The notes under the pieces were generated by a model that had not been told where the DNA came from, did not search any database, and saw only the letters and a list, made by a program, of their open reading frames with translations. Both the position numbers and the translations under genes were made by a program. Positions 1 through 64,000 of a DNA stretch of 64,000 bases are shown here, piece by piece (position 1 is the first letter of the stretch; every line of letters starts with the position of its first letter). This DNA comes from Numidum massiliense (GTDB taxonomy: Bacteria; Bacillota; Bacilli; Thermoactinomycetales; Novibacillaceae). The DNA lies in assembly GCF_001375555.1 (NCBI RefSeq), contig NZ_CTDZ01000009.1:3279758-3343757 (forward strand), read 5' to 3'.

Positions 1-71
1 ACTTAATGGTATCGCTCGTCGCGGACGGGGATGCCCAGCCGGTGATCAACACTGGTTCGTTATACACATGA
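1..71 (+). CDS. C-terminal end of an unidentified upstream gene (partial)
   Basis: An open frame enters from the left edge and ends at TGA 69-71, reading ...[14 protein letters not shown]. It overlaps the ATG of the next gene (68) in an ATGA arrangement, which is typical of translationally coupled genes and is the main reason to think it is real. I do not recognise the family from about 22 residues. Confidence 0.35.
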
Positions 72-256
72 GTAGCAAAAAGCGCTTTCTACTGCGCATC
101 GACCCCGAGCTGTACAACGCGTTAGAGAAGTGGGCTGCCGACGAGTTTCGCAGTGTGAACGCGCAAATCGAGTACTTGCTAAAAATGAATGCCCGCAAAG
201 CGGGAAGATATAAAACGGACACACATAAGGGGGAAACGTCGGGTGAAGACGCCTGA
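68..256 (+). CDS. Arc/MetJ-type ribbon-helix-helix protein
   Basis: A 62-residue protein whose first 45 residues fit a ribbon-helix-helix DNA-binding fold: a short beta strand ([12 protein letters not shown]) followed by two helices ([11 protein letters not shown] and [16 protein letters not shown]). The tail is short, polar and probably disordered. Proteins of this type bind DNA as dimers and often repress their own operon. The start codon overlaps the stop of the preceding partial gene, so the two are probably co-translated. No toxin-like partner is visible downstream, where ywiB begins. The target is unknown. Confidence 0.7.
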
Positions 257-329
257 CGTTTCCTTCTTGGCATGACGGCGACACAAGTGATAAGATAACG
301 GAGAATTGGCGAGACAGGAGGCAGGTGCG

Positions 330-833
330 GTGACGAAAAAAGGGATACCAGTCGCCGTCGTCATGACAGTGGCACAGCAACTGCCTGGGGAGCAAGCGTT
401 CCAGCGCGAGGGGCAGGAGCAGCAAGCTGTGCAAGAGCACCGTTACACGGGCACGGCGTGGATCGGTAGCAAGCAGTGGGTCGTCCGCTATGTCGAACAA
501 GCTCAGGCGGATGATCGCGAGCGAGAGCGGTCAGAAGTGCACACGACGGTGAAAGTAAAAGCGGATGAACTACTCGTCATTCGCCGCGGCGCGGTGGCGA
601 TGCGTCAACTGTTTCGTCCGGGAGTAGAGACGAGTGGGTCATATGTGACCCCGTACGGGGCGATGCACATGGTGACAGCGACAGAGCACCTCGCGCAGAA
701 GACGACGGCGCCTGAAGAGAGCGACTCTACGGCGAAGGGGAACTGGTACGTTGCGTGGCGCTATCGCTTGACTTTAAACGGTGCCGACGCCGGTACATTT
801 GCGATGACGCTAACCGTGCAACCACAGCAGTAG
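330..833 (+). CDS. ywiB: YwiB-like DUF1934 beta-barrel protein
   Basis: A 167-residue protein resembling Bacillus YwiB (DUF1934, a small lipocalin-like beta barrel of unproven function). The best matching stretch is KADELLVIRRGAVAMRQLF, equivalent to the conserved core of YwiB, followed by alternating beta-strand-like segments to the C terminus. The GTG at 330 is chosen because AGGAGG at 316-321 sits 8 nt upstream; a TTG at 306 lacks a site. It lies directly before argS, as in Bacillus, and the two are probably co-transcribed. About 25 residues at the N terminus are extra compared with Bacillus and may be poorly conserved. Confidence 0.8.
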   Translation: MTKKGIPVAVVMTVAQQLPGEQAFQREGQEQQAVQEHRYTGTAWIGSKQWVVRYVEQAQADDRERERSEVHTTVKVKADELLVIRRGAVAMRQLFRPGVETSGSYVTPYGAMHMVTATEHLAQKTTAPEESDSTAKGNWYVAWRYRLTLNGADAGTFAMTLTVQPQQ

Positions 834-893
834 GCGATGCTAAAATTGAGTGATTCGATCGTAACAATATGCATATGTGGAGTGAACAAGCGA

Positions 894-2564
894 GTGAACA
901 TTTTAGAACAACTACAAGAGACATTAAAAAAAGAAATTGCGAAGGCTGTCGTCGCTGCCGGATTGGCGACCGCGGACAACGTGCCAGCCGTCGTCTTAGA
1001 GACGCCGAAAGATAAGGCGCACGGCGACTTGGCGACAAACATGGCCATGCAGCTTACGCGCATCGCACGGCGCAATCCACGGGAAATAGCTAGCTTACTC
1101 GTGGCACATATCGATCAACAAGCGGCTAGTATCGAAAACATTGAAATTGCCGGGCCAGGATTTATTAATTTCTTCCTACAGAAATCGGTGTTAACTGAAG
1201 TTGTTTCCACCGTACTTACACAAGGCGACGCCTACGGGCAAAGTGCGCACGGGGGCGGGGAACGCGTTAACGTCGAATTTGTCAGTGCCAATCCGACGGG
1301 TCACTTACATTTAGGTCACGCGCGGGGCGCAGCCATCGGCGATTCATTATGCAATATATTGGAAGCTGCCGGTTACGACGTCGGTAGGGAGTACTACATT
1401 AACGATGCGGGTAACCAAATGGACATGCTCGCCCTGTCCGTCGAAGCGCGCTATTTACAGGCACTTGGTCGCGACAAAGAGCTTCCCGCCGACGGCTACC
1501 ACGGGCAAGAAATTGTCGCGCTAGGCCAAGAAATAGCTTCAGAGTACGGCGATCGCTTCGTTAACGTCTCTGAAGAAGAGCGGCGTGACTTCTTCCGCGA
1601 GTACGGGTTAAAGCGGGAACTGGCGAAAATTAAGGCGGACTTGAAACGGTATGGCGTCGCGTTCGACAAATGGTTTTCCGAGACGTCGCTGTACACGTCG
1701 GGGGACGTGCAAGAGACGTTAGACGAATTGCGAGAACTCGGGCACTTGTACGAACAGGACGGGGCGACGTGGTTAAAGACGACGGCGTTCGGCGACGACA
1801 AAGACCGTGTACTCGTAAAGTCGGACGGGTCATACACGTATTTGACCCCGGACATCGCCTACCACCGCAACAAGTACGCCCGCGGCTTTACCCGTTTGAT
1901 TAACATTTGGGGGGCAGACCACCACGGGTACATTCCGCGGATGAAAGCGGCGATGGAGGCGTTCGACTACCGTCCGGAGCAGTTGCAAGTGATCGTGACG
2001 CAAATGGTGCGACTGTACAAAGACGGCGCTGAGGTGAAGATGTCGAAGCGGACCGGCAAAGCGGTGACGCTGGAAGAATTGATGGACGAAGTTGGCGTCG
2101 ACGCGGCGCGCTATTTCTTCGCGATGCGCAGCTCGGACACGCACCTCGACTTCGACATGGATCTGGCTGTGTCGAAGTCGACGGACAACCCGGTGTATTA
2201 CGTGCAATATGCGCACGCCCGCATTCATAGCGTGCTCAGACAAGCGCGGGAGAAAGGGATCGATGTCACGCGCGACGAGCAAGTGCTGCCGCGCCTCGTC
2301 CACGAGCGGGAAAGTGAGCTATTAATGAAAATTGGCGACTTTCCGCAGGAGGTTGCAGTGGCTGCTGAGCAGCTCGCGCCGCACCGTGTCGTCAACTACT
2401 TGTTTGACTTGGCGACACTGCTACACAGTTATTACAACGCAGAGCGCGTGCTTTCCGACGATGCCGAACTTACCCGCGCGCGGCTTCACTTGCTGCAAGC
2501 AGTTGCCACCGTCATTAAGAACGGCTTGGCGCTCATCGGCGTGTCCGCGCCGGAACGGATGTAA
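894..2564 (+). CDS. argS: arginyl-tRNA synthetase
   Basis: Class I aminoacyl-tRNA synthetase that charges tRNA-Arg with arginine in the cytoplasm. It has the N-terminal additional domain (about residues 1-85), the HIGH-type motif in [16 protein letters not shown], the KMSK motif ([13 protein letters not shown]) and a C-terminal anticodon-binding helical bundle (DALR-like, from about residue 430). Starting at GTG 894 gives 556 residues, the usual Bacillus length, and places a GGAGTG site 9 nt upstream; an in-frame GTG at 882 and an ATG at 837 would add residues unlike the family. The gene follows ywiB by about 60 nt and ends its transcription unit before a short hairpin. Confidence 0.97.
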
Positions 2565-2607
2565 TTTAAACGCTATACGGATGGATGCCATACACCTGCA
2601 TACGATA

Positions 2608-2643
2608 GATGTAACGTTCGATGTAGCGTTTGATGTAACGTCT
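2608..2643 (+). repeat. three tandem copies of a 12-bp unit
   Basis: Three head-to-tail near-identical 12-bp units (GATGTAACGTTC, GATGTAGCGTTT, GATGTAACGTCT) lie 44 bp after argS. They are not in a recognisable gene. They may be a slippage product or a small binding array. Confidence 0.8.
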
Positions 2644-2651
2644 TTATCGGA

Positions 2652-2675
2652 GGGGGCTAATCGCCCCCTTTCTCC
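2652..2675 (+). terminator. possible argS terminator
   Basis: GGGGGC and GCCCCC arms around a 5-nt loop are followed by a pyrimidine-rich stretch with few consecutive Ts. It is the only hairpin in the 500-bp gap 2565-3068, which otherwise holds the 12-bp repeats, a possible gene remnant on the - strand and the fad promoter region. Confidence 0.45.
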
Positions 2676-2758
2676 CTCTTCGTTTACCACTTATTCCACT
2701 CGTGTTGGACATGCGAACCGAATCATTCAATCAATTTTTTGTTCTGCCAATCAACCTT

Positions 2759-2890
2759 TCAAACTTCATTGCTTCGCGCTGCCCATTCGTGTGCTAACAT
2801 GCCGTACGAGTACATATCGTACGTTTTGCCGTCGCGCTGTAAAAATTCGCAGTAGGTGCCTTCCGCCGCGATAGCGAGATTGTGTATGAA
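2759..2890 (-). pseudogene. possible remnant of a GNAT acetyltransferase C terminus
   Basis: Reading the - strand into the stop at 2759-2761 gives a short protein-like tail containing RDGKTYDMYSYGMLAHEW. That resembles the end of RimJ/RimL-type N-acetyltransferases, where a DG..YD...YS.L..EW pattern is common. No start or N-terminal acetyl-CoA-binding half is present, because the frame runs into the promoter region of the next operon. A TTGACA-N17-TATACA pair on the - strand near 2913-2936 could be an old promoter. The call rests on one motif. Confidence 0.3.
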
Positions 2891-2974
2891 AAACAAAACA
2901 TAATTGTGTATAATGTAACTTGTAAGGGCTGTCAAGATTTCCGGCCTGATTTTTTTGGCAGAAATAAAAAAGTG

Positions 2975-3004
2975 AATGAATGGCCACTCATTTTATGGTA
3001 CAAT
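2975..3004 (+). promoter_or_regulatory. palindromic operator and -10 box of the fad operon
   Basis: AATGAATGGCCACTCATT at 2975-2992 is an 18-bp inverted repeat with one mismatched pair, placed just upstream of a TACAAT -10 box (2999-3004). AATGA and TCATT are the half-sites known for Bacillus FadR, but the spacing here is 8 nt rather than 4. Position and half-sites suggest repression of the downstream beta-oxidation genes by a TetR-type acyl-CoA-responsive regulator. Confidence 0.5.
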
Positions 3005-3068
3005 AGCTGATAAATGAATAGGCTTACAACAAAATGCACACGAGTACATCAGATAAGGAGTGGCTCGA

Positions 3069-5195
3069 ATGAATGTGTGGCAAATTGTCAATTTACTCAT
3101 CTTTTTAGCAGTAGCAACTTATGCCTTCTATTTGTTCGCTTACATCGTGTACAGCCGTTATATGTTTATCAGGCTGGGAGAAAAGGCGCCCTTCAAAAAG
3201 CAATTTGACGCGCGCATGCGGCAAGTGTGGGTGAACGTATTTGGGCAGAAGAAATTGTTAAAGGATAAAAAGAGCGGTTGGATGCACGTCATCATGTTTT
3301 ACGGCTTTATCGTCATCCAATTTGGCGCCATCGACTTATTTATTAAAGGGTTGGCGCCCGGGAAGCATCTACCGGTTCCCGCCTACGGGGCGTTTACGTT
3401 TATCCAGGAAATCACGACGTTGCTCGTTCTACTAGCGACGTTGTACGCCGCTTACCGTCGCTTCGGCGAGAAGTTGCCTCGCCTGAAGCAGAACTGGAAG
3501 GCAGGGCTCGTCATTTGGTTCTTGACGTCGCTCATGTTGTCGATTCTCTTCTCGGCGGCGTTCGAAATGGTGTGGTACGGCGAACCGCTCGGTTGGGCGC
3601 ATCCGGTGGTCTCCCTCTTAGCATATCCGCTCTTCGGTTTGTCGGAAACGGCGGCGATGGTCGGGTTTTACGTGTTTTGGTGGATTCACGCGCTCGTCGT
3701 GTTCTCCTTTTTAGTGTACGTACCGCAATCGAAGCACGCGCACTTAATTGCCGCGGTCGTCAACACGTTTTTCAAGCGACTCGACCCGCCGGGGAAACTG
3801 TCTAACGTCGACTTTGCCGATGAAAATGCGGAGTCCTTCGGGAAGAATAAAATTGAGCAGTTTGACCAAAACAACTTGCTAGATTTGTACGCCTGCGTCG
3901 AGTGCGGCCGCTGTACGGACGTATGTCCGGCTGCCGGAACAGGCAAAATGTTGTCGCCGATGGACTTAATCGTGAAAATGCGCGACCACCTGACGGAAAA
4001 AGGAGCGGCGGTTACGTCGCGCACACCGTGGATGCCAGCGTTCGCTTTTTCTGGAGCGAACGAAGCGATTTTACAGACGGCGGCGACCCAGTCGAATGAA
4101 GGGGTCGAAGGGGTGCACCCGGAATACGACTACCCAGTCGAACTGATCGGCGACGTCATTACCGAGCAAGAGCTGTGGGCGTGTACGACGTGCCGCAACT
4201 GTGAAGATGCGTGCCCAGTCAGCAACGAACACGTCGGAAAAATTATCGATATGCGCCGCTATTTAGTGTTGACGGAAGGGAAAATGAGCCCCGAGGCGAG
4301 CCGCACATTCCAAAACATCGAGCGGCAAAGCAACCCGTGGGGGATTAACCGCAAAGACCGCATTAAGTGGGTAGAGGAGCGGGAAGCGCTCACTGTGCCG
4401 ACAGTGAAGCAAGTGGACGAGTTTGACTACTTGTTCTGGGTTGGCTCGATGGGTTCGTTTGACAACCGCTCGACGAAAGTGTCGGAAGCGTTCGTGCGCC
4501 TGATGCACGAAGCAGGTGTGAAGTTCGCCATTTTGGGCAACGAGGAGAAAAACTCCGGCGATGTGGCACGGCGGATGGGGAACGACTTCTTGTTCCAGGA
4601 GCTTGCTGCGGAAAACGTCGCGCTGTTTGAAAAATACGGTGTGAAAAAAATTGTCACCTGTGACCCGCACGCGTACAACACGTTCAAACACGAGTACGCC
4701 GACTTCGGCCTCGAGGGCGTAGAAGTGCTGCACCATACCGATTTACTAGCGGAATTGTTGCGCGAAGGGCGTTTGCAGCCACAGCACGAAGTGAAGGAGC
4801 GCATTACGTACCACGATTCGTGCTACTTGGGGCGGTACAACGACCAGTACGATGCGCCGCGCGACATTATTAAGCATATTCCTGGCACCGAGCTCGTCGA
4901 GATGGCGCGGAGCCGCGAGAACGGGATGTGTTGTGGCGCTGGCGGCGGCATGATGTGGATGGAAGAGACGGAAGGCGTCCGCGTGAACGTCGCGCGCACC
5001 GAGCAGGCGCTGGCGGTGAGCCCGAGCACGATTGCGAGTGCTTGTCCGTATTGCTTGACGATGATTAGTGATGGCACGAAAGCGAAAGAGGTTGAAGAGC
5101 GCGTGCAGACGAAAGATGTCGCCGAAATCTTGGCGGAGTCCGTATTCGGCCCCGACAGTGATGGTGGGGTGCCCGCAACCGAAATGGTGCAATAG
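3069..5195 (+). CDS. fadF: FadF-like membrane iron-sulfur oxidoreductase
   Basis: A 708-residue protein thought to pass electrons from acyl-CoA dehydrogenase/ETF to the membrane. The first 250 residues contain about six hydrophobic membrane segments (nitrate reductase gamma-like). Next come two 4Fe-4S motifs (CVECGRCTDVCP and CTTCRNCEDACP). The C-terminal half has two CCG-type domains, seen as YHDSCYLGRYN and GMCCGAGGGMMW, as in heterodisulfide reductase subunit D. ATG 3069 is preceded by AAGGAG at 3055-3060. In Bacillus, ywjF/fadF is followed by acdA and rpoE; here thiolase and dehydrogenase genes are inserted between them, which supports a role in beta-oxidation. Confidence 0.85.
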   Translation: MNVWQIVNLLIFLAVATYAFYLFAYIVYSRYMFIRLGEKAPFKKQFDARMRQVWVNVFGQKKLLKDKKSGWMHVIMFYGFIVIQFGAIDLFIKGLAPGKHLPVPAYGAFTFIQEITTLLVLLATLYAAYRRFGEKLPRLKQNWKAGLVIWFLTSLMLSILFSAAFEMVWYGEPLGWAHPVVSLLAYPLFGLSETAAMVGFYVFWWIHALVVFSFLVYVPQSKHAHLIAAVVNTFFKRLDPPGKLSNVDFADENAESFGKNKIEQFDQNNLLDLYACVECGRCTDVCPAAGTGKMLSPMDLIVKMRDHLTEKGAAVTSRTPWMPAFAFSGANEAILQTAATQSNEGVEGVHPEYDYPVELIGDVITEQELWACTTCRNCEDACPVSNEHVGKIIDMRRYLVLTEGKMSPEASRTFQNIERQSNPWGINRKDRIKWVEEREALTVPTVKQVDEFDYLFWVGSMGSFDNRSTKVSEAFVRLMHEAGVKFAILGNEEKNSGDVARRMGNDFLFQELAAENVALFEKYGVKKIVTCDPHAYNTFKHEYADFGLEGVEVLHHTDLLAELLREGRLQPQHEVKERITYHDSCYLGRYNDQYDAPRDIIKHIPGTELVEMARSRENGMCCGAGGGMMWMEETEGVRVNVARTEQALAVSPSTIASACPYCLTMISDGTKAKEVEERVQTKDVAEILAESVFGPDSDGGVPATEMVQ

Positions 5196-5320
5196 TGGAA
5201 TTACAGTATGATCATCGTTAATTCATGTAACTTTCGTAGTCAGTAGGCGGCACCGCTCGTCACTGTGGCGAGCGGATGCCGTCCTATGCTCTAATTTTTT
5301 ATGAGGAGAGAGGGACGTCG

Positions 5321-6502
5321 ATGCGACAGACAGTTATTGTCGAGGGCGCACGGACTCCGTTCGGTAAGTTGGGCGGAGGCCTGAGTGCTTTACCAGCGGT
5401 CGATTTAGGTGCGGCTGCGATGCGCGCGGCACTACAGCGGGCACGCGTGCCCCAAGAAGCAGTAGAACACGTCATGATGGGAATGGTATTGCAAGGCGGG
5501 GCGGGACAGATTCCGGCGCGGCAAGCGGCGCGGAAGGCGGGTCTCGCTTGGGATGTCGGAGCGGAGACGATCAATAAAGTGTGTGCTTCCGGTTTGCGGA
5601 GTGTCACGATGGCGGAGCAAATGATACGCTGTGGCGATGCGGACGTCGTCGTCGCCGGCGGGATGGAGAGCATGAGTGGGGCGCCTTACGCCTTGCCGGC
5701 GGCGCGTTTTGGGCAGCGGATGGGGCACGGCGAGATGCGTGACTTAATGATTCACGACGGTTTGTGGTGCGCCTTTGAAAATGTACACATGGCCGTGCAC
5801 GGCAGCAACGTCGCCGCTGAGTACGGGATCGATCGTCAGCGGCAAGATGAGTGGGCGCTACGAAGTCACGAGTTAGCGCTCGCAGCCATTGCCGACGGGC
5901 GCATGGGTGAAGAAATTACTGAAGTGATTGTACCGGAGCGCAAAGGGGAGCGGCGCGTTGTGACCGACGAAGGCCCTCGTCCGGATACGTCACTTAAAAA
6001 GCTGTCTGCGCTATCCCCGATCTTTCTGGCAGACGGGACGGTGACAGCGGGCAACGCGCCAGGGGTTAACGACGGCGCCGGAACGTTCGTGTTAGCTTCG
6101 GCAGAAAAGGCAGCCGAGCTCGGCGTTAAGCCGCTGGCGGAAATTGTCGGCCACGCGTCAGTCGGTGCGGAGGCACCATATTTAGCGACTGTACCCGCGC
6201 TAGCGACACAAAAGCTCCTATACAAGACAGGATACAACGTTCAGGATATTGACTTGTTCGAAATTAACGAAGCATTTGCGGCGGTGACGTTGACAAGTAT
6301 GCAAATGCTTGGCGTGGAGTCCGCTAAAGTGAACGTCAATGGCGGTGCGGTAGCGCTCGGCCATCCGATCGGAGCGAGCGGAGCGCGCATTTTGCTAACT
6401 CTCGTTTATGAGCTTAGGCGGCGCGGCGGCGGATTAGGCGTCGCTGCGATTTGTAGTGGCGCGGCGCAAGGGGATGCGATTCTCGTGCGCGTTGCAGGAT
6501 AG
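5321..6502 (+). CDS. acetyl-CoA acetyltransferase (thiolase)
   Basis: A 393-residue thiolase of the MmgA/AtoB type that cleaves 3-ketoacyl-CoA or condenses two acetyl-CoA. The acyl-accepting cysteine lies in [11 protein letters not shown] (about residue 87), the active-site histidine in [14 protein letters not shown], and the second catalytic cysteine in [11 protein letters not shown] near the C terminus. The start at ATG 5321 follows a GAGGAGAGAGGG purine run; the longer upstream frame has no site. It heads a run of four beta-oxidation genes with short gaps. Thiolase sequence alone does not separate degradative from biosynthetic use; the neighbours favour fatty-acid or branched-chain degradation. 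Confidence 0.9.
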
Positions 6503-6532
6503 GTCACTGGAAAAAGGAGGATGTTACGACAA

Positions 6533-7384
6533 ATGGCAATCGAGACGATCATGGTCGTCGGTGCGGGGCAAATGGGCAACGGCATCGCCCAAGTAGCCGC
6601 TCAGAGTGGTTACAGTGTCATTTTAAACGATATAAGTACAGAAGTAGTCGAAGGTGGGCGTGAAGCGATTACCGCGCGGTTAGAACGCCTCGTCGCTAAA
6701 GAACGGCTCACGCGGGAAGAAAAGGCAGGCGTTCTCTCGCGTATACGCCTTTCGACTGAACTAGATAGTGCGCGGCAAGCTGATTTTGTCATTGAAGCAA
6801 TCGTCGAACGACTGGATGTCAAGTGCGACGTGTTGCGCAAGCTCGATGACGCGGCTCCTTCACACGTCATTTTAGCAAGTAACACGTCATCGCTGCCGAT
6901 TACGGAAATGGCGGCAGCGACCGGACGGCCGGACCGCGTCATCGGCATGCATTTTATGAACCCGGTACCGGTAATGAAATTAGTGGAAATTATTCGCGGC
7001 TTACAGACGTCTGACGCCGTGTATGAGACGGTTGAAGGACTGGCGCGGGAACTTGGTAAGACACCAGTCGAGGTGCAAGACTTTCCCGGGTTCGTCGCCA
7101 ACCGGGTGTTAATGCCGATGATCAATGAGGCGATTTACACCGTATACGAAGGGGTGGCGGCGCCGGAGGCGGTCGACGAAGTGATGAAGCTCGGAATGAA
7201 CCATCCGATGGGGCCCCTGCAACTGGCCGACTTTATCGGTCTCGACACGTGTTTGTACATTATGGAAACGCTGTACGAAGGCTTTGGCGACTCGAAGTAC
7301 CGCCCCTGTCCGCTACTGCGTAAATACGTGCGCGCCGGCTGGTTGGGCAAAAAGAGCGGCCGCGGCTTTTACCAGTACGGTTAG
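6533..7384 (+). CDS. 3-hydroxybutyryl-CoA dehydrogenase
   Basis: A 283-residue NAD(P)-dependent 3-hydroxyacyl-CoA dehydrogenase (MmgB/Hbd type) that oxidises L-3-hydroxyacyl-CoA to 3-ketoacyl-CoA. The Rossmann motif is [13 protein letters not shown] at the N terminus, with NTSSLPI and the catalytic-histidine stretch [17 protein letters not shown] in the middle, and the helical dimerisation domain ([13 protein letters not shown]...[16 protein letters not shown]) at the C terminus. AAGGAGG at 6514-6520 abuts the ATG at 6521, so ATG 6533 is the workable start. It lies 30 nt after the thiolase. Confidence 0.93.
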
Positions 7385-7395
7385 GGGGGACGTTT

Positions 7396-8523
7396 GTGCA
7401 TCTACAGTTTACGGAAGAGCAACAAATGATGCGGCGTACGATACGTGATTTTGCACAAGAAAAAATTGCGCCGCTCGTGCGAGAAATGGACGAGGGCGAC
7501 GTCTTTCCGACCGCGCTCATTCGCGACATGGGCGCACACGGATTACTCGGCATTCCGATTGCCGAAAAGTGGGGTGGGGCTGGTAGTGACTTCGTGACGT
7601 ACACGATGGTCATTGAAGAAATATCTCGCGTCAGCGCCACTGTCGGTGTGATCCTCGCCGTTCATACTTCCGTCGGCACGATGCCGATCGTCTCCTTCGG
7701 GAGCGAGGAACAAAAAGCGCGTTTCGTCCCGAAACTGGCCCGAGGGAACTATATCGGCGCGTTTGCGTTGACGGAGCCAAATGCTGGTTCTGACGTGAAA
7801 CACATCAAGACGCGCGCTGTGCGCGACGGCGACTCTTACGTGTTGAACGGAACGAAGATGTTCATTACGAACGCTGGGGCAGCGGACACGTACGTGACGT
7901 TTGCCGTCGCTGAACGGGGTATTACCGCCTTCGTGGTCGAAAAGGACACCCCCGGGCTCATCGTCGGAAAGCAAGAAAAAAAGATGGGGCTCGGCGGCTC
8001 CAATACGCGTGCCCTTACATTTGAAAATATGTGCGTCCCCGTCGCCAACCGGCTCGGCGAAGAAGGGCAAGGGCTGAAGGTGGCACTTTCCAACTTGACC
8101 GGCGGGCGCATCGGCATTGGGGCGCAAGCGCTCGGGATTGCTACCGCCGCCCTCGAACAGGCGCGGTCGTACGTTCAAGAGCGACGGCAATTTGGCAAAC
8201 CGCTCGCGGAACTGCCGACCATCCAGAGTAAGTTGGCTGATATGGCCACGGCAGTCGAAGCGGCTCGCCTTTTCGTTTACCGTGCGGCTTGGTTGCGCGC
8301 CGAAGGTCGCACGTGTGCAAAAGAAGCAGGAATGGCTAAAATGTTCGCTTCCGATACGGCGATGCGCGTGGCGACCGAGGCAGTGCAACTGTTCGGCGGG
8401 TACGGCTACACGCGCGACTATCCGGTGGAACGGTTGTTTCGCGATGCGAAGGTGACGCAAATATATGAAGGGACGAACGAAATTCAGCGCATCGTTATTA
8501 GCAAGTCGTTGCTAAAGGACTAG
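7396..8523 (+). CDS. acyl-CoA dehydrogenase (MmgC-like)
   Basis: A 375-residue FAD-dependent short-chain acyl-CoA dehydrogenase that makes the 2,3-enoyl-CoA and passes electrons to ETF. The three family domains are present: N-terminal helices, a middle beta domain with AFALTEPNAGSD and NGTKMFITNA, and a C-terminal helical domain with the catalytic glutamate in [13 protein letters not shown]. It uses a GTG start 11 nt after hbd, preceded by AGGGGGG. It is about half identical by eye to the next gene, so the pair are diverged paralogues probably specialised for different chain types. Confidence 0.93.
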   Translation: MHLQFTEEQQMMRRTIRDFAQEKIAPLVREMDEGDVFPTALIRDMGAHGLLGIPIAEKWGGAGSDFVTYTMVIEEISRVSATVGVILAVHTSVGTMPIVSFGSEEQKARFVPKLARGNYIGAFALTEPNAGSDVKHIKTRAVRDGDSYVLNGTKMFITNAGAADTYVTFAVAERGITAFVVEKDTPGLIVGKQEKKMGLGGSNTRALTFENMCVPVANRLGEEGQGLKVALSNLTGGRIGIGAQALGIATAALEQARSYVQERRQFGKPLAELPTIQSKLADMATAVEAARLFVYRAAWLRAEGRTCAKEAGMAKMFASDTAMRVATEAVQLFGGYGYTRDYPVERLFRDAKVTQIYEGTNEIQRIVISKSLLKD

Positions 8524-8556
8524 CGGTATAAAACAAAGACAACGAGGTGGAGAGGA

Positions 8557-9696
8557 ATGGATTTTCACTTAAGCGAAGAACACGAGATGATGCGAAAAAT
8601 GGTGCGTGAATTTGCCCTTGAGGAGGTGGCTCCGACCGCGGCGGAACGCGATGAGGCGGAACGGTTCGACCGTTCCATTTTTGACAAGTTGGGGCAACTC
8701 GGCTTGGCGGGCATTCCGTGGCCGGAAGAAGTCGGTGGCGGCGGCGCCGATTTTTTAAGTTACGTTATCGCCGTCGAGGAACTGTCGCGCGTCGATGCGT
8801 CGACCGGCGTGACGTTGTCGGCGCACATTTCGCTCGCTAGTTGGCCGCTATTTAAGTTCGGGACAGACGCGCAAAAGCAAAAGTATTTGCGACCCCTTGC
8901 CGAAGGAAAGAAACTCGGGGCGTATGCGTTGACCGAGCCGAGCTCCGGTTCAGACGCTGCAGCGATGAAGACGACGGCGGTGCGCGACGGCGACGACTAC
9001 ATCCTTGACGGCACGAAAATATTTACGACGAACGGGGAAGCAGCCGAAACGTACATCGTGTTCGCCGTAACCGACAAGGAGGAAAAACATCGCGGCATTA
9101 CTGCTTTTATCGTCGAAAAAGGCACTCCTGGTTTTTCCTTTGGCAAGAAGGAGAAAAAGTTAGGGATTCGTTCCTCGCCGACACTGGAACTCGTTTTCGA
9201 CAATTGCCGCATACCGGCCGCTAACCGGCTCGGAGAGGAAGGGCAAGGGTTTAAAATCGCAATGATGACCCTCGACGGCGGGCGAAACGGCATCGCTGCA
9301 CAAGCCGTCGGCATTGCCCAAGGGGCGTTAGATGAGGCGACTGCGTATGCGAAAGATCGGCTACAGTTTGGGCGGCCGCTCGCCAGTTTGCAAGCGATTC
9401 AGTTTAAACTGGCCGACATGGCGACGAAGGTTGAAGCGTCCCGGCTTTTGACATACCAAGCCGCCTGGTTAGAAAGTGTCGGGGCACCGTACGGTAAAGA
9501 GTCGGCGATGGCCAAGTTATTCGCCGGCGATAGCGCGATGGAAGTGACGACGGAAGCAGTACAAATATTTGGCGGGTACGGTTATTCGCGCGAGTACCCG
9601 GTCGAGCGGATGATGCGCGATGCAAAAATTACGCAAATATACGAAGGGACGAACGAAATACAGCGCCTCGTCATAGCTAAACACGTCTTAAAATAA
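8557..9696 (+). CDS. acdA: acyl-CoA dehydrogenase (AcdA-like)
   Basis: A 379-residue acyl-CoA dehydrogenase, paralogous to the preceding gene. It carries the same hallmarks: [13 protein letters not shown] for flavin/substrate contacts, [11 protein letters not shown], and the catalytic-base motif [15 protein letters not shown] at the C terminus. A GAGGTGGAGAGG purine-rich site precedes ATG 8557. Its place just upstream of rpoE matches acdA of Bacillus. No crotonase or ETF gene is in this window, so the pathway must be completed elsewhere. Confidence 0.93.
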
Positions 9697-9723
9697 GAGT
9701 ATAAATATGTAAAAAAAAACTGT

Positions 9724-9751
9724 TTGACATCGACCTCCTTTTGGTTACAAT
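9724..9751 (+). promoter_or_regulatory. sigma-A promoter for rpoE
   Basis: TTGACA (9724-9729), a 16-nt spacer and TACAAT (9746-9751) lie about 50 nt upstream of the chosen rpoE start. An A-tract upstream (9710-9719) could act as an UP element. Confidence 0.7.
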
Positions 9752-9803
9752 AGTGATGTTGCCAATCAAGGTGAAGGATCACGGACAGAAGGGAAGTGTC
9801 ACC

Positions 9804-10256
9804 ATGACCGGAGAAGCTGCCTTGGAACTTTCGCCGGAAGAAGCGCGAGAAACGCCGATGATCGACCTCGTGTATGAGTTTTTGCACAATACAGGCGATC
9901 CCCTTAATTTTGCGGATTTGGTGAAGCGCGTTGCCGAAATAAAAGGATTGAGTGAAGGGGAAATGCGAGGCTACATGCCACAACTGTACACGGAGATTAA
10001 CATCGACGGGCGTTTCATTTGTGTCGGCCGCAGTTTGTGGGGACTGAAAACATGGTACACTGTCGAACAGGGTAGTGATGCAGCAGTCGCGCAAAACGTG
10101 AAAGACGATGATGACGACTATTTCCTCGACGAAGAGAAAGCGGTCGATGGGGATAAACAGGTAGCCGAGGACGAAGAAGAGGAGATCGCTGAGGACGACG
10201 ACCTGTTCGAGGAGAAAGATCTTGACGACGCCGAACTAGACGACGAGTCGTTTTAA
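9804..10256 (+). CDS. rpoE: RNA polymerase delta subunit
   Basis: A 150-residue delta subunit of Firmicute RNA polymerase, which increases specificity and recycling. The N-terminal half is the HARE-HTH domain (TPMIDLVYEFL...PLNFADLVKRV...MRGYMPQLYTEINIDGRFICVGRSLWGLK); the C-terminal half is the expected disordered, extremely acidic tail (runs of D and E). ATG 9804 follows an AAGGGA site; the upstream frame overlaps the promoter and is rejected. It has its own promoter and is followed by the pyrG promoter 5 nt after the stop. Confidence 0.93.
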   Translation: MTGEAALELSPEEARETPMIDLVYEFLHNTGDPLNFADLVKRVAEIKGLSEGEMRGYMPQLYTEINIDGRFICVGRSLWGLKTWYTVEQGSDAAVAQNVKDDDDDYFLDEEKAVDGDKQVAEDEEEEIAEDDDLFEEKDLDDAELDDESF

Positions 10257-10261
10257 CGCGC

Positions 10262-10303
10262 TTGACAATGTGTGCTGCCAAGAGTAAACTTATCGTTGGG
10301 CGC
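10262..10303 (+). promoter_or_regulatory. pyrG promoter with a GGGC transcription start
   Basis: TTGACA (10262-10267), 17 nt, then TAAACT (10285-10290). The expected start, 7 nt downstream, is the G run of GGGCGC at 10298. In Bacillus pyrG the transcript begins GGGC, and low CTP makes polymerase stutter and add extra Gs. The same layout is preserved here. Confidence 0.75.
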
Positions 10304-10342
10304 TAAATACGCCATTGAGAAATCGGAAGCTACGCACACAAG

Positions 10343-12043
<1,701 letters not shown>

Positions 12044-12085
12044 GCATTTTTTTACGAAGCTTTACCCATAATGAATAATCATTTA

Positions 12086-12115
12086 GAAGGAATATTGCCC
12101 GTTTAAGCGAAAGAG
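12086..12115 (+). promoter_or_regulatory. possible sigma-H promoter for spo0F
   Basis: GAAGGAATA at 12086-12094 fits the sigma-H -35 consensus RNAGGAWWW exactly. About 11 nt downstream, AGCGAAAGA matches the -10 element only in its GAA core. Bacillus spo0F is partly sigma-H dependent, so the site is plausible. I found no convincing Spo0A box here. Confidence 0.35.
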
Positions 12116-12157
12116 AGAAAGAGGCGGTAGTGAGGGAAAAGGAAGGAGTTGCTTAAA

Positions 12158-12529
12158 TTGGCAATACGCAGGAAAAGACTGTTAATCGTTGATGACCAGT
12201 ACGGCATTCGCATGCTGCTTAAAGAAGTGTTTCGCAGGGAAAACTACGTGACTTTCGAGGTGGATAACGGACGCGCTGCGATTGACATCGTGCAGCGCGA
12301 AAGGCCTCACCTCGTCTTGCTCGACATGAAAATCCCGGGGATGGACGGCATACAGATTTTAAAGCGGATGAAACAAGTCGAGCCGGACGTACGCGTCATC
12401 ATGATGACGGCGTACGGAGAGCTAGAAATGATCAAAGAAGCGGCCTCACTCGGCGCACTGTCTTATTTTACAAAGCCGTTCGATATCGATGAGTTGTGTC
12501 AGGTAGTTAACAAACAGCTGCAGAACTAG
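12158..12529 (+). CDS. spo0F: sporulation phosphorelay response regulator Spo0F
   Basis: A single-domain receiver of 123 residues, the usual Spo0F length, which moves phosphate from sporulation kinases to Spo0B. The acidic pocket is [14 protein letters not shown], the phosphorylated aspartate is in [13 protein letters not shown], the conserved threonine in MMTAYGE and the lysine in [10 protein letters not shown]. There is no output domain. GGAAGGAG at 12141-12148 sets the start at TTG 12158; an earlier in-frame TTG abuts the site. It sits between pyrG and fba as in Bacillus. Confidence 0.93.
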
Positions 12530-12597
12530 CGATCTAACTATATTATTGATATAATGTCCATCGTGAGACAGAGTGTTTACTTTAAGGGGGAACTATT

Positions 12598-13452
12598 ATG
12601 CCGCTCGTGCCGATGACACATTTTTTACCGCAAGCGAAAGAGCAAGGATTTGCGGTCGGCCAGTTCAATATTAACAACTTAGAATTTACCCAAGCGATCA
12701 CCGAAGCAGGTATGCAAGAAAAATCCCCGCTCATTTTTGGAGTCAGCGAAGGCGCCATGCGCTACATGGGGATCGATTACGTCGTCGCGATGGCTAAAGT
12801 TGCAGCAGAACAGTCCGCGTTACCTATAGCCCTTCACTTAGACCACGGCAGCAGTTTTGACGTCGTCATGAAATGTATCCGCGCTGGTTTTTCCTCAGTT
12901 ATGTTTGACGGCTCCCACTATCCGTTCGAAGAGAATATCCGGCTAACAAAAGAAGTCGTAAAAGCAGCACACGCAGTCGGCGTGTCCGTCGAAGGAGAAC
13001 TCGGGACGATCGGCGGGGTCGAAGACGACGTTAGCGTCGATGAGAGTGAGGCAGCGCTCGCTAAGCCGGAAGAAGCGATTCGCTTTTACGAAGAGACGGG
13101 TGTCGACGCCCTTGCGATCGCGGTCGGAACGGCGCACGGGATGTACGCGGGTGAACCGAAGATCCACTTCGACATCATTAAAGAAGTGAGTAGCAAAATC
13201 GACGTGCCGATCGTGCTGCACGGTGGATCAGGCGTTCCCGACGAAGCGATCGAGGAAGCCATTTCCCAAGGCGTCGGCAAAATAAACGTCAATACGGAAA
13301 GCCAAGTGGCCTGTACGGAGAAGGTGCGCGAGTTATTAGCGGCCGATGGGGCGATGATCGACCCGCGGAAATACTTAGGTCCAGCGCGCGAGGCGATTAA
13401 AGCGGTCGTCGTAGACAAAATTAAATTGTTCGGCAGCTCGAACAAAGCCTAA
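12598..13452 (+). CDS. fba: class II fructose-1,6-bisphosphate aldolase
   Basis: A 284-residue zinc-dependent aldolase that splits fructose-1,6-bisphosphate into dihydroxyacetone phosphate and glyceraldehyde-3-phosphate, in glycolysis and gluconeogenesis. Zinc and substrate residues are visible in ALHLDHGSSFD, VEGELGTIGG, GTAHGMYAGEPK, VLHGGSGVPD and GVGKINVNTE. AAGGGGG sits 8-9 nt before ATG 12598, and a TATAAT -10 box lies at 12550-12555. It is followed by a transaldolase-family gene and, further on, glpX, so central carbon genes are clustered here. Confidence 0.96.
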   Translation: MPLVPMTHFLPQAKEQGFAVGQFNINNLEFTQAITEAGMQEKSPLIFGVSEGAMRYMGIDYVVAMAKVAAEQSALPIALHLDHGSSFDVVMKCIRAGFSSVMFDGSHYPFEENIRLTKEVVKAAHAVGVSVEGELGTIGGVEDDVSVDESEAALAKPEEAIRFYEETGVDALAIAVGTAHGMYAGEPKIHFDIIKEVSSKIDVPIVLHGGSGVPDEAIEEAISQGVGKINVNTESQVACTEKVRELLAADGAMIDPRKYLGPAREAIKAVVVDKIKLFGSSNKA

Positions 13453-13487
13453 GCGATGTGTGACACTTTAGACAGCCATACAGTCAG

Positions 13488-13516
13488 TTGACAGCGCACT
13501 TAGCTAGTTTTACGAG
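13488..13516 (+). promoter_or_regulatory. possible promoter for the transaldolase gene
   Basis: A perfect TTGACA (13488-13493) is followed after 17 nt by a weak TACGAG. It lies 23 nt before the start codon in an 86-nt gap, so the transaldolase gene may be transcribed separately from fba. Confidence 0.35.
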
Positions 13517-13538
13517 TGAACTGTAGGGAGGTTAGTTC

Positions 13539-14189
13539 ATGAAGATTTTTATCGACACGGCCAATGTCGACCACATCCGCGAAGCGTATGCGTGGGGTGT
13601 GTTAGACGGGGTGACGACGAACCCGTCGCTCGTAGCGAAGGAAGGCCGCGACTTTGAAGAAGTGTTGCGGGAAATCGTCGAGATCGTCGGCGATTTACCG
13701 GTTAGCGCCGAAGTGCTCAGTTTGGATGCCGACGGCATGGTCGCTGAAGGTGAAAAGTTGGCCGCTGTGGCCGACAACGTCGTTATTAAAGTGCCGATGA
13801 CGACCGAAGGGTTAAAAGCGGTGCACCGTTTTGCGCAACAAGGGATTAAGACGAACGTCACGCTCGTCTTTTCCGCTAACCAGGCGCTGCTCGCCGCGCG
13901 GGCAGGGGCGACGTACGTCAGTCCGTTTATCGGCCGCCTCGACGATATTAGCCACGACGGCATGCAATTAATCGACGATATTGCGGAAATTTTTGAGGTA
14001 CACGGCATTCCGACGGAAATCATCGCCGCTAGCATCCGCCACCCCGTACACGTGACGGAAGCGGCAAAGCTCGGCGCCGATATCGGTACGCTGCCGTTTA
14101 ACGTCATCGAAAAAATAGCGAAGCACCCACTAACCGATCAAGGAATCGAACGATTCCTCGCCGACTGGGAACAGGCGAACAAAAAGTGA
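13539..14189 (+). CDS. tal: transaldolase / fructose-6-phosphate aldolase family protein
   Basis: A 216-residue short transaldolase of the MipB/TalC class (YwjH in Bacillus) acting on sugar phosphates in the pentose phosphate pathway. The fold is recognised from [29 protein letters not shown], the Schiff-base lysine in [37 protein letters not shown] (shown by its key ends TLVFS and YVSPFIGR) and [15 protein letters not shown] precedes ATG 13539. Sequence alone does not separate transaldolase from fructose-6-phosphate aldolase activity. A strong terminator follows. Confidence 0.9.
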
Positions 14190-14194
14190 CGGTT

Positions 14195-14247
14195 GCTACA
14201 AACGCGGCAGTCGCGTCGATTGTCGCGTTTGTAGCGATTATTTTTTC
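14195..14247 (+). terminator. rho-independent terminator after tal
   Basis: A perfect 12-bp stem (GCTACAAACGCG at 14195-14206 with CGCGTTTGTAGC at 14224-14235), a 17-nt loop and then a T-rich run. Confidence 0.85.
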
Positions 14248-14286
14248 CCGAAAGAAACACCGGGTAGATAGGGAGGCTTTTTCGTA

Positions 14287-15546
14287 ATGGAAGTTTTAAA
14301 GATAAAAGGCGGACGGGCATTGCGCGGCGCGGTTCACGTCAGCGGCGCGAAAAATAGTGCTGTCGCCTTAATTCCGGCGACGCTCCTTGCGGAAACGCCA
14401 ACGACAATCGAAAACTTGCCAGATATAAGCGATGTACGCATTTATCGTCATCTACTCGAAGAGCTAGGTGCACACGTGACACACGAAGGGCCGCTCATGC
14501 GGGTCGACACTTCCGACATTGCGAATATGCCGTTGCCGAATGGGCATGTGAAACAATTGCGAGCTTCGTATTATTTAATGGGCGCGATGCTCGGAAGGTT
14601 TAAAGAAGCGGTGATCGGGTTACCTGGCGGTTGTAACTTAGGCCCGCGGCCGATCGACCAGCACATTAAAGGATTTGAAGCATTAGGCGCACAAGTGACG
14701 TATGAACAAGGTGCCGTGCACCTTTCCGCCGACCGTTTAATCGGCTGCCGCATTTATTTAGACGTCGTCAGTGTCGGCGCGACGATCAACATCATGTTGG
14801 CCGCAGCGCGCGCGGAAGGGCAAACGGTCATCGAGAACGCAGCGAAAGAGCCGGAAATTATTGACGTAGCGACGTTGTTGAACGCGATGGGGGCGAAAAT
14901 TAAAGGAGCCGGCACGGATGTGATTCGCATTTACGGCACGCCGCGACTGACGGGTTGCCGCCATGCGATCATTCCTGACCGCATCGAAGCGGGCACGTAC
15001 ATGATTGCCGCTGCTGCAACGAAGGGCGACGTCGTCATTGACAACGTCATCCCGAAGCATTTAGAGCCGATCTCAGCGAAATTGCGAGAGATGGGCGTTA
15101 CTGTTCTAGAAGCGGAAGACTCTTTACGCGTCACTGGCGTGGAAGAAGTTGAATCCGTTGACATTAAAACCCTCCCTTACCCAGGTTTCCCAACTGATTT
15201 GCAACAACCGGTCACAACACTGTTAATCCGCGGGCGCGGCACGAGTATCGTCACCGATAACATTTATTCGTCGCGTTTCAAACACGTCGATGAACTGCGG
15301 CGGATGGGAGCGAACATTAAAGTGGAAGGGCGCTCAGCTGTCGTGGAAGGCGTGACAGAGCTGCAGGGGGCACGCGTGAAAGCGACTGACTTGCGCGCCG
15401 GAGCAGCGCTCGTCATTGCTGGATTGATGGCGCAAGGTGTGACCGAAATTACGAGTGTCGAACACATCGATCGCGGCTACGAGCATTTAGAAGCGAAATT
15501 ACAAGCGCTTGGAGCGGAATCGTGGCGCGAACTGAAAGAAGATTAA
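14287..15546 (+). CDS. murAB: UDP-N-acetylglucosamine 1-carboxyvinyltransferase (MurA2)
   Basis: A 419-residue enolpyruvyl transferase catalysing the first committed peptidoglycan step, adding PEP to UDP-GlcNAc. It has the two inside-out alpha/beta domains, the substrate lysine/asparagine in [11 protein letters not shown] and the PEP-binding, fosfomycin-sensitive cysteine in [18 protein letters not shown], plus [10 protein letters not shown] and [13 protein letters not shown]. Its position between tal and glpX matches Bacillus murAB/murZ. A second MurA (murAA) lies at 50 kb. GGGAGG precedes the ATG by about 10 nt. Confidence 0.94.
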
Positions 15547-15570
15547 AGCGAAAAAAAGCGGTCATCCGGG

Positions 15571-15600
15571 TTGCACTTGAAATAGTATAACATATATACT
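15571..15600 (+). promoter_or_regulatory. possible promoter for glpX
   Basis: TTGCAC (15571-15576) and TATACT (15595-15600) are separated by 18 nt, about 40 nt upstream of the glpX start in an AT-rich stretch. Confidence 0.5.
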
Positions 15601-15639
15601 AAATTAGGTTATATTATTCCGGATGAGAGGATGAGTTTT

Positions 15640-16605
15640 GTGGAGCGTAGTTTGACCTTGGAATTAGTGCGCGTGACGGAAGCGGCAGCGCTGGCTTCCG
15701 GACGTTGGATGGGGTGCGGAAAGAAGAACGAAGCCGATCAAGCAGCGACAGAAGCGATGCGGACCGTATTTGATACGATTCCGATGCGCGGTACAGTCGT
15801 CATCGGCGAAGGCGAGATGGACGAAGCGCCGATGCTCTATATCGGTGAGCGGTTAGGGCTCGGCTACTTACCAGAAGTGGACGTCGCGGTCGATCCGTTA
15901 GAGGGTACGAACATCGTGGCAAAAGGTTTGTGGAATGCGATTTCAGTCGTCGCGGTGGCGGACCGCGGCTGTTTATTACACGCCCCCGACATGTACATGG
16001 AGAAAATAGCAGTCGGGCCAAAAGCGGTCGGACATATTGACATAAACGCTTCTGTCGCTGATAATTTAGATGCTGTCGCCAAGGCGTTAGGGCGCGACGT
16101 CGGAGACCTCGTCGCCGTCATTCTCGATCGTCCTCGCCACAGTCAACTGATCGAAGAAGTGCGTGCAGCCGGTGCGCGAATTAAACTCATTCCGGATGGC
16201 GATGTTGCTGCTGCCATTAATACAGCCTTTCCCGACACAGGTGTCGACATCGTATTTGGGGCCGGTGGCGCACCGGAAGGTGTCCTCGCAGCCGTCGGTT
16301 TAAAATGTCTCGGGGGAGAAATTCAAGGCCGCCTCTTGCCGCAAAACGAAGCAGAAACCGAACGGTGTAAGCGCATGGGTATTAGCGATCCGGGAAAAGT
16401 GCTGCGGATGGATGATCTCGTCAAAGGCGACGATGCTATTTTTGCTGCGACTGGCGTCACGGACGGTGAATTGCTCAAAGGCGTCCGCTACCGCGGCACG
16501 ATGGCGACGACGCAGTCACTCGTCATGCGGGCGAGGACTGGGACAGTTAGATTTGTCGACGGGAAACACCGTTTAGAAAAGAAACCAAATTTCGTTTTGG
16601 AATAG
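15640..16605 (+). CDS. glpX: class II fructose-1,6-bisphosphatase GlpX
   Basis: A 321-residue metal-dependent phosphatase releasing phosphate from fructose-1,6-bisphosphate in gluconeogenesis. Recognisable blocks are [17 protein letters not shown] at the N terminus, [15 protein letters not shown], the metal-binding VDPLEGTN and [13 protein letters not shown], and [17 protein letters not shown] 15640 is preferred: it gives the usual MERSL start and lies 9 nt after GAGAGG, whereas ATG 15631 touches that site. It comes directly before rho, as ywjI does in Bacillus. Confidence 0.94.
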
Positions 16606-16640
16606 ATTTAAGCATCATTGGAAATGCTGGAGGAGAAAAA

Positions 16641-16688
16641 ATGTTTATGGAAATGTGGTGGATTCGCTTTGGAAATGCACTTGGGTGA
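16641..16688 (+). CDS. possible 15-residue leader peptide overlapping rho
   Basis: GGAGGAG at 16629-16635, the strongest ribosome site here, is followed 5 nt later by ATG 16641 in a frame different from rho. It would encode [15 protein letters not shown] and stop at 16686-16688, inside the rho coding region and 11 nt after the rho ATG. The arrangement would allow translational coupling of rho. The alternative is that the site serves an unusual in-frame rho start. Confidence 0.4.
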
Positions 16689-17946
16689 TCTTGAGAGTAA
16701 AAAATTAACTGAATTATATAAATTAGCCAAAGAATATCAGATCCCCTCTTATGCACAGCTAAAAAAGAAAGAACTTATTTTCGCGATTTTAAAAGCGCAA
16801 TCGGAGCGTGACGGTCTGACGTTTATGGAAGGCGTGCTCGAAGTTTTGCCGGAGGGCTTTGGTTTCTTGCGGCCGATTAATTATCTTCCTTCCGCCGAAG
16901 ATATTTATATTTCCGCTTCGCAAATACGGCGCTTCGACTTGCGCACCGGCGATTTAGTGTCGGGGAAGGCGCGGCCGCCTAAAGAAAATGAGCGGTATTT
17001 CGGATTGCTGCACGTCGAAGCGGTAAACGGTCAAGACCCCGACACTGCTGCTCAGCGATTACACTTTCCTACGTTAACTCCGTTGCACCCTGACCGGAAA
17101 ATTAATCTCGAGACGAGTGCGGAACGCCTCTCGGCACGCATCGTCGATTTAGTATCCCCAATCGGTTTCGGGCAGCGCGGCTTAATCGTCGCCCCACCTA
17201 AAGCTGGTAAAACGATCTTACTGAAAGAAATTGCTAACAGTTTAGTCGCAAACGTGCCGGAGGTCGAGCTATTTGTCTTACTCATCGACGAACGGCCGGA
17301 AGAAGTGACCGACATGCAACGCTCGATTAAAGGTGAGGTCGTCGCCTCGACGTTTGACGAATTGCCGGAAAACCATATTAAAGTGGCTGAACTCGTGCTC
17401 GAGCGCGCGCAGCGGCTCGTCGAACACAAGAAAGACGTCGTCATTTTGCTCGACAGTATTACGCGGTTAGCCCGCGCGTACAACCTCGTCATTCCGCCGA
17501 GCGGACGGACGTTGTCCGGCGGGATTGACCCGGCTGCCTTTCACCGCCCGAAGCGCTTTTTTGGTTCGGCACGCAACATTGAAGAGGGCGGTAGTCTAAC
17601 GATTCTCGCTACGGCTCTCGTCGAAACTGGGAGTCGCATGGACGATGTCATCTACGAAGAATTTAAAGGTACGGGCAACATGGAGTTACACCTCGACCGC
17701 AAAATGGCTGAGAGGCGCATTTTCCCGGCGATCGACATCCGCCGTTCTGGCACGCGCCGCGAAGAATTGCTTTTGACGCGCGAACAATTGGACAAACTGT
17801 GGACACTGCGTAAAAATATGTCTGACCACCCAGATTTCACCGAAGGCTTTTTACGGAAATTAAAGCAGACAAAAACGAATGAGGAATTTTTAGCAACGCT
17901 AGATAGCTCTCCTTCTGCCAAGTCTTCCCGTACGCCAACCGCTTGA
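16675..17946 (+). CDS. rho: transcription termination factor Rho
   Basis: A 423-residue hexameric RNA helicase that terminates transcription. The N-terminal helical domain ([19 protein letters not shown]) is followed by the cold-shock-like RNA-binding domain ([20 protein letters not shown] and [11 protein letters not shown]) and the RecA-like ATPase with Walker [13 protein letters not shown] and Walker [20 protein letters not shown] 16675 gives a family-like N terminus, but its own ribosome site is weak (GGTGG at 16657-16661 would better fit TTG 16669). The strong GGAGGAG further upstream belongs to the overlapping leader ORF. Confidence 0.95.
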
Positions 17947-18043
17947 CGGCTGTCTCTTTTTTTTGGGTCATCTATTCATATTGGGACAACGGCGCTGCAT
18001 ACTGTTGTACCAAAGCCGGCACAATTTGCAAAGAGGTGATGTG

Positions 18044-19090
18044 ATGACCCCGAAGCGAAATAAACTGTTTCTTTCTTCGTTAGGGATTTATACAGCTTCT
18101 TGGTTGTTTCCCGTACACGGAAACGTAGCTGTCGCTTCAACAGAGGTGCCAGCTGAAGACGCGCATGCGGCGAAGGCGCATATTGCGGAAGAAGCGTTAT
18201 ACCGCTACTATCATCCACTGTCTTCTCTCGCTGAGGTCAGACCGTTAAAAACGTCGAAACATCCGCTCGTATACGAAGTACAAAACGGGGATACGCTTGG
18301 GGAGATTGCTAAGAAGTACGAGACGACCGCCGAGCAGTTGGCGGTGTTAAACGGTATTGTCGATACAAATGTCATCGAGGTCGGGAAAAAAATTAAGATC
18401 CCTTACCACGCTAAAGAAGTACGGATCAAGAAGGCACAACTTCTCACTGAAGTCGCTAAACAGTACAACGTCTCTAAAGCACTAATGGACAAGTTGAATC
18501 CGGATTTGAAGTGGTCGGACGGTAATTTGTATGCCGGGCAAGTGATAAAAGTCCCTAAGCGGATTGACATCGAGCCGCCACCATTGGCGAGAGAGCAGCT
18601 AATGGTCAAAACCGGCAGTTTACAGTTGGCGACGCGCACAGGAGATCGGCAGCAAGAACGGACGTCTACGGTCGACGAAAGGCGGGACACCGCTCAGGTA
18701 CCAGCTTCAAATCGCTCGTTTAACGGGACGTTCAGCTGGCCTGTGGGGGGACAAATCACGAGCCCGTTCGGTGACGGTAGGGGGCACGTGGGCATCGACA
18801 TTTGGAATAGCGCGGAAGGGCAAGCGCCGATTCGGGCGGCAGCGCCTGGTACGGTAACGTTTGCAGGCGTTAACAACGGTTATGGCAATCTCGTCATTAT
18901 CGACCACGGATCGGGCTGGTCTACATATTACGCACACTTGCGGGCCATTCACGTCAGTAACGGGCAGTCGCTCGCTAAGGGAGAGCAACTGGGCTTTATG
19001 GGGACGACCGGAGACAGCACGGGCTATCACCTACACTTCGAAGTGCGTTTAAACGGCACTCATTTAGACCCCTTGACGATGTTGCCTTAG
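18044..19090 (+). CDS. secreted LysM and M23 peptidase
   Basis: A 348-residue exported cell-wall hydrolase. An N-terminal signal peptide (basic KRNK, then a hydrophobic stretch, cleavage likely near AVAS) is followed by a LysM domain (YEVQNGDTLGEIAKKYETT...IEVGKKIKIP), a second, more diverged LysM-like repeat (about residues 125-175), a linker rich in R and T, and a C-terminal M23 domain. Zinc ligands are in GHVGIDIW (HxxxD) and HLHFEV (HxH), so the peptidase should be active. The start at ATG 18044 follows AGAGGTGAT. It lies alone between rho and rpmE; role in growth or sporulation is not decided by sequence. Confidence 0.88.
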   Translation: MTPKRNKLFLSSLGIYTASWLFPVHGNVAVASTEVPAEDAHAAKAHIAEEALYRYYHPLSSLAEVRPLKTSKHPLVYEVQNGDTLGEIAKKYETTAEQLAVLNGIVDTNVIEVGKKIKIPYHAKEVRIKKAQLLTEVAKQYNVSKALMDKLNPDLKWSDGNLYAGQVIKVPKRIDIEPPPLAREQLMVKTGSLQLATRTGDRQQERTSTVDERRDTAQVPASNRSFNGTFSWPVGGQITSPFGDGRGHVGIDIWNSAEGQAPIRAAAPGTVTFAGVNNGYGNLVIIDHGSGWSTYYAHLRAIHVSNGQSLAKGEQLGFMGTTGDSTGYHLHFEVRLNGTHLDPLTMLP

Positions 19091-19107
19091 AGTCTTGTGC
19101 CGACCGC

Positions 19108-19137
19108 TTGCGCACCGTTTGTCTATCGTGCTATAAT
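19108..19137 (+). promoter_or_regulatory. possible rpmE promoter
   Basis: TTGCGC (19108-19113), 18 nt and a perfect TATAAT (19132-19137), about 80 nt upstream of the rpmE start. Confidence 0.55.
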
Positions 19138-19217
19138 CGACTCTGTGCAAATAGTTAGGATCGGTAATCATGCGACCCTTATATATGTCAAATTACACGG
19201 AAAGAGGTGAAAGAACG

Positions 19218-19421
19218 ATGCGCACAGCTATTCATCCTGAATACAAACTGACGAAAGTTACCTGTGCTTGCGGCAATACGTTCGAGACAGGTTCTACTAA
19301 GGAAAATTTGCGCGTGGAAATTTGCTCAGCATGTCATCCGTTCTTTACCGGAAAACAAAAATTTGTCGATACCGGTGGTCGGGTTGATCGGTTTAACAGA
19401 AAGTACAACTTGAAAAAATAA
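19218..19421 (+). CDS. rpmE: 50S ribosomal protein L31 (zinc form)
   Basis: A 67-residue ribosomal protein L31. The four zinc cysteines of the C+ form are present (C16 and C18 in TCACGNTF, C36 and C39 in ICSACHPFF), so this copy needs zinc. It ends with the conserved [27 protein letters not shown] before ATG 19218 sets the start; the longer upstream frame is not part of the family. Confidence 0.96.
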
Positions 19422-19437
19422 CGATGACAACGAGTGG

Positions 19438-19471
19438 CAGGCAAGCGGCCTTATTCCCGCTTGCCTGTTTG
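19438..19471 (+). terminator. hairpin between rpmE and tdk
   Basis: CAGGCAAGCGG (19438-19448) pairs with CCGCTTGCCTG (19457-19467), an 11-bp stem with an 8-nt loop and a short T run. Probably a partial terminator for rpmE. Confidence 0.7.
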
Positions 19472-19496
19472 CTTATACATACGGGGAGACATGGCT

Positions 19497-20081
19497 ATGT
19501 TGTTTGTATCGCGAGAGGGATGGGTTGAAATCATTTGCGGCAGCATGTTTTCGGGGAAGACAGAAGAACTGATCCGCCGTATTAACCGGGCGAAAATCGC
19601 CAAACAAAACGTTCAAGTCGTTAAACCGATGGTCGATAATCGCTACAGCGAGCGAGCGGTCGTTTCACACACGGGCATTCAGGCAGACTGTGAGCCACTC
19701 GCATCGGCGAAGGACATTTTAAAAGTCGTCGACGCGGATACTGACGTCCTAGCGATCGACGAGGTGCAATTTTTCGACGACTCCATCGTCGATGTATGCA
19801 CGACGTTAGCACGTCGCGGGGTTCGGGTCATCTGTGCCGGCCTGGACACCGACTTTCGGGGCGAACCGTTCGGGCCGACCCCGCTCGTCATGGCGACCGC
19901 GGAATACGTCACCAAGCTACAGGCGATTTGCATTAAGTGCGGGCAACCAGCTAATCGCACGCAACGATTAATCGATGGAAAACCCGCTTATCGCGACGAT
20001 CCGGTCATTTTAGTCGGGGCTTCTGAGTCGTACGAAGCCCGCTGTCGACACTGTCACGAAGTACCGCAGCGTGGGCGCTGA
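19497..20081 (+). CDS. tdk: thymidine kinase
   Basis: A 194-residue type II thymidine kinase that phosphorylates thymidine in nucleotide salvage. The P-loop is [13 protein letters not shown], the Walker B-like region [12 protein letters not shown], and a zinc site is formed by [10 protein letters not shown] and RCRHCHEV. The ATG at 19497 is chosen because GGGGAG (19483-19488) lies 8 nt upstream. It follows rpmE as in Bacillus and is closed by a strong terminator. Confidence 0.95.
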
Positions 20082-20093
20082 CACGACAAACAC

Positions 20094-20144
20094 AAGAAGA
20101 CGACCCTTTGAACGCTTATTGTGACGAGGTCGCCTTCTTTTTTT
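20094..20144 (+). terminator. terminator after tdk
   Basis: AAGAAGACGACC (20094-20105) pairs with GGTCGCCTTCTT (20128-20139) with one mismatch, followed directly by Ts. Confidence 0.85.
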
Positions 20145-20159
20145 ATTCCATTTTCCCCC

Positions 20160-20189
20160 GTTATGATGGTTGCCTCTATGGATACACTA
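20160..20189 (+). promoter_or_regulatory. candidate forespore (sigma-F/G) promoter
   Basis: GGATACACTA at 20180-20189 fits the sigma-F -10 pattern GGnnAnAnTR at every fixed position. A -35 like GTTAT at 20160-20164 is 15 nt upstream but matches GYWTA only partly. The downstream gene is a YhcN-type spore lipoprotein, which is expected to be forespore-expressed. Confidence 0.45.
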
Positions 20190-20208
20190 AAGCCGAGGAG
20201 GTGGCTAC

Positions 20209-20652
20209 GTGAAAAAACGGCGAGTCATTGGACTGTGCACCTTTTTGCTCTGTTTTTCCCTCGCGGCGTGTAGCGTTGGCCCCGAGACAGAACAGATCGG
20301 CGAACGGACCTCCAAACGGGTAAGTTATCGCTGGAACGATGGGGACAACAATTATGCGCGACAAAATCCGAATATTCGCGTCGGTAATCCGACGCCAACG
20401 ACATTAAACAACGATGGTCGCAGGATGAAACTAGCAGCGGAGAGCGTTGACGGGGTAGCGAAGGCAAACGTGTATATCGTTGGGGGAAACGCATTAATCG
20501 GCTTAACGATTGATCGCAGTGAAAGCAGAGCGCGGGCGTTAGCAATTGAAGATGACGTACGGCGACAGTTGCGGGCGCTCATGCCGCGCTATGCTGTTTA
20601 TGTCACCTCAAGTGCGCGCTCGTTTTTAATGATGCGTGGCAACTTTAGGTGA
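20209..20652 (+). CDS. YhcN/YlaJ family sporulation lipoprotein
   Basis: A 147-residue lipoprotein: basic start (MKKRR), hydrophobic core and lipobox SLAACSV with the acylated cysteine near residue 21. The rest resembles YhcN/YlaJ spore lipoproteins, with AESVDGVAKANVYIVGGNALIGL as the core (visible ends ESVDGV and NALIGL) and a compact alpha/beta fold that continues to ALMPRYAVYVTSS. Members of this family sit on the inner spore membrane and affect germination. GTG 20209 follows GAGGAGGTGG. A sigma-F-like -10 lies upstream. Confidence 0.8.
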   Translation: MKKRRVIGLCTFLLCFSLAACSVGPETEQIGERTSKRVSYRWNDGDNNYARQNPNIRVGNPTPTTLNNDGRRMKLAAESVDGVAKANVYIVGGNALIGLTIDRSESRARALAIEDDVRRQLRALMPRYAVYVTSSARSFLMMRGNFR

Positions 20653-20674
20653 CAGAGCGAAAAGAAAATACGTA

Positions 20675-20720
20675 AAAAAGGAAGCTGGCGATTCCCGATT
20701 GGTTTGCCAGCTTTTTATTT
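20675..20720. terminator. bidirectional terminator
   Basis: AAGCTGGC (20682-20689) and GCCAGCTT (20706-20713) form a stem with an A run on the left and a T run on the right, so it can end both the + strand lipoprotein gene and the - strand XRE gene that converge on it. Confidence 0.8.
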
Positions 20721-21041
20721 ACGCTCCCTTATGATGTACCAAATGCGAATAAGCTCTTTTTGTTGTTCAGCGGGTGCGTCGCGAAATTCGCTTACAAAGC
20801 TTTCTGTAAGTGGATCATACCCTTCCGCTTCTCGCTTACAATCTAAAAAGTCGTCAACTGTCATTTGGAAAAAATCGGCTAACCGCTGCACCATTAACAA
20901 GTCAGGTACGCGGCGGTCGGTCTCCCACATAGCGATCGTGCTACGACTGACGCGCATTTGGTTAGCTAGCTCAGTTTGTGAAATACTGCGTAACTTGCGG
21001 AGGGTCCGCAAGCGATTTCCTAAACTTTTTTCTCCGCTCAT
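20715..21041 (-). CDS. XRE-family helix-turn-helix regulator
   Basis: A 108-residue regulator, the only convincing - strand gene. The N-terminal helix-turn-helix spans about residues 8-62 (LGNRLRTLRKLRSISQTELA, then VSRSTIAMWETDRRVPDLLMV and RLADFFQMTVDDFL in the same register). The remaining 45 residues are helical and end with EQQKELIRIWYIIRERK, perhaps a dimerisation segment. AGGAGGG lies 6 nt before the ATG at 21041. It is divergent from a second XRE gene and they share three operator-like sites. Ligand and targets are unknown. Confidence 0.85.
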   Translation of the reverse strand: MSGEKSLGNRLRTLRKLRSISQTELANQMRVSRSTIAMWETDRRVPDLLMVQRLADFFQMTVDDFLDCKREAEGYDPLTESFVSEFRDAPAEQQKELIRIWYIIRERK

Positions 21042-21066
21042 AATCGTCCCTCCTACTAACAGCGTA

Positions 21067-21149
21067 TCACGCATAGTGACAAAAATAAAGAGCTGCTTTG
21101 CTCGTCACCTATAGTGTCTGAAAACGTTTTATTATGTCACGACATGTGA
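21067..21149. promoter_or_regulatory. three TCAC-N5-GTGA inverted repeats between divergent XRE genes
   Basis: Sites at 21067-21079 (TCAC...GTGA), 21105-21117 (TCAC...GTGT) and 21137-21149 (TCAC...GTGA) have the same 13-bp architecture with start-to-start spacings of 38 and 32 bp. The third overlaps a probable + strand promoter with TAAACT at 21150-21155. The layout resembles the OR/OL regions of phage and mobile-element switches. Confidence 0.65.
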
Positions 21150-21210
21150 TAAACTAATTAGTGAAGACTAATGCGGATCGTGGAAAACGTTAGAAGGGGG
21201 GAGACTCTGC

Positions 21211-21417
21211 GTGAAGCAAACAAAATTAATCGCTTTGCGCGAGGCAAGGGGAATGACCCAAGTAGAAGTGGCTGCCTCGGTCGGAATTTCACGCAGCATG
21301 TACGCGATGATTGAACTGGGGCACCGTGTCGGCAGCTATTACACATTAAAACGCCTTGCGGACTTTTACAATTGCCCAATGGAGGAAATACTAGTATGCG
21401 GGGAACAGCGAAACTAA
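21211..21417 (+). CDS. small XRE-family (Cro-like) regulator
   Basis: A 68-residue protein that is almost entirely one helix-turn-helix domain (KLIALREARGMTQVEVA then GISRSMYAMIELGHRV and LKRLADFYNCPMEEIL). There is no effector domain, as in Cro-type repressors. The GTG start follows AGAAGGGGGGA. It is divergent from the 108-residue XRE gene and is followed 20 nt later by a 25-codon ORF with a good ribosome site. Probably part of a two-regulator switch; what it controls is not visible. Confidence 0.85.
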   Translation: MKQTKLIALREARGMTQVEVAASVGISRSMYAMIELGHRVGSYYTLKRLADFYNCPMEEILVCGEQRN

Positions 21418-21437
21418 ACGTGCGGGAGGTGAAAGCG

Positions 21438-21515
21438 GTGGCAAAATCATCTGATACGAAGCGCAAACCCGCCCCACACCCCGGCGGCGGCCCGCAACCT
21501 ATGCTGTCATTTTAA
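21438..21515 (+). CDS. 25-residue small protein downstream of the XRE gene
   Basis: GTG 21438 follows GGGAGGTG (21424-21431) and encodes MAKSSDTKRKPAPHPGG and then GPQPMLSF, ending TAA at 21513-21515. The peptide is basic in its N-terminal half and proline/glycine-rich in its second half. The stop codon lies inside the first copy of a 32-bp direct repeat; the second copy restores the same ending (HPG...QPMLSF, stop) without an upstream start, as if the 3-prime end of the gene had been duplicated. I do not recognise the family. It could be a signal peptide, a tiny antitoxin-like protein or a decaying phage gene. Confidence 0.45.
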   Translation: MAKSSDTKRKPAPHPGGGPQPMLSF

Positions 21516-21599
21516 CTACGTCGAGCAAGCTTCTTCGCTAAAAATGACATCCAGGTGCCCTTTGGGTGCAACCTATGCTGTCATTTTAACTACGTCGAG
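21494..21599 (+). repeat. 32-bp direct repeat pair with alternative hairpins
   Basis: An identical 32-bp sequence occurs at 21494-21525 and 21568-21599 (period 74 bp). Each copy contains TGTCATTTT. The unique segment between them contains AAAATGACA (21541-21549), which can pair with either copy, giving two mutually exclusive stem-loops. Flanking codons are also related, pointing to an old 74-bp tandem duplication. Confidence 0.8.
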
Positions 21600-21662
21600 A
21601 AGGTGGACAAGCCCGTGGCGCGAGGCGTACAGCGCACGCTTTTTTTCTCCTCAAAAGTGTAC

Positions 21663-21688
21663 TATAATTAAAGGATGTTATCCTTTAA
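21663..21688 (+). promoter_or_regulatory. prfA -10 box and overlapping palindrome
   Basis: TATAAT (21663-21668) runs into a perfect palindrome with arms TTAAAGGAT and ATCCTTTAA around GTT (21668-21688). It covers the likely transcription start, so it could be an operator or a 5-prime hairpin protecting the prfA mRNA. Confidence 0.6.
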
Positions 21689-21721
21689 CCGTGTACAGTG
21701 GAATCACGAGGTGAACAAAGC

Positions 21722-22789
21722 GTGCTCGATCAATTAAAAGCAGTTGCTGACCGTTATGAGGAATTAACTGCGTTACTGTGTGATGCAGACGTTGTCAGCG
21801 ATCCGCAAAAATTGCGGCAGTACTCGAAAGAGCAATCTGACTTGCTAGAGACGTACGAAGCGTATAAACAATATAAATCCGTTTGCGAACAATTAGACGA
21901 CGCCAAGTCGATGTTGGATGAGAAACTGGAAGCGGACATGCGCGACATGGTGAAGATGGAAATTGACGAACTGTCTGCGCGGCTAGAGGAATTATCGGAT
22001 TCGATCCGCATGTTGCTCCTGCCGAAAGACCCGAACGACGACAAAAACGTCATCGTGGAAATTCGCGGTGCAGCGGGTGGGGAGGAAGCGGCCTTGTTTG
22101 CCGCCGACTTGTACCGCATGTATACGCGTTATGCCGAAGACCGACGGTGGAAAACGGAAATCTTGGAAGCAAACTACACTGAGTTAGGCGGCTTTAAAGA
22201 AGTTATTTTTTCCGTACAAGGCAAAGGGGCGTACAGTCGGCTGAAATACGAGAGCGGTGCGCACCGCGTCCAGCGCGTACCGACGACTGAGTCCGGCGGG
22301 CGCATTCATACGTCGACGTCGACAGTCGCTGTGTTGCCGGAAGTTGAAGAAGTCGAAATCGACATTGCGGAAAAAGATTTGCGCGTCGATACGTTTTGTT
22401 CTAGTGGTCCTGGTGGACAGAGCGTGAACACGACGCAGTCGGCAGTGCGTGTGACACACTTGCCGACGGGGATCGTCGTCTCATGCCAAGACGAAAAGTC
22501 ACAAATTAAAAACCGCGAAAAGGCGATGCGCGTCTTACGCGCACGCGTGCTAGATAAATATCGCCAAGAAGAACAAGAAAAATTAGCAGATGCGCGCAAG
22601 ACGCAAGTCGGTACCGGGGATCGCAGCGAGCGCATTCGCACGTACAATTTCCCGCAATCGCGTGTGACTGATCACCGCATCGGGTTAACGTTACACAAAT
22701 TAGAAAGCATTCTCGACGGCGGGCTCGACGAAATCGTCGACAATCTTATTTTGGCCGAGCAAACCGAGTTGCTGCAGAAAGTGGAGTAA
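21722..22789 (+). CDS. prfA: peptide chain release factor 1
   Basis: A 355-residue release factor that reads UAA and UAG and triggers peptide hydrolysis on the ribosome. The GGQ motif is in [17 protein letters not shown] and the PxT-type codon-recognition tripeptide in [19 protein letters not shown] 21722 is chosen because GAGGTGA lies 7 nt upstream and the product then begins MLDQLKAV as in relatives. It is followed 5 nt later by prmC, which methylates its GGQ glutamine; the pair is conserved across bacteria. Confidence 0.96.
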
Positions 22790-22794
22790 CGTCT

Positions 22795-23682
22795 ATGTGT
22801 CAAACGGTTGAAGAAGCCCGCAGGTGGGCTTCTTCCTTTTTACAGCGTGCCGGCATTAGCGAAAGGGAGTCGCAATTTGCGGCAGAGCGGTTGTTGCGGC
22901 ATTTATTGCAGTGGGAGCGGGCCCGCTTTTTTGCGTATCGCGAGACACAACTGCCCCCGAAGTTGTGGCCTAAGTATGAACGCTTAATTATGGAACGGGC
23001 GGCGGGCGCGCCGTTACAACATCTCGTAAAGTATCAAGAGTTTTACGGGCGCGACTTTCGCGTGTCACCAGACGTGCTTATCCCCCGTCCCGAGACGGAA
23101 GTGCTCGTGGAGGAAGTCCTGCAAACGGCGCGTTTCATTTGGGGGGAACAGCCTTGTGCCGTCGTCGACGTCGGCACAGGGAGCGGGGCAATTGCCGTGA
23201 CATTGGCGGCCGAACAGCCGTCGTGGCAAGTAGCTGCAGTCGATCTATCGCCCGCGGCGTTACGTGTTGCGACACATAATGCCGCGGCACACGGGGTGGG
23301 CGAACGCATGCGGTTCTTGGAAGACGATTTGCTGACGTCATTAGTTGCAGACGGCGAACAGTTTGACATCGTCGTCTCCAACCCGCCGTATATTCCCACT
23401 GGCGACATTGTCGATCTAGCTGTAGAAGTACGGGAACACGAGCCCCGCCTCGCCCTCGACGGCGGTACGGACGGGCTAGCCGTGTACCGCCGACTGACGG
23501 CGATGTTACCTTCGGTTGTGAAAGAGAAAAAAGGCTTGGTCGCCTTCGAAGTCGGAATTTTTCAGAGCGGACACGTCGCACGCTTGCTACAGCAGGCGTT
23601 GCCGTTTAGCACGGTGCGTACGATGTCGGATTTACAAGGCATCGCGCGCGTCGTCCTCGCTTCGTGGCAGCTTCATTCGTAA
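22795..23682 (+). CDS. prmC: release factor glutamine methyltransferase
   Basis: A 295-residue SAM-dependent N5-glutamine methyltransferase that modifies the GGQ motif of release factors. The N-terminal helical domain binds the release factor; the SAM motif I is VVDVGTGSGAIAVTLA and the catalytic NPPY is in IVVSNPPYIPTGD. RPETEVLVEEVL, a hallmark of PrmC, precedes them. It is coupled to prfA by a 5-nt gap. Confidence 0.95.
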   Translation: MCQTVEEARRWASSFLQRAGISERESQFAAERLLRHLLQWERARFFAYRETQLPPKLWPKYERLIMERAAGAPLQHLVKYQEFYGRDFRVSPDVLIPRPETEVLVEEVLQTARFIWGEQPCAVVDVGTGSGAIAVTLAAEQPSWQVAAVDLSPAALRVATHNAAAHGVGERMRFLEDDLLTSLVADGEQFDIVVSNPPYIPTGDIVDLAVEVREHEPRLALDGGTDGLAVYRRLTAMLPSVVKEKKGLVAFEVGIFQSGHVARLLQQALPFSTVRTMSDLQGIARVVLASWQLHS

Positions 23683-23689
23683 GTCGTCC

Positions 23690-23719
23690 GTTTATCGCTT
23701 TCCTTCTCTGGCCATACTG
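23690..23719 (+). promoter_or_regulatory. sigma-F promoter of spoIIR
   Basis: GTTTA (23690-23694), exactly 15 nt, and GGCCATACTG (23710-23719) fit the sigma-F consensus GYWTA-N15-GGnnAnAnTR at all fixed positions. It begins 8 nt after the prmC stop and ends about 30 nt before spoIIR, which is a sigma-F gene in Bacillus. Confidence 0.85.
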
Positions 23720-23750
23720 TTAGCGAGAGAGGGAAAGCGAGGAGAGCGGC

Positions 23751-24398
23751 ATGTATAAAAAATACGTTTACATCGTTTTTGCAATTTTAATATTAATGAT
23801 CAGTTGGGAAGGGCAAAAAAATGAGGCAGTCGTCGCCGCGGAGGGGACGATTCCGGATGAAGCCATTCGGCTGCGCATCTTAGCTAACAGCGACGATCCG
23901 CAAGACCAATGGTTGAAACGGCAAATACGGGACGAGGTCGTAGAGTCCATCGGGCAGTGGACAGGACAGTTGGACGACCTTGCCACTGCGCGAAGAGTGA
24001 TCGTCGAACGGCTCCCCGAAATCAAACAGCTGGCGGAGCGCATCGTGCGCAAGCACGGTTTCCCTTACCGCGTTGACGTCGATTTTGGCCAGGTCCCTTT
24101 TCCGACGAAATTATACGGCCAAACGGTTTACCCGGCTGGCGACTATGAAGCGGTGCGCATCGCGATCGGTGAGGGAAGCGGCGCCAACTGGTGGTGCGTC
24201 CTCTTTCCACCTCTCTGTTTCGTCGACATGAGCAATGCCGACGCTGTAGCCGCTGCGCAGCAGACGGAGGAAAAACGAGAGGTAAAAGCGGGCGAACAGT
24301 CGTCACTCAGCACCGACAGCGATCAAGTAGAGGTCCGTTTTTTCCTCATCGATTGGTTACTCAGTTTGTTTGACCGTTTAATAGCGACCTTCGCCTGA
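23751..24398 (+). CDS. spoIIR: stage II sporulation protein R
   Basis: A 215-residue secreted signalling protein made in the forespore under sigma-F; it activates the SpoIIGA protease, which processes pro-sigma-E in the mother cell. A short N-terminal hydrophobic segment (YVYIVFAILILMISW) serves for export. The family signature is AIRLRILANSDDPQDQWLKR (ends AIRLRILAN and QDQWLKR), followed by VRDEV-like helices and GANWWCVLFPPLCFVD. The C terminus is acidic then hydrophobic. AGGAGAG precedes ATG 23751. The perfect sigma-F promoter upstream supports the call. Confidence 0.93.
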   Translation: MYKKYVYIVFAILILMISWEGQKNEAVVAAEGTIPDEAIRLRILANSDDPQDQWLKRQIRDEVVESIGQWTGQLDDLATARRVIVERLPEIKQLAERIVRKHGFPYRVDVDFGQVPFPTKLYGQTVYPAGDYEAVRIAIGEGSGANWWCVLFPPLCFVDMSNADAVAAAQQTEEKREVKAGEQSSLSTDSDQVEVRFFLIDWLLSLFDRLIATFA

Positions 24399-24449
24399 CA
24401 GCAGCCGACATACGCATCTCGTCGGCGTTTACAGTACCTGTCCGCTACC

Positions 24450-24483
24450 GAAACCCTTGATATTTCAAGGGTTTCTCTTTTTT
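24450..24483 (+). terminator. terminator after spoIIR
   Basis: An 11-bp perfect stem (GAAACCCTTGA with TCAAGGGTTTC), a TATT loop and a T-rich tail. Confidence 0.9.
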
Positions 24484-24635
24484 AACTGCATCGACTCTAA
24501 AGATTCGGAGCCGAAGCGGTGCAATCGTAGAAAATTAGGGATTTGGGGGCAACACCTGCGTTAGTGCGTTTAGATTGACACAGTTGAGGTTCCCTTGAAC
24601 AGCGGCGACAACAGCGGAGTAGCGACAGGGCGATT

Positions 24636-24663
24636 TTGCGCACACAGTTACTTGTGATACGAT
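24636..24663 (+). promoter_or_regulatory. possible tsaC promoter
   Basis: TTGCGC (24636-24641), 16 nt and TACGAT (24658-24663), about 40 nt before the start codon. Confidence 0.4.
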
Positions 24664-24700
24664 CGAACTAAGAGTAAAATCAGTAGATCGGGGTATACGA

Positions 24701-25831
24701 ATGGAGACAATAGTTTGGAAGTTATCGGCTGAAGACGGTGTGCAACAGTTACTGCAACACCGTTACATCGAACAGGCTGCCGCAGCGCTAAGGAGAGGGG
24801 AACTGGTGGCCTTCCCGACAGAAACAGTGTACGGGCTAGGTGCCGATGCGACGAACGACGACGCAGTAGCAGCTATTTTTGCAGCCAAGGGACGGCCTAG
24901 CGACAATCCGCTCATCGCGCACATCGGTTCACACGCCCAACTGGAAACAGTTGTTTCCAGTGTGCCGCCCGTGGCCGAACGGTTGATCGAGCGGTTTTGG
25001 CCCGGTCCTCTGACACTCGTCCTCCCTTCGGCAGGGACGGTGTCGCGTAAAGTAACCGCGGGCCTGGCGACAGTCGCCGTACGCATGCCGAGCCACCCGA
25101 TTGCGCGCGCGCTCTTGCAACAAACGGGGTGTCCGGTCGCGGCGCCGAGCGCCAACCGCTCCGGCCGACCGAGTCCGATTGCGCGCGCGCTCTTGCAACA
25201 AACGGGGTGTCCGGTCGCGGCGCCGAGCGCCAACCGCTCCGGCCGACCGAGTCCGACCGATGTCCAGCACGTGCTCGACGATTTGGCTGGACGTATTTAT
25301 GTCGCGCTCGATGGGGGCGAAACGGGTTACGGCTTAGAATCGACAGTGCTCGATGTGACCGAGTCAACGCCTGTCGTTTTGCGGCCGGGTGGGATTACTT
25401 TAGAAGAGCTGCGGGACGCGTTAGGAGACGTTCAGGTCGATCCGTTTTTGCAGCAGCAAAGCGGCACACCGCGTTCGCCGGGGCTAAAGTACCGCCATTA
25501 CGCCCCGCGCGGAGAAATGACATTAGTTAAAGGGAAGGAACGAGAGATGGTAACGCGTATTCGCGCGTTAACGGAACAGTACCAGCGGGAAGGGTGGAAA
25601 GTCGGCGTGTTGACGACAGCGGAGCACCGCAACGCTTACGAGGCTGACGTCGTCATCGCCTGTGGCCAGCGGAGCGAGTTGTCGACAGTTGCCCACGGAC
25701 TGTACCGCGCCTTGCGGGAGTTTGACGAAGTCGGTGTCGAGCGGGTGTTAGCAGAGACGTTTCCGGAAGTTGGCGACGGCGCAACGATTATGAATCGCCT
25801 GCGCAAGGCGGCCGGCGGACGAATCATTTAA
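24701..25831 (+). CDS. ywlC: threonylcarbamoyl-AMP synthase (Sua5/YwlC type) with internal duplication
   Basis: A 376-residue enzyme making threonylcarbamoyl-AMP for the t6A tRNA modification. The YrdC domain carries AFPTETVYGLGADATN, KGRPSDNPLIAHI, RFWPGPLTLVLP and VAVRMPSHPIAR; the C-terminal Sua5 domain follows from about residue 260. The conserved block PIARALLQQTGCPVAAPSAN plus RSGRPS is present twice in tandem (residues 133-158 and 159-184) because of an exact 78-bp duplication. Without it the protein would be 350 residues, the normal size. The repeat falls in the ATP/threonine-binding fold, so it may impair activity or form a tolerated loop. The gene is normally essential or nearly so. 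Confidence 0.92.
   Translation: METIVWKLSAEDGVQQLLQHRYIEQAAAALRRGELVAFPTETVYGLGADATNDDAVAAIFAAKGRPSDNPLIAHIGSHAQLETVVSSVPPVAERLIERFWPGPLTLVLPSAGTVSRKVTAGLATVAVRMPSHPIARALLQQTGCPVAAPSANRSGRPSPIARALLQQTGCPVAAPSANRSGRPSPTDVQHVLDDLAGRIYVALDGGETGYGLESTVLDVTESTPVVLRPGGITLEELRDALGDVQVDPFLQQQSGTPRSPGLKYRHYAPRGEMTLVKGKEREMVTRIRALTEQYQREGWKVGVLTTAEHRNAYEADVVIACGQRSELSTVAHGLYRALREFDEVGVERVLAETFPEVGDGATIMNRLRKAAGGRII
25097..25252 (+). repeat. perfect 78-bp tandem duplication inside tsaC
   Basis: Copies at 25097-25174 and 25175-25252 are identical at all 78 positions, including third codon positions, and keep the reading frame (26 codons). Perfect identity implies a very recent event or an assembly error. 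Confidence 0.95.
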
Positions 25832-25842
25832 CAGTTCGCGTA

Positions 25843-25944
25843 GGCGACCGCAAGTCGCCGCTAGTTGGCTCGGTGGATTGTCCACGTCGTCGCATGATTT
25901 GTCCCCTCCGGACATATGTTGTACGAGACATGTGTGCCGGAGGG
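25843..25944 (+). promoter_or_regulatory. structured leader that hides the mntP ribosome site
   Basis: Three hairpins follow the tsaC stop: GGCGAC/GTCGCC (25843-25859), GTGGA/TCCAC (about 25873-25885), and a long one from 25904 to 25944. In the long one CCCTCCGG pairs with CCGGAGGG, and after a single bulged G eight further pairs (one G-U) extend it to 16 bp with an 8-nt loop. The downstream arm is the mntP Shine-Dalgarno sequence. It does not match the yybP-ykoY manganese riboswitch core as I know it. Confidence 0.65.
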
Positions 25945-25949
25945 ATGAC

Positions 25950-26513
25950 ATGTTTCAAGGACCGGAATACTGGGGTCAATTTTTTACGTTGCTCCTCATT
26001 GCTGTCGCACTCGGGATGGACGCTTTTTCTCTCGGTTTAAGTATCGGCATCCGCGGGGTCACGATGCGCAAGGTGTATGTCATAAGCATATTAATCGGCT
26101 TTTTTCACTTTTTTATGCCTTTACTCGGGATGCTGATCGGGCACGTACTAAGTGTGGTGACGCGTACGGTCGCCACAAACATTGGCGGTGCCTTGTTGTG
26201 TATATTGGGGATCAATATGATCTGGTCGGGCTTAAAAAACGACCGGGAACAGGCGTCGTTGAACGTGTCTTCTGTCGGGGCGACGATTGTATTAGCGCTT
26301 AGTGTCAGTGTCGATACACTATCCGCTGGCCTATCGTTCGGTTTGTTTTCGGCTAATGTGTTATTGGCGGTTATATTACTCGGCAGCGGCGGCGCACTCA
26401 TGGCGGGATTAGGGTTACTGCTCGGGCGCTACGCTAACAAATGGTTAGGGGATTATGGTGAATTAATCGGGGGGGCAATTTTGTGTGGCTTCGGGGTAAA
26501 ATTTTTACTATAA
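25950..26513 (+). CDS. mntP: manganese efflux pump MntP
   Basis: A 187-residue inner-membrane protein with six hydrophobic segments arranged as two repeats, as in MntP (YwlD in Bacillus). The key acidic membrane residues are in VALGMDAFSLGLSIGI and its repeat SVSVDTLSAGLSFG. It exports Mn2+ to prevent toxicity. ATG 25950 follows CGGAGGGA, which is buried in a strong hairpin, so translation may be regulated. Position between tsaC and ywlE matches Bacillus. Confidence 0.9.
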   Translation: MFQGPEYWGQFFTLLLIAVALGMDAFSLGLSIGIRGVTMRKVYVISILIGFFHFFMPLLGMLIGHVLSVVTRTVATNIGGALLCILGINMIWSGLKNDREQASLNVSSVGATIVLALSVSVDTLSAGLSFGLFSANVLLAVILLGSGGALMAGLGLLLGRYANKWLGDYGELIGGAILCGFGVKFLL

Positions 26514-26545
26514 GTTGAGAGCGATTGACAGAAGGAGGATGAGCT

Positions 26546-27337
26546 GTGCGCGTGTTATTTGTTTGTACGGGTAATACTTGCCGCAGCCCAATGGCGGAAG
26601 GGTTGCTGCGAAAAATCGCGGCAGAAGAGGGTCTGGAGATTGAGGTGAAGTCGGCGGGGGTCGCCGTCACTCCGGGTACTGCTTTTGCCCTCCATGCGCG
26701 AACAGTGCTTAAGGAGAAAGGCGCTTCCTTTAAAGGAAAGGCGACGTGGTTGGACGATCCGTTACTCACTTGGGCCGATCTCGTCCTCGTCATGACGAAA
26801 GCACACAAGGTCGTTCTATTAGAGCGTTATCCGGCATACGTCGACAAAGTGTATCTATTGAAGGAATACGTAGAAATGCGCGGCGAAATCGCCGACAAGC
26901 TCCGGCAACTAGATGAGTTGTATGCTGCAGCAGAGCTAAAACGAGCGCAGTTTTTCGCGGAGAACAAACGGCACCTCGAACAGTTGGAGCGACGGTTCAA
27001 ACAACAGCAAGCGAAAAGTGGCGAACAACTGGAAAATAATCCCTCTAATGACCAATCTGGGAACCAAACGGACGACGATGCTGAGCAACATGCCAGTGAT
27101 CAACTCGATGCGCCAACAGGCGAATCGTTCGAGCAGCAATTAGCCCGCTGGCGGGAGCGCTTGTACGAGTTGACCCGACCAGAGGAGGAAAAGATTCGCC
27201 AAATCGAAAGGGAGCTACCCGACTTCGACATCGTCGATCCGTTCGGTGGCACGCTAGATGAGTATCGCGCGTGCGGTGAACAATTGGAGACGCTCCTGAG
27301 GCGATTTGCCCGACAGTTAAAAAATGACGCTATATAA
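26546..27337 (+). CDS. ywlE: YwlE-like protein arginine phosphatase with a large insert
   Basis: A low-molecular-weight phosphatase of 263 residues; relatives have about 150. The catalytic P-loop is VCTGNTCRSPMAEGL with nucleophile C7, T11 (the residue that favours phospho-arginine over phospho-tyrosine in YwlE) and R13. The general acid is in IVDPFGGTLDEY (about D231). Between KVYLLKEYV (residue 109) and DFDIVDPFGG (226) lies an extra segment of about 115 residues that is highly charged, Q/E/K-rich and likely coiled coil with a disordered middle (NNPSNDQSGNQTDDD). YwlE reverses McsB arginine phosphorylation linked to ClpCP degradation. AAGGAGG precedes GTG 26546. Confidence 0.88.
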   Translation: MRVLFVCTGNTCRSPMAEGLLRKIAAEEGLEIEVKSAGVAVTPGTAFALHARTVLKEKGASFKGKATWLDDPLLTWADLVLVMTKAHKVVLLERYPAYVDKVYLLKEYVEMRGEIADKLRQLDELYAAAELKRAQFFAENKRHLEQLERRFKQQQAKSGEQLENNPSNDQSGNQTDDDAEQHASDQLDAPTGESFEQQLARWRERLYELTRPEEEKIRQIERELPDFDIVDPFGGTLDEYRACGEQLETLLRRFARQLKNDAI

Positions 27338-27401
27338 CTTCACAGCTAAATTCGTTATAATAATTGACGTGTACGTAAAACCGTAAGGAGGTTCATTACG
27401 C

Positions 27402-27860
27402 ATGAAAGTCGTTATCGGTTCTGATCACGGCGGATACCACTTGAAACAAGAAATTAAGGCGGTTTTAGCTGATTTGGAAGTAGAGGTAGAAGACGTCGGC
27501 TGCGACTGTACCGATTCGGTCGACTACCCGGATTTCGCCCTTCCGGTCGCGCAAAAAGTGGCAGCTGGAGAAGCGGATCGCGGCATTCTCGTCTGCGGTA
27601 CGGGGATCGGCATGTCGATTAGCGCGAACAAAGTGAAAGGCATTCGCTGTGCGGTCGTTTCCGATCCGTATTCGGCGCGCATGAGCCGCGAACATAACGA
27701 TGCGAACGTGCTCGCGCTCGGTGAACGCGTCGTCGGTCCGGGACTCGCTCACGACATCGTTAAAACGTGGATGGAAACGCCGTTCGCCGCCGGGCGACAC
27801 GAGCGTAGACTCTGTAAAATAAGCGATATCGAGGCGGTAGACGGCGGTGACGAAGCATGA
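27402..27860 (+). CDS. rpiB: ribose-5-phosphate isomerase B
   Basis: A 152-residue RpiB/LacAB-family isomerase interconverting ribose-5-phosphate and ribulose-5-phosphate. Signature blocks are MKVVIGSDHGGYHLK at the N terminus, DYPDFALPVAQKV, the active-site cysteine in GILVCGTGIGMSI, and SREHNDANVLALGERVVG. TAAGGAGG precedes ATG 27402. Its stop overlaps the start of ywlG by four bases, so the two are coupled. Confidence 0.94.
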   Translation: MKVVIGSDHGGYHLKQEIKAVLADLEVEVEDVGCDCTDSVDYPDFALPVAQKVAAGEADRGILVCGTGIGMSISANKVKGIRCAVVSDPYSARMSREHNDANVLALGERVVGPGLAHDIVKTWMETPFAAGRHERRLCKISDIEAVDGGDEA

Positions 27861-28396
27861 CAACCGGGTTGGCGGAGCAAGTGGCACAAGTGCTGGGCGA
27901 GCTCCGTGCAGTCGCTAAGCTTACGGCGAACGACTTACTCGTGTTAGGTGTAAGTACGAGTGAAGTGGGTGGTGCACACATTGGCACGTCTAGCAGCGGT
28001 GAAGTAGCTGCGGCTATTTTGCAAGGCGTGGAGAACGTGCGCAAGCAGCACCCGTTCCACCTCGCGGTGCAATGCTGCGAACATTTGAACCGCGCCCTCG
28101 TCGTCGAGCGGCGGACACTCGAACAGTTTGCTCTTACTGAAGTATCTGTCGTACCCGTTCCGAATGCCGGCGGGGCGATGGCTGCTCATGCCTACCGCCA
28201 TTTGCCGGACGCCGCTGTCGTCGAAAGTGTACAAGCCCACGCGGGGATCGACATTGGGGACACACTGATCGGCATGCACTTAAGGCCAGTCGTCGTACCG
28301 GTGCGCCCGACCCTTCAGACGATTGGCCGCGCACATGTGACGATGGCGCGCACGCGCCCGAAACTTATCGGCGGCGCGCGGGCCGTATACGCGTAA
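27857..28396 (+). CDS. ywlG: YwlG family protein (DUF436)
   Basis: A 179-residue protein of the conserved YwlG/DUF436 family, whose biochemical role is not established. Recognisable family stretches are LVLGVSTSEVGGAHIGTSSS, HLAVQCCEHLNRALV, PVPNAGGAMAAHAY and GDTLIGMHLRPVVVPVR. It is translationally coupled to rpiB (ATGA) and followed by glyA, the standard Bacillales order. Confidence 0.88.
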   Translation: MTTGLAEQVAQVLGELRAVAKLTANDLLVLGVSTSEVGGAHIGTSSSGEVAAAILQGVENVRKQHPFHLAVQCCEHLNRALVVERRTLEQFALTEVSVVPVPNAGGAMAAHAYRHLPDAAVVESVQAHAGIDIGDTLIGMHLRPVVVPVRPTLQTIGRAHVTMARTRPKLIGGARAVYA

Positions 28397-28439
28397 GATG
28401 CTAGACTATAAGCAATTTGCTTCTTAGGAGGAGATGTGG

Positions 28440-29687
28440 TTGCAACACGTTCGGCAAAAAGATCCGCAAGTAGCGGACGCGATGGCTCAAGAATTAAAAC
28501 GGCAACAGGAGAAAATTGAATTGATTGCCTCGGAAAACTTCGTCAGCGAAGCCGTGCTCGAGGCGATGGGTTCGGTGTTGACGAATAAATATGCAGAGGG
28601 TTATCCGGGAAGGCGATACTACGGCGGCTGTGAATACGTCGACGTCGTCGAAAATTTAGCGCGCGAACGGGCGAAGCAGTTGTTTGGTGCAGACCACGCA
28701 AACGTGCAGCCCCACTCGGGATCGCAGGCGAACATGGCAGTCTATTCAGCTGTGCTGCAGCCGGGCGATAAAGTGCTCGGGATGAATTTAGCGCACGGCG
28801 GTCACTTGACCCACGGGAGCCCGGTTAATTTTTCCGGCAAGACTTACGATTTTATCGCTTACGGGGTCGATCGGGAGACACATCTCATCGACTACGACGA
28901 CGTGCGCCGGATCGCCCGCGAACAGCAACCGAAAATGCTCGTCGCCGGCGCGAGTGCTTATCCGCGCAAGATCGACTTCGCCGTACTCGCCGACATTGCG
29001 AAAGAAGTCGGCGCCTACTTCATGGTCGATATGGCGCACATTGCCGGTCTCGTCGCCACCGGGCACCATATGAACCCGGTGCCGTACGCCGACTTTGTGA
29101 CGAGTACGACGCACAAGACGTTGCGCGGACCGCGCGGCGGGTTAATCTTGTGTAAAGAAGAATACGCGAAAGCAGTTGACAAAGTGATCTTCCCCGGTAT
29201 TCAAGGCGGTCCGCTCATGCACATCATTGCGGCGAAGGCAATTGCGTTCGGTGAAGCGCTGCAAGACCCTTTTAAACAGTATTCGGCCGACGTCATCGCA
29301 AATGCGGCAGCTTTGGCCGACGCCTTAATCGAAGAAGGGTTTGACCTCGTCTCTGGCGGCACCGATAACCACTTAGTGCTAATCGACGTCCGCAATCTCG
29401 GTTTAACCGGAAAAGTGGCGGAAAAGCTGCTGGACGATGTCGGTATTACTGCCAATAAAAACGGCATCCCGTTCGATCCGGAAAAACCGTTCGTTACGAG
29501 TGGGTTGCGCATCGGCACGCCGGCGGTGACGACGCGCGGTTTTGACCGCGAAGCGATGCGGGAGATTGCTGCTATTATAGGCTTAACGTTAAAACAACCG
29601 GAAAGTGAAGAGGCACAGCGCGTCGCAAAGCATAAAATTAACGTTCTTTGCAAAAAATACCCACTGTATACGGATTTAACGTATTAA
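28440..29687 (+). CDS. glyA: serine hydroxymethyltransferase
   Basis: A 415-residue PLP enzyme that converts serine and tetrahydrofolate to glycine and methylene-tetrahydrofolate. Motifs: [20 protein letters not shown] near the N terminus, [40 protein letters not shown], and the PLP lysine in [17 protein letters not shown] 28440 is favoured over ATG 28434 because AGGAGGAG (28426-28433) touches the ATG; the TTG start also gives the usual length. Confidence 0.95.
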
Positions 29688-29964
29688 TAGGTTGTGAACA
29701 GTAAGTGTGCGTAAACAGACGCCAGCCCGTCTTCGCTTATGATAACCATTGACGGCGACGGCGGGGTCTGTCGCACCTTAGGCACCCCGTCGCCGCGCAA
29801 ACGAAACTCGCGACAAAGTTCTTGTGTGGCAGCTCGTGGGCAGCGGTACGCGTGCAGTCAAGGGGGCAGCTATCTGTAAAAAAAATCGTTAGATGCAAGC
29901 ATTGGACAAGCGGAGAGTTCCCCGGTAAAATGTTTTAGAAGAACTAGAGGGGATGACTTTTTTT
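29688..29964 (+). other. glyA-upp gap with a GC-rich hairpin and a promoter
   Basis: A strong GC-rich hairpin (about 29753-29795; CGGCGGGGT pairs with ACCCCGTCG) has no T tract, so it is a poor terminator. TTGGAC (29902-29907), 18 nt and TAAAAT (29926-29931) form a likely upp promoter. No ORF with a ribosome site was seen. Confidence 0.5.
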
Positions 29965-30594
29965 ATGAGTAAACTGTACATATTGGACCACCCGCTCATT
30001 CAGCACAAATTGACGTACATTCGCGACAAACGGACCGGGACGAAAGAATTCCGCGAGCTCGTCGACGAAGTCGCGACGCTCATGGCTTACGAAATTACGC
30101 GCGACATGCCGCTCGAAGAGGTGACGGTAGAAACGCCTGTCGCCGAGGCGACGTGCCAGGTCATCGCGGGAAAAAAACTCGGTCTCGTGCCGATCTTGCG
30201 CGCCGGACTCGGAATGGTCGAAGGTATTTTAAAGCTGATCCCGACGGCGAAAGTCGGGCACATCGGTTTGTACCGCGATCCAGAGACGCACGAACCGGTC
30301 GAGTACTACTGTAAACTGCCGTCAGACATCGAAGAACGCGAATTAATCGTCATCGACCCGATGCTCGCCACCGGCGGTTCGGCTGCGGCAGCGATTCAGT
30401 TGCTCAAAGAAAAAGGGGCGCGAAACATCAAACTGATGTGTTTAATCGCCGCGAATGAAGGCGTGTCTCGCGTGCAAAGTGAGCATCCGGACATCCCGAT
30501 TTACATCGGCGCCGTCGACGAACACTTAAACGAAAAGCGGTATATCGTGCCCGGACTGGGCGACGCCGGCGACCGGTTATTTGGTACAAAATAA
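29965..30594 (+). CDS. upp: uracil phosphoribosyltransferase
   Basis: A 209-residue salvage enzyme that makes UMP from uracil and PRPP. The PRPP-binding loop is [19 protein letters not shown] and the uracil-binding C terminus is [16 protein letters not shown]. The start at ATG 29965 ([12 protein letters not shown]) matches the family; AGAGGGGA lies upstream with a slightly long spacing. It sits between glyA and the atp operon as in Bacillus. Confidence 0.96.
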
Positions 30595-30689
30595 CACCTG
30601 TCCGTTCACGGAAACGTCACAAATATTTTTGTAGTGCGCACGCGAATTACTTACAATAAAGAGATACGGAGCCATACCTCATCCTATAT

Positions 30690-30729
30690 TTGTGATTTGT
30701 TTGACAAACAATAACGCCTATTGTAACAT
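30690..30729 (+). promoter_or_regulatory. atp operon promoter overlapped by a Rex-like site
   Basis: TTGACA (30701-30706), 17 nt and TAACAT (30724-30729) form a good sigma-A promoter. TTGTGATTTGTTTGACAA (30690-30707) matches 15 of 18 positions of the Rex operator TTGTGAAWWWWTTCACAA and covers the -35. Within the spacer ACAATA and TATTGT form a second small inverted repeat. Confidence 0.6.
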
Positions 30730-30838
30730 AGCGAAGGGTAGCTTTATTAATTGATAAAGTATCCTAAGTACAAGTGTGGTCGTTTGCGCATAAAAAGCCT
30801 GTTAGTGCTGGGTGCGAACTTCTCATGAGGTGCTTCCG

Positions 30839-31051
30839 TTGCCAAATCCAAAACCGAATCCTTGGCGTGAACTAAGCCTGTTAGGCGCGATAGGCATTAA
30901 CTTTACGATATGGGTCCTAGGTGGGCTCTTTGGCGGTCGCTCGCTGGATCGTGTGCTCGGGACGCAACCCCTTTTTTTGCTAGTAGGTGTTTTTTTAGGG
31001 ATTGCGGCGGGCGTTTACACGGTTGTGCAGCTGATCAAACGTTACCTTTAG
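30839..31051 (+). CDS. atpZ: AtpZ/AtpI-family protein
   Basis: A 70-residue membrane protein with two hydrophobic helices separated by a short loop (LLGAIGINFTIWVLGGLFGG and LFLLVGVFLGIAAGVYTVVQ). Such proteins head many Firmicute atp operons and are proposed to help Mg2+ supply or Fo assembly. TTG 30839 (MPNPKPNPW) lies 8 nt after GAGG; upstream GTG starts at 30812 and 30830 are possible but have weaker sites. The AtpI gene follows after 13 nt. Confidence 0.75.
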   Translation: MPNPKPNPWRELSLLGAIGINFTIWVLGGLFGGRSLDRVLGTQPLFLLVGVFLGIAAGVYTVVQLIKRYL

Positions 31052-31064
31052 GAGACGACACACG

Positions 31065-31460
31065 ATGTTGAAGGAACAGGTTGTCAAGCTATTAAAATAC
31101 TCCTGTTTTCTTCTCGCCCTTTTCGTCATCGGTTGGGGACTTACGGAGCACAAGGCGTTTTTTTTGGGCCTTATTTTAGGGACGTGTGCAGGCCTGTTTA
31201 ATGCCCTGTTCATGGCGTACAAAGTATATCAGTTTGGAGTGCGGCAAGCCCAAGGCAGGCCGATGTTCGGAACGGGAATGCTCACGCGTTACGCGGTAGC
31301 GATCGTCGCCACGTTTTTTGCTGTGAGGTACCCGGAATGCTTTAACGTCGTGACGACGGTGATCGGTTTGGCGCTCGCGCAGCTGATTTTGTTCGTCAAC
31401 GGGCTGTGGGACAGCGTGCGCACTAGCCGAACGCCAACAGTGCGAAAGGGGGGAGAGTAA
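31065..31460 (+). CDS. atpI: ATP synthase subunit I
   Basis: A 131-residue membrane protein with four hydrophobic segments (for example YSCFLLALFVIGWGL and FFLGLILGTCAGLFNALFM) and a basic C terminus. AtpI assists assembly of the c-ring of Fo. AGGAGA precedes ATG 31065, and the stop is followed at once by the GTG of atpB. AtpI proteins are poorly conserved; the call depends on topology and on operon position. Confidence 0.8.
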   Translation: MLKEQVVKLLKYSCFLLALFVIGWGLTEHKAFFLGLILGTCAGLFNALFMAYKVYQFGVRQAQGRPMFGTGMLTRYAVAIVATFFAVRYPECFNVVTTVIGLALAQLILFVNGLWDSVRTSRTPTVRKGGE

Positions 31461-32604
<1,144 letters not shown>

Positions 32605-32709
32605 GCGTCTTAAGCAATAGCTGGACCGCGCAATCGATGGCGGGGTCTGTTTACAGGCCTACGCCTTCTCTTTTTATGTCGCACACTGCGATGAAAGGAG
32701 TGAACGTCC

Positions 32710-33198
32710 ATGCCCAATATCGAATGGGGCACCATGCTGTTTACGCTCGTCGTATTCATGATTTTATTAGCTCTTTTGAAGCGGTATGCACTGGGACCGT
32801 TACTAGGCATCATGCAAAAGCGGCAAGAGCGGGTAGAAAGTGAATTAGCGACGGCAGAAAAGAACCGTCAAGAATCTGAGACGCTCCTCGCCAAGCAACG
32901 GGAAGAGCTCGAAAACGTACGGCACGAGGCACAAGGCATCGTCGAACGTGCGACGAAGACGGCCGATACGCAGGCGCGAGAATTGTTGCAGGCGGCGCGC
33001 CAAGAAGCTGACCGCTTGAAAACAGAGGCTCAAAACGACATTCAGCGGGAAAAAGAGCGCGCCATTTCCGAGTTGCGCGATCAAGTCGGTACGCTGTCCG
33101 TTTTGCTAGCCTCGAAGATTATAGAAAAAGAATTGGACGACGCAGCGCAAAAGGCGTTAGTTGACGACTACATTAAAGAAGTGAGCGATCGCTTATGA
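32710..33198 (+). CDS. atpF: ATP synthase Fo subunit b
   Basis: A 162-residue peripheral-stalk subunit: one N-terminal membrane helix (TMLFTLVVFMILLALLKRYA) followed by a long charged coiled coil (from about residue 30 to 140) and a short C-terminal delta-binding end. AAAGGAG precedes ATG 32710. The stop overlaps the atpH start (ATGA), ensuring coupled synthesis. Confidence 0.94.
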   Translation: MPNIEWGTMLFTLVVFMILLALLKRYALGPLLGIMQKRQERVESELATAEKNRQESETLLAKQREELENVRHEAQGIVERATKTADTQARELLQAARQEADRLKTEAQNDIQREKERAISELRDQVGTLSVLLASKIIEKELDDAAQKALVDDYIKEVSDRL

Positions 33199-33737
33199 GA
33201 GCAGTTGCCAAACGGTACGCCGCAGCGTTGTACGCACTCGCAGAGGAACAAGGTGTAGTAGACGCTGTGCAAAAGGAATTAGAAGTCGTCAGTGACACGT
33301 TAGAGCGTCATTCGTCGTATGCGTACTTGCTCAACCACCCGCACATTTCCGTACAGGAAAAGAAGGATATGCTGCTAAGCGTGTTTAGCGAAATGTTGTC
33401 GGACATTAGCCGTCATTTTTTACAATTGCTCGTCGATAAAGGCCGTCAAGAGATCATCGCGGACGTCGCGACTGAGTTTGCTGCGATTGCGAACGAGGCG
33501 CGCGGCGTATTCGTCGGGGAAGCGGTCTCCGCTGTGGCTCTTTCCGACACTGAGCGGAGCCAGTTGGAAGCAGCTTTTGCGGCGAAGGTGGGCAAGCGAG
33601 TCGAACTGCGCAACGTCGTCGAACCGACCCTTAAGGGCGGTGTTCTCCTACGTCTCGGGGACAAAGTTTACGACGGTAGCGTAGCCGGTAAGCTAACCCG
33701 GTTCAAAAAACAGTTGAGAGACGTACAAGTACAGTGA
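33195..33737 (+). CDS. atpH: ATP synthase F1 subunit delta
   Basis: A 180-residue stalk subunit linking F1 to subunit b. The N-terminal six-helix bundle (VAKRYAAALYALAEEQGVVD) and the C-terminal signature (EPTLKGGVLLRLGDKVYDGS) are clear. It is coupled to atpF by a 4-bp overlap. Confidence 0.95.
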   Translation: MRAVAKRYAAALYALAEEQGVVDAVQKELEVVSDTLERHSSYAYLLNHPHISVQEKKDMLLSVFSEMLSDISRHFLQLLVDKGRQEIIADVATEFAAIANEARGVFVGEAVSAVALSDTERSQLEAAFAAKVGKRVELRNVVEPTLKGGVLLRLGDKVYDGSVAGKLTRFKKQLRDVQVQ

Positions 33738-33748
33738 GACTGGGGTGA

Positions 33749-35281
<1,533 letters not shown>

Positions 35282-35322
35282 TAAATACGCGATGGACGAA
35301 AAGCATAAGGTGGTGAAGCCAC

Positions 35323-36174
35323 ATGGAGAGCATGCGCGAGATTAAACGTCGCATCGGGAGTATGCAAAATACGCATAAGATCACGAAGGCGATGGAACTC
35401 GTTTATGCGGCGAAGTTGCGCCGCGCCCAAGAACAGGCGGTTTCCTCGCGTCCGTATGCCGAAAAAATGCGCGACGTCATCGCGAGTATAACGACGAACA
35501 CCGATTACTCGCACCCGATGCTCGAAAAGCGCTCGGTGAAGCGGACGGGGTACTTGGTCATCACGTCGGACCGCGGGTTAGCGGGCGGCTACAACGCCAA
35601 TATTTTGCGGCACGTCGTGCAGCAAATTGAGGAGCGACACGCCTCCTCCGACGAATATGTCCTGTTCGTTATCGGGCGCAAAGGCGTCGACTTTTTCAAG
35701 CGGCGCAATTATCCTGTCATCGAAACGCTGATCGGTTTGTCGGATTCACCTGGGTTTAGCGACGTGAAAAGCATCGCCAACCGCGCGGTCAACATGTTCG
35801 CCGACGAATCGTTTGATGAACTTTATATACACTATAACGCGTTTCAAAATGCTGTGACGCAAATTCCTACGGAAAAGTTGCTCTTGCCGCTCGCCGATGT
35901 GTCGAGCGAGCGCACGGCGGCTAACTACGATTACGAGCCTTCAGAGGCAGAAGTGTTAGCAGCGTTGCTACCGAAGTACGCGGAAACGGTCATTTACAGC
36001 GTGTTGCTCGAAGCGAAGGCGAGTGAACACGGGGCACGGATGACGGCGATGGGCAATGCGAGCGAGAATGCGGACGAAATGATTTCGACGCTCACATTGC
36101 AGTTCAACCGCGCGCGGCAAGCGGCCATTACGCAAGAAATTGCGGAAATTACCGCGGGAGCTAACGCTTTGTAA
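35323..36174 (+). CDS. atpG: ATP synthase F1 subunit gamma
   Basis: A 283-residue rotor shaft subunit. The N-terminal helix MREIKRRIGSMQNTHKITKA and the C-terminal helix NASENADEMISTLTLQFNRA form the central coiled coil. AAGGTGGTGA precedes ATG 35323; an ATG at 35332 would remove three residues. Confidence 0.96.
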   Translation: MESMREIKRRIGSMQNTHKITKAMELVYAAKLRRAQEQAVSSRPYAEKMRDVIASITTNTDYSHPMLEKRSVKRTGYLVITSDRGLAGGYNANILRHVVQQIEERHASSDEYVLFVIGRKGVDFFKRRNYPVIETLIGLSDSPGFSDVKSIANRAVNMFADESFDELYIHYNAFQNAVTQIPTEKLLLPLADVSSERTAANYDYEPSEAEVLAALLPKYAETVIYSVLLEAKASEHGARMTAMGNASENADEMISTLTLQFNRARQAAITQEIAEITAGANAL

Positions 36175-36235
36175 GTCACACGCTCGTTACAGTTAGTGTG
36201 CAACATTAATATTCATTGAAGCAGGAGGGAAATAA

Positions 36236-37648
<1,413 letters not shown>

Positions 37649-37677
37649 CGCTATAAGCGTGGGGAGGGACGCAAACA

Positions 37678-38082
37678 ATGCGAACGATGCAAGTAGATGT
37701 CGTCACACCTGATCACAAAGTGTTTAGCGAACAAGCAGAGATGGTCGTAGCGGAAGCGGCGGAGGGGGAGATCGGTATTCTCCCCGGTCACACGCCGTTC
37801 GTCTCGACGTTAAAAATTGGCCCCGTGCGCATTAAAATGGCGGAACACGAACAAATTGCCGCCGTCAGCGGCGGGTTCATCGAAGTGCACAACGACCACG
37901 TTACTATTTTAGCTGAGACGGCAGAATTGCCCGGCGATATTGATCTAGAACGTGCACGTGCCGCGAAGGAGCGGGCTGAACGGCGCCTTGAGCGCGTGCG
38001 AGACGATGAAATCGACTTTCGCCGTGCTGAATTGGCGTTACATCGAGCGATGAATCGCATAAATGTCGCGAATAGGCGATAA
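37678..38082 (+). CDS. atpC: ATP synthase F1 subunit epsilon
   Basis: A 134-residue subunit with an N-terminal beta barrel (VDVVTPDHKVFSEQAEMVV, GEIGILPGHTPFVSTL) and a C-terminal helical hairpin (DLERARAAKERAERRLER) that can inhibit ATP hydrolysis. GGGGAGGG lies 9 nt before ATG 37678. It is the last atp gene and is followed by a strong terminator. Confidence 0.95.
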   Translation: MRTMQVDVVTPDHKVFSEQAEMVVAEAAEGEIGILPGHTPFVSTLKIGPVRIKMAEHEQIAAVSGGFIEVHNDHVTILAETAELPGDIDLERARAAKERAERRLERVRDDEIDFRRAELALHRAMNRINVANRR

Positions 38083-38094
38083 GGTAAGTTAACG

Positions 38095-38148
38095 TAGCGG
38101 GAAAAGAGGATGTGTCACGCATCGCTTTTTCCCGCTAGCTTTTTTTGT
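38095..38148 (+). terminator. atp operon terminator
   Basis: TAGCGGGAAAA (38095-38105) pairs with TTTTCCCGCTA (38127-38137), an 11-bp stem followed by GC and seven Ts. Confidence 0.85.
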
Positions 38149-38198
38149 GTAAAAAAGTGGAAAGGGCCCAGCTGCGGGCTTCTTCTGCCACGTGAAGT

Positions 38199-38227
38199 TA
38201 GACACGATGTTATGCATTTGCTATAAT
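38199..38227 (+). promoter_or_regulatory. nuo operon promoter
   Basis: TAGACA (38199-38204), 17 nt and a perfect TATAAT (38222-38227), about 110 nt upstream of nuoA. A small GCCC/GGGC hairpin lies just upstream, near 38166-38179. Confidence 0.65.
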
Positions 38228-38336
38228 TGTAGCCGTATACAGGAAGGGGAATTTTCGTCATTTTACTATCGTTTAATTCGTGGAAGCGCTTGCGACGCTT
38301 CTAGCGAATGACACTACCGTGTACGGGGGTACGCCT

Positions 38337-38708
38337 ATGTATGCAAACAATCACTTTATGATCGCTATCTTCCTGTTGTTAGGACTCGTCCTACCGATCG
38401 TCGCGTGGACGCTGAGCCGCATGTTGCGCCCGTCTAACCCGACAGCGGCTAAGCGATTGACGTACGAGAGCGGGGTCGATCCGTTTCAACAAAGTTGGCT
38501 GCAATTCAACATCCGTTACTACATGTTTGCCTTGTTATTCATCGTCTTCGATGTGGAAGCGGTCTTCCTCTACCCGTGGGCAGTCGCGTACAACGCTCTT
38601 CGCAGCGATATCGGTTTATTCATTTTAATCGAAATGGGTATATTTGTATTCCTGCTCGTCGTCGGGTTAATTTATGCGTGGAAGAAGAAGGTGCTAGAAT
38701 GGGATTGA
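38337..38708 (+). CDS. nuoA: complex I subunit A
   Basis: A 123-residue membrane subunit with three helices. Family marks are [30 protein letters not shown] and the closing [14 protein letters not shown] 38337 has ACGGGGGT upstream and gives the usual length; an in-frame GTG at 38280 would add 19 residues without a near ribosome site. The stop overlaps nuoB. The operon order is A-B-C-D-H-I-J-K-L-M-N. Confidence 0.93.
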
Positions 38709-39217
38709 ATTTGGAAGAGCTTTCAGTGGAAGAAAGCGCATTCGTCAAGCGCAATGTGCTGATGACACGGTTGGAGCAAATTAAGGGGTGGGCACGCAGC
38801 AATTCGATGTGGCCGCTACAGTTCGGACTCGCCTGCTGTGCGATTGAAATGATGGCGACGAGCGGGGCGCATTACGACTTCGAACGCTTTGGGGTGTTTT
38901 TTCGCGGTTCGCCGCGGCAAGCCGACGTGATGATCGTCGCCGGGACGGTGACGAAAAAAATGGGGCCAGTATTGCGCCGCCTGTACGACCAGATGGCAGA
39001 GCCGAAGTGGGTCATCGCGATGGGTTCGTGTGCGACAGCGGGGGGGCCTTACGTCAAATCGTACGCGGTCGTTAAAGGGGTTGACCAAATCGTCCCGGTA
39101 GATGTCTACATTCCAGGCTGCCCACCGAATCCAGCGGCACTCATTTACGGGGTGAACAAACTACAAGAAAAAATTCGCTACGAAGCAAAAACTGGGAAGA
39201 AGGTGACCAGTGAGTGA
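38699..39217 (+). CDS. nuoB: complex I subunit B
   Basis: A 172-residue subunit that holds the terminal 4Fe-4S cluster N2, next to the quinone site. Cluster ligands are the tandem cysteines in [12 protein letters not shown], plus [11 protein letters not shown] and YIPGCPPNP. It starts inside the last codons of nuoA (10-bp overlap) and its stop overlaps nuoC, so these subunits are translationally linked. Confidence 0.95.
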
Positions 39218-40113
39218 GTGGAGAGCGAGAAAAACAGACAGACCGAACGAAAGTAGACGAAGCAGCGACAGGGGCGTCACCATTAGTGAATGACGCGAGT
39301 GGCGAGGTGACAAAAAAGAAAACGGTAACAACCGCCGCAGACGATGTCACCAAAGAGGGAAAAAAAGACGGTGCACGGCTGGAAAAAGGCGATGCGCCCC
39401 TAGCGAAAAAGGAAAAAAACGTTGGCGCAGCGAAGGCAGTTTCGAAGGAGAACGCCGCTACGGATGAAAGGGCAGTTTCGAAGGCGAACGACACTACGGA
39501 AGAAAAGGCAGCCTCGAAGGCGAAAGCAGCTGTGACGGCGAAGGTGGCCGCCAAAAAAAAGCAAGCGGCTAAAGCTAAAGCCCGCCCGCAGCGCAGCGCC
39601 AAGGCGAAAAAGGAGGAGCCGCCACCGGAGCCTTCGCCGAAACAGCCACTGTTAGACGATTACTTGCAAAAACTAAAAGCGGAACTTGGCACGGACATTG
39701 TGGAAGCAGCGACGATTAACCGCTTAAATGATCATTTGCCGACAATTCGCGTCAAGCGGGAACAGTGGGCCGTAGTAGCGCAATTATTACATACCGATCC
39801 GTTCTTCGACTTTGACTATTTGTCGGATTTAACGGCTTACGACGAGCAGGACTACTTGTCGGTTGTCGCCCACCTGCTGTCTTTGTCGCGGAAAGAGAGG
39901 CTCGCTGTCCACGTTCATACAGAGCGCGAGGCGGCGTGGGTGCCGTCGGTCACATCTGTCTGGGCTGCTGCAAATTGGAACGAACGGGAAGTGTACGATT
40001 TGTTCGGCATCGACTTTCGCGGTCATCCGAACTTGACGCGCATTATGATGCCGGACGATTGGGTGGGGCACCCGTTACGTAAAGACTATGAACCATTAGA
40101 TGAGGAGGTGTGA
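39214..40113 (+). CDS. nuoC: complex I subunit C with a long charged N-terminal extension
   Basis: A 299-residue protein. Only the last 150 residues or so are the NuoC (30 kDa) domain, recognised by [19 protein letters not shown] and [10 protein letters not shown]. The first 140 residues are low-complexity, rich in K, A, E, D and T, with degenerate A(V/A)SK repeats (AVSKEN, AVSKAN, AASKAK), ending in a proline-rich stretch ([12 protein letters not shown]). Such extensions are known in Bacillales NuoC, but this one is long. GTG 39214 overlaps the nuoB stop and AAGGTGA lies upstream, so the extension is probably translated. Confidence 0.9.
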
Positions 40114-40118
40114 GCACC

Positions 40119-41219
40119 GTGGTCCGAACAGAAGAGATGTTGTTGAACGTCGGCCCGCAACACCCGAGTACCCACGGTGTCTTGCGCATCGTCATTAAAA
40201 TCGACGGTGAAATCGTGCGCGAAGCAAAGCCCGTGCTCGGTTACTTGCACCGCGGGACGGAAAAGTTAGCGGAAGATTTGACGTACACGCAAATCATTCC
40301 GTATACCGACCGGATGGATTACTTGGCGGGGATGACGAACAATTACGCTGTCTGTCATGCCGTCGAGACGTTGATGGGTTTAGAGATTCCTGAGCGCGCC
40401 GAATATTTGCGCATCATCGTCATGGAACTAAACCGCATTGCTAGCCACTGCATTTGGTACGGGACGTTCCTGCTCGATTTAGGGGCAACGACGCCGTTCA
40501 TTTACGCGATGCGCGAACGGGAAACGATTTTGCAATTTTTTAACGAGCTGTGTGGGGCACGCATTACGTTTAACTATATGCGCGTCGGCGGCGTGAAGTG
40601 GGATGCACCGCCCGGTTGGATCGAGCGCGTGCGCGACTTTTTGCCGATTATGAAGGAACGCGTGCAAGAATATGAGCAACTCGTCACGGGAAATGAAATA
40701 TTTCTCAACCGCGTGCGCGGCGTTGGCAAGTATACGCGGGAAGATGCGATCAATTACGCGCTCAGCGGCGCCAATTTGCGTGCGGCTGGCGTGAAATGGG
40801 ATTTGCGCAAAGACCAGCCATACTCGATTTACGATCGCTTTGAGTTTGACGTCCCGACGGCAGAGGAGGCGGACTGTCTCAGTAAGTACCACTGCCGCAT
40901 GGAAGAAATGCGCCAGTCGATTCGCATTCTGGAACAGGCGCTCGAACAATTTCCTACTTCCGGACCGGTGATGGCAAAAGTGCCGCGGGTGTTACGCGTG
41001 CCGGAAGGAGAGACGTACGTCGGCATCGAATCGCCGCGCGGCGAACTCGGCTGCTACATCGTTAGCAAAGGCAAAGCGAGCCCGTGGCGCATTAAGTGGC
41101 GTCGCCCGTCCTTTAGTAATCTACAAATACTTCCTAAGCTGCTGGTCGGCGAAAACGTATCCAACCTCGTGGCTATTCTCGGTTCGATCGATATCGTGTT
41201 AGGGGAGGTGGACGGATAA
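40119..41219 (+). CDS. nuoD: complex I subunit D
   Basis: A 366-residue 49-kDa-type subunit lining the quinone pocket. Marks: LNVGPQHPSTHGVLR at the N terminus with the quinone-site histidine, GYLHRGTEKLAE, YTDRMDYLAG and ESPRGELGCYIVS. GTG 40119 is preferred because AGGAGG at 40103-40108 is 10 nt upstream; GTG 40110 touches it. The stop is adjacent to the nuoH start. Confidence 0.95.
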   Translation: MVRTEEMLLNVGPQHPSTHGVLRIVIKIDGEIVREAKPVLGYLHRGTEKLAEDLTYTQIIPYTDRMDYLAGMTNNYAVCHAVETLMGLEIPERAEYLRIIVMELNRIASHCIWYGTFLLDLGATTPFIYAMRERETILQFFNELCGARITFNYMRVGGVKWDAPPGWIERVRDFLPIMKERVQEYEQLVTGNEIFLNRVRGVGKYTREDAINYALSGANLRAAGVKWDLRKDQPYSIYDRFEFDVPTAEEADCLSKYHCRMEEMRQSIRILEQALEQFPTSGPVMAKVPRVLRVPEGETYVGIESPRGELGCYIVSKGKASPWRIKWRRPSFSNLQILPKLLVGENVSNLVAILGSIDIVLGEVDG

Positions 41220-42233
41220 ATGAGCGATTTATTGACCCAGCCGCTTTCCCAGGCCAATGTCACGTTAATGGTTTTAGCGGCTACTGCACTACTCTTCATC
41301 GTCCTCGGCTTCGTCACGTACGCGATTTTGTTCGAGCGCAAAGTGCTCGGGTGGGCGCAGGCGCGTCGTGGCCCCGTGCGCGTCGGTCCGTGGGGGATGC
41401 TCCAGACGGTCGCCGACGTGCTTAAGCTGTTGTTGAAGGAAGATACAATTCCGGAGCGCGCCGATCGCGGGCTGTTTATTATCGCACCGATCGTCGCATT
41501 TGTCCCAGCGTTTGCCGTCATCGCTGTCATCCCGTTTACGGAGAACCTCTACTTTAGCGACGTCGGCATCGGTTTGCTGTACTATTTTGCCCTGACTGGC
41601 ATTACAGTAATCGGTATGCTGTCGGGCGGTTGGGCGTCTAACAACAACTATGCGCTGCTCGGGGCAATGCGCTCCGCGGCGCAGATGATTAGTTATGAAA
41701 TCCCACTCATCTTATCGGTCGTCGGCATCATTATGGCCACCGGTTCGCTCAATTTAATCGATATCGTCGACGCCCAACAGAAAGTGTGGTTTATCTTACC
41801 GCAAATTGTCGGTTTCGTCGTTTTTCTCATCGCTTCCATCGCCGAACTGAGTCGGCTGCCGTTTGACTTACCCGAATCGGAATCAGAGCTCATTGCCGGC
41901 TATTTCGTCGAATACAGCGGCTTTCGCTGGGCGTTCTTCATGTTGGCGGAGTATGTGTACATTTTTGCGATGGCTTCTTTGACGACCGTTCTGTTCCTCG
42001 GGGGATGGCATCCGCCGTTCGCCGCGCTTAGCTTTATTCCGGGAATCCTTTGGTTCCTATTAAAGTTCTCTCTCATCGTCTTTTTCTTGTTCTGGATGCG
42101 CGCGACGTTGCCGCGGCTCAGAGTCGACCAGTTGATGGGCTTAGGTTGGAAAGTGCTTTTGCCGCTAGCGATCGCTAACATTTTTCTCTCTGCCCTACTC
42201 AAAGAAGTGCCGTGGATCCAGCAATTCTTTTAA
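41220..42233 (+). CDS. nuoH: complex I subunit H
   Basis: A 337-residue membrane subunit with eight predicted helices that connects the quinone site with the proton-pumping arm. Typical blocks are ERKVLGWAQARRGPVRVGP, LQTVADVLKLLLKED, the acidic quinone-channel loop LSRLPFDLPESESELIAGY, and FLFWMRATLPRLRVDQLM. ATG 41220 follows the nuoD stop directly, and AGGGGAGGTG lies within the end of nuoD. Confidence 0.95.
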   Translation: MSDLLTQPLSQANVTLMVLAATALLFIVLGFVTYAILFERKVLGWAQARRGPVRVGPWGMLQTVADVLKLLLKEDTIPERADRGLFIIAPIVAFVPAFAVIAVIPFTENLYFSDVGIGLLYYFALTGITVIGMLSGGWASNNNYALLGAMRSAAQMISYEIPLILSVVGIIMATGSLNLIDIVDAQQKVWFILPQIVGFVVFLIASIAELSRLPFDLPESESELIAGYFVEYSGFRWAFFMLAEYVYIFAMASLTTVLFLGGWHPPFAALSFIPGILWFLLKFSLIVFFLFWMRATLPRLRVDQLMGLGWKVLLPLAIANIFLSALLKEVPWIQQFF

Positions 42234-42247
42234 TTGGAGGTGATTTC

Positions 42248-42667
42248 ATGCGCGGTCTTATTCAAGGTTTTTCGTTAACCCTAAAGCAAATGACGAAGAA
42301 AAAGGTCACTTACAGCTATCCGGACGAGCCGATCGAGATGCCGGACCGCTTTCGCGGGATCCAACACCTCGATCCGGAGAAATGCATCGTCTGTAATCAG
42401 TGTGTGCGCGTTTGTCCAACGGCGTGCATTCAACTCTCCGGCCGTGCGCACCCGGATCCGAACAAAAGAGGGAAAATATTGGAGACGTACGACATTAATT
42501 TTGAGATTTGTATTTTGTGCGATTTGTGTACGGAAGTGTGCCCGACTGAAGCGATCGTCATGACGAACAACTTCGAGTTGTCTGCGTACAGCCGCGATGA
42601 ACTGTTCAAAGACCTCGAGTGGCTGCACGACAATAACACGAACGTCCGGAGTGAGAACAAAGTATGA
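42248..42667 (+). CDS. nuoI: complex I subunit I
   Basis: A 139-residue ferredoxin-like subunit carrying clusters N6a and N6b. The two 4Fe-4S motifs are CIVCNQCVRVCP and CILCDLCTEVCP. GGAGGTGA gives the start at ATG 42248. The stop overlaps nuoJ by 4 bp. Confidence 0.95.
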   Translation: MRGLIQGFSLTLKQMTKKKVTYSYPDEPIEMPDRFRGIQHLDPEKCIVCNQCVRVCPTACIQLSGRAHPDPNKRGKILETYDINFEICILCDLCTEVCPTEAIVMTNNFELSAYSRDELFKDLEWLHDNNTNVRSENKV

Positions 42668-43164
42668 ATATCACTGGGGAACTTGTCGCGTTTATGATTA
42701 TCGCCGTTTTTGTCATCGGCGGGGCCATCTTTATGATCAATATGACGAAGGTCGTGCACATGGTGTTTGCCGTCGCCTTGACACTCATCGGAATCGCCGG
42801 AATATTCGTCCTACTACACGCGGAGTTTTTGGCGGTCGTGCAAGTGCTTATCTACTCCGGCGCGATGACGATCTTGATGCTGTTCGGCATTATGTTGACG
42901 AAGCACCGGGACGAGGAACAGCCGAGTCGTGGCATACACAACGTACTCAGCTTTTTTGTCGTCGCTGCGTTTTTCGCTTTCCTCATGTGGGGTATTTATA
43001 CGACGCCCTTTCCGGCAGAAACGGCAGATGTGAGTACCTTTACGGTGGAAAACATAGGGACAGTCCTGTTTAAAAAATATGTCATCCCGTTTGAGCTAAC
43101 ATCTGTCCTGTTGTTAGTCGCCCTCGTCGGCGCAGTCATTTTAGCGAAGAAGGAGGCGGACTAA
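42664..43164 (+). CDS. nuoJ: complex I subunit J
   Basis: A 166-residue membrane subunit with five hydrophobic segments. The conserved early helices include VVHMVFAVALTLIGIAG and FLAVVQVLIYSGAMTILMLF, where the glycine-rich pi-bulge region lies. It is coupled to nuoI by ATGA and to nuoK with no gap. Confidence 0.92.
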   Translation: MNITGELVAFMIIAVFVIGGAIFMINMTKVVHMVFAVALTLIGIAGIFVLLHAEFLAVVQVLIYSGAMTILMLFGIMLTKHRDEEQPSRGIHNVLSFFVVAAFFAFLMWGIYTTPFPAETADVSTFTVENIGTVLFKKYVIPFELTSVLLLVALVGAVILAKKEAD

Positions 43165-43470
43165 GTGCCAGTGCATCCATATCTCGCGCTCGCAGCTATT
43201 TTGTTTTGCGTCGGTCTATACGGCGTCTTAACGAAAAAGAATGCTGTCATCGTGCTCCTTTCGATCGAATTAATGCTAAATGCCGTCAACATCAATTTAG
43301 TCGCTTTCGCCAAGTACGGTCTGGAAGCAAATATGACAGGGCACATCTTTAGTTTGTTTACGATTACAGTTGCGGCGGCGGAAGCAGCTGTCGGCGTAGC
43401 GATCATTATCGCTCTCTACCGCAAGCGCGGCTCGGTAAAAGTCGAAGATTTTGACTCCCTCAGGCGATGA
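43165..43470 (+). CDS. nuoK: complex I subunit K
   Basis: A 101-residue three-helix proton-channel subunit. The buried glutamate of helix 2 is in [18 protein letters not shown] and the helix 3 glutamate is in [16 protein letters not shown]. The GTG start follows AAGGAGGCG within the end of nuoJ. Confidence 0.95.
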
Positions 43471-43583
43471 GCAGTCGTTCGGAACGAACTGTTATGTACA
43501 GAGGTCATGCACGAACCGTTAAGTACAGAGTAATGCGTGTTTTACAGACGCTTATTTTTGATTGAAGAAGGTTGGGTGATCCC

Positions 43584-45455
43584 ATGTTGGCTAACGCATG
43601 GCTGATACCGCTCTTTCCGTTAATCGCCTTTCTGCTAATACTCGTCAGCGGACGGAAGATGAACAGCGCTTCTTCCTTCGTCGGGATGCTTGCGACACTT
43701 GTTTCCCTCGTGACGGCTGGACTCGTCTTTTTCGAGCAGCTCACGTCGTCTGAACAAGTGCGCGTCGCGTTCGAATGGTTCAATGTTGGGGAGACGAGTT
43801 TAACGATGGGGTTTGAAGTCGACAGTCTTAATGCGCTTATGCTGTTGATCGTGTCCCTCGTCAGTTTCCTCGTACACCTCTATTCGCGCGGCTACATGGC
43901 AGGCGACGAGCGGATATCGGTTTATTACGCTTACTTGGCGCTATTTACATTTAGTATGTTAGGGCTAGTTATCGCCCCTAATTTGTTGCAGCTGTTTATT
44001 TTTTGGGAACTCGTCGGCTTAAGTTCTTTTCTGCTGATCGGCTTTTGGTACTTTAAGCCAGCAGCAAAAGCGGCGGCGAAAAAGGCGTTTATCGTCACGC
44101 GCATCGGCGACATCGGGCTGTTCACCGCGATGATTTTGCTATTTTGGCAAGTCGGCAGTTTTGAGTATGCGGCAATCTTCGCTGCAGTCGATAGTGGGAA
44201 AATTGCCGCGGGAGCTCTCAGTCTCATCGCTGTGCTCATCTTCGTCGGCGCCGTCGGGAAGTCGGGCCAGTTTCCGTTACATACGTGGTTACCGGATGCG
44301 ATGGAAGGACCGACGCCGGTCAGTGCCCTCATTCACGCCGCGACGATGGTCGCCGCCGGGGTGTATCTCGTGGCGCGCCTGTTTCCGCTAATGGCCGCTT
44401 CGACCTTGGCGCTCGACGTCGTCGCTTACGTCGGTGCGTTTACGGCGATCTTCGCCGCACTGATCGCGCTGGCGCAAAACGACATTAAGCGCGTGCTCGC
44501 CTATTCGACGGTAAGCCAACTCGGTTATATGATGTTTGCCCTCGGTTCCTCAGGGTATACGGCTAGTCTGTTTCATTTGACGACGCACGCCTTTTTTAAA
44601 GCGCTGTTGTTCCTCGCAGCCGGGGCGGTCATTTACGCGTGGCACGGCGAACAAGACATTCGGCGCATGGGTGGCTTTTTCCAGCGCAACAAAGCGGTCG
44701 GCACATTGTTTTTAATCGGTTGTCTCTCCCTCGCTGGCGTGCCGCCGTTTTCTGGCTTTTTTTCCAAAGAGGAAATTCTCGCTGCCGCTTATGCCGATGG
44801 TCGCTTCGGCGTGTTTACCGTCGGGGTGGTCGCGGCGTTTCTGACAGCCTTGTACGTCTTTCGGCTCTTTTACCTCGTCTTTACCGGAGAGGTTCGCGGC
44901 AAACAAAGCGAGCTGATGCGAGTGCCCGCGGTGATGACGGGGCCGATGTGGGTACTAGCGCTGTTTTCCGTCGGTGCTGGATTTGTGCAGACGCCGTGGT
45001 ACGATGGCTTGGCGCGCTGGCTGACCGGTGGCGGCAATTACGTACCCGCCGCTGAAAGTGGGGGTGCTCCGCTTTGGGTACCGTTTGTGGCAATCGCGGT
45101 GTCGCTTGCGGGGATCTTCCTCGCGTGGACGCTGTATGGCAAGCAGCAAAGGGCGAGCGCGCATGAGGACGCTACCCCTTCACTTGGCTACCGCTTACTT
45201 GCCAATAAGTTTTACATCGACGAGCTTTATGCGTACGGCATCGTGAAACCGCTCGGTGGCCTCGGCTACGCCTTACAAGTCGTCGACCGCTACATTGTGG
45301 ATGGCCTCGTCGCCTTCGTGGCCAAAGTGGCGGTAATGATCGGGCGCGGCGGCAGTAAGCTGCAAAACGGTCAAGTGCAGACTTACGGGCTCGTGACGGC
45401 GCTCGGCGCCGTGCTCTTACTGCTCGTTCTCACGATTGGGGGGTATTTCGGATAA
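43584..45455 (+). CDS. nuoL: complex I subunit L
   Basis: A 623-residue antiporter-like proton-pumping subunit. Conserved stretches include FIFWELVGLSSFLLIGFWY, GKSGQFPLHTWLPDAMEGPT, HAATMVAAGVYLVARLFPL and NDIKRVLAYSTVSQLGYM. The C-terminal lateral helix region follows after residue 520 or so. ATG 43584 is preferred over TTG 43572. A 113-nt gap separates it from nuoK, the longest gap in the operon; the stop overlaps nuoM (TAATG). Confidence 0.95.
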   Translation: MLANAWLIPLFPLIAFLLILVSGRKMNSASSFVGMLATLVSLVTAGLVFFEQLTSSEQVRVAFEWFNVGETSLTMGFEVDSLNALMLLIVSLVSFLVHLYSRGYMAGDERISVYYAYLALFTFSMLGLVIAPNLLQLFIFWELVGLSSFLLIGFWYFKPAAKAAAKKAFIVTRIGDIGLFTAMILLFWQVGSFEYAAIFAAVDSGKIAAGALSLIAVLIFVGAVGKSGQFPLHTWLPDAMEGPTPVSALIHAATMVAAGVYLVARLFPLMAASTLALDVVAYVGAFTAIFAALIALAQNDIKRVLAYSTVSQLGYMMFALGSSGYTASLFHLTTHAFFKALLFLAAGAVIYAWHGEQDIRRMGGFFQRNKAVGTLFLIGCLSLAGVPPFSGFFSKEEILAAAYADGRFGVFTVGVVAAFLTALYVFRLFYLVFTGEVRGKQSELMRVPAVMTGPMWVLALFSVGAGFVQTPWYDGLARWLTGGGNYVPAAESGGAPLWVPFVAIAVSLAGIFLAWTLYGKQQRASAHEDATPSLGYRLLANKFYIDELYAYGIVKPLGGLGYALQVVDRYIVDGLVAFVAKVAVMIGRGGSKLQNGQVQTYGLVTALGAVLLLLVLTIGGYFG

Positions 45456-46993
45456 TGGAACAGCTAATTATGACGTTGCTCACCTTTTCGCCCCTCATCG
45501 GTGTCTTGTTGCTCGCGTTTGTCCCCCGAGACAAGGAGAAGGCGTTAAAAGTAGTCGGGGCGTTCGGAACGCTGCTACCGCTCACCTTGGCACTCTTCCT
45601 CTTTTTCAACTTTCAAGTAGGAAAAGAAGGGGCGCAATTTACGCATACGTTAGACTGGATCGCGCTGACCTTTGAGATGCCGTATGGCGTAGCGAAGTTA
45701 CCGATTGCATACAGTATGGGCGTGGACGGCTTGTCGCTGCCGCTCATTGTCTTGACCACGATTATTGCAAGTCTAGCGGCAGTCGCCTCGATGTACGTGA
45801 AGCAAAAGTGGAAGTCGTATTTCATCACCCTGCTCGTACTAGAAGTAGGGATGCTCGGCGTGTTCGCCGCCCGCGACTTGTTTCTGTTCTTCCTCTTTTT
45901 CGAAGTGACGCTCGTGACGACGTTTTTACTCGTCGGCGGCTGGGGGTATGTCAACCGGGAGCGGGCGGCGAACCAATTCCTCTTGTACAACGGGATCGGT
46001 TCCGGCATAATGTTGCTCGCCTTCATCGCCATGTGGTTCATCTTCGGCACGATGCAGTACGATGCGATCGCGGCGGAAGTTCCCGGTGTGACGAAATTGT
46101 TAGCCGATGCGGCGGACTCGCCACTTTTCCACGAGGATAAGTGGCTCATATCGGCAGCGTTTTTCGGTCTACTCGTTGCTTTCGGCATTAAGTTGCCGTT
46201 TTTTCCCTTTCATACGTGGATGCTGCGCGTGCACGTTGAAGCGCCACCGGCTGTCGTCATGCTGCACTCCGGGGTGTTGTTGAAGATGGGGGCGTACGGG
46301 CTACTACGCTTTGGAGTGGGGATGTTTCCGTGGTATGTGAAGGAGTTTGCTTATGTCATCGGCGTACTCGGGGTGATCAACATTTTGTACGGCGCGGTGC
46401 TCGCCTTCGTGCAGAAAGATTTGAAGCGGGTGATCGCCTACTCGAGTATTAGTCACATGGGCATTATTTTGCTCGGCATTGCAGCACTGAACACAGCTGG
46501 GTTGCAAGGGGCCGTGTTTCAAGCGGTGTCACACGGGTTTATCTCCGCTTTGTTGTTTTTCTTTATTGCCGCGCTCAGCGAGCGGACCGGGACGACACTC
46601 ATTTCCGAACTCGGTGGTCTGGCCAAGTCTACACCAGTACTGGCGGGAATTTTCCTCGCCGCAGGGATGGCTACGCTCGGCTTACCAGGAATGTCCGGTT
46701 TTATCGGCGAATTTCTGGCTTTCCTCGGTATCTTTAAGACGGTGCCTCTCTTTGGTGCGGTCGGCGTATTTGGCATCGTGTTGGCCGCCGTGTACACGCT
46801 GCGCGCCGTGCTCCGGACGACGTACGGGCCGGAGCGGGAGCAGTGGCAAGCACTCCCCGATACGCGTGCGATCGAAGCCGTGCCGATGCTGGTGCTGTTA
46901 GCGTTTATCATACTTCTCGGCGTTTATCCAGCTGTCGTGAGTGAACCGCTGCAAATGACGCTGCAAACTATCGTAGCAGGGATCGGGGGTTAA
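45455..46993 (+). CDS. nuoM: complex I subunit M
   Basis: A 512-residue antiporter-like proton-pumping subunit. Marks include LFFEVTLVTTFLLVGGWG, KLPFFPFHTWMLRVHVEAPP, KMGAYGLLRFG, QKDLKRVIAYSSISHMG and GFISALLFFFIAALSERTGT. It overlaps nuoL by one base and is followed after 5 nt by nuoN. Confidence 0.95.
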   Translation: MEQLIMTLLTFSPLIGVLLLAFVPRDKEKALKVVGAFGTLLPLTLALFLFFNFQVGKEGAQFTHTLDWIALTFEMPYGVAKLPIAYSMGVDGLSLPLIVLTTIIASLAAVASMYVKQKWKSYFITLLVLEVGMLGVFAARDLFLFFLFFEVTLVTTFLLVGGWGYVNRERAANQFLLYNGIGSGIMLLAFIAMWFIFGTMQYDAIAAEVPGVTKLLADAADSPLFHEDKWLISAAFFGLLVAFGIKLPFFPFHTWMLRVHVEAPPAVVMLHSGVLLKMGAYGLLRFGVGMFPWYVKEFAYVIGVLGVINILYGAVLAFVQKDLKRVIAYSSISHMGIILLGIAALNTAGLQGAVFQAVSHGFISALLFFFIAALSERTGTTLISELGGLAKSTPVLAGIFLAAGMATLGLPGMSGFIGEFLAFLGIFKTVPLFGAVGVFGIVLAAVYTLRAVLRTTYGPEREQWQALPDTRAIEAVPMLVLLAFIILLGVYPAVVSEPLQMTLQTIVAGIGG

Positions 46994-46998
46994 TCGGA

Positions 46999-48543
46999 AT
47001 GGGAGCAGAAAAATATTTACTCGCTTACGATTGGACGTTGCTTACCCCTGAACTATCGATGATCGTCGCGGTGACAATTATGACGTTGGTCGATTTATTT
47101 GTAGGCAAGACAGGGCGCCGTTTGTCGCCGTGGATCGGCTTAGCCGGCGTCGTCGTCGCGGCTGCCTTCGTCCTAAGTGTACTCGGGCGGGAGCCATATC
47201 AAATATTGGCGGATACGTACCGTCTAGACGGTTTTTCCAAAGTGTTTAAACTCGTCATCTTAGGCGGGACCTTTCTCGTGCTGCTTTCTTCGCTGTCTTA
47301 TGGGAAAAAGTCGCACATCCCTGATCGCGGCGAATATTACTCGCTGCTTTTGACCGCCGCGCTCGGTGGGATGATGATGACCTCTTCCGCCGATTTAATT
47401 ACGCTGTACGTCGGGCTAGAACTTCTCAGTATCTCGTCGTACATTTTAGTCGGGACGCGTAAACACGTGCTGAAAGCGAAGGAAGCCGCGTTTAAGTATT
47501 TTGTGCTCGGCGGCGTGGCGTCGGCGTTTATGCTGTACGGGATGTCCTTCGTTTACGGTTTGACGGGTACGACCAACTTGTATGCGATTAGTGCCGATTT
47601 ATCGCGGGCGGCAGAGGATGGCTACGAATTCTTTGTTGCATTGTCATTCATCCTCATCGTCGTCGGTTTAGGTTTTAAAATCGCTGCGGCGCCGTTTCAC
47701 ATGTGGGCGCCGGACGTGTACGAAGGTGCGCCGACTCCGGTGACCGCTTTCCTCGCCGTCGTGTCGAAAACGGCAGCATTTGCACTACTGTTGCGCCTCG
47801 TCTTCGTCGCTTACAGCGGGTGGATGAGTGCTGCTGCAGATTTCGGAGAGGGCGTATACGTCATGTTGCTCGTCCTCGCGGCGCTGTCGATGATCGTCGG
47901 TAACAGTGTTGCGCTACGGCAGCGCAATGTGAAGCGGATGATGGCCTACTCCAGTGTCGCCCAAGCCGGTTACGTCCTCGTGCCTGTTGCAGTGATCGCC
48001 TTTTTGTCGGGGCAAGGAGAAGGTGGTTACATTTTCCTTCCTACTAGCTTAAACGCCGTCAGCTTTTATTTAGTCGCTTATTTGTTTGCGACAGTCGGCG
48101 CCTTTGCCGTGATCGCAGCCGTAAACCGCGATCGCGACACGGAAGATATAAGCGCCTTTGCCGGCCTTTACGCACGTGCACCTTGGACGGCGTTAGCGAT
48201 GCTCACGTTCGTCTTATCCCTCGCCGGCATTCCGATCACTGGCGGGTTTTTCGGGAAGTTTTATATCTTCTTTAGCGCACTGAGTGTGCAAAGTTACTGG
48301 ATTGCGGTGATTATGGTCGCTGCTAGTGTCGTCTCGTACTTTTACTACTTTGAAATCGTGCGGCAAATGTTTTTCCGTCGCGCGGCTGTGCAGGAGAAGT
48401 TTACGCTTCCCGTCGGCTTGGCGATCGTCGTCTTAATCGGGGCGATTGGTACACTCGCGCTAGGGGTCATACCGCAAACGGCGTTAGACTATATCGGGCA
48501 ACTAAACGTGTTCGAGCTGTTTTTCCCAACTCCAAATCAGTAA
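46999..48543 (+). CDS. nuoN: complex I subunit N
   Basis: A 514-residue antiporter-like subunit, last gene of the operon. Conserved elements are LELLSISSYILVGTRK, KEAAFKYFVLGGVASAFML, FKIAAAPFHMWAPDVYEGAP, QRNVKRMMAYSSVAQAGY and LSLAGIPITGGFFGKFYIF. The operon ends at a clear terminator; there is no nuoE, nuoF or nuoG, so the NADH-oxidising module is not encoded here. Confidence 0.95.
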   Translation: MGAEKYLLAYDWTLLTPELSMIVAVTIMTLVDLFVGKTGRRLSPWIGLAGVVVAAAFVLSVLGREPYQILADTYRLDGFSKVFKLVILGGTFLVLLSSLSYGKKSHIPDRGEYYSLLLTAALGGMMMTSSADLITLYVGLELLSISSYILVGTRKHVLKAKEAAFKYFVLGGVASAFMLYGMSFVYGLTGTTNLYAISADLSRAAEDGYEFFVALSFILIVVGLGFKIAAAPFHMWAPDVYEGAPTPVTAFLAVVSKTAAFALLLRLVFVAYSGWMSAAADFGEGVYVMLLVLAALSMIVGNSVALRQRNVKRMMAYSSVAQAGYVLVPVAVIAFLSGQGEGGYIFLPTSLNAVSFYLVAYLFATVGAFAVIAAVNRDRDTEDISAFAGLYARAPWTALAMLTFVLSLAGIPITGGFFGKFYIFFSALSVQSYWIAVIMVAASVVSYFYYFEIVRQMFFRRAAVQEKFTLPVGLAIVVLIGAIGTLALGVIPQTALDYIGQLNVFELFFPTPNQ

Positions 48544-48571
48544 CTTGCTACTTTGTCTGCACGCTAGACAT

Positions 48572-48608
48572 AACATCCCCCTCCGTAGGAAGGGGGATGT
48601 TTTTTTTG
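48572..48608 (+). terminator. nuo operon terminator
   Basis: AACATCCCCCT (48572-48582) pairs with AGGGGGATGTT (48591-48601) around a short loop, followed by a run of eight Ts. Confidence 0.92.
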
Positions 48609-48796
48609 AAAGGGGCTGTACTTTTTGGGAGGGTGGCTGTAATATACGATAGTAATGATGCGATAATGATGGGGTGCACTCCATAAATTGTCAGTTGGAG
48701 AAAGTCATACTTTTTCGCGCCAACTATTGTGTAGCAGAAATGTTTGCGATACTATAAAATAGTAATGTCATGCTCTTTTAAGGAGTTGTTGACACG

Positions 48797-49030
48797 ATGA
48801 CAGAGGGCCTTGGAGTTAGTGCCATCGTCAATATCACCCTGACACTTGTTTGCATCGGCGTTAGCTGGTGGGCTTTACAAAGTGTGAGGTTCGATCTCTT
48901 TCTTGCGAATACAAAAGGTGCGAAAGCGAAGACGCTAATGATTGTGTTGTCCATCGTCCTCGGCCACGGATTGGCACGTTTTTTGGTGGACTACATGGGC
49001 TGGTCGCGGATGCTCACTGATTTGTTTTAA
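48797..49030 (+). CDS. ywzB: YwzB-like DUF1146 membrane protein
   Basis: A 77-residue protein with two hydrophobic helices (VNITLTLVCIGVSWWALQ and MIVLSIVLGHGLARFLVDY). Its size, the W-W-A-L-Q-x-V-R-F-D pattern and its place before ywmB and murAA match YwzB (DUF1146) of Bacillus; the function is unknown. AAGGAG lies 11 nt before ATG 48797, and an AT-rich -10-like TATAAA is upstream at 48753. Confidence 0.8.
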   Translation: MTEGLGVSAIVNITLTLVCIGVSWWALQSVRFDLFLANTKGAKAKTLMIVLSIVLGHGLARFLVDYMGWSRMLTDLF

Positions 49031-49222
49031 CGACTGTAACATTCGTGTGACAAAAGCAACAAATGGTTGTAAAAACGTCGAAAACAGTCGCATTTTGCCG
49101 CTGCTTACTATATAATGGGATTCGTATATAACGTGCATTTTCCATTGTAAATAGCAGTATAGAACCTCCTTTATTCGCGAACAATGTGTAATACATAGAC
49201 ACCGCGGACGGGAGAGGTTCAT

Positions 49223-49990
49223 ATGGTAAAGAAGTGGGGATTTTCTATTCTCGCCTTGGGACTTATTTTAGCGTATGCAAGTTCCGCTCGTTCATCTGCG
49301 CTGCCGGGGACAGCTTATGAGGCAACACCGCACGATCTAGCTCATCAGACTGTGCGACCTGATCCAACCCGCGAAACCGCACAGCTTGTAAAACTGTTTC
49401 AAGCAGACGGCATTCGCGTGACGACATGGACGATTCACCACGGCAGTTTGCTCGAACGGCCGCTAACGGATCGACAGTTAGCGCAGCTAGCCCGTTATTT
49501 TCAAGCCGCACCTAATTTCAAGAAGTCCGAACAGGTTTTCTTCTCACACTGGAGGCGAAACATTTCACTCGAAATTCGCGTTATTAGGCGTGGGTATGAA
49601 AAATCGGATTACGTCGTGGCCAAGATGACGGCACGCGAGCAAAGTGCGCACTTACTTAGTGAGGCAGTCGCACACGTGGCGAGCGGTTTGTCACAGGCAG
49701 GCATCGTGCCTGACCTACACGTCGCTGTGCAAGGAACGGCGAAGCACGTACTTAATCCCGAGGAACAGAAAGAGTGGGTCCAACAGGCGATAGAAACTTT
49801 GGACGCTTATGAGGTGGAAGCTTTGCGTGACGCGACTATGACGAGTGTCTCCGCGTTCTCTCCACATTTTGGCAGTTCCATCTTGTCTAACAAACAGCCG
49901 ATTAATGTACAGATGGCGATTAGAAGCGACAAATTTGCTGGGCGAACTGTTTTTACAATGGGAACCCCAATTATCACAATTGAATACTAA
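49223..49990 (+). CDS. ywmB: YwmB-like secreted protein
   Basis: A 255-residue protein with an N-terminal signal peptide (VKKWGFSILALGLILAYASS). The mature part has the alternating pattern of the YwmB family (TATA-box-binding-like fold, DUF1779); function is unknown. It precedes murAA and spoIID as in Bacillus, so a link with the cell wall during sporulation is possible. TATAAT at 49111-49116 may be its -10 box. GGAGAGG precedes the ATG. Confidence 0.75.
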   Translation: MVKKWGFSILALGLILAYASSARSSALPGTAYEATPHDLAHQTVRPDPTRETAQLVKLFQADGIRVTTWTIHHGSLLERPLTDRQLAQLARYFQAAPNFKKSEQVFFSHWRRNISLEIRVIRRGYEKSDYVVAKMTAREQSAHLLSEAVAHVASGLSQAGIVPDLHVAVQGTAKHVLNPEEQKEWVQQAIETLDAYEVEALRDATMTSVSAFSPHFGSSILSNKQPINVQMAIRSDKFAGRTVFTMGTPIITIEY

Positions 49991-50014
49991 CCAACTAGCG
50001 CGGAGGGAAGAAGA

Positions 50015-51334
50015 TTGGAGAAAATCGTAGTCCGCGGGGGTAGGCGGTTAAAGGGAAAGGTAAAAGTCGATGGGGCCAAAAACGCCGTGCTTCCCATTAT
50101 CGCTGGAACCCTCTTAGGCGCACGCGGGGAGAGCCGAATATTTGAAGCCCCACCCCTTAATGACGTTCACAATATGGTGAAAGTATTAGCAGCACTCGGC
50201 GTCGATATTAGTTACGATAACGGACAAGTACGCGCCAATGCGGAAAAAATAGTTAATGTCGAGGCACCGTACGATCTCGTGCGCAAAATGCGCGCCTCGT
50301 TCCTCGTGATGGGCCCGTTACTCGCGCGGCTCGGAAAGGCGCGGATCCCGTTGCCGGGAGGCTGTGCGATTGGGACGCGTCCGATCGATCAGCATTTAAA
50401 AGGCTTTAGGGCGATGGGTGCATCCATTGAAATGGGGCAAGGTTTTATTGAGGCTTCGGTCGATGGTAAGTTGCAAGGCGCAAACATTTATCTCGACATT
50501 GCCAGCGTAGGCGCAACCGAAAATATAATGATGGCAGCAGCACTGGCGAAGGGTCTTACTGTGATCGAAAACGCCGCTCGCGAACCGGAAATTGTCGACT
50601 TGGCCAACTTCTTGAATAGTATGGGAGCTAAAGTCCGCGGGGCGGGGACGGGCGAAATTCGTATCGAAGGAGTCGATTTCCTGCGCGGTACAGAACATAC
50701 GGTCATTCCGGATCGCATTGAAGCAGGCACATTTTTAGTTGCTGCGGCGATTACCGGCGGCGATGTGTTTGTCGCAGGTGCGATCGGTGACCACATTCGT
50801 CCCGTCATCGCCAAGTTAGAGGAAATGGGAGTAACCGTGCGGGAAGAGGACGAAGGGATTCACATTGCCGCAAACGGCGCGTTAAAGCCAGTTGATATTA
50901 AAACCCTTCCTTATCCCGGATTTCCTACCGACATGCAGGCACAATTAATGGCGCTCTTACTCGCGGCACAAGGCACCAGTCTCGTGACCGAAACAGTTTT
51001 CGAAAATCGTTTCATGCACGTCGAAGAGTTTAAACGGATGAGCGGGAACATTAAGATTGACGGTCGCACGGCAGTGATCGAAGGTGGGCACCAACTATCG
51101 GGTGCGCGTGTCAAAGCGACAGACTTAAGAGCAGGGGCTGCCCTCGTGTTAGCGGGCCTCATTGCTGACGGTGTGACCGAAGTGACGGAATTACATCATA
51201 TCGACCGCGGTTACGTCGACTTTACGGGTAAGTTGCAGCAGCTCGGCGCCGACATCGAACGGTTGCCAGCAGAAGCGTCCGAAAGCGAACGCCACACGTC
51301 CCCAAAACTGGTCGTACAACCATCATATGCTTAA
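50015..51334 (+). CDS. murAA: UDP-N-acetylglucosamine 1-carboxyvinyltransferase (MurA1)
   Basis: A 439-residue enolpyruvyl transferase, the second MurA in this window. It has [17 protein letters not shown], the PEP-binding cysteine in [35 protein letters not shown] and [20 protein letters not shown]. The last 15 or so residues extend past the family end. The TTG start lies 5 nt after GGAGGGAAG and 24 nt after ywmB. Position upstream of spoIID matches Bacillus murAA, the main growth enzyme. Confidence 0.95.
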
Positions 51335-51360
51335 AATCCGCACTAATAACTGAAAAACAG

Positions 51361-51414
51361 GGCCGTCCACTCATACATTTCTGTGGACGGCCTTTTTACG
51401 TTCTTTTTACGTTC
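51361..51414 (+). terminator. terminator after murAA, with a tandem 11-bp repeat
   Basis: GGCCGTCCAC (51361-51370) and GTGGACGGCC (51383-51392) form a 10-bp stem followed by TTTTT. The tail TTTTTACGTTC is repeated in tandem (51393-51403 and 51404-51414), giving a second T run. Confidence 0.9.
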
Positions 51415-51487
51415 TATTTTTGTTCTGAAAGCTTTGCCTCCTTCATAATGTTAACAGAGGCCAACTTATAAGGGGGCGTGATACGTA

Positions 51488-52582
51488 TTGAACAGAGCAA
51501 TCGCAGGAATCGTCATGCTACTCGTCGTCACCATGTTAGTCGTACCAGCAGTACTCGTCAGTTTTCAAGCAAAGACACCGAAAGATCTACAGCCACAGCC
51601 GCAGCAGCAAGCGAAAGGGCGCGAGGTGAAAAAAACGGTGCCGTTGCAACAAGGGAAAGATGCGATCGACGTACCCGTGTACCTCTCGCGTGAACAACGC
51701 GTCATCCGCGTACCGCTCGAAGCGTACATTCGCGGTGTCGTCGCGGCAGAAATGCCTGCCGACTTTAATCACGAGGCCTTAAAAGCGCAAGCGCTAGCGG
51801 CGCGCACGTACATTATCGACCGCATTGCGAGACACGATTTTAGCGATATGGAGCGGTTGTACGGGGCGGACGCAGCCGGCGCTTGGGTGAGCGATACGGT
51901 GCAACATCAAGTGTACTATCCAGATGAGGCACTGAAGGCGAATTGGGGCGGCGCTTTTCAAGAAAAGTCAAGCCGCATTAACAAGGCCATCAACGACACA
52001 CGCGGTCAAGTGATTACGTATGCCGGCCGTCCAATTTACGCCGCTTTTTTCTCCGCGAGCAACGGGCGCACGGAAAACTCCGAGGATTACTGGAAAGAAA
52101 AGTATCCGTACTTACGTAGTGTCGACTCGTCGTGGGACAAACAGGCACCCGCGTACAGAGCGGATCCTGTCACGATGTCGCTCGCTGACTTTCAGTCCCA
52201 GTTAGCGCAGTATACGGGTAAGCAGTTTGCCATACCAGTTAGTGCTGGGAACGGGGAGTGGCTGAAAGTCGTCCGCAAAACGAAAGGTGGCAAAGTCGCT
52301 GAGCTAACCGTGGGCGACGAGACGTTTACTGGGCGCGAAGTACGCGAAGCGCTAAACTTACGCTCAAGTGATTTTTCGTGGAAAATAGTAGGTGATCGCA
52401 TTGCGTTTACGACCCGCGGGTACGGACACGGTGTCGGTATGAGCCAATGGGGCGCGAATTATATGGCGCAAGAAGGAAAGACGGCGGAGCAAATTGTGAA
52501 ACATTATTATAAAGGGGTCAAAATCGAAGACTACTACCAGTGGGTGCGTGAAAAGGAGCAAAATAAGAAGCGCAAAGGGTAA
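51488..52582 (+). CDS. spoIID: stage II sporulation protein D
   Basis: A 364-residue membrane-anchored lytic transglycosylase of the DMP engulfment complex, which cuts peptidoglycan stripped by SpoIIP. One N-terminal membrane segment (IVMLLVVTMLVVPAVLVSF) is followed by a Q-rich linker and the SpoIID domain: LEAYIRGVVAAEMPADF (catalytic glutamate), LKAQALAARTYI, YPYLRSVDS and GYGHGVGMSQWGANYMA. The TTG start follows AAGGGGGCG. A sigma-E promoter is expected, but I could only find a weak CATAATGT -10 near 51444. Confidence 0.93.
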   Translation: MNRAIAGIVMLLVVTMLVVPAVLVSFQAKTPKDLQPQPQQQAKGREVKKTVPLQQGKDAIDVPVYLSREQRVIRVPLEAYIRGVVAAEMPADFNHEALKAQALAARTYIIDRIARHDFSDMERLYGADAAGAWVSDTVQHQVYYPDEALKANWGGAFQEKSSRINKAINDTRGQVITYAGRPIYAAFFSASNGRTENSEDYWKEKYPYLRSVDSSWDKQAPAYRADPVTMSLADFQSQLAQYTGKQFAIPVSAGNGEWLKVVRKTKGGKVAELTVGDETFTGREVREALNLRSSDFSWKIVGDRIAFTTRGYGHGVGMSQWGANYMAQEGKTAEQIVKHYYKGVKIEDYYQWVREKEQNKKRKG

Positions 52583-52619
52583 GTGACGCGGACTTTTTGC
52601 AAAAATCACATATCTAAAC

Positions 52620-52649
52620 GTATGAAAACGCCTTATGCTGTCAACACTG
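52620..52649 (+). promoter_or_regulatory. sigma-F promoter of spoIIQ
   Basis: GTATG (52620-52624), exactly 15 nt and GTCAACACTG (52640-52649). This is one mismatch from the consensus in each element, at the correct spacing and 20 nt before the gene. Bacillus spoIIQ is a sigma-F gene. Confidence 0.7.
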
Positions 52650-52668
52650 ATGGCAGAGGTGATTAACT

Positions 52669-53367
52669 ATGGACAACAAACCTGAGCAGAAATCTAGCAA
52701 GCCTGTTCAGAAGGTTAGTAAACCGACCGCCAAGTGGAAAAGGTTCTTCGGCAAGAAGTGGGTATTTCCGGGAATCTATATGTTAGCTGCAGCCCTTATC
52801 TTAGCCCTCATGTGGTGGATGCAAGGTTCGCGCATCGAGATGAACCCCAATCAACAGGGCACAGGTAGCCAGCTGCAACAGACGACTGACGATCGTAAAT
52901 CCGTCCCTGCAAACGCGAAGGAAGAAAAAATGGCGTCTCCAGCTGCGAACGATACGCACGTGACGATGAAGTTTTACGACGAAGGTGCGTCAGCTAAAGA
53001 AAAAGAAGCGGCACTCGTCCAATACGACAACAGCTTTAGCCCGCATACAGGCGTAGACTTCGCACACAAAGAGGACAAGTCGTTTGCCGTATCGGCAGCT
53101 CTGTCGGGAACGGTCAAATCGGTTAGTTCTCATCCGCTAAATGGACAAGAAGTACGTCTGGAACACGCGGGCGGGTTAGAAACCGTCTATCAAAGTTTAG
53201 CGGAAGTGAAGGTGAAAGCAGGAGACAAGGTGGCGCAAGGTGACCAACTCGGCATGGCCGGCAGCAATAAGGTGGAAAAAGATGCCGGTCTGCACCTCCA
53301 CTTCGAAGTGTGGAAGGACGGTAACCCAGTCAACCCTGAGACGTACTTGACGTCGAAGGGGCAATAA
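52669..53367 (+). CDS. spoIIQ: stage II sporulation protein Q (M23 domain)
   Basis: A 232-residue forespore membrane protein that pairs with SpoIIIAH to join the two cells during engulfment. A basic cytoplasmic start is followed by one membrane helix (IYMLAAALILALMWWM), a polar linker and a LytM/M23 domain. Unlike B. subtilis SpoIIQ, which is known to lack a full zinc site, this one keeps both HTGVDFAH (HxxxD) and HLHFEVW (HxH). It may therefore be an active endopeptidase, as reported for clostridial SpoIIQ. AGAGGTGA precedes ATG 52669. Confidence 0.88.
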   Translation: MDNKPEQKSSKPVQKVSKPTAKWKRFFGKKWVFPGIYMLAAALILALMWWMQGSRIEMNPNQQGTGSQLQQTTDDRKSVPANAKEEKMASPAANDTHVTMKFYDEGASAKEKEAALVQYDNSFSPHTGVDFAHKEDKSFAVSAALSGTVKSVSSHPLNGQEVRLEHAGGLETVYQSLAEVKVKAGDKVAQGDQLGMAGSNKVEKDAGLHLHFEVWKDGNPVNPETYLTSKGQ

Positions 53368-53380
53368 CAAATTGTTCCAT

Positions 53381-53413
53381 ACCGTCTGCCGATCGTTCGG
53401 TGGACGGTTTTTT
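53381..53413 (+). terminator. terminator after spoIIQ
   Basis: ACCGTC (53381-53386) and GACGGT (53403-53408), with an inner CCG/CGG pair, followed by six Ts. Confidence 0.75.
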
Positions 53414-53448
53414 CTTTGACCAACAGCTTGTCAAGGCTTGTAAGACGT

Positions 53449-53476
53449 GAATAACCGCTATTTCGCCTCATATAAT
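53449..53476 (+). promoter_or_regulatory. sigma-E promoter of spoIIID
   Basis: GAATAA (53449-53454), 14 nt and CATATAAT (53469-53476) fit the sigma-E pattern (ATA-type -35, CATACAAT -10). Bacillus spoIIID is transcribed by sigma-E. Confidence 0.7.
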
Positions 53477-53510
53477 GTACCAGACATTCCGAATCAGGGA
53501 GGCGAAAGGA

Positions 53511-53801
53511 GTGCACGATTACATCAAAGAACGGACGATCAAGATCGGTCAATACATCGTAGAAACGCGGAATACCGTGCGTACAATAGCGAAAGAATTT
53601 GGCGTTTCCAAAAGCACCGTCCATAAAGATTTGACCGAGCGATTACCGGAAATTAACCCGGAATTAGCAACGCAAGTAAAAGAAATTTTGGAATACCACA
53701 AGTCGATTCGCCATTTAAGGGGAGGTGAAGCTACTAAAATAAAATATCGTCGCCCGAAAAAAATGCGTGAAGAGGAAGAGACCCAAACACTAAACGTATA
53801 A
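53511..53801 (+). CDS. spoIIID: sporulation transcription factor SpoIIID
   Basis: A 96-residue mother-cell regulator that activates or represses many sigma-E genes. It is nearly identical to Bacillus SpoIIID through HDYIKERTIKIGQYIVETR, the helix-turn-helix (TIAKEFGVSKSTVHKDLTER) and HKSIRHLRGGEATK. The C-terminal basic region, also DNA-contacting, is kept (KIKYRRPKKM). GTG 53511 lies 8 nt after AGGGAGG. In Bacillus mbl follows; here it does not. Confidence 0.96.
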   Translation: MHDYIKERTIKIGQYIVETRNTVRTIAKEFGVSKSTVHKDLTERLPEINPELATQVKEILEYHKSIRHLRGGEATKIKYRRPKKMREEEETQTLNV

Positions 53802-54311
53802 GCGCTATACCCCCTTAAGTTTTTAGACCTCATCGTCGCTACATACGCGATCCTCGACCATACACGGTTCACAATTTCCGTCACACACGCATATAAGGGT
53901 GGTCAAACGTAGACAAATCGTCATCCACCTGAACGGCAACACTATTCGCCCCCCCGGGATGACATACAAACATAATGAAGACAGGTGTAAAAGCGCAAAT
54001 TGTTAGGAGGTACGACCGTGTACTTGTCGTGACCGCCTCTTCTCTTAAAGCGTTTCCGGACAAGTTGACAAAGCGGACAGCTAACAGAAGAAGCAGATTA
54101 ACGGAAAGAACGCGCAACAGGACACCTTACGCGCTGCATAATGGCGTGGACAAGCCACCATACATATTCTCCCCGGTATTTATACAATATGCACATTGCC
54201 AGTTACGAGTTCGCATGATAGCATAAAAAGGTAAACGACACAGACCGTATGTATCACAAAGCTGTATTTGTGTGGTATTATTATATCCTTAAGTTGAAGG
54301 AGGGACCGCGT
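53802..54311. other. 510-bp gap after spoIIID where mbl is found in Bacillus
   Basis: No conserved gene is recognisable. It contains a possible small - strand ORF (53881-54117) and, at the right end, an extended -10 promoter (TG-n-TATTAT, 54273-54281) for the next gene. No clear terminator for spoIIID was seen. Confidence 0.6.
53881..54117 (-). CDS. doubtful small membrane protein ORF
   Basis: A 78-codon - strand frame with TTG start at 54117, AAGGTG 5 nt upstream of it, and a hydrophobic N terminus (MRVLSVNLLLLLAVRFVN). A second hydrophobic patch follows (ICAFTPVFIMFVC). I do not recognise a family, composition is not strikingly gene-like, and the frame may be chance in a gap left by gene loss. 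Confidence 0.2.
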   Translation of the reverse strand: MRVLSVNLLLLLAVRFVNLSGNALREEAVTTSTRSYLLTICAFTPVFIMFVCHPGGANSVAVQVDDDLSTFDHPYMRV

Positions 54312-55301
54312 GTGACGAACAATGTCAAAACGGCAAGCGAGTCCCGCAAGCCGCATAACGAGCACAACTTAGAGAAAACAGAAAGCAGTGCCGAACAGGG
54401 GTCTCAAGCGGCGCGCGATTCCGCTGCCGTTACTATCAATTCAAAAGCGGACGACGTTGACGAAGCACCTAAGCGGCAAGCGGCTGGGGAGTCTCAGCCA
54501 TTAGAAGAAGCGAAGTCTAGTGCTGGAACACCGGATCAGAAAACGGTCGACCAAGAACCGCAACACGTATCTGCAGGGAAAGCTGACAACAGTGAGCAGT
54601 TGCCCCCGCACAAAAAGGGGGCGGACGACCAAGAACCGCAACACGTATCTGCAGAGAAAGCTGACAACAGTGAGCAGTTGCCCCCGCACAAAAAGGGGGC
54701 GGACGACCAAGAACCGCAACACGTATCTGCAGAGAAAGCTGACAACAGTGAGCAGTTGCCCCCGCACAAAAAGGGGGCGGACGACCAAGAACCGCAACAC
54801 GTATCTGCAGAGAAAGCTGACAACAATGAGCAGTTGCCCCCGCAGAAAAAAGGGGCCGACGACCAAGAACCGCAACACTCACCGAAAAAAATGGAAGACG
54901 ACAACAAGCAGCGCCGCGAAGGGAAAAAGAGCGCCGGCGACAAGGTGTCAGAGGAGACGAGGGAGGCGCAGGCACAATCGAGTGCGGCCGCGGAAGTAGC
55001 GTTAGAGACAACGTCTGATGCAACTGTCGCGGTTGAGGAAGCGGACGGCGAGCAGGCGCAAACGAGGCGCGAGGCGCGCCAAATGAAACGGTTAGAAAAA
55101 AAAGCCATACGGAGTAGCTCCTGGGGCTGGCGCACCTTCCGCCTCGTATTCCATTTGTTATGGTTACCGCTGCTAACGGTATCGGCGATTGCAGCCGGAT
55201 TATACATCGGTTATTCCGTCATTGGCGGACAACCGGCAAGCGAAGTGTTAGACTTTGACCTGTGGAAATATTTATACGATATCGTTTACGCCGGGGGCTA
55301 A
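54312..55301 (+). CDS. EpuA-like membrane protein with cytoplasmic 26-residue repeats
   Basis: A 329-residue protein. The last 65 residues (WGWRTFRLVFHLLWLPLL onward, with IAAGLYIGYSVIGG and FDLWKYLYDIVYAGG) look like the EpuA domain, a small single-helix protein annotated as RNA polymerase subunit beta and usually only 60-120 residues. Before it lie about 265 polar residues, including four tandem 26-residue repeats starting DQEPQHVSAEKAD and a partial fifth. Basic residues just before the helix (RQMKRLEKKAIRSS) predict a cytoplasmic N terminus, so the repeats face the cytoplasm. GTG 54312 follows AAGGAGGGA. It sits just before fabZ, where EpuA genes are often found. Confidence 0.75.
   Translation: MTNNVKTASESRKPHNEHNLEKTESSAEQGSQAARDSAAVTINSKADDVDEAPKRQAAGESQPLEEAKSSAGTPDQKTVDQEPQHVSAGKADNSEQLPPHKKGADDQEPQHVSAEKADNSEQLPPHKKGADDQEPQHVSAEKADNSEQLPPHKKGADDQEPQHVSAEKADNNEQLPPQKKGADDQEPQHSPKKMEDDNKQRREGKKSAGDKVSEETREAQAQSSAAAEVALETTSDATVAVEEADGEQAQTRREARQMKRLEKKAIRSSSWGWRTFRLVFHLLWLPLLTVSAIAAGLYIGYSVIGGQPASEVLDFDLWKYLYDIVYAGG
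54549..54878 (+). repeat. four tandem 78-bp repeats plus a partial copy
   Basis: Units start at 54549, 54627, 54705 and 54783, with a truncated fifth at 54861 (18 bp conserved). Units 2 and 3 appear identical; unit 1 differs by an A-to-G change (E to G) and unit 4 by changes giving N for S and Q for H. They encode a 26-residue unit in frame. Confidence 0.95.
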
Positions 55302-55367
55302 CAAACCAGCCATAATTAATACGATTTTTATGGAATTACGAGTACGGACTAGTTGGAGGGCGAAGAA

Positions 55368-55793
55368 GTGGAATTAGATATTAATGCCATCAAACAAATC
55401 ATCCCGCACCGCTACCCTTTTTTACTCGTCGATCGCATCGTGGAATTGGAGGCGGGGCAACGGGCAGTCGGCATCAAAAACGTAACCGTTAACGAGCCTT
55501 TCTTTAACGGGCATTTTCCCGAATACCCAGTCATGCCAGGGGTGTTGATCGTGGAGGCACTGGCACAAGTCGGCGCGGTTGCCGTATTGGGCAAAGAAGA
55601 GAACCGTGGCAAGATCGGCTTGTTGGCGGGCATTGACAAGTTCCGTTTTCGCGAACAAGTAAAACCAGGGGATACACTCACGTTAGAAGTCGAGTTTACG
55701 CGAATGAAAGGGCCGATCGGCAAAGGGCGCGGCACCGCCAAAGTCGACGATAAAGTCGTCGCTTCAGGCGATCTCATGTTCGCCTTGCAATAA
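55368..55793 (+). CDS. fabZ: 3-hydroxyacyl-ACP dehydratase FabZ
   Basis: A 141-residue hot-dog fold dehydratase of type II fatty acid synthesis. It has [13 protein letters not shown] and the active-site block [20 protein letters not shown] with catalytic histidine and glutamate. GTG 55368 is favoured: GGAGGG is 7 nt upstream, and the product then begins [16 protein letters not shown] terminator follows. Confidence 0.96.
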
Positions 55794-55818
55794 AAGAGCG
55801 AATGTGACCTATTTAACG

Positions 55819-55853
55819 ACAAGGGGCAAGGGATTAACTGTGCCCCTTTTTTG
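55819..55853 (+). terminator. terminator after fabZ
   Basis: AAGGGGCA (55821-55828) pairs with TGCCCCTT (55841-55848), followed by Ts. Confidence 0.85.
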
Positions 55854-55984
55854 TGACGTCATTGCGAAAACTAAAAGGCAGATGACTACCCTACTATGTT
55901 TCAACTACACTATAGAGGAAAGGCACACGGAACAATAGTCGCCGTTACATACATTCCGTATCGTGCATAAGGAGGTTGTAGCAG

Positions 55985-56725
55985 ATGAAACGGATTACGC
56001 AAATATTTGCGCACCGCGGCGCGATGGGGACACACCCGGAAAATACGATGGCCGCTTTCAAAGAGTCACACCGCGTCGGCGCTGACGGCATCGAACTAGA
56101 CGTACAGCTGTCGCGAGACGGTGTACCCGTCGTCATTCACGATGAAACGGTTGACCGCACGAGCAACGGCACGGGTTGGGTGAAGGATTTGACGTGGAGT
56201 GAGCTGAGGCAGCTCGACTTCGGCGCACCGTATGCGGACAGCTTCGCTGGCGAACGCATACCGTCGCTAGAGGAGGTGCTATCGTGGATCGCCCACACGC
56301 CGCTTACCTTAAACATTGAGCTTAAAAACGGCATCGTGCGCTACCCGGGACTCGAAGATAAAGTGATCACACTCGTTCAGCAGTACGGTTTAGAAGGAAA
56401 AGTCATCGTTTCTTCGTTCAACCATTACAGTTTAGTCGATGTCAAACAGCGTTACCCGCACATCGAAACGGCGATATTATTCATGGAAGGGCTGTATGAG
56501 CCGTGGCGCTATGCCCGGGAGATCGGCGCGAGCGGCCTGCACTGCCTCTTACCGGTCGCCGTGCCGGAATTTTTGCAAGCGGCGGCCGCTGCGGGCATGC
56601 CGGTGCGTCCGTTTAACGTGAATAGAGAAGAGGACGTCGTGCGGCTTATGCAAGGGGGATGTGACGCCATCTTTACGAACTGGCCCGAGCGGGCGCGCGA
56701 GTTGCGCGAACAGTTCGCGCGGTAA
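55985..56725 (+). CDS. glycerophosphodiester phosphodiesterase
   Basis: A 246-residue cytoplasmic GDPD (no signal peptide) of the UgpQ/YhdW class, releasing glycerol-3-phosphate from deacylated phospholipids or glycerophosphodiester polymers. Metal and catalytic residues are in FAHRGAMGTHPENTMAAF, GADGIELDVQLSRDGVPVVIHD (ends GIELDVQ and VVIHDE), LNIELKN and FNVNREEDV. AAGGAGGTTG precedes ATG 55985. It is alone between fabZ and the phosphomutase; a link to the surface polymer cluster downstream is possible but unproven. Confidence 0.93.
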   Translation: MKRITQIFAHRGAMGTHPENTMAAFKESHRVGADGIELDVQLSRDGVPVVIHDETVDRTSNGTGWVKDLTWSELRQLDFGAPYADSFAGERIPSLEEVLSWIAHTPLTLNIELKNGIVRYPGLEDKVITLVQQYGLEGKVIVSSFNHYSLVDVKQRYPHIETAILFMEGLYEPWRYAREIGASGLHCLLPVAVPEFLQAAAAAGMPVRPFNVNREEDVVRLMQGGCDAIFTNWPERARELREQFAR

Positions 56726-56834
56726 CGGACAAACTTTCTTGAATCGCACACAATCGCTGGATAAAGAGGCGCAAATTGCCGCTAATCGTATGTTATGATG
56801 AAAAAAGTAGCTTTTGTGAGAGAGAGGCGATAGT

Positions 56835-58571
56835 TTGACGCAAGAAATGGCATTGTACCGTAAATGGAGCGAATTTACGGCGTTGGACGAACCGTTGAAA
56901 CGTGAGTTACAGGAAATTCGTGGGGACGCGCGGGCGATTCAAGACCGCTTTTACCAGTCACTCGCATTCGGTACGGGCGGGATGCGCGGCGTCATTGGCG
57001 CCGGGACGAATCGGATGAACATATACGTCGTGCGCAAAGCGACTGAAGGGTTAGCGCGCTATTTACTCAAACAAGGGCCACAGACAAAAGCGCAAGGAGT
57101 CGCCATCGCGTACGACTGCCGCCACCAGTCGTCCCGCTTTGCCGAGCAGGCGGCGCTCGTGTTTGCCTATCACGGGATAAAAGCGTACGTCTTTGACGCG
57201 CTCAGGCCGACTCCGGAATTGTCGTTTGCCGTTCGCGAACTAGGGACAGCGGCGGGAATCGTCATTACGGCGAGTCACAATCCGCCAGAATATAACGGGT
57301 ATAAAGTGTATGGGCCGGACGGCGGGCAAATCGTCGGCGACGTCGCAGATGCGATCGTCGCAGAAATTGCTGCAGTGACCGATGAACTGGCGGTGCGCGT
57401 TTTGCCGCGGGAAGAAGCAGTGGCGAAAGGCTTGTTTCAGTCGATCGGCGACGAGATTGACGCCAAGTATCAAGAGCGCCTGTTGACGTTGTCGCTCAAC
57501 CGAGACATCGCACGCACAGAGGCGGCCGGCATGCCGATCGTTTATACACCGCTGCACGGAACCGGATATACCCCCGTCTGCGAGGGACTACGCAATTTCG
57601 GGTTTACGAACGTGTCGGTCGTGCCGGAGCAGGCAGAGCCTGACCCGCAATTTCCGACTGTTGCATCGCCTAACCCGGAAGAACACGCCGCGTTTGGGCG
57701 GGCAATAGCTCTAGGAGAGGCGCGCGGCGCAGAGTTGCTGCTCGCAACTGACCCGGACGCCGATCGCGTCGGCGTCGCTGTAAAGGATAATCGCGGCGAA
57801 TACGTCGTCCTTAGCGGGAACCAACTCGGCGCCCTGCTGTTGGAATACATCTTGTCGGTACGCGCCGCGCGGGGGACGCTGCCGGAGAACGGCGTCGTAT
57901 TAAAGACGATCGTCACGTCGAACTTAGGGCGAGACATTGCCGCGCACTACGGTGTGCAAACGCTGGACACGTTAACCGGTTTTAAATACATCGGCGAAAA
58001 AATTGGTCAATTCGAAGCGACTGGTGCGCATACATTTTTGTTCGGTTACGAAGAAAGTTACGGTTTTTTGGCCGGTGACTTTGTCCGTGATAAGGATGCG
58101 GTGCAGACGTGTTTGCTCGCAGCCGAAATGGCCGCCTACTACAAGGCGCAAGGGAAGACGCTGTACGAACAGTTACAGCAACTGTTCCACACCTACGGCT
58201 TCTACTATGAGGATTTGCGATCACTCACCTTCGAAGGCAAAGAAGGCGCCGAAAAAATTGTCCAGATGTTGGAGCGATTACGCAGCGAGACACCGCGCGT
58301 CTTGGCCGGTACGAAGGTGGAAGTTGCGCGCGACTATTTGCGCGGCACAGGACACAATCTACTGACCGGAGAAGAGACGCCGACGCATCTGCCGCGGGCG
58401 AACGTGCTTCACTATACGCTTCAGGACGGTTCGTGGTTTTGCATTCGCCCTTCCGGCACCGAGCCAAAAGTGAAGTTGTACTTTGCCGTTCACAGTACGG
58501 CCTCCGAAGAGGCAATCCAAAAACTAGACGCGCTCAAGGAGGCAGTTACCGCGCTGGTCGACAGTGAATGA
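56835..58571 (+). CDS. pgcA: phosphohexomutase (PgcA/phosphoglucomutase-phosphomannomutase family)
   Basis: A 578-residue alpha-D-phosphohexomutase like Bacillus PgcA, which makes glucose-1-phosphate for UDP-glucose and surface glycans. Motifs: FGTGGMRGVIGAGTNRMN, the phosphoserine loop TASHNPPEYNGYKVYGPDGG, the Mg2+ loop LLATDPDADRVGVAV, FGYEESYGFL for sugar recognition and the phosphate-binding RPSGTEPKVKLYF. The TTG start follows GAGAGGCGA, and an extended -10 (TG-n-TATGAT) lies at 56791-56799. Its position ahead of a glycosyltransferase cluster fits a supply role. Confidence 0.93.
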   Translation: MTQEMALYRKWSEFTALDEPLKRELQEIRGDARAIQDRFYQSLAFGTGGMRGVIGAGTNRMNIYVVRKATEGLARYLLKQGPQTKAQGVAIAYDCRHQSSRFAEQAALVFAYHGIKAYVFDALRPTPELSFAVRELGTAAGIVITASHNPPEYNGYKVYGPDGGQIVGDVADAIVAEIAAVTDELAVRVLPREEAVAKGLFQSIGDEIDAKYQERLLTLSLNRDIARTEAAGMPIVYTPLHGTGYTPVCEGLRNFGFTNVSVVPEQAEPDPQFPTVASPNPEEHAAFGRAIALGEARGAELLLATDPDADRVGVAVKDNRGEYVVLSGNQLGALLLEYILSVRAARGTLPENGVVLKTIVTSNLGRDIAAHYGVQTLDTLTGFKYIGEKIGQFEATGAHTFLFGYEESYGFLAGDFVRDKDAVQTCLLAAEMAAYYKAQGKTLYEQLQQLFHTYGFYYEDLRSLTFEGKEGAEKIVQMLERLRSETPRVLAGTKVEVARDYLRGTGHNLLTGEETPTHLPRANVLHYTLQDGSWFCIRPSGTEPKVKLYFAVHSTASEEAIQKLDALKEAVTALVDSE

Positions 58572-59016
58572 GCGGCTAACCGGCCTACTGCCCTGGTCGC
58601 CCGACAAATGCCCCGATCGAACACATCGGATTCGGAACCTCGAAAAAATCGTAGACCACACCACACCGTAAGGTGCGACCCGTTGGAGCTGCTCGCGAGG
58701 GCAGCTCTCCTCTTAACCTAAACGGATGCAAACTATTATAGCGCTCACAAAAGTGTACAAACGTATGGAAATGATTACATCGAATAGGGCAATACTTGGG
58801 GTATTGACGAATATTACATAAGCCATTCGCAAGAAAGGGTGGTATAATAGTATACCTGAGGGCGTGAGTTTGACGCCGTTTTGGCATTGCTTACGTTACT
58901 ATGTATAGAATCGCCTCGTCCCTAGCATCCTTCCTCGGTGGTGAAGGTGTCGCTCGTGAGACACACCGTAGAGGGGAAGGCGTAGCGAATCGAAAAAGAA
59001 GAGCGAGTGATTGACC
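58572..59016 (+). other. 445-bp gap with promoter and structured leader before the polymer cluster
   Basis: Starting from pgcA: a GAGCTGC/GCAGCTC hairpin (58686-58707) that may be a weak terminator; an extended -10 promoter TG-n-TATAAT (58840-58848) with no good -35; then a 160-nt leader with a GGCGT/ACGCC hairpin (about 58861-58877) followed by GTTTT, and a GGTGTC...GACACACC hairpin (about 58945-58969). It matches no riboswitch I know. Confidence 0.5.
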
Positions 59017-60084
59017 ATGGACAGTAAGTACATTTTCTCGCTTATATTAGTCGTGCGTAACGAGATTCATTATATTGAGCGCGTGTTGGAAGCTGTTTTG
59101 GCGCAAGATTTTCCGTGCGACCGTTACGAAATCATCGTCGTCGACGGCCAATCGAACGATGGGACGCAAGAAGTGATTGCCGATTACATCAAGCGGGACC
59201 CGTCGCGCATGACTTACTTAACGAACCCGCAGCGGACGTTGCCGACGGGTTGGAACATGGCAATTAAGTGTGCGCGTGGGGAGTACGTCGTCCGCGTCGA
59301 CGGACATAGTCACATTTCGTACAACTTCCTCACTAAAACGTACGACGTCGTACGGCGTCACCCGGAAGCTACGTGCGTCGGCGGCGTGATCGAGACGAAA
59401 GGAAAAGGGTTCTGGGGCGAAGTGAACGCCTATGTGTATTCTCACCCGTTCGGCGTCGGCAATTCAAAGTTCCGCACGACGAAAGGACAGTGGGAAGGTT
59501 ACGTCGATACCGTGCCGTACGGTGCCTACAAGCGAGACGTATTTGAACGGGTCGGCTATTTTGACGAAAGCCTCAAGCGGAACGAAGATTTAGAGATGCA
59601 CGCCCGCATTCGCCGCGACGGGGGGCAGTTTTTTTTATCGACGGACATTCGTTCGACGTATTACGCGCGCAGCTCCCTTAGCGGGCTTGTTAAGAAGTCT
59701 TTCAGCGACGGTAAGTGGACGTTTGTCGCTTCGCGGCGCGGACAAGGTGTATTGCGCCCGCGGCACAAAATACCGCTGTACGTCTCGATCGTCGGGAGTA
59801 TTTTAACCGCTGCTTCTTTTTTCAGTGCCACCAGCTTTTGGGTCTTGCTAAGCTTGGCAGCGGTGTACAGTTGTTTAATAGGCGTTGCTGCGGCAAAGTT
59901 GGGTAAACAAAAAGGGGCGCGCTATTTCTTCGCGTGCATGATCGCCTTCTTTTTGTTACACTTAAGTCGCGGTTTCGGCTCCGCAGCGAGCTACTTCAGT
60001 AAGGATTACTGGCGAGGTAAGCAAAGGCTTGCGCGTCAACAGCCGCACGTTTCTAATCCTTCGCTGGAGCGGCTACACCGTTAA
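59017..60084 (+). CDS. GT2 glycosyltransferase with C-terminal membrane helices
   Basis: A 355-residue processive-type or ExoA-like family 2 glycosyltransferase. The GT-A domain has SLILVVRNEIHYIERVLEAV at the start, the nucleotide-binding VVDGQSNDGTQEVI, the DXD-like VVRVDGHSHIS and the acceptor/base region FDESLKRNEDLEMHARIRR (motif ED). Two or three hydrophobic helices near residues 255-320 anchor it in the membrane, and the C terminus is basic. ATG 59017 is used; its ribosome site is weak. It is the first gene of the presumed polymer cluster, after its own promoter and leader. Confidence 0.85.
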   Translation: MDSKYIFSLILVVRNEIHYIERVLEAVLAQDFPCDRYEIIVVDGQSNDGTQEVIADYIKRDPSRMTYLTNPQRTLPTGWNMAIKCARGEYVVRVDGHSHISYNFLTKTYDVVRRHPEATCVGGVIETKGKGFWGEVNAYVYSHPFGVGNSKFRTTKGQWEGYVDTVPYGAYKRDVFERVGYFDESLKRNEDLEMHARIRRDGGQFFLSTDIRSTYYARSSLSGLVKKSFSDGKWTFVASRRGQGVLRPRHKIPLYVSIVGSILTAASFFSATSFWVLLSLAAVYSCLIGVAAAKLGKQKGARYFFACMIAFFLLHLSRGFGSAASYFSKDYWRGKQRLARQQPHVSNPSLERLHR

Positions 60085-60215
60085 AAGCTTAACGGGAATA
60101 TAAGTATACGGAGCCACTTATATCATAAACCGTTCGTATGAAATTAATGTTACACACATGTTGCGAGAATATTACACACGTGTTAATTCGCGTTAACGTT
60201 TATGAGGTGAATCAG

Positions 60216-60932
60216 GTGAAAGTAGTAATTTTGGCCGCTGGCGTCGGCAGTCGGCTGCATCCAGAGACTGCGGACAAACCGAAGGCGATGATTTGCGTTA
60301 AAGACAAGCCGCTCATCCAATACCAGGTTGAAAGTGTACTTCGTGCAGGCTTTACGCACGACGACATTTACGTGCTCGGGGGATATAAAGTTGAGCGGAT
60401 TAAAGAACATTTTCAAGGAACGGACGTCCACTTTATCGACAATCCGCACTATGCGACGATGAACAACATTTATTCGTTCTTACTAACGCGGGAAATCGAC
60501 GACGACTTGTTGCTCATTAACTCGGACGACTTTTACGACGAACGGCTCATTCCGCGGTTGTTAGACGCAAGTGCGCGAACGGCCATTTTAGTCGACCAGC
60601 AAAAAGTACTCACCGAAGAAGCGATGCGCGTCCAGCTAGAAGACGGCGTGTTGCGCTTCGTTAACAAAAAAATTCCGCTTGCGAAAGCGGATGGGGAATA
60701 TATTGGCATTTCCAAATTAGGTGCCGCTGAGTTAGACGCCCTCTACCGCCGCGCCGAAGAAATGATCGCCGCTGGCGATACGAACGCGTGGTACGAAAAT
60801 GTGTATGAGGCGTGTGCTGAGCAAATCGACATTGTCGGCGTGGATACGGGGGACTACCGCTGGATCGAGATCGACGACTTTAACGATTTGGAAGAGGCAC
60901 AGCAGCTAGCCACATCGCTCGTTCGCTCATAA
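60216..60932 (+). CDS. sugar-phosphate or polyol-phosphate nucleotidyltransferase
   Basis: A 238-residue nucleotidyltransferase of the LicC / IPCT type. The N terminus VKVVILAAGVGSRLHPETAD holds the G-x-G-x-R nucleotide loop, followed by KPKAMICVKDKPLIQYQVES, the metal aspartates in LLLINSDDFYDE and GDYRWIEIDDFNDLEEA at the end, as in cytidylyltransferases for phosphocholine or inositol-1-phosphate. GTG 60216 is set by GAGGTGA 6 nt upstream. With a G1P dehydrogenase next and a CDP-alcohol phosphotransferase two genes on, CTP plus a polyol phosphate is the likely substrate pair (inference). Confidence 0.85.
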   Translation: MKVVILAAGVGSRLHPETADKPKAMICVKDKPLIQYQVESVLRAGFTHDDIYVLGGYKVERIKEHFQGTDVHFIDNPHYATMNNIYSFLLTREIDDDLLLINSDDFYDERLIPRLLDASARTAILVDQQKVLTEEAMRVQLEDGVLRFVNKKIPLAKADGEYIGISKLGAAELDALYRRAEEMIAAGDTNAWYENVYEACAEQIDIVGVDTGDYRWIEIDDFNDLEEAQQLATSLVRS

Positions 60933-60959
60933 GGGTTTGCGCATAAGGAGGGGATCGCT

Positions 60960-62024
60960 ATGGCTCAGACGGTCGACATACCGACCCAACTAATTATCGA
61001 GCACGGGGCGATTGACCATTTACACCGGACAGACATTTACGGGTGGTTGGAAGGACGTAAAATTGCCCTTATCAGCGGCACCGGGGAGACGCGGAAATTT
61101 ACGGAGCGCATTAAAGAGGCTGTCCTGCCGCAGGCGAAAGACGTGCAGTTGCTGCCGGCACAAGATAACGCGTTAGAGACGATTAACGCGATCGAACGGG
61201 AAGTGCTCGAAGCGGGCTCGGACATGATTATCGGCGTCGGCGGCGGCCGTGCACTCGACGTGGCCAAAGTGGTCGGTACGCGCTCCAACGTCACCGTCTT
61301 ACTTATGCCGACCGCCGTGTCCAACGACGCCATTTGCTCGCCTGTCGCCGTCATCAAAATGTCGAAGCGGACGAGTATCGGCGTGCACATGCCGTCCGCG
61401 GTCATCGTCGATTTGGACGTACTCGCTTCGTCTCCGGAACGGCTCGTGCGGGCCGGCATCGGCGACTTGATCTCTAACCGGACAGCGCTGTACGACTGGG
61501 ATTTGGCGCACCGCGCCGATCAAGGTAAAATGTACACGTTCGCCCGTCTAATGGCGAACAATGCGATCGAAGCGTTCATGAATACGATTAAAAGTGCGTC
61601 GTTAACAGAAACGGAGTTGTTGCGCGCGCTCACAGAATCGCTCGTCATGAGCGGGATCGCCATGTCCGTCGCAGGATCGAGTCGCCCGTGCAGCGGATCG
61701 GAGCACTTAATTAGCCATGCGTTAGACTATTATTGTGGCGGCAAGGCGCTCCACGGCGAACAAGTGGCGATCGGCGTACTCATTGCCGAATACTTGCAAG
61801 GGCGGCACCACTCGGAAGACAATTTGCGTCAGTATTACAAAAAGCTTGGCTTGCCGCTGCACTACGAACAACTCGGTTATACGCGAGAAGAGATGTGGGA
61901 GGCGATTCGCCGCGCCCCGACGATGCGCAACCGCTATACGATTTTAAACGAGTACGCCTTAACAGACGCACAAATTGAACAAATACTCACTGACGTTTTT
62001 CCGGACGAATCTCGCCTAAATTAG
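60960..62024 (+). CDS. sn-glycerol-1-phosphate dehydrogenase-like enzyme (EgsA/AraM family)
   Basis: A 354-residue member of the iron-containing dehydrogenase / dehydroquinate synthase-like superfamily, closest by eye to G1P dehydrogenases. The NAD(P)-binding GVGGGRALDVAKVVG, the substrate stretch MPTAVSNDAICSPVAVI, and metal ligands in AGIGDLISNRTALYDW (Asp), SGSEHLISHALD (His) and KALHGEQVAIGV (His) are all present. These enzymes reduce dihydroxyacetone phosphate to sn-glycerol-1-phosphate, the archaeal stereoisomer; Bacillus AraM also does this. It lies 27 nt after the nucleotidyltransferase gene with an AAGGAGGGG site. A different polyol-phosphate specificity cannot be excluded. Confidence 0.82.
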   Translation: MAQTVDIPTQLIIEHGAIDHLHRTDIYGWLEGRKIALISGTGETRKFTERIKEAVLPQAKDVQLLPAQDNALETINAIEREVLEAGSDMIIGVGGGRALDVAKVVGTRSNVTVLLMPTAVSNDAICSPVAVIKMSKRTSIGVHMPSAVIVDLDVLASSPERLVRAGIGDLISNRTALYDWDLAHRADQGKMYTFARLMANNAIEAFMNTIKSASLTETELLRALTESLVMSGIAMSVAGSSRPCSGSEHLISHALDYYCGGKALHGEQVAIGVLIAEYLQGRHHSEDNLRQYYKKLGLPLHYEQLGYTREEMWEAIRRAPTMRNRYTILNEYALTDAQIEQILTDVFPDESRLN

Positions 62025-62039
62025 GGCAAGGAGTAAAAC

Positions 62040-62816
62040 ATGTTTAAAGAACTAGCAAAGTACAAAGAACTCGTATACTTTTTAGTGCACAAAGAGTTAC
62101 GTATACGTTATCGCAACACGATTTTCGGGTTTTTCTGGACATTGCTTGAACCGTTAGGGCTCATGCTCATATATACCGTCGTTTTTTCGATGATTATGCG
62201 CTTTGGAGATAAGGTCGACAACTATCCGTTGTTTCTGTTGTCCGGGCTCATTCCGTGGATGTTCGTATCCCAGTCGTTGCAAAAAGGGACGCGCTCACTC
62301 ACGAGTAACCAATCGCTCATAAAAAAAGTGTACTTTCCGCGGCAAATCTTCCCTTTGACGACGATCATCGCTAATCTCGTCAACTTCGTCATGGCGCTGT
62401 TGCTCGTCTTTGCTTTTGTCATTGTTTTACAAGGGAACATCCTTTGGTGGCGGCTCATCTTTTTACCGCTTATCATATTGTTACAGGCGGTGTTCGTGTA
62501 CGGGGTGGCACTTTTTTTGTCGGTGGCAAACGTGTTTTACAAAGATGTGGAATTTATTTTAACTGTTGCCTTGCGCGGGTGGATGTATTTATGTCCGATT
62601 ATTTACCCGCTCGAGCAAGTGCCGCAGGAGTTTCTCGATTGGTATTTACTGAACCCGATGGCGGTAATCATTTCTTTATACCGTTGGGCGCTATTAGGTT
62701 TTGAGACGGCGCCGCTCAATTACGTGTTTTACGCGATCGGTTTGACGTTCGTTGTACTCGCTATTTCGTGGCTCGCCTTCAATAAATTAAACCGTAGGGT
62801 AGGGGAAGTGATTTAA
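62040..62816 (+). CDS. ABC-2 type polysaccharide/teichoic acid exporter permease
   Basis: A 258-residue ABC-2 permease like TagG/RfbA/Wzm, with a cytoplasmic amphipathic start (LVHKELRIRYRNTIFGFFWT) and six membrane segments. FPRQIFPLTTIIANLVNFVM and LCPIIYPLEQVP are typical of this group. It pairs with the ATPase gene two nucleotides downstream to export an undecaprenyl-linked polymer. It lies 15 nt after the G1P dehydrogenase gene, tying synthesis and export together. Confidence 0.92.
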   Translation: MFKELAKYKELVYFLVHKELRIRYRNTIFGFFWTLLEPLGLMLIYTVVFSMIMRFGDKVDNYPLFLLSGLIPWMFVSQSLQKGTRSLTSNQSLIKKVYFPRQIFPLTTIIANLVNFVMALLLVFAFVIVLQGNILWWRLIFLPLIILLQAVFVYGVALFLSVANVFYKDVEFILTVALRGWMYLCPIIYPLEQVPQEFLDWYLLNPMAVIISLYRWALLGFETAPLNYVFYAIGLTFVVLAISWLAFNKLNRRVGEVI

Positions 62817-62818
62817 CG

Positions 62819-63553
62819 ATGGATGCGATCGCCGTCAAGCATCTGACCAAACATTTTCGCAAAAAATACGATAAGACGTTGAAGGGCTACTTTATCTCCT
62901 TGGCCAAGCGCGAGAAGCGGTACGAACAGTACACCGCCTTAAATGACGTGTCGTTTACGGTAAAAAAGTCGGAAGCGTTCGCCATCATCGGCGATAACGG
63001 CGCCGGCAAAAGTACGCTGTTTAAGGTGTTGAGTGGCATTATTCACCAAGATAGCGGCGAGATAGAAATTAACGGGAAAGTGGCGCCGCTCATCGAGTTA
63101 GGTGCCGGCTTGCACCGCGAACTGAGCGGGATGGAGAACATCCGCCTCAACTGCGCGATCTTCGGGCTTAACAAAGAGCAAATTGAAGAAGTGATCCCGC
63201 ACATTATCGCCTTTTCCGAACTAGAAGAGTTCATCGAGACACCGGTGAAGTTTTACTCTTCGGGAATGAAGGCGCGGCTCGGCTTTTCCATCGCCGTACA
63301 CATTGACGCTGACATCGTCCTCATCGACGAAGTACTAGCTGTCGGGGACAAAGCGTTTAAGAAAAAGTGCAACAAAAAAATGAAAGAACTGAAGGCTGAA
63401 GGTAAGACACTCGTCATCGTCTCCCACAGCTTGAAGCCTCTACGCAAACTTTGCGATCGCGCCTTGATATTGCACAAAGGGGAAGTTGTCAATATCGGGG
63501 AGGTTAACGCGATCATCGACAACTACGAACAGGGTAAAACACGAGGAGCGTGA
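62819..63553 (+). CDS. ABC exporter ATP-binding protein (TagH/Wzt type)
   Basis: A 244-residue ATPase. Walker A is IIGDNGAGKSTLFKVLSG, the signature FYSSGMKARLGFS and Walker B DIVLIDEVLAVGDKAF. The stretch VAPLIELGAGLHRELSGMEN is characteristic of O-antigen and teichoic acid exporters (TagH, Wzt). There is no C-terminal carbohydrate-binding domain, so substrate choice must rest with other parts. It starts 2 nt after the permease and is followed 3 nt later by the phosphotransferase gene. Confidence 0.93.
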   Translation: MDAIAVKHLTKHFRKKYDKTLKGYFISLAKREKRYEQYTALNDVSFTVKKSEAFAIIGDNGAGKSTLFKVLSGIIHQDSGEIEINGKVAPLIELGAGLHRELSGMENIRLNCAIFGLNKEQIEEVIPHIIAFSELEEFIETPVKFYSSGMKARLGFSIAVHIDADIVLIDEVLAVGDKAFKKKCNKKMKELKAEGKTLVIVSHSLKPLRKLCDRALILHKGEVVNIGEVNAIIDNYEQGKTRGA

Positions 63554-63556
63554 CCT

Positions 63557-64000
63557 TTGTTGGAAGGCAAACAATTTACGTTGGAAGATGTGCACCAAAC
63601 GTATAAAGCGAAAGACGCTTGGTGGACCGTCTTACTGGTCGACCCGGTCGCTTCGCGACTCGTCGTACCAGTCGCTAACCGGACGAACATTACACCAAAC
63701 CAAATTTCACTCGTTTCGTTTACAATAGGGATGGTGGCCGCGTATTGCTTTTATATGAGTACGACAGGTTCACTCATCACAGGCGCCATCCTTTACCATA
63801 TTAGTTTTATTCTCGATTGTATGGACGGGAAAATCGCGCGTTTAAAAGGGACCGGCTCGATGTTTGGCGTGTTGCTCGACATTATGCTTGACCACATCCG
63901 CGTCGTCATTTGTACAGTTGCCCTAACGTTTGGCTTGTTTTATAAAACGGGCGACTACACTATTTTAATGTTGGCGCTGCTGTTTATTTTCGCTTACTTT
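63557..64000 (+). CDS. CDP-alcohol phosphatidyltransferase family protein (partial)
   Basis: The first 148 residues of a membrane phosphotransferase, cut by the window end. The full catalytic motif D-x2-D-G-x2-A-R-x8-G-x3-D-x3-D is present, from D87 (ILDCMDGKIARLKG) to D112 (GVLLDIMLD). NITPNQISLVSF before the first helix is also typical. It moves a phosphoalcohol from a CDP-alcohol to an acceptor alcohol. TTG 63557 lies 8 nt after GAGGAG; a TTG at 63560 is equally possible. Its neighbours suggest that the CDP-alcohol is made by the nucleotidyltransferase gene upstream. Confidence 0.9.
   Translation, partial: MLEGKQFTLEDVHQTYKAKDAWWTVLLVDPVASRLVVPVANRTNITPNQISLVSFTIGMVAAYCFYMSTTGSLITGAILYHISFILDCMDGKIARLKGTGSMFGVLLDIMLDHIRVVICTVALTFGLFYKTGDYTILMLALLFIFAYF

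Follow-up and report, generated by a model that had tools for sequence, protein, structure and literature searches.

In Numidum massiliense, the gene mntP (ywlD position) appears to have its own SigE-type, i.e. mother-cell, promoter that overlaps a hairpin at the ribosome site, with the promoter spacer doubling as the strand that pairs with the Shine-Dalgarno (SD) sequence; read-through mRNA would thereby be silenced, while mRNA from the gene's own promoter would lack the blocking strand. We give this reading a probability of roughly 0.65. The window, i.e. the whole stretch of 64,000 nucleotides that was analysed, is numbered from its first letter, and all features given below lie on its + strand. 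The putative promoter just before mntP would comprise a −35-like block (GCATGATT, 25892–25899), a 12-nt spacer (25900–25911) and a −10-like block (ACATATGTTG, 25912–25921). Transcription arriving from upstream, probably from ywlC, would copy the spacer, and the resulting mRNA would fold shut and be hardly translated. Transcription begun at the promoter would start in the loop or the 3′ arm of the hairpin, so that its mRNA would be free of the anti-SD strand; the putative start (25926–25930) is a rough guess from the usual distance to the −10 block. Since the spacer pairs with the gene's own SD region, the anti-SD strand would lie between the −35 and the −10 of the gene's own promoter, and most of the protein would be synthesised by the mother cell in the course of sporulation. 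The sequences show the hairpin, a conserved two-block element with SigE geometry, own-family pairing between spacer and SD, and co-occurrence with SigE; use of the element by SigE, the start site, the translation block of the read-through mRNA and the cell type are what we infer.

The mntP gene (25950–26513) encodes a 187-aa protein of the Pfam Mntp family as judged by profile matches, scoring 131.8 bits against Pfam Mntp, 41.8 bits against the NCBIfam MntP equivalog (cut-off 214) and 51.9 bits, below cut-off, against the NCBIfam sporulation protein YtaF. Its naming as a manganese exporter gene in a preliminary description of this DNA therefore holds at the level of the Pfam family but not at that of the equivalog. 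Upstream lie spoIIR and a ywlC-like gene (24701–25831, an L-threonylcarbamoyladenylate synthase gene by profile matches), and downstream a low-molecular-weight phosphatase-like gene. A strong terminator-like hairpin of 11 pairs (TCTTTTTT, 24450–24475) stands after spoIIR and before ywlC, which makes ywlC the likely source of read-through in the window, and a sigma-70 scan of 23600–26600 found no vegetative promoter between ywlC and mntP. The ywlC-like gene also contains a perfect in-frame tandem duplication of 78 bases (25097–25256, 2.1 copies, 100% matches), which repeats about 26 residues of the Sua5 domain and is either very recent or else an assembly artefact.

In the minimum-energy fold of 25832–25975, positions 25900–25920 pair with 25927–25950, forming a stem of 21 pairs with a 6-nt loop and bulges at 25936 and 25945–25946. 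The SD GGAGGG (25939–25944) is completely paired in this stem, the first base of the start codon (25950) is paired too, and the spacer makes up the lower 5′ arm. The 16-bp stem with one bulge described earlier is thus present, only a little short, and the burial of the whole mntP ribosome site was borne out by the fully paired SD, as were the two smaller hairpins 5′ of the stem (25843–25859 and 25873–25885). The fold was more stable than dinucleotide shuffles of the stretch (z = −2.61; 2 of 200 shuffles equally stable), and a slightly longer stretch gave a similar result (z = −2.56; 3 of 200). The stem is retained with other bases in L010, the sole family mate, with a spacer–SD duplex of −21.9 kcal/mol in the window and in L010 alike. 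A repeat element was rejected, as the hairpin stretch is single-copy in its own genome, where a 141-base query matched, besides itself, only short runs of 14–24 bases. A leader peptide was rejected as well, the in-frame TTG at 25878 having by eye no SD before it. That the stem serves as an intrinsic terminator or attenuator between ywlC and mntP has a practically negligible probability, for although a 5-pair terminator-like match lies at 25900–25914, six such matches occur across the 3-kb region versus 3.7 (sd 1.9) by chance, and the full stem has no T-run after it.

Energies of SD opening were computed for RNAs with and without the 5′ arm. In the window, opening cost 15.0 kcal/mol in the long RNA, 6.6 with the spacer shuffled and 4.0 in the short RNA; RNAs starting at or before 25905 required 11.7–14.6 kcal/mol, and those starting at or after 25910 only 2.7–4.6. 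Hence, as computed, the SD is paired in the long RNA and freed upon an internal start, as control of the sigG or phage T4 type requires. The predicted short mRNA of the window partly pairs its own start codon, and opening of SD plus start codon would cost 10.5 kcal/mol from 25926 and 5.5 kcal/mol from 25930. Across 115 sequences of relatives, the medians of SD opening were 6.8 kcal/mol for the long RNA, 4.7 for the long RNA with its spacer shuffled and 2.2 for a start at +15. The long RNA exceeded the short one by at least 3 kcal/mol in 66 of the 115. Family averages were higher for the long RNA in 31 of 36 families, the exceptions being f12, f19, f23, f39 and f56, two of them with one sequence each. 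Melting of the hairpin by heat, i.e. an RNA thermometer as suggested earlier, would likewise make use of a stem that buries the SD, but the computed opening in the long RNA dropped merely from 15.7 kcal/mol at 30°C to 9.8 kcal/mol at 65°C, so that we abandoned this suggestion as highly improbable.

Of 101 relatives, 80 carry a homologue of the protein; a search across 398 class genomes at E 1e-15 detected one in 232. The regions upstream of homologues were compared in 122 genomes from 37 families of the class, 40 of the 232 class genomes having been picked for family spread, together with L095–L098, and the remainder coming from the search of the 101 relatives. Left out were L039 (one distant locus from a scan of genome contigs, without GCATA and uncounted), six second copies (L087–L090, L092 and L093) and the weak match of G098 (L094). 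A CATA anchor was present in 120 of the 122 regions and a start codon in 118, and opening energies were obtained for 115. In 91 of 120 regions (27 of 37 families) a ywlC homologue precedes the gene in the same orientation; spoIIR does so at a distance of up to 15 kb in 74 of 78 genomes, a count based on 78 of the 80 genomes with a homologue, G095 and G098 being omitted for having weak matches only. The four exceptions are G058, whose region contains a GCATA, G072 and G078, whose regions do not, and G062, in which spoIIR sits on a separate contig; some regions close to spoIIR, such as L082 of G051, lack GCATA too.

GCATA was the most enriched 5-mer in these regions, being present in 113 of 122 versus 10.5 (sd 2.9) in shuffles and in 35 of 37 families; the window itself carries ACATA within its −10-like block. 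A conservation profile anchored on CATA and weighted by family reached its maximum at GCATA and displayed a second block at a fixed distance 5′ of it across families (−21 to −13: G, T/G, T/C, C/A, T, A/G, A/T, T, T/C), with 1.22 bits at −17, where 106 of 120 regions have T. The T of CATAnnnT was present in 89 of 120. Information was low farther upstream (−35 to −22: 0.18 bits at −35, at most 0.10 elsewhere), and the spacer between the two blocks was poorly conserved (0.04–0.13 bits at −10 to −4). Between the −10 block and the SD, a purine-rich aGACAAG-like stretch was also conserved at +14 to +20 after GCATA (GACAA in 54 and ACAAG in 60 of 122 regions), which pairing explains incompletely. A search of 42 genomes for a regulon with GTTCTTTTT-N-GCATA yielded 39 matches, 27 at mntP and 12 elsewhere versus 10 in a reversed control, i.e. 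no regulon beyond mntP.

The −35 word of SigE is KMATATT, and it fitted the mntP regions best at −20, the expected offset (mean 3.89 of 7, versus 2.34, sd 0.41, highest 3.40, at other offsets). By eye, the window matches it at 5 of 7 positions and L010 at 6 of 7; matches are weaker in families with TTCTAAAC or TTCTTTTT, and −35 blocks are off consensus in many mntP regions. As a yardstick, spoIVA, spoIIIAA and spoIID loci of relatives were collected (89 of 90 usable), in which KMATATT (at least 6 of 7) stood 13, 14 and 15 nt before CATA in 16, 15 and 5 loci, respectively, and in at most 2 loci at each of the remaining gaps between 6 and 24. A reference −35 matrix built from 23 of these sites, which were picked with KMATATT at gap 14 and hence depend on that word, scored 0.73 at mntP −21, whereas other offsets gave −10.2 (sd 1.3); both for the window and for L010, −21 ranked first among 37 offsets. 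Thus the −35 block lies about 14 nt before the CATA −10 block, as SigE promoters require, and both blocks share the register and spacing of the spoIVA, spoIIIAA and spoIID promoters. Differences were noted as well: CATA follows a G in the mntP element but a C or T in 19 of the 23 reference sites, and in mntP the −35 is frequently off consensus and the spacer pairs with the SD. This G, like the frequently found blocks TTCTAAAC and TTCTTTTT, departs from the SigE reference sites and would suit recognition by a DNA-binding regulator or a different sigma factor, e.g. SigK, with the hairpin logic unchanged; given that register and spacing equal those of the three reference promoters, we consider this unlikely. 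SigK in particular, whose word wants AC at −20 to −16, was rejected, as the conservation profile has no AC there. The published SigE logo comprises an 8-nt −35, a gap of 12 ± 1 and a 10-nt −10 (PMC517825), to which the 8-12-10 layout of the window was aligned with the place of CATA within the 10-nt −10 assumed.

Sensing of a ligand was weighed next to this promoter-like architecture. An RNA element that opens the SD upon binding Mn2+, another metal or a protein would suit the gene family, and the purine-rich stretch at +14 to +20 is enriched too; nevertheless, no Rfam match was found, the conserved blocks hold a DNA-type spacing while the stems vary among families, and a B. subtilis ywlD disruptant was reported with unchanged cell manganese in the passage on it in PMC10448178, all of which make such an element quite improbable. 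The Rfam scan of the whole window gave no family at its gathering score and, at E up to 10, a single irrelevant miRNA model (E 1.3, far below gathering); that of 20 relatives gave five matches (E 0.34–4.6), all irrelevant and below gathering. The yybP-ykoY model (RF00080) had no match in the own genome at E 0.001 under stricter filters, and the 33 matches listed for 42 genomes all lay either on another contig than the gene or more than 70 kb away from it. On the basis of these scans a riboswitch was rejected, in agreement with the earlier observation that the yybP-ykoY core is absent, for which the covariance scan with RF00080 likewise gave no match in the window. A different kind of translational control, as then envisaged, is likely given a buried SD without that core. 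The new metal sensor put forward at the same time was not supported, although a metal or protein ligand may conceivably act in addition, as the conserved GCATA and the block 12 nt further 5′ have the form and spacing of a sporulation promoter, needless for an RNA sensor; the hairpin, which overlaps a sporulation-type promoter in spore-forming relatives, is probably no metal sensor.

The pairing of the spacer with the SD was followed across families. Because the best duplex always pairs much, swaps with other families are the proper test. Native spacer–SD duplexes ranked at or below 5% of the swaps in 35 of 120 sequences, 6 being expected (family p = 1e-5, with families treated as independent). 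Outside f2–f6, which belong to one order, this held for 34 of 83 (29 of 32 families; p = 2.8e-5), and control arms at −40 to −24, −57 to −41 and +5 to +21 gave 6, 2 and 12 of 83 (p = 0.61, 0.74 and 0.18, respectively). The same test on reference SigE promoters gave 1 of 23. Inside f2–f6 the spacer pairing was weak (5 of 37). The window's own duplex ranked at 0.06, so above 5%, and that of L010 at 0.007. In the best duplexes of the 83 sequences, spacer positions −13 to −2 were paired in 76–90% with several pair types. It could be argued that the promoter is real and the hairpin without function, arising simply because the spacer is rich in pyrimidines and the SD rich in G, as swapped partners pair well too (−12.05 versus −15.21 kcal/mol for native ones) and the excess is weak or absent in f2–f6 and several other families. 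Yet native pairing exceeds swaps outside f2–f6 while the control arms show no excess, and shuffling of the spacer lowers the energy needed to open the SD in 82 of 115 sequences (29 of 36 families), so that we regard a by-product as fairly unlikely and retain the spacer as the candidate anti-SD strand.

In f2–f6, most −35 blocks read TTCTTTTT, and a stable hairpin, with a folding energy of at most −9 kcal/mol, directly adjoined the block in 17 of 37 sequences versus 8, 5 and 5 at displaced positions, so that the −35 block there looks like the U-tract of a terminator; the other families had no excess of such hairpins (15 of 81; displaced, 16, 11 and 12 of 83). In eight loci (L014, L021, L023, L030, L042, L046, L047 and L050), terminator-like hairpins just 5′ of the −35 block run directly into it (TTCTTTTT or similar), and terminator and promoter possibly overlap there. 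Over all sequences, the spacer–SD excess averaged 2.79 kcal/mol in 79 sequences without a preceding terminator-like hairpin versus 0.51 in 36 with one (p = 0.0013, which ignores kinship, with the grouping based on a fixed 120-nt stretch). Two means of preventing protein synthesis from read-through are thereby suggested, an anti-SD spacer and a terminator. A broader and tentative extension, which we hold to be possible but doubtful, is that ywlD-type Mntp is a mother-cell sporulation protein silenced elsewhere by the anti-SD spacer or, in f2–f6, by a terminator with the −35 block as U-tract; the two would be interchangeable insulators fused to a SigE promoter, the purpose being that neither the growing cell nor the forespore, which has to load Mn2+, contains a manganese exporter.

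SigE (TIGR02835, E 1e-90) was detected in 267 of 398 class genomes, 241 of them over the curated cut-off. Comparison of the listings by eye gave 35 genomes with SigE only, which places all 232 gene carriers among the 267. At E 1e-15, the 131 class genomes without SigE yielded no ywlD-type Mntp gene, and all 232 carriers have SigE. This co-occurrence is confounded by kinship; G085 lacks both while other members of f9 have both. According to the section on this fusion in PMC10448178, glucose completely inhibits PywlDE-lacZ of B. subtilis in sporulation medium, which is consistent with a sporulation promoter but no proof of one.

If correct, the proposed arrangement would be a compact design, namely a promoter whose own spacer silences transcripts begun elsewhere. 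It indicates when and in which cell the ywlD protein is expected, may offer a reason for the unchanged cell manganese of the B. subtilis ywlD disruptant (data in PMC10448178), makes the partition of manganese during spore formation testable and provides a rule with which to search for other developmental genes situated downstream of housekeeping genes.

Among known systems, the yybP-ykoY Mn2+ riboswitch (RF00080) is described in the text consulted of PMC11647493 as controlling E. coli mntP, a case of translational control of a gene for the same protein family; mntP here differs in having no match to that model in the window, nor any within 70 kb in the 42 genomes. Closer in logic is B. subtilis sigG (spoIIIG), whose read-through mRNA from PspoIIG carries a large hairpin that, in the account of PMC5942855, is proposed to block translation of the read-through and cannot form in mRNA from the gene's own sporulation promoter. 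That case concerns another gene and a SigF/SigG promoter, whereas at mntP the anti-SD strand would be the promoter spacer itself, with the pairing followed over many families. The same logic applies to phage T4 I-TevI and other late genes, where, as outlined in PMC2988022, RNA structure makes the ribosome site inaccessible in transcripts of the early and middle phases and the late promoter is positioned so that late transcripts cannot adopt that structure, as proposed here for mntP; the T4 genes are of a phage and use a late promoter, whereas mntP is a chromosomal gene of spore formers. In the open-access main texts searched, no such control of ywlD or mntP was found. Thus, the logic is known from sigG and T4, while the gene, the breadth across families and the use of a promoter spacer as the anti-SD strand look new.
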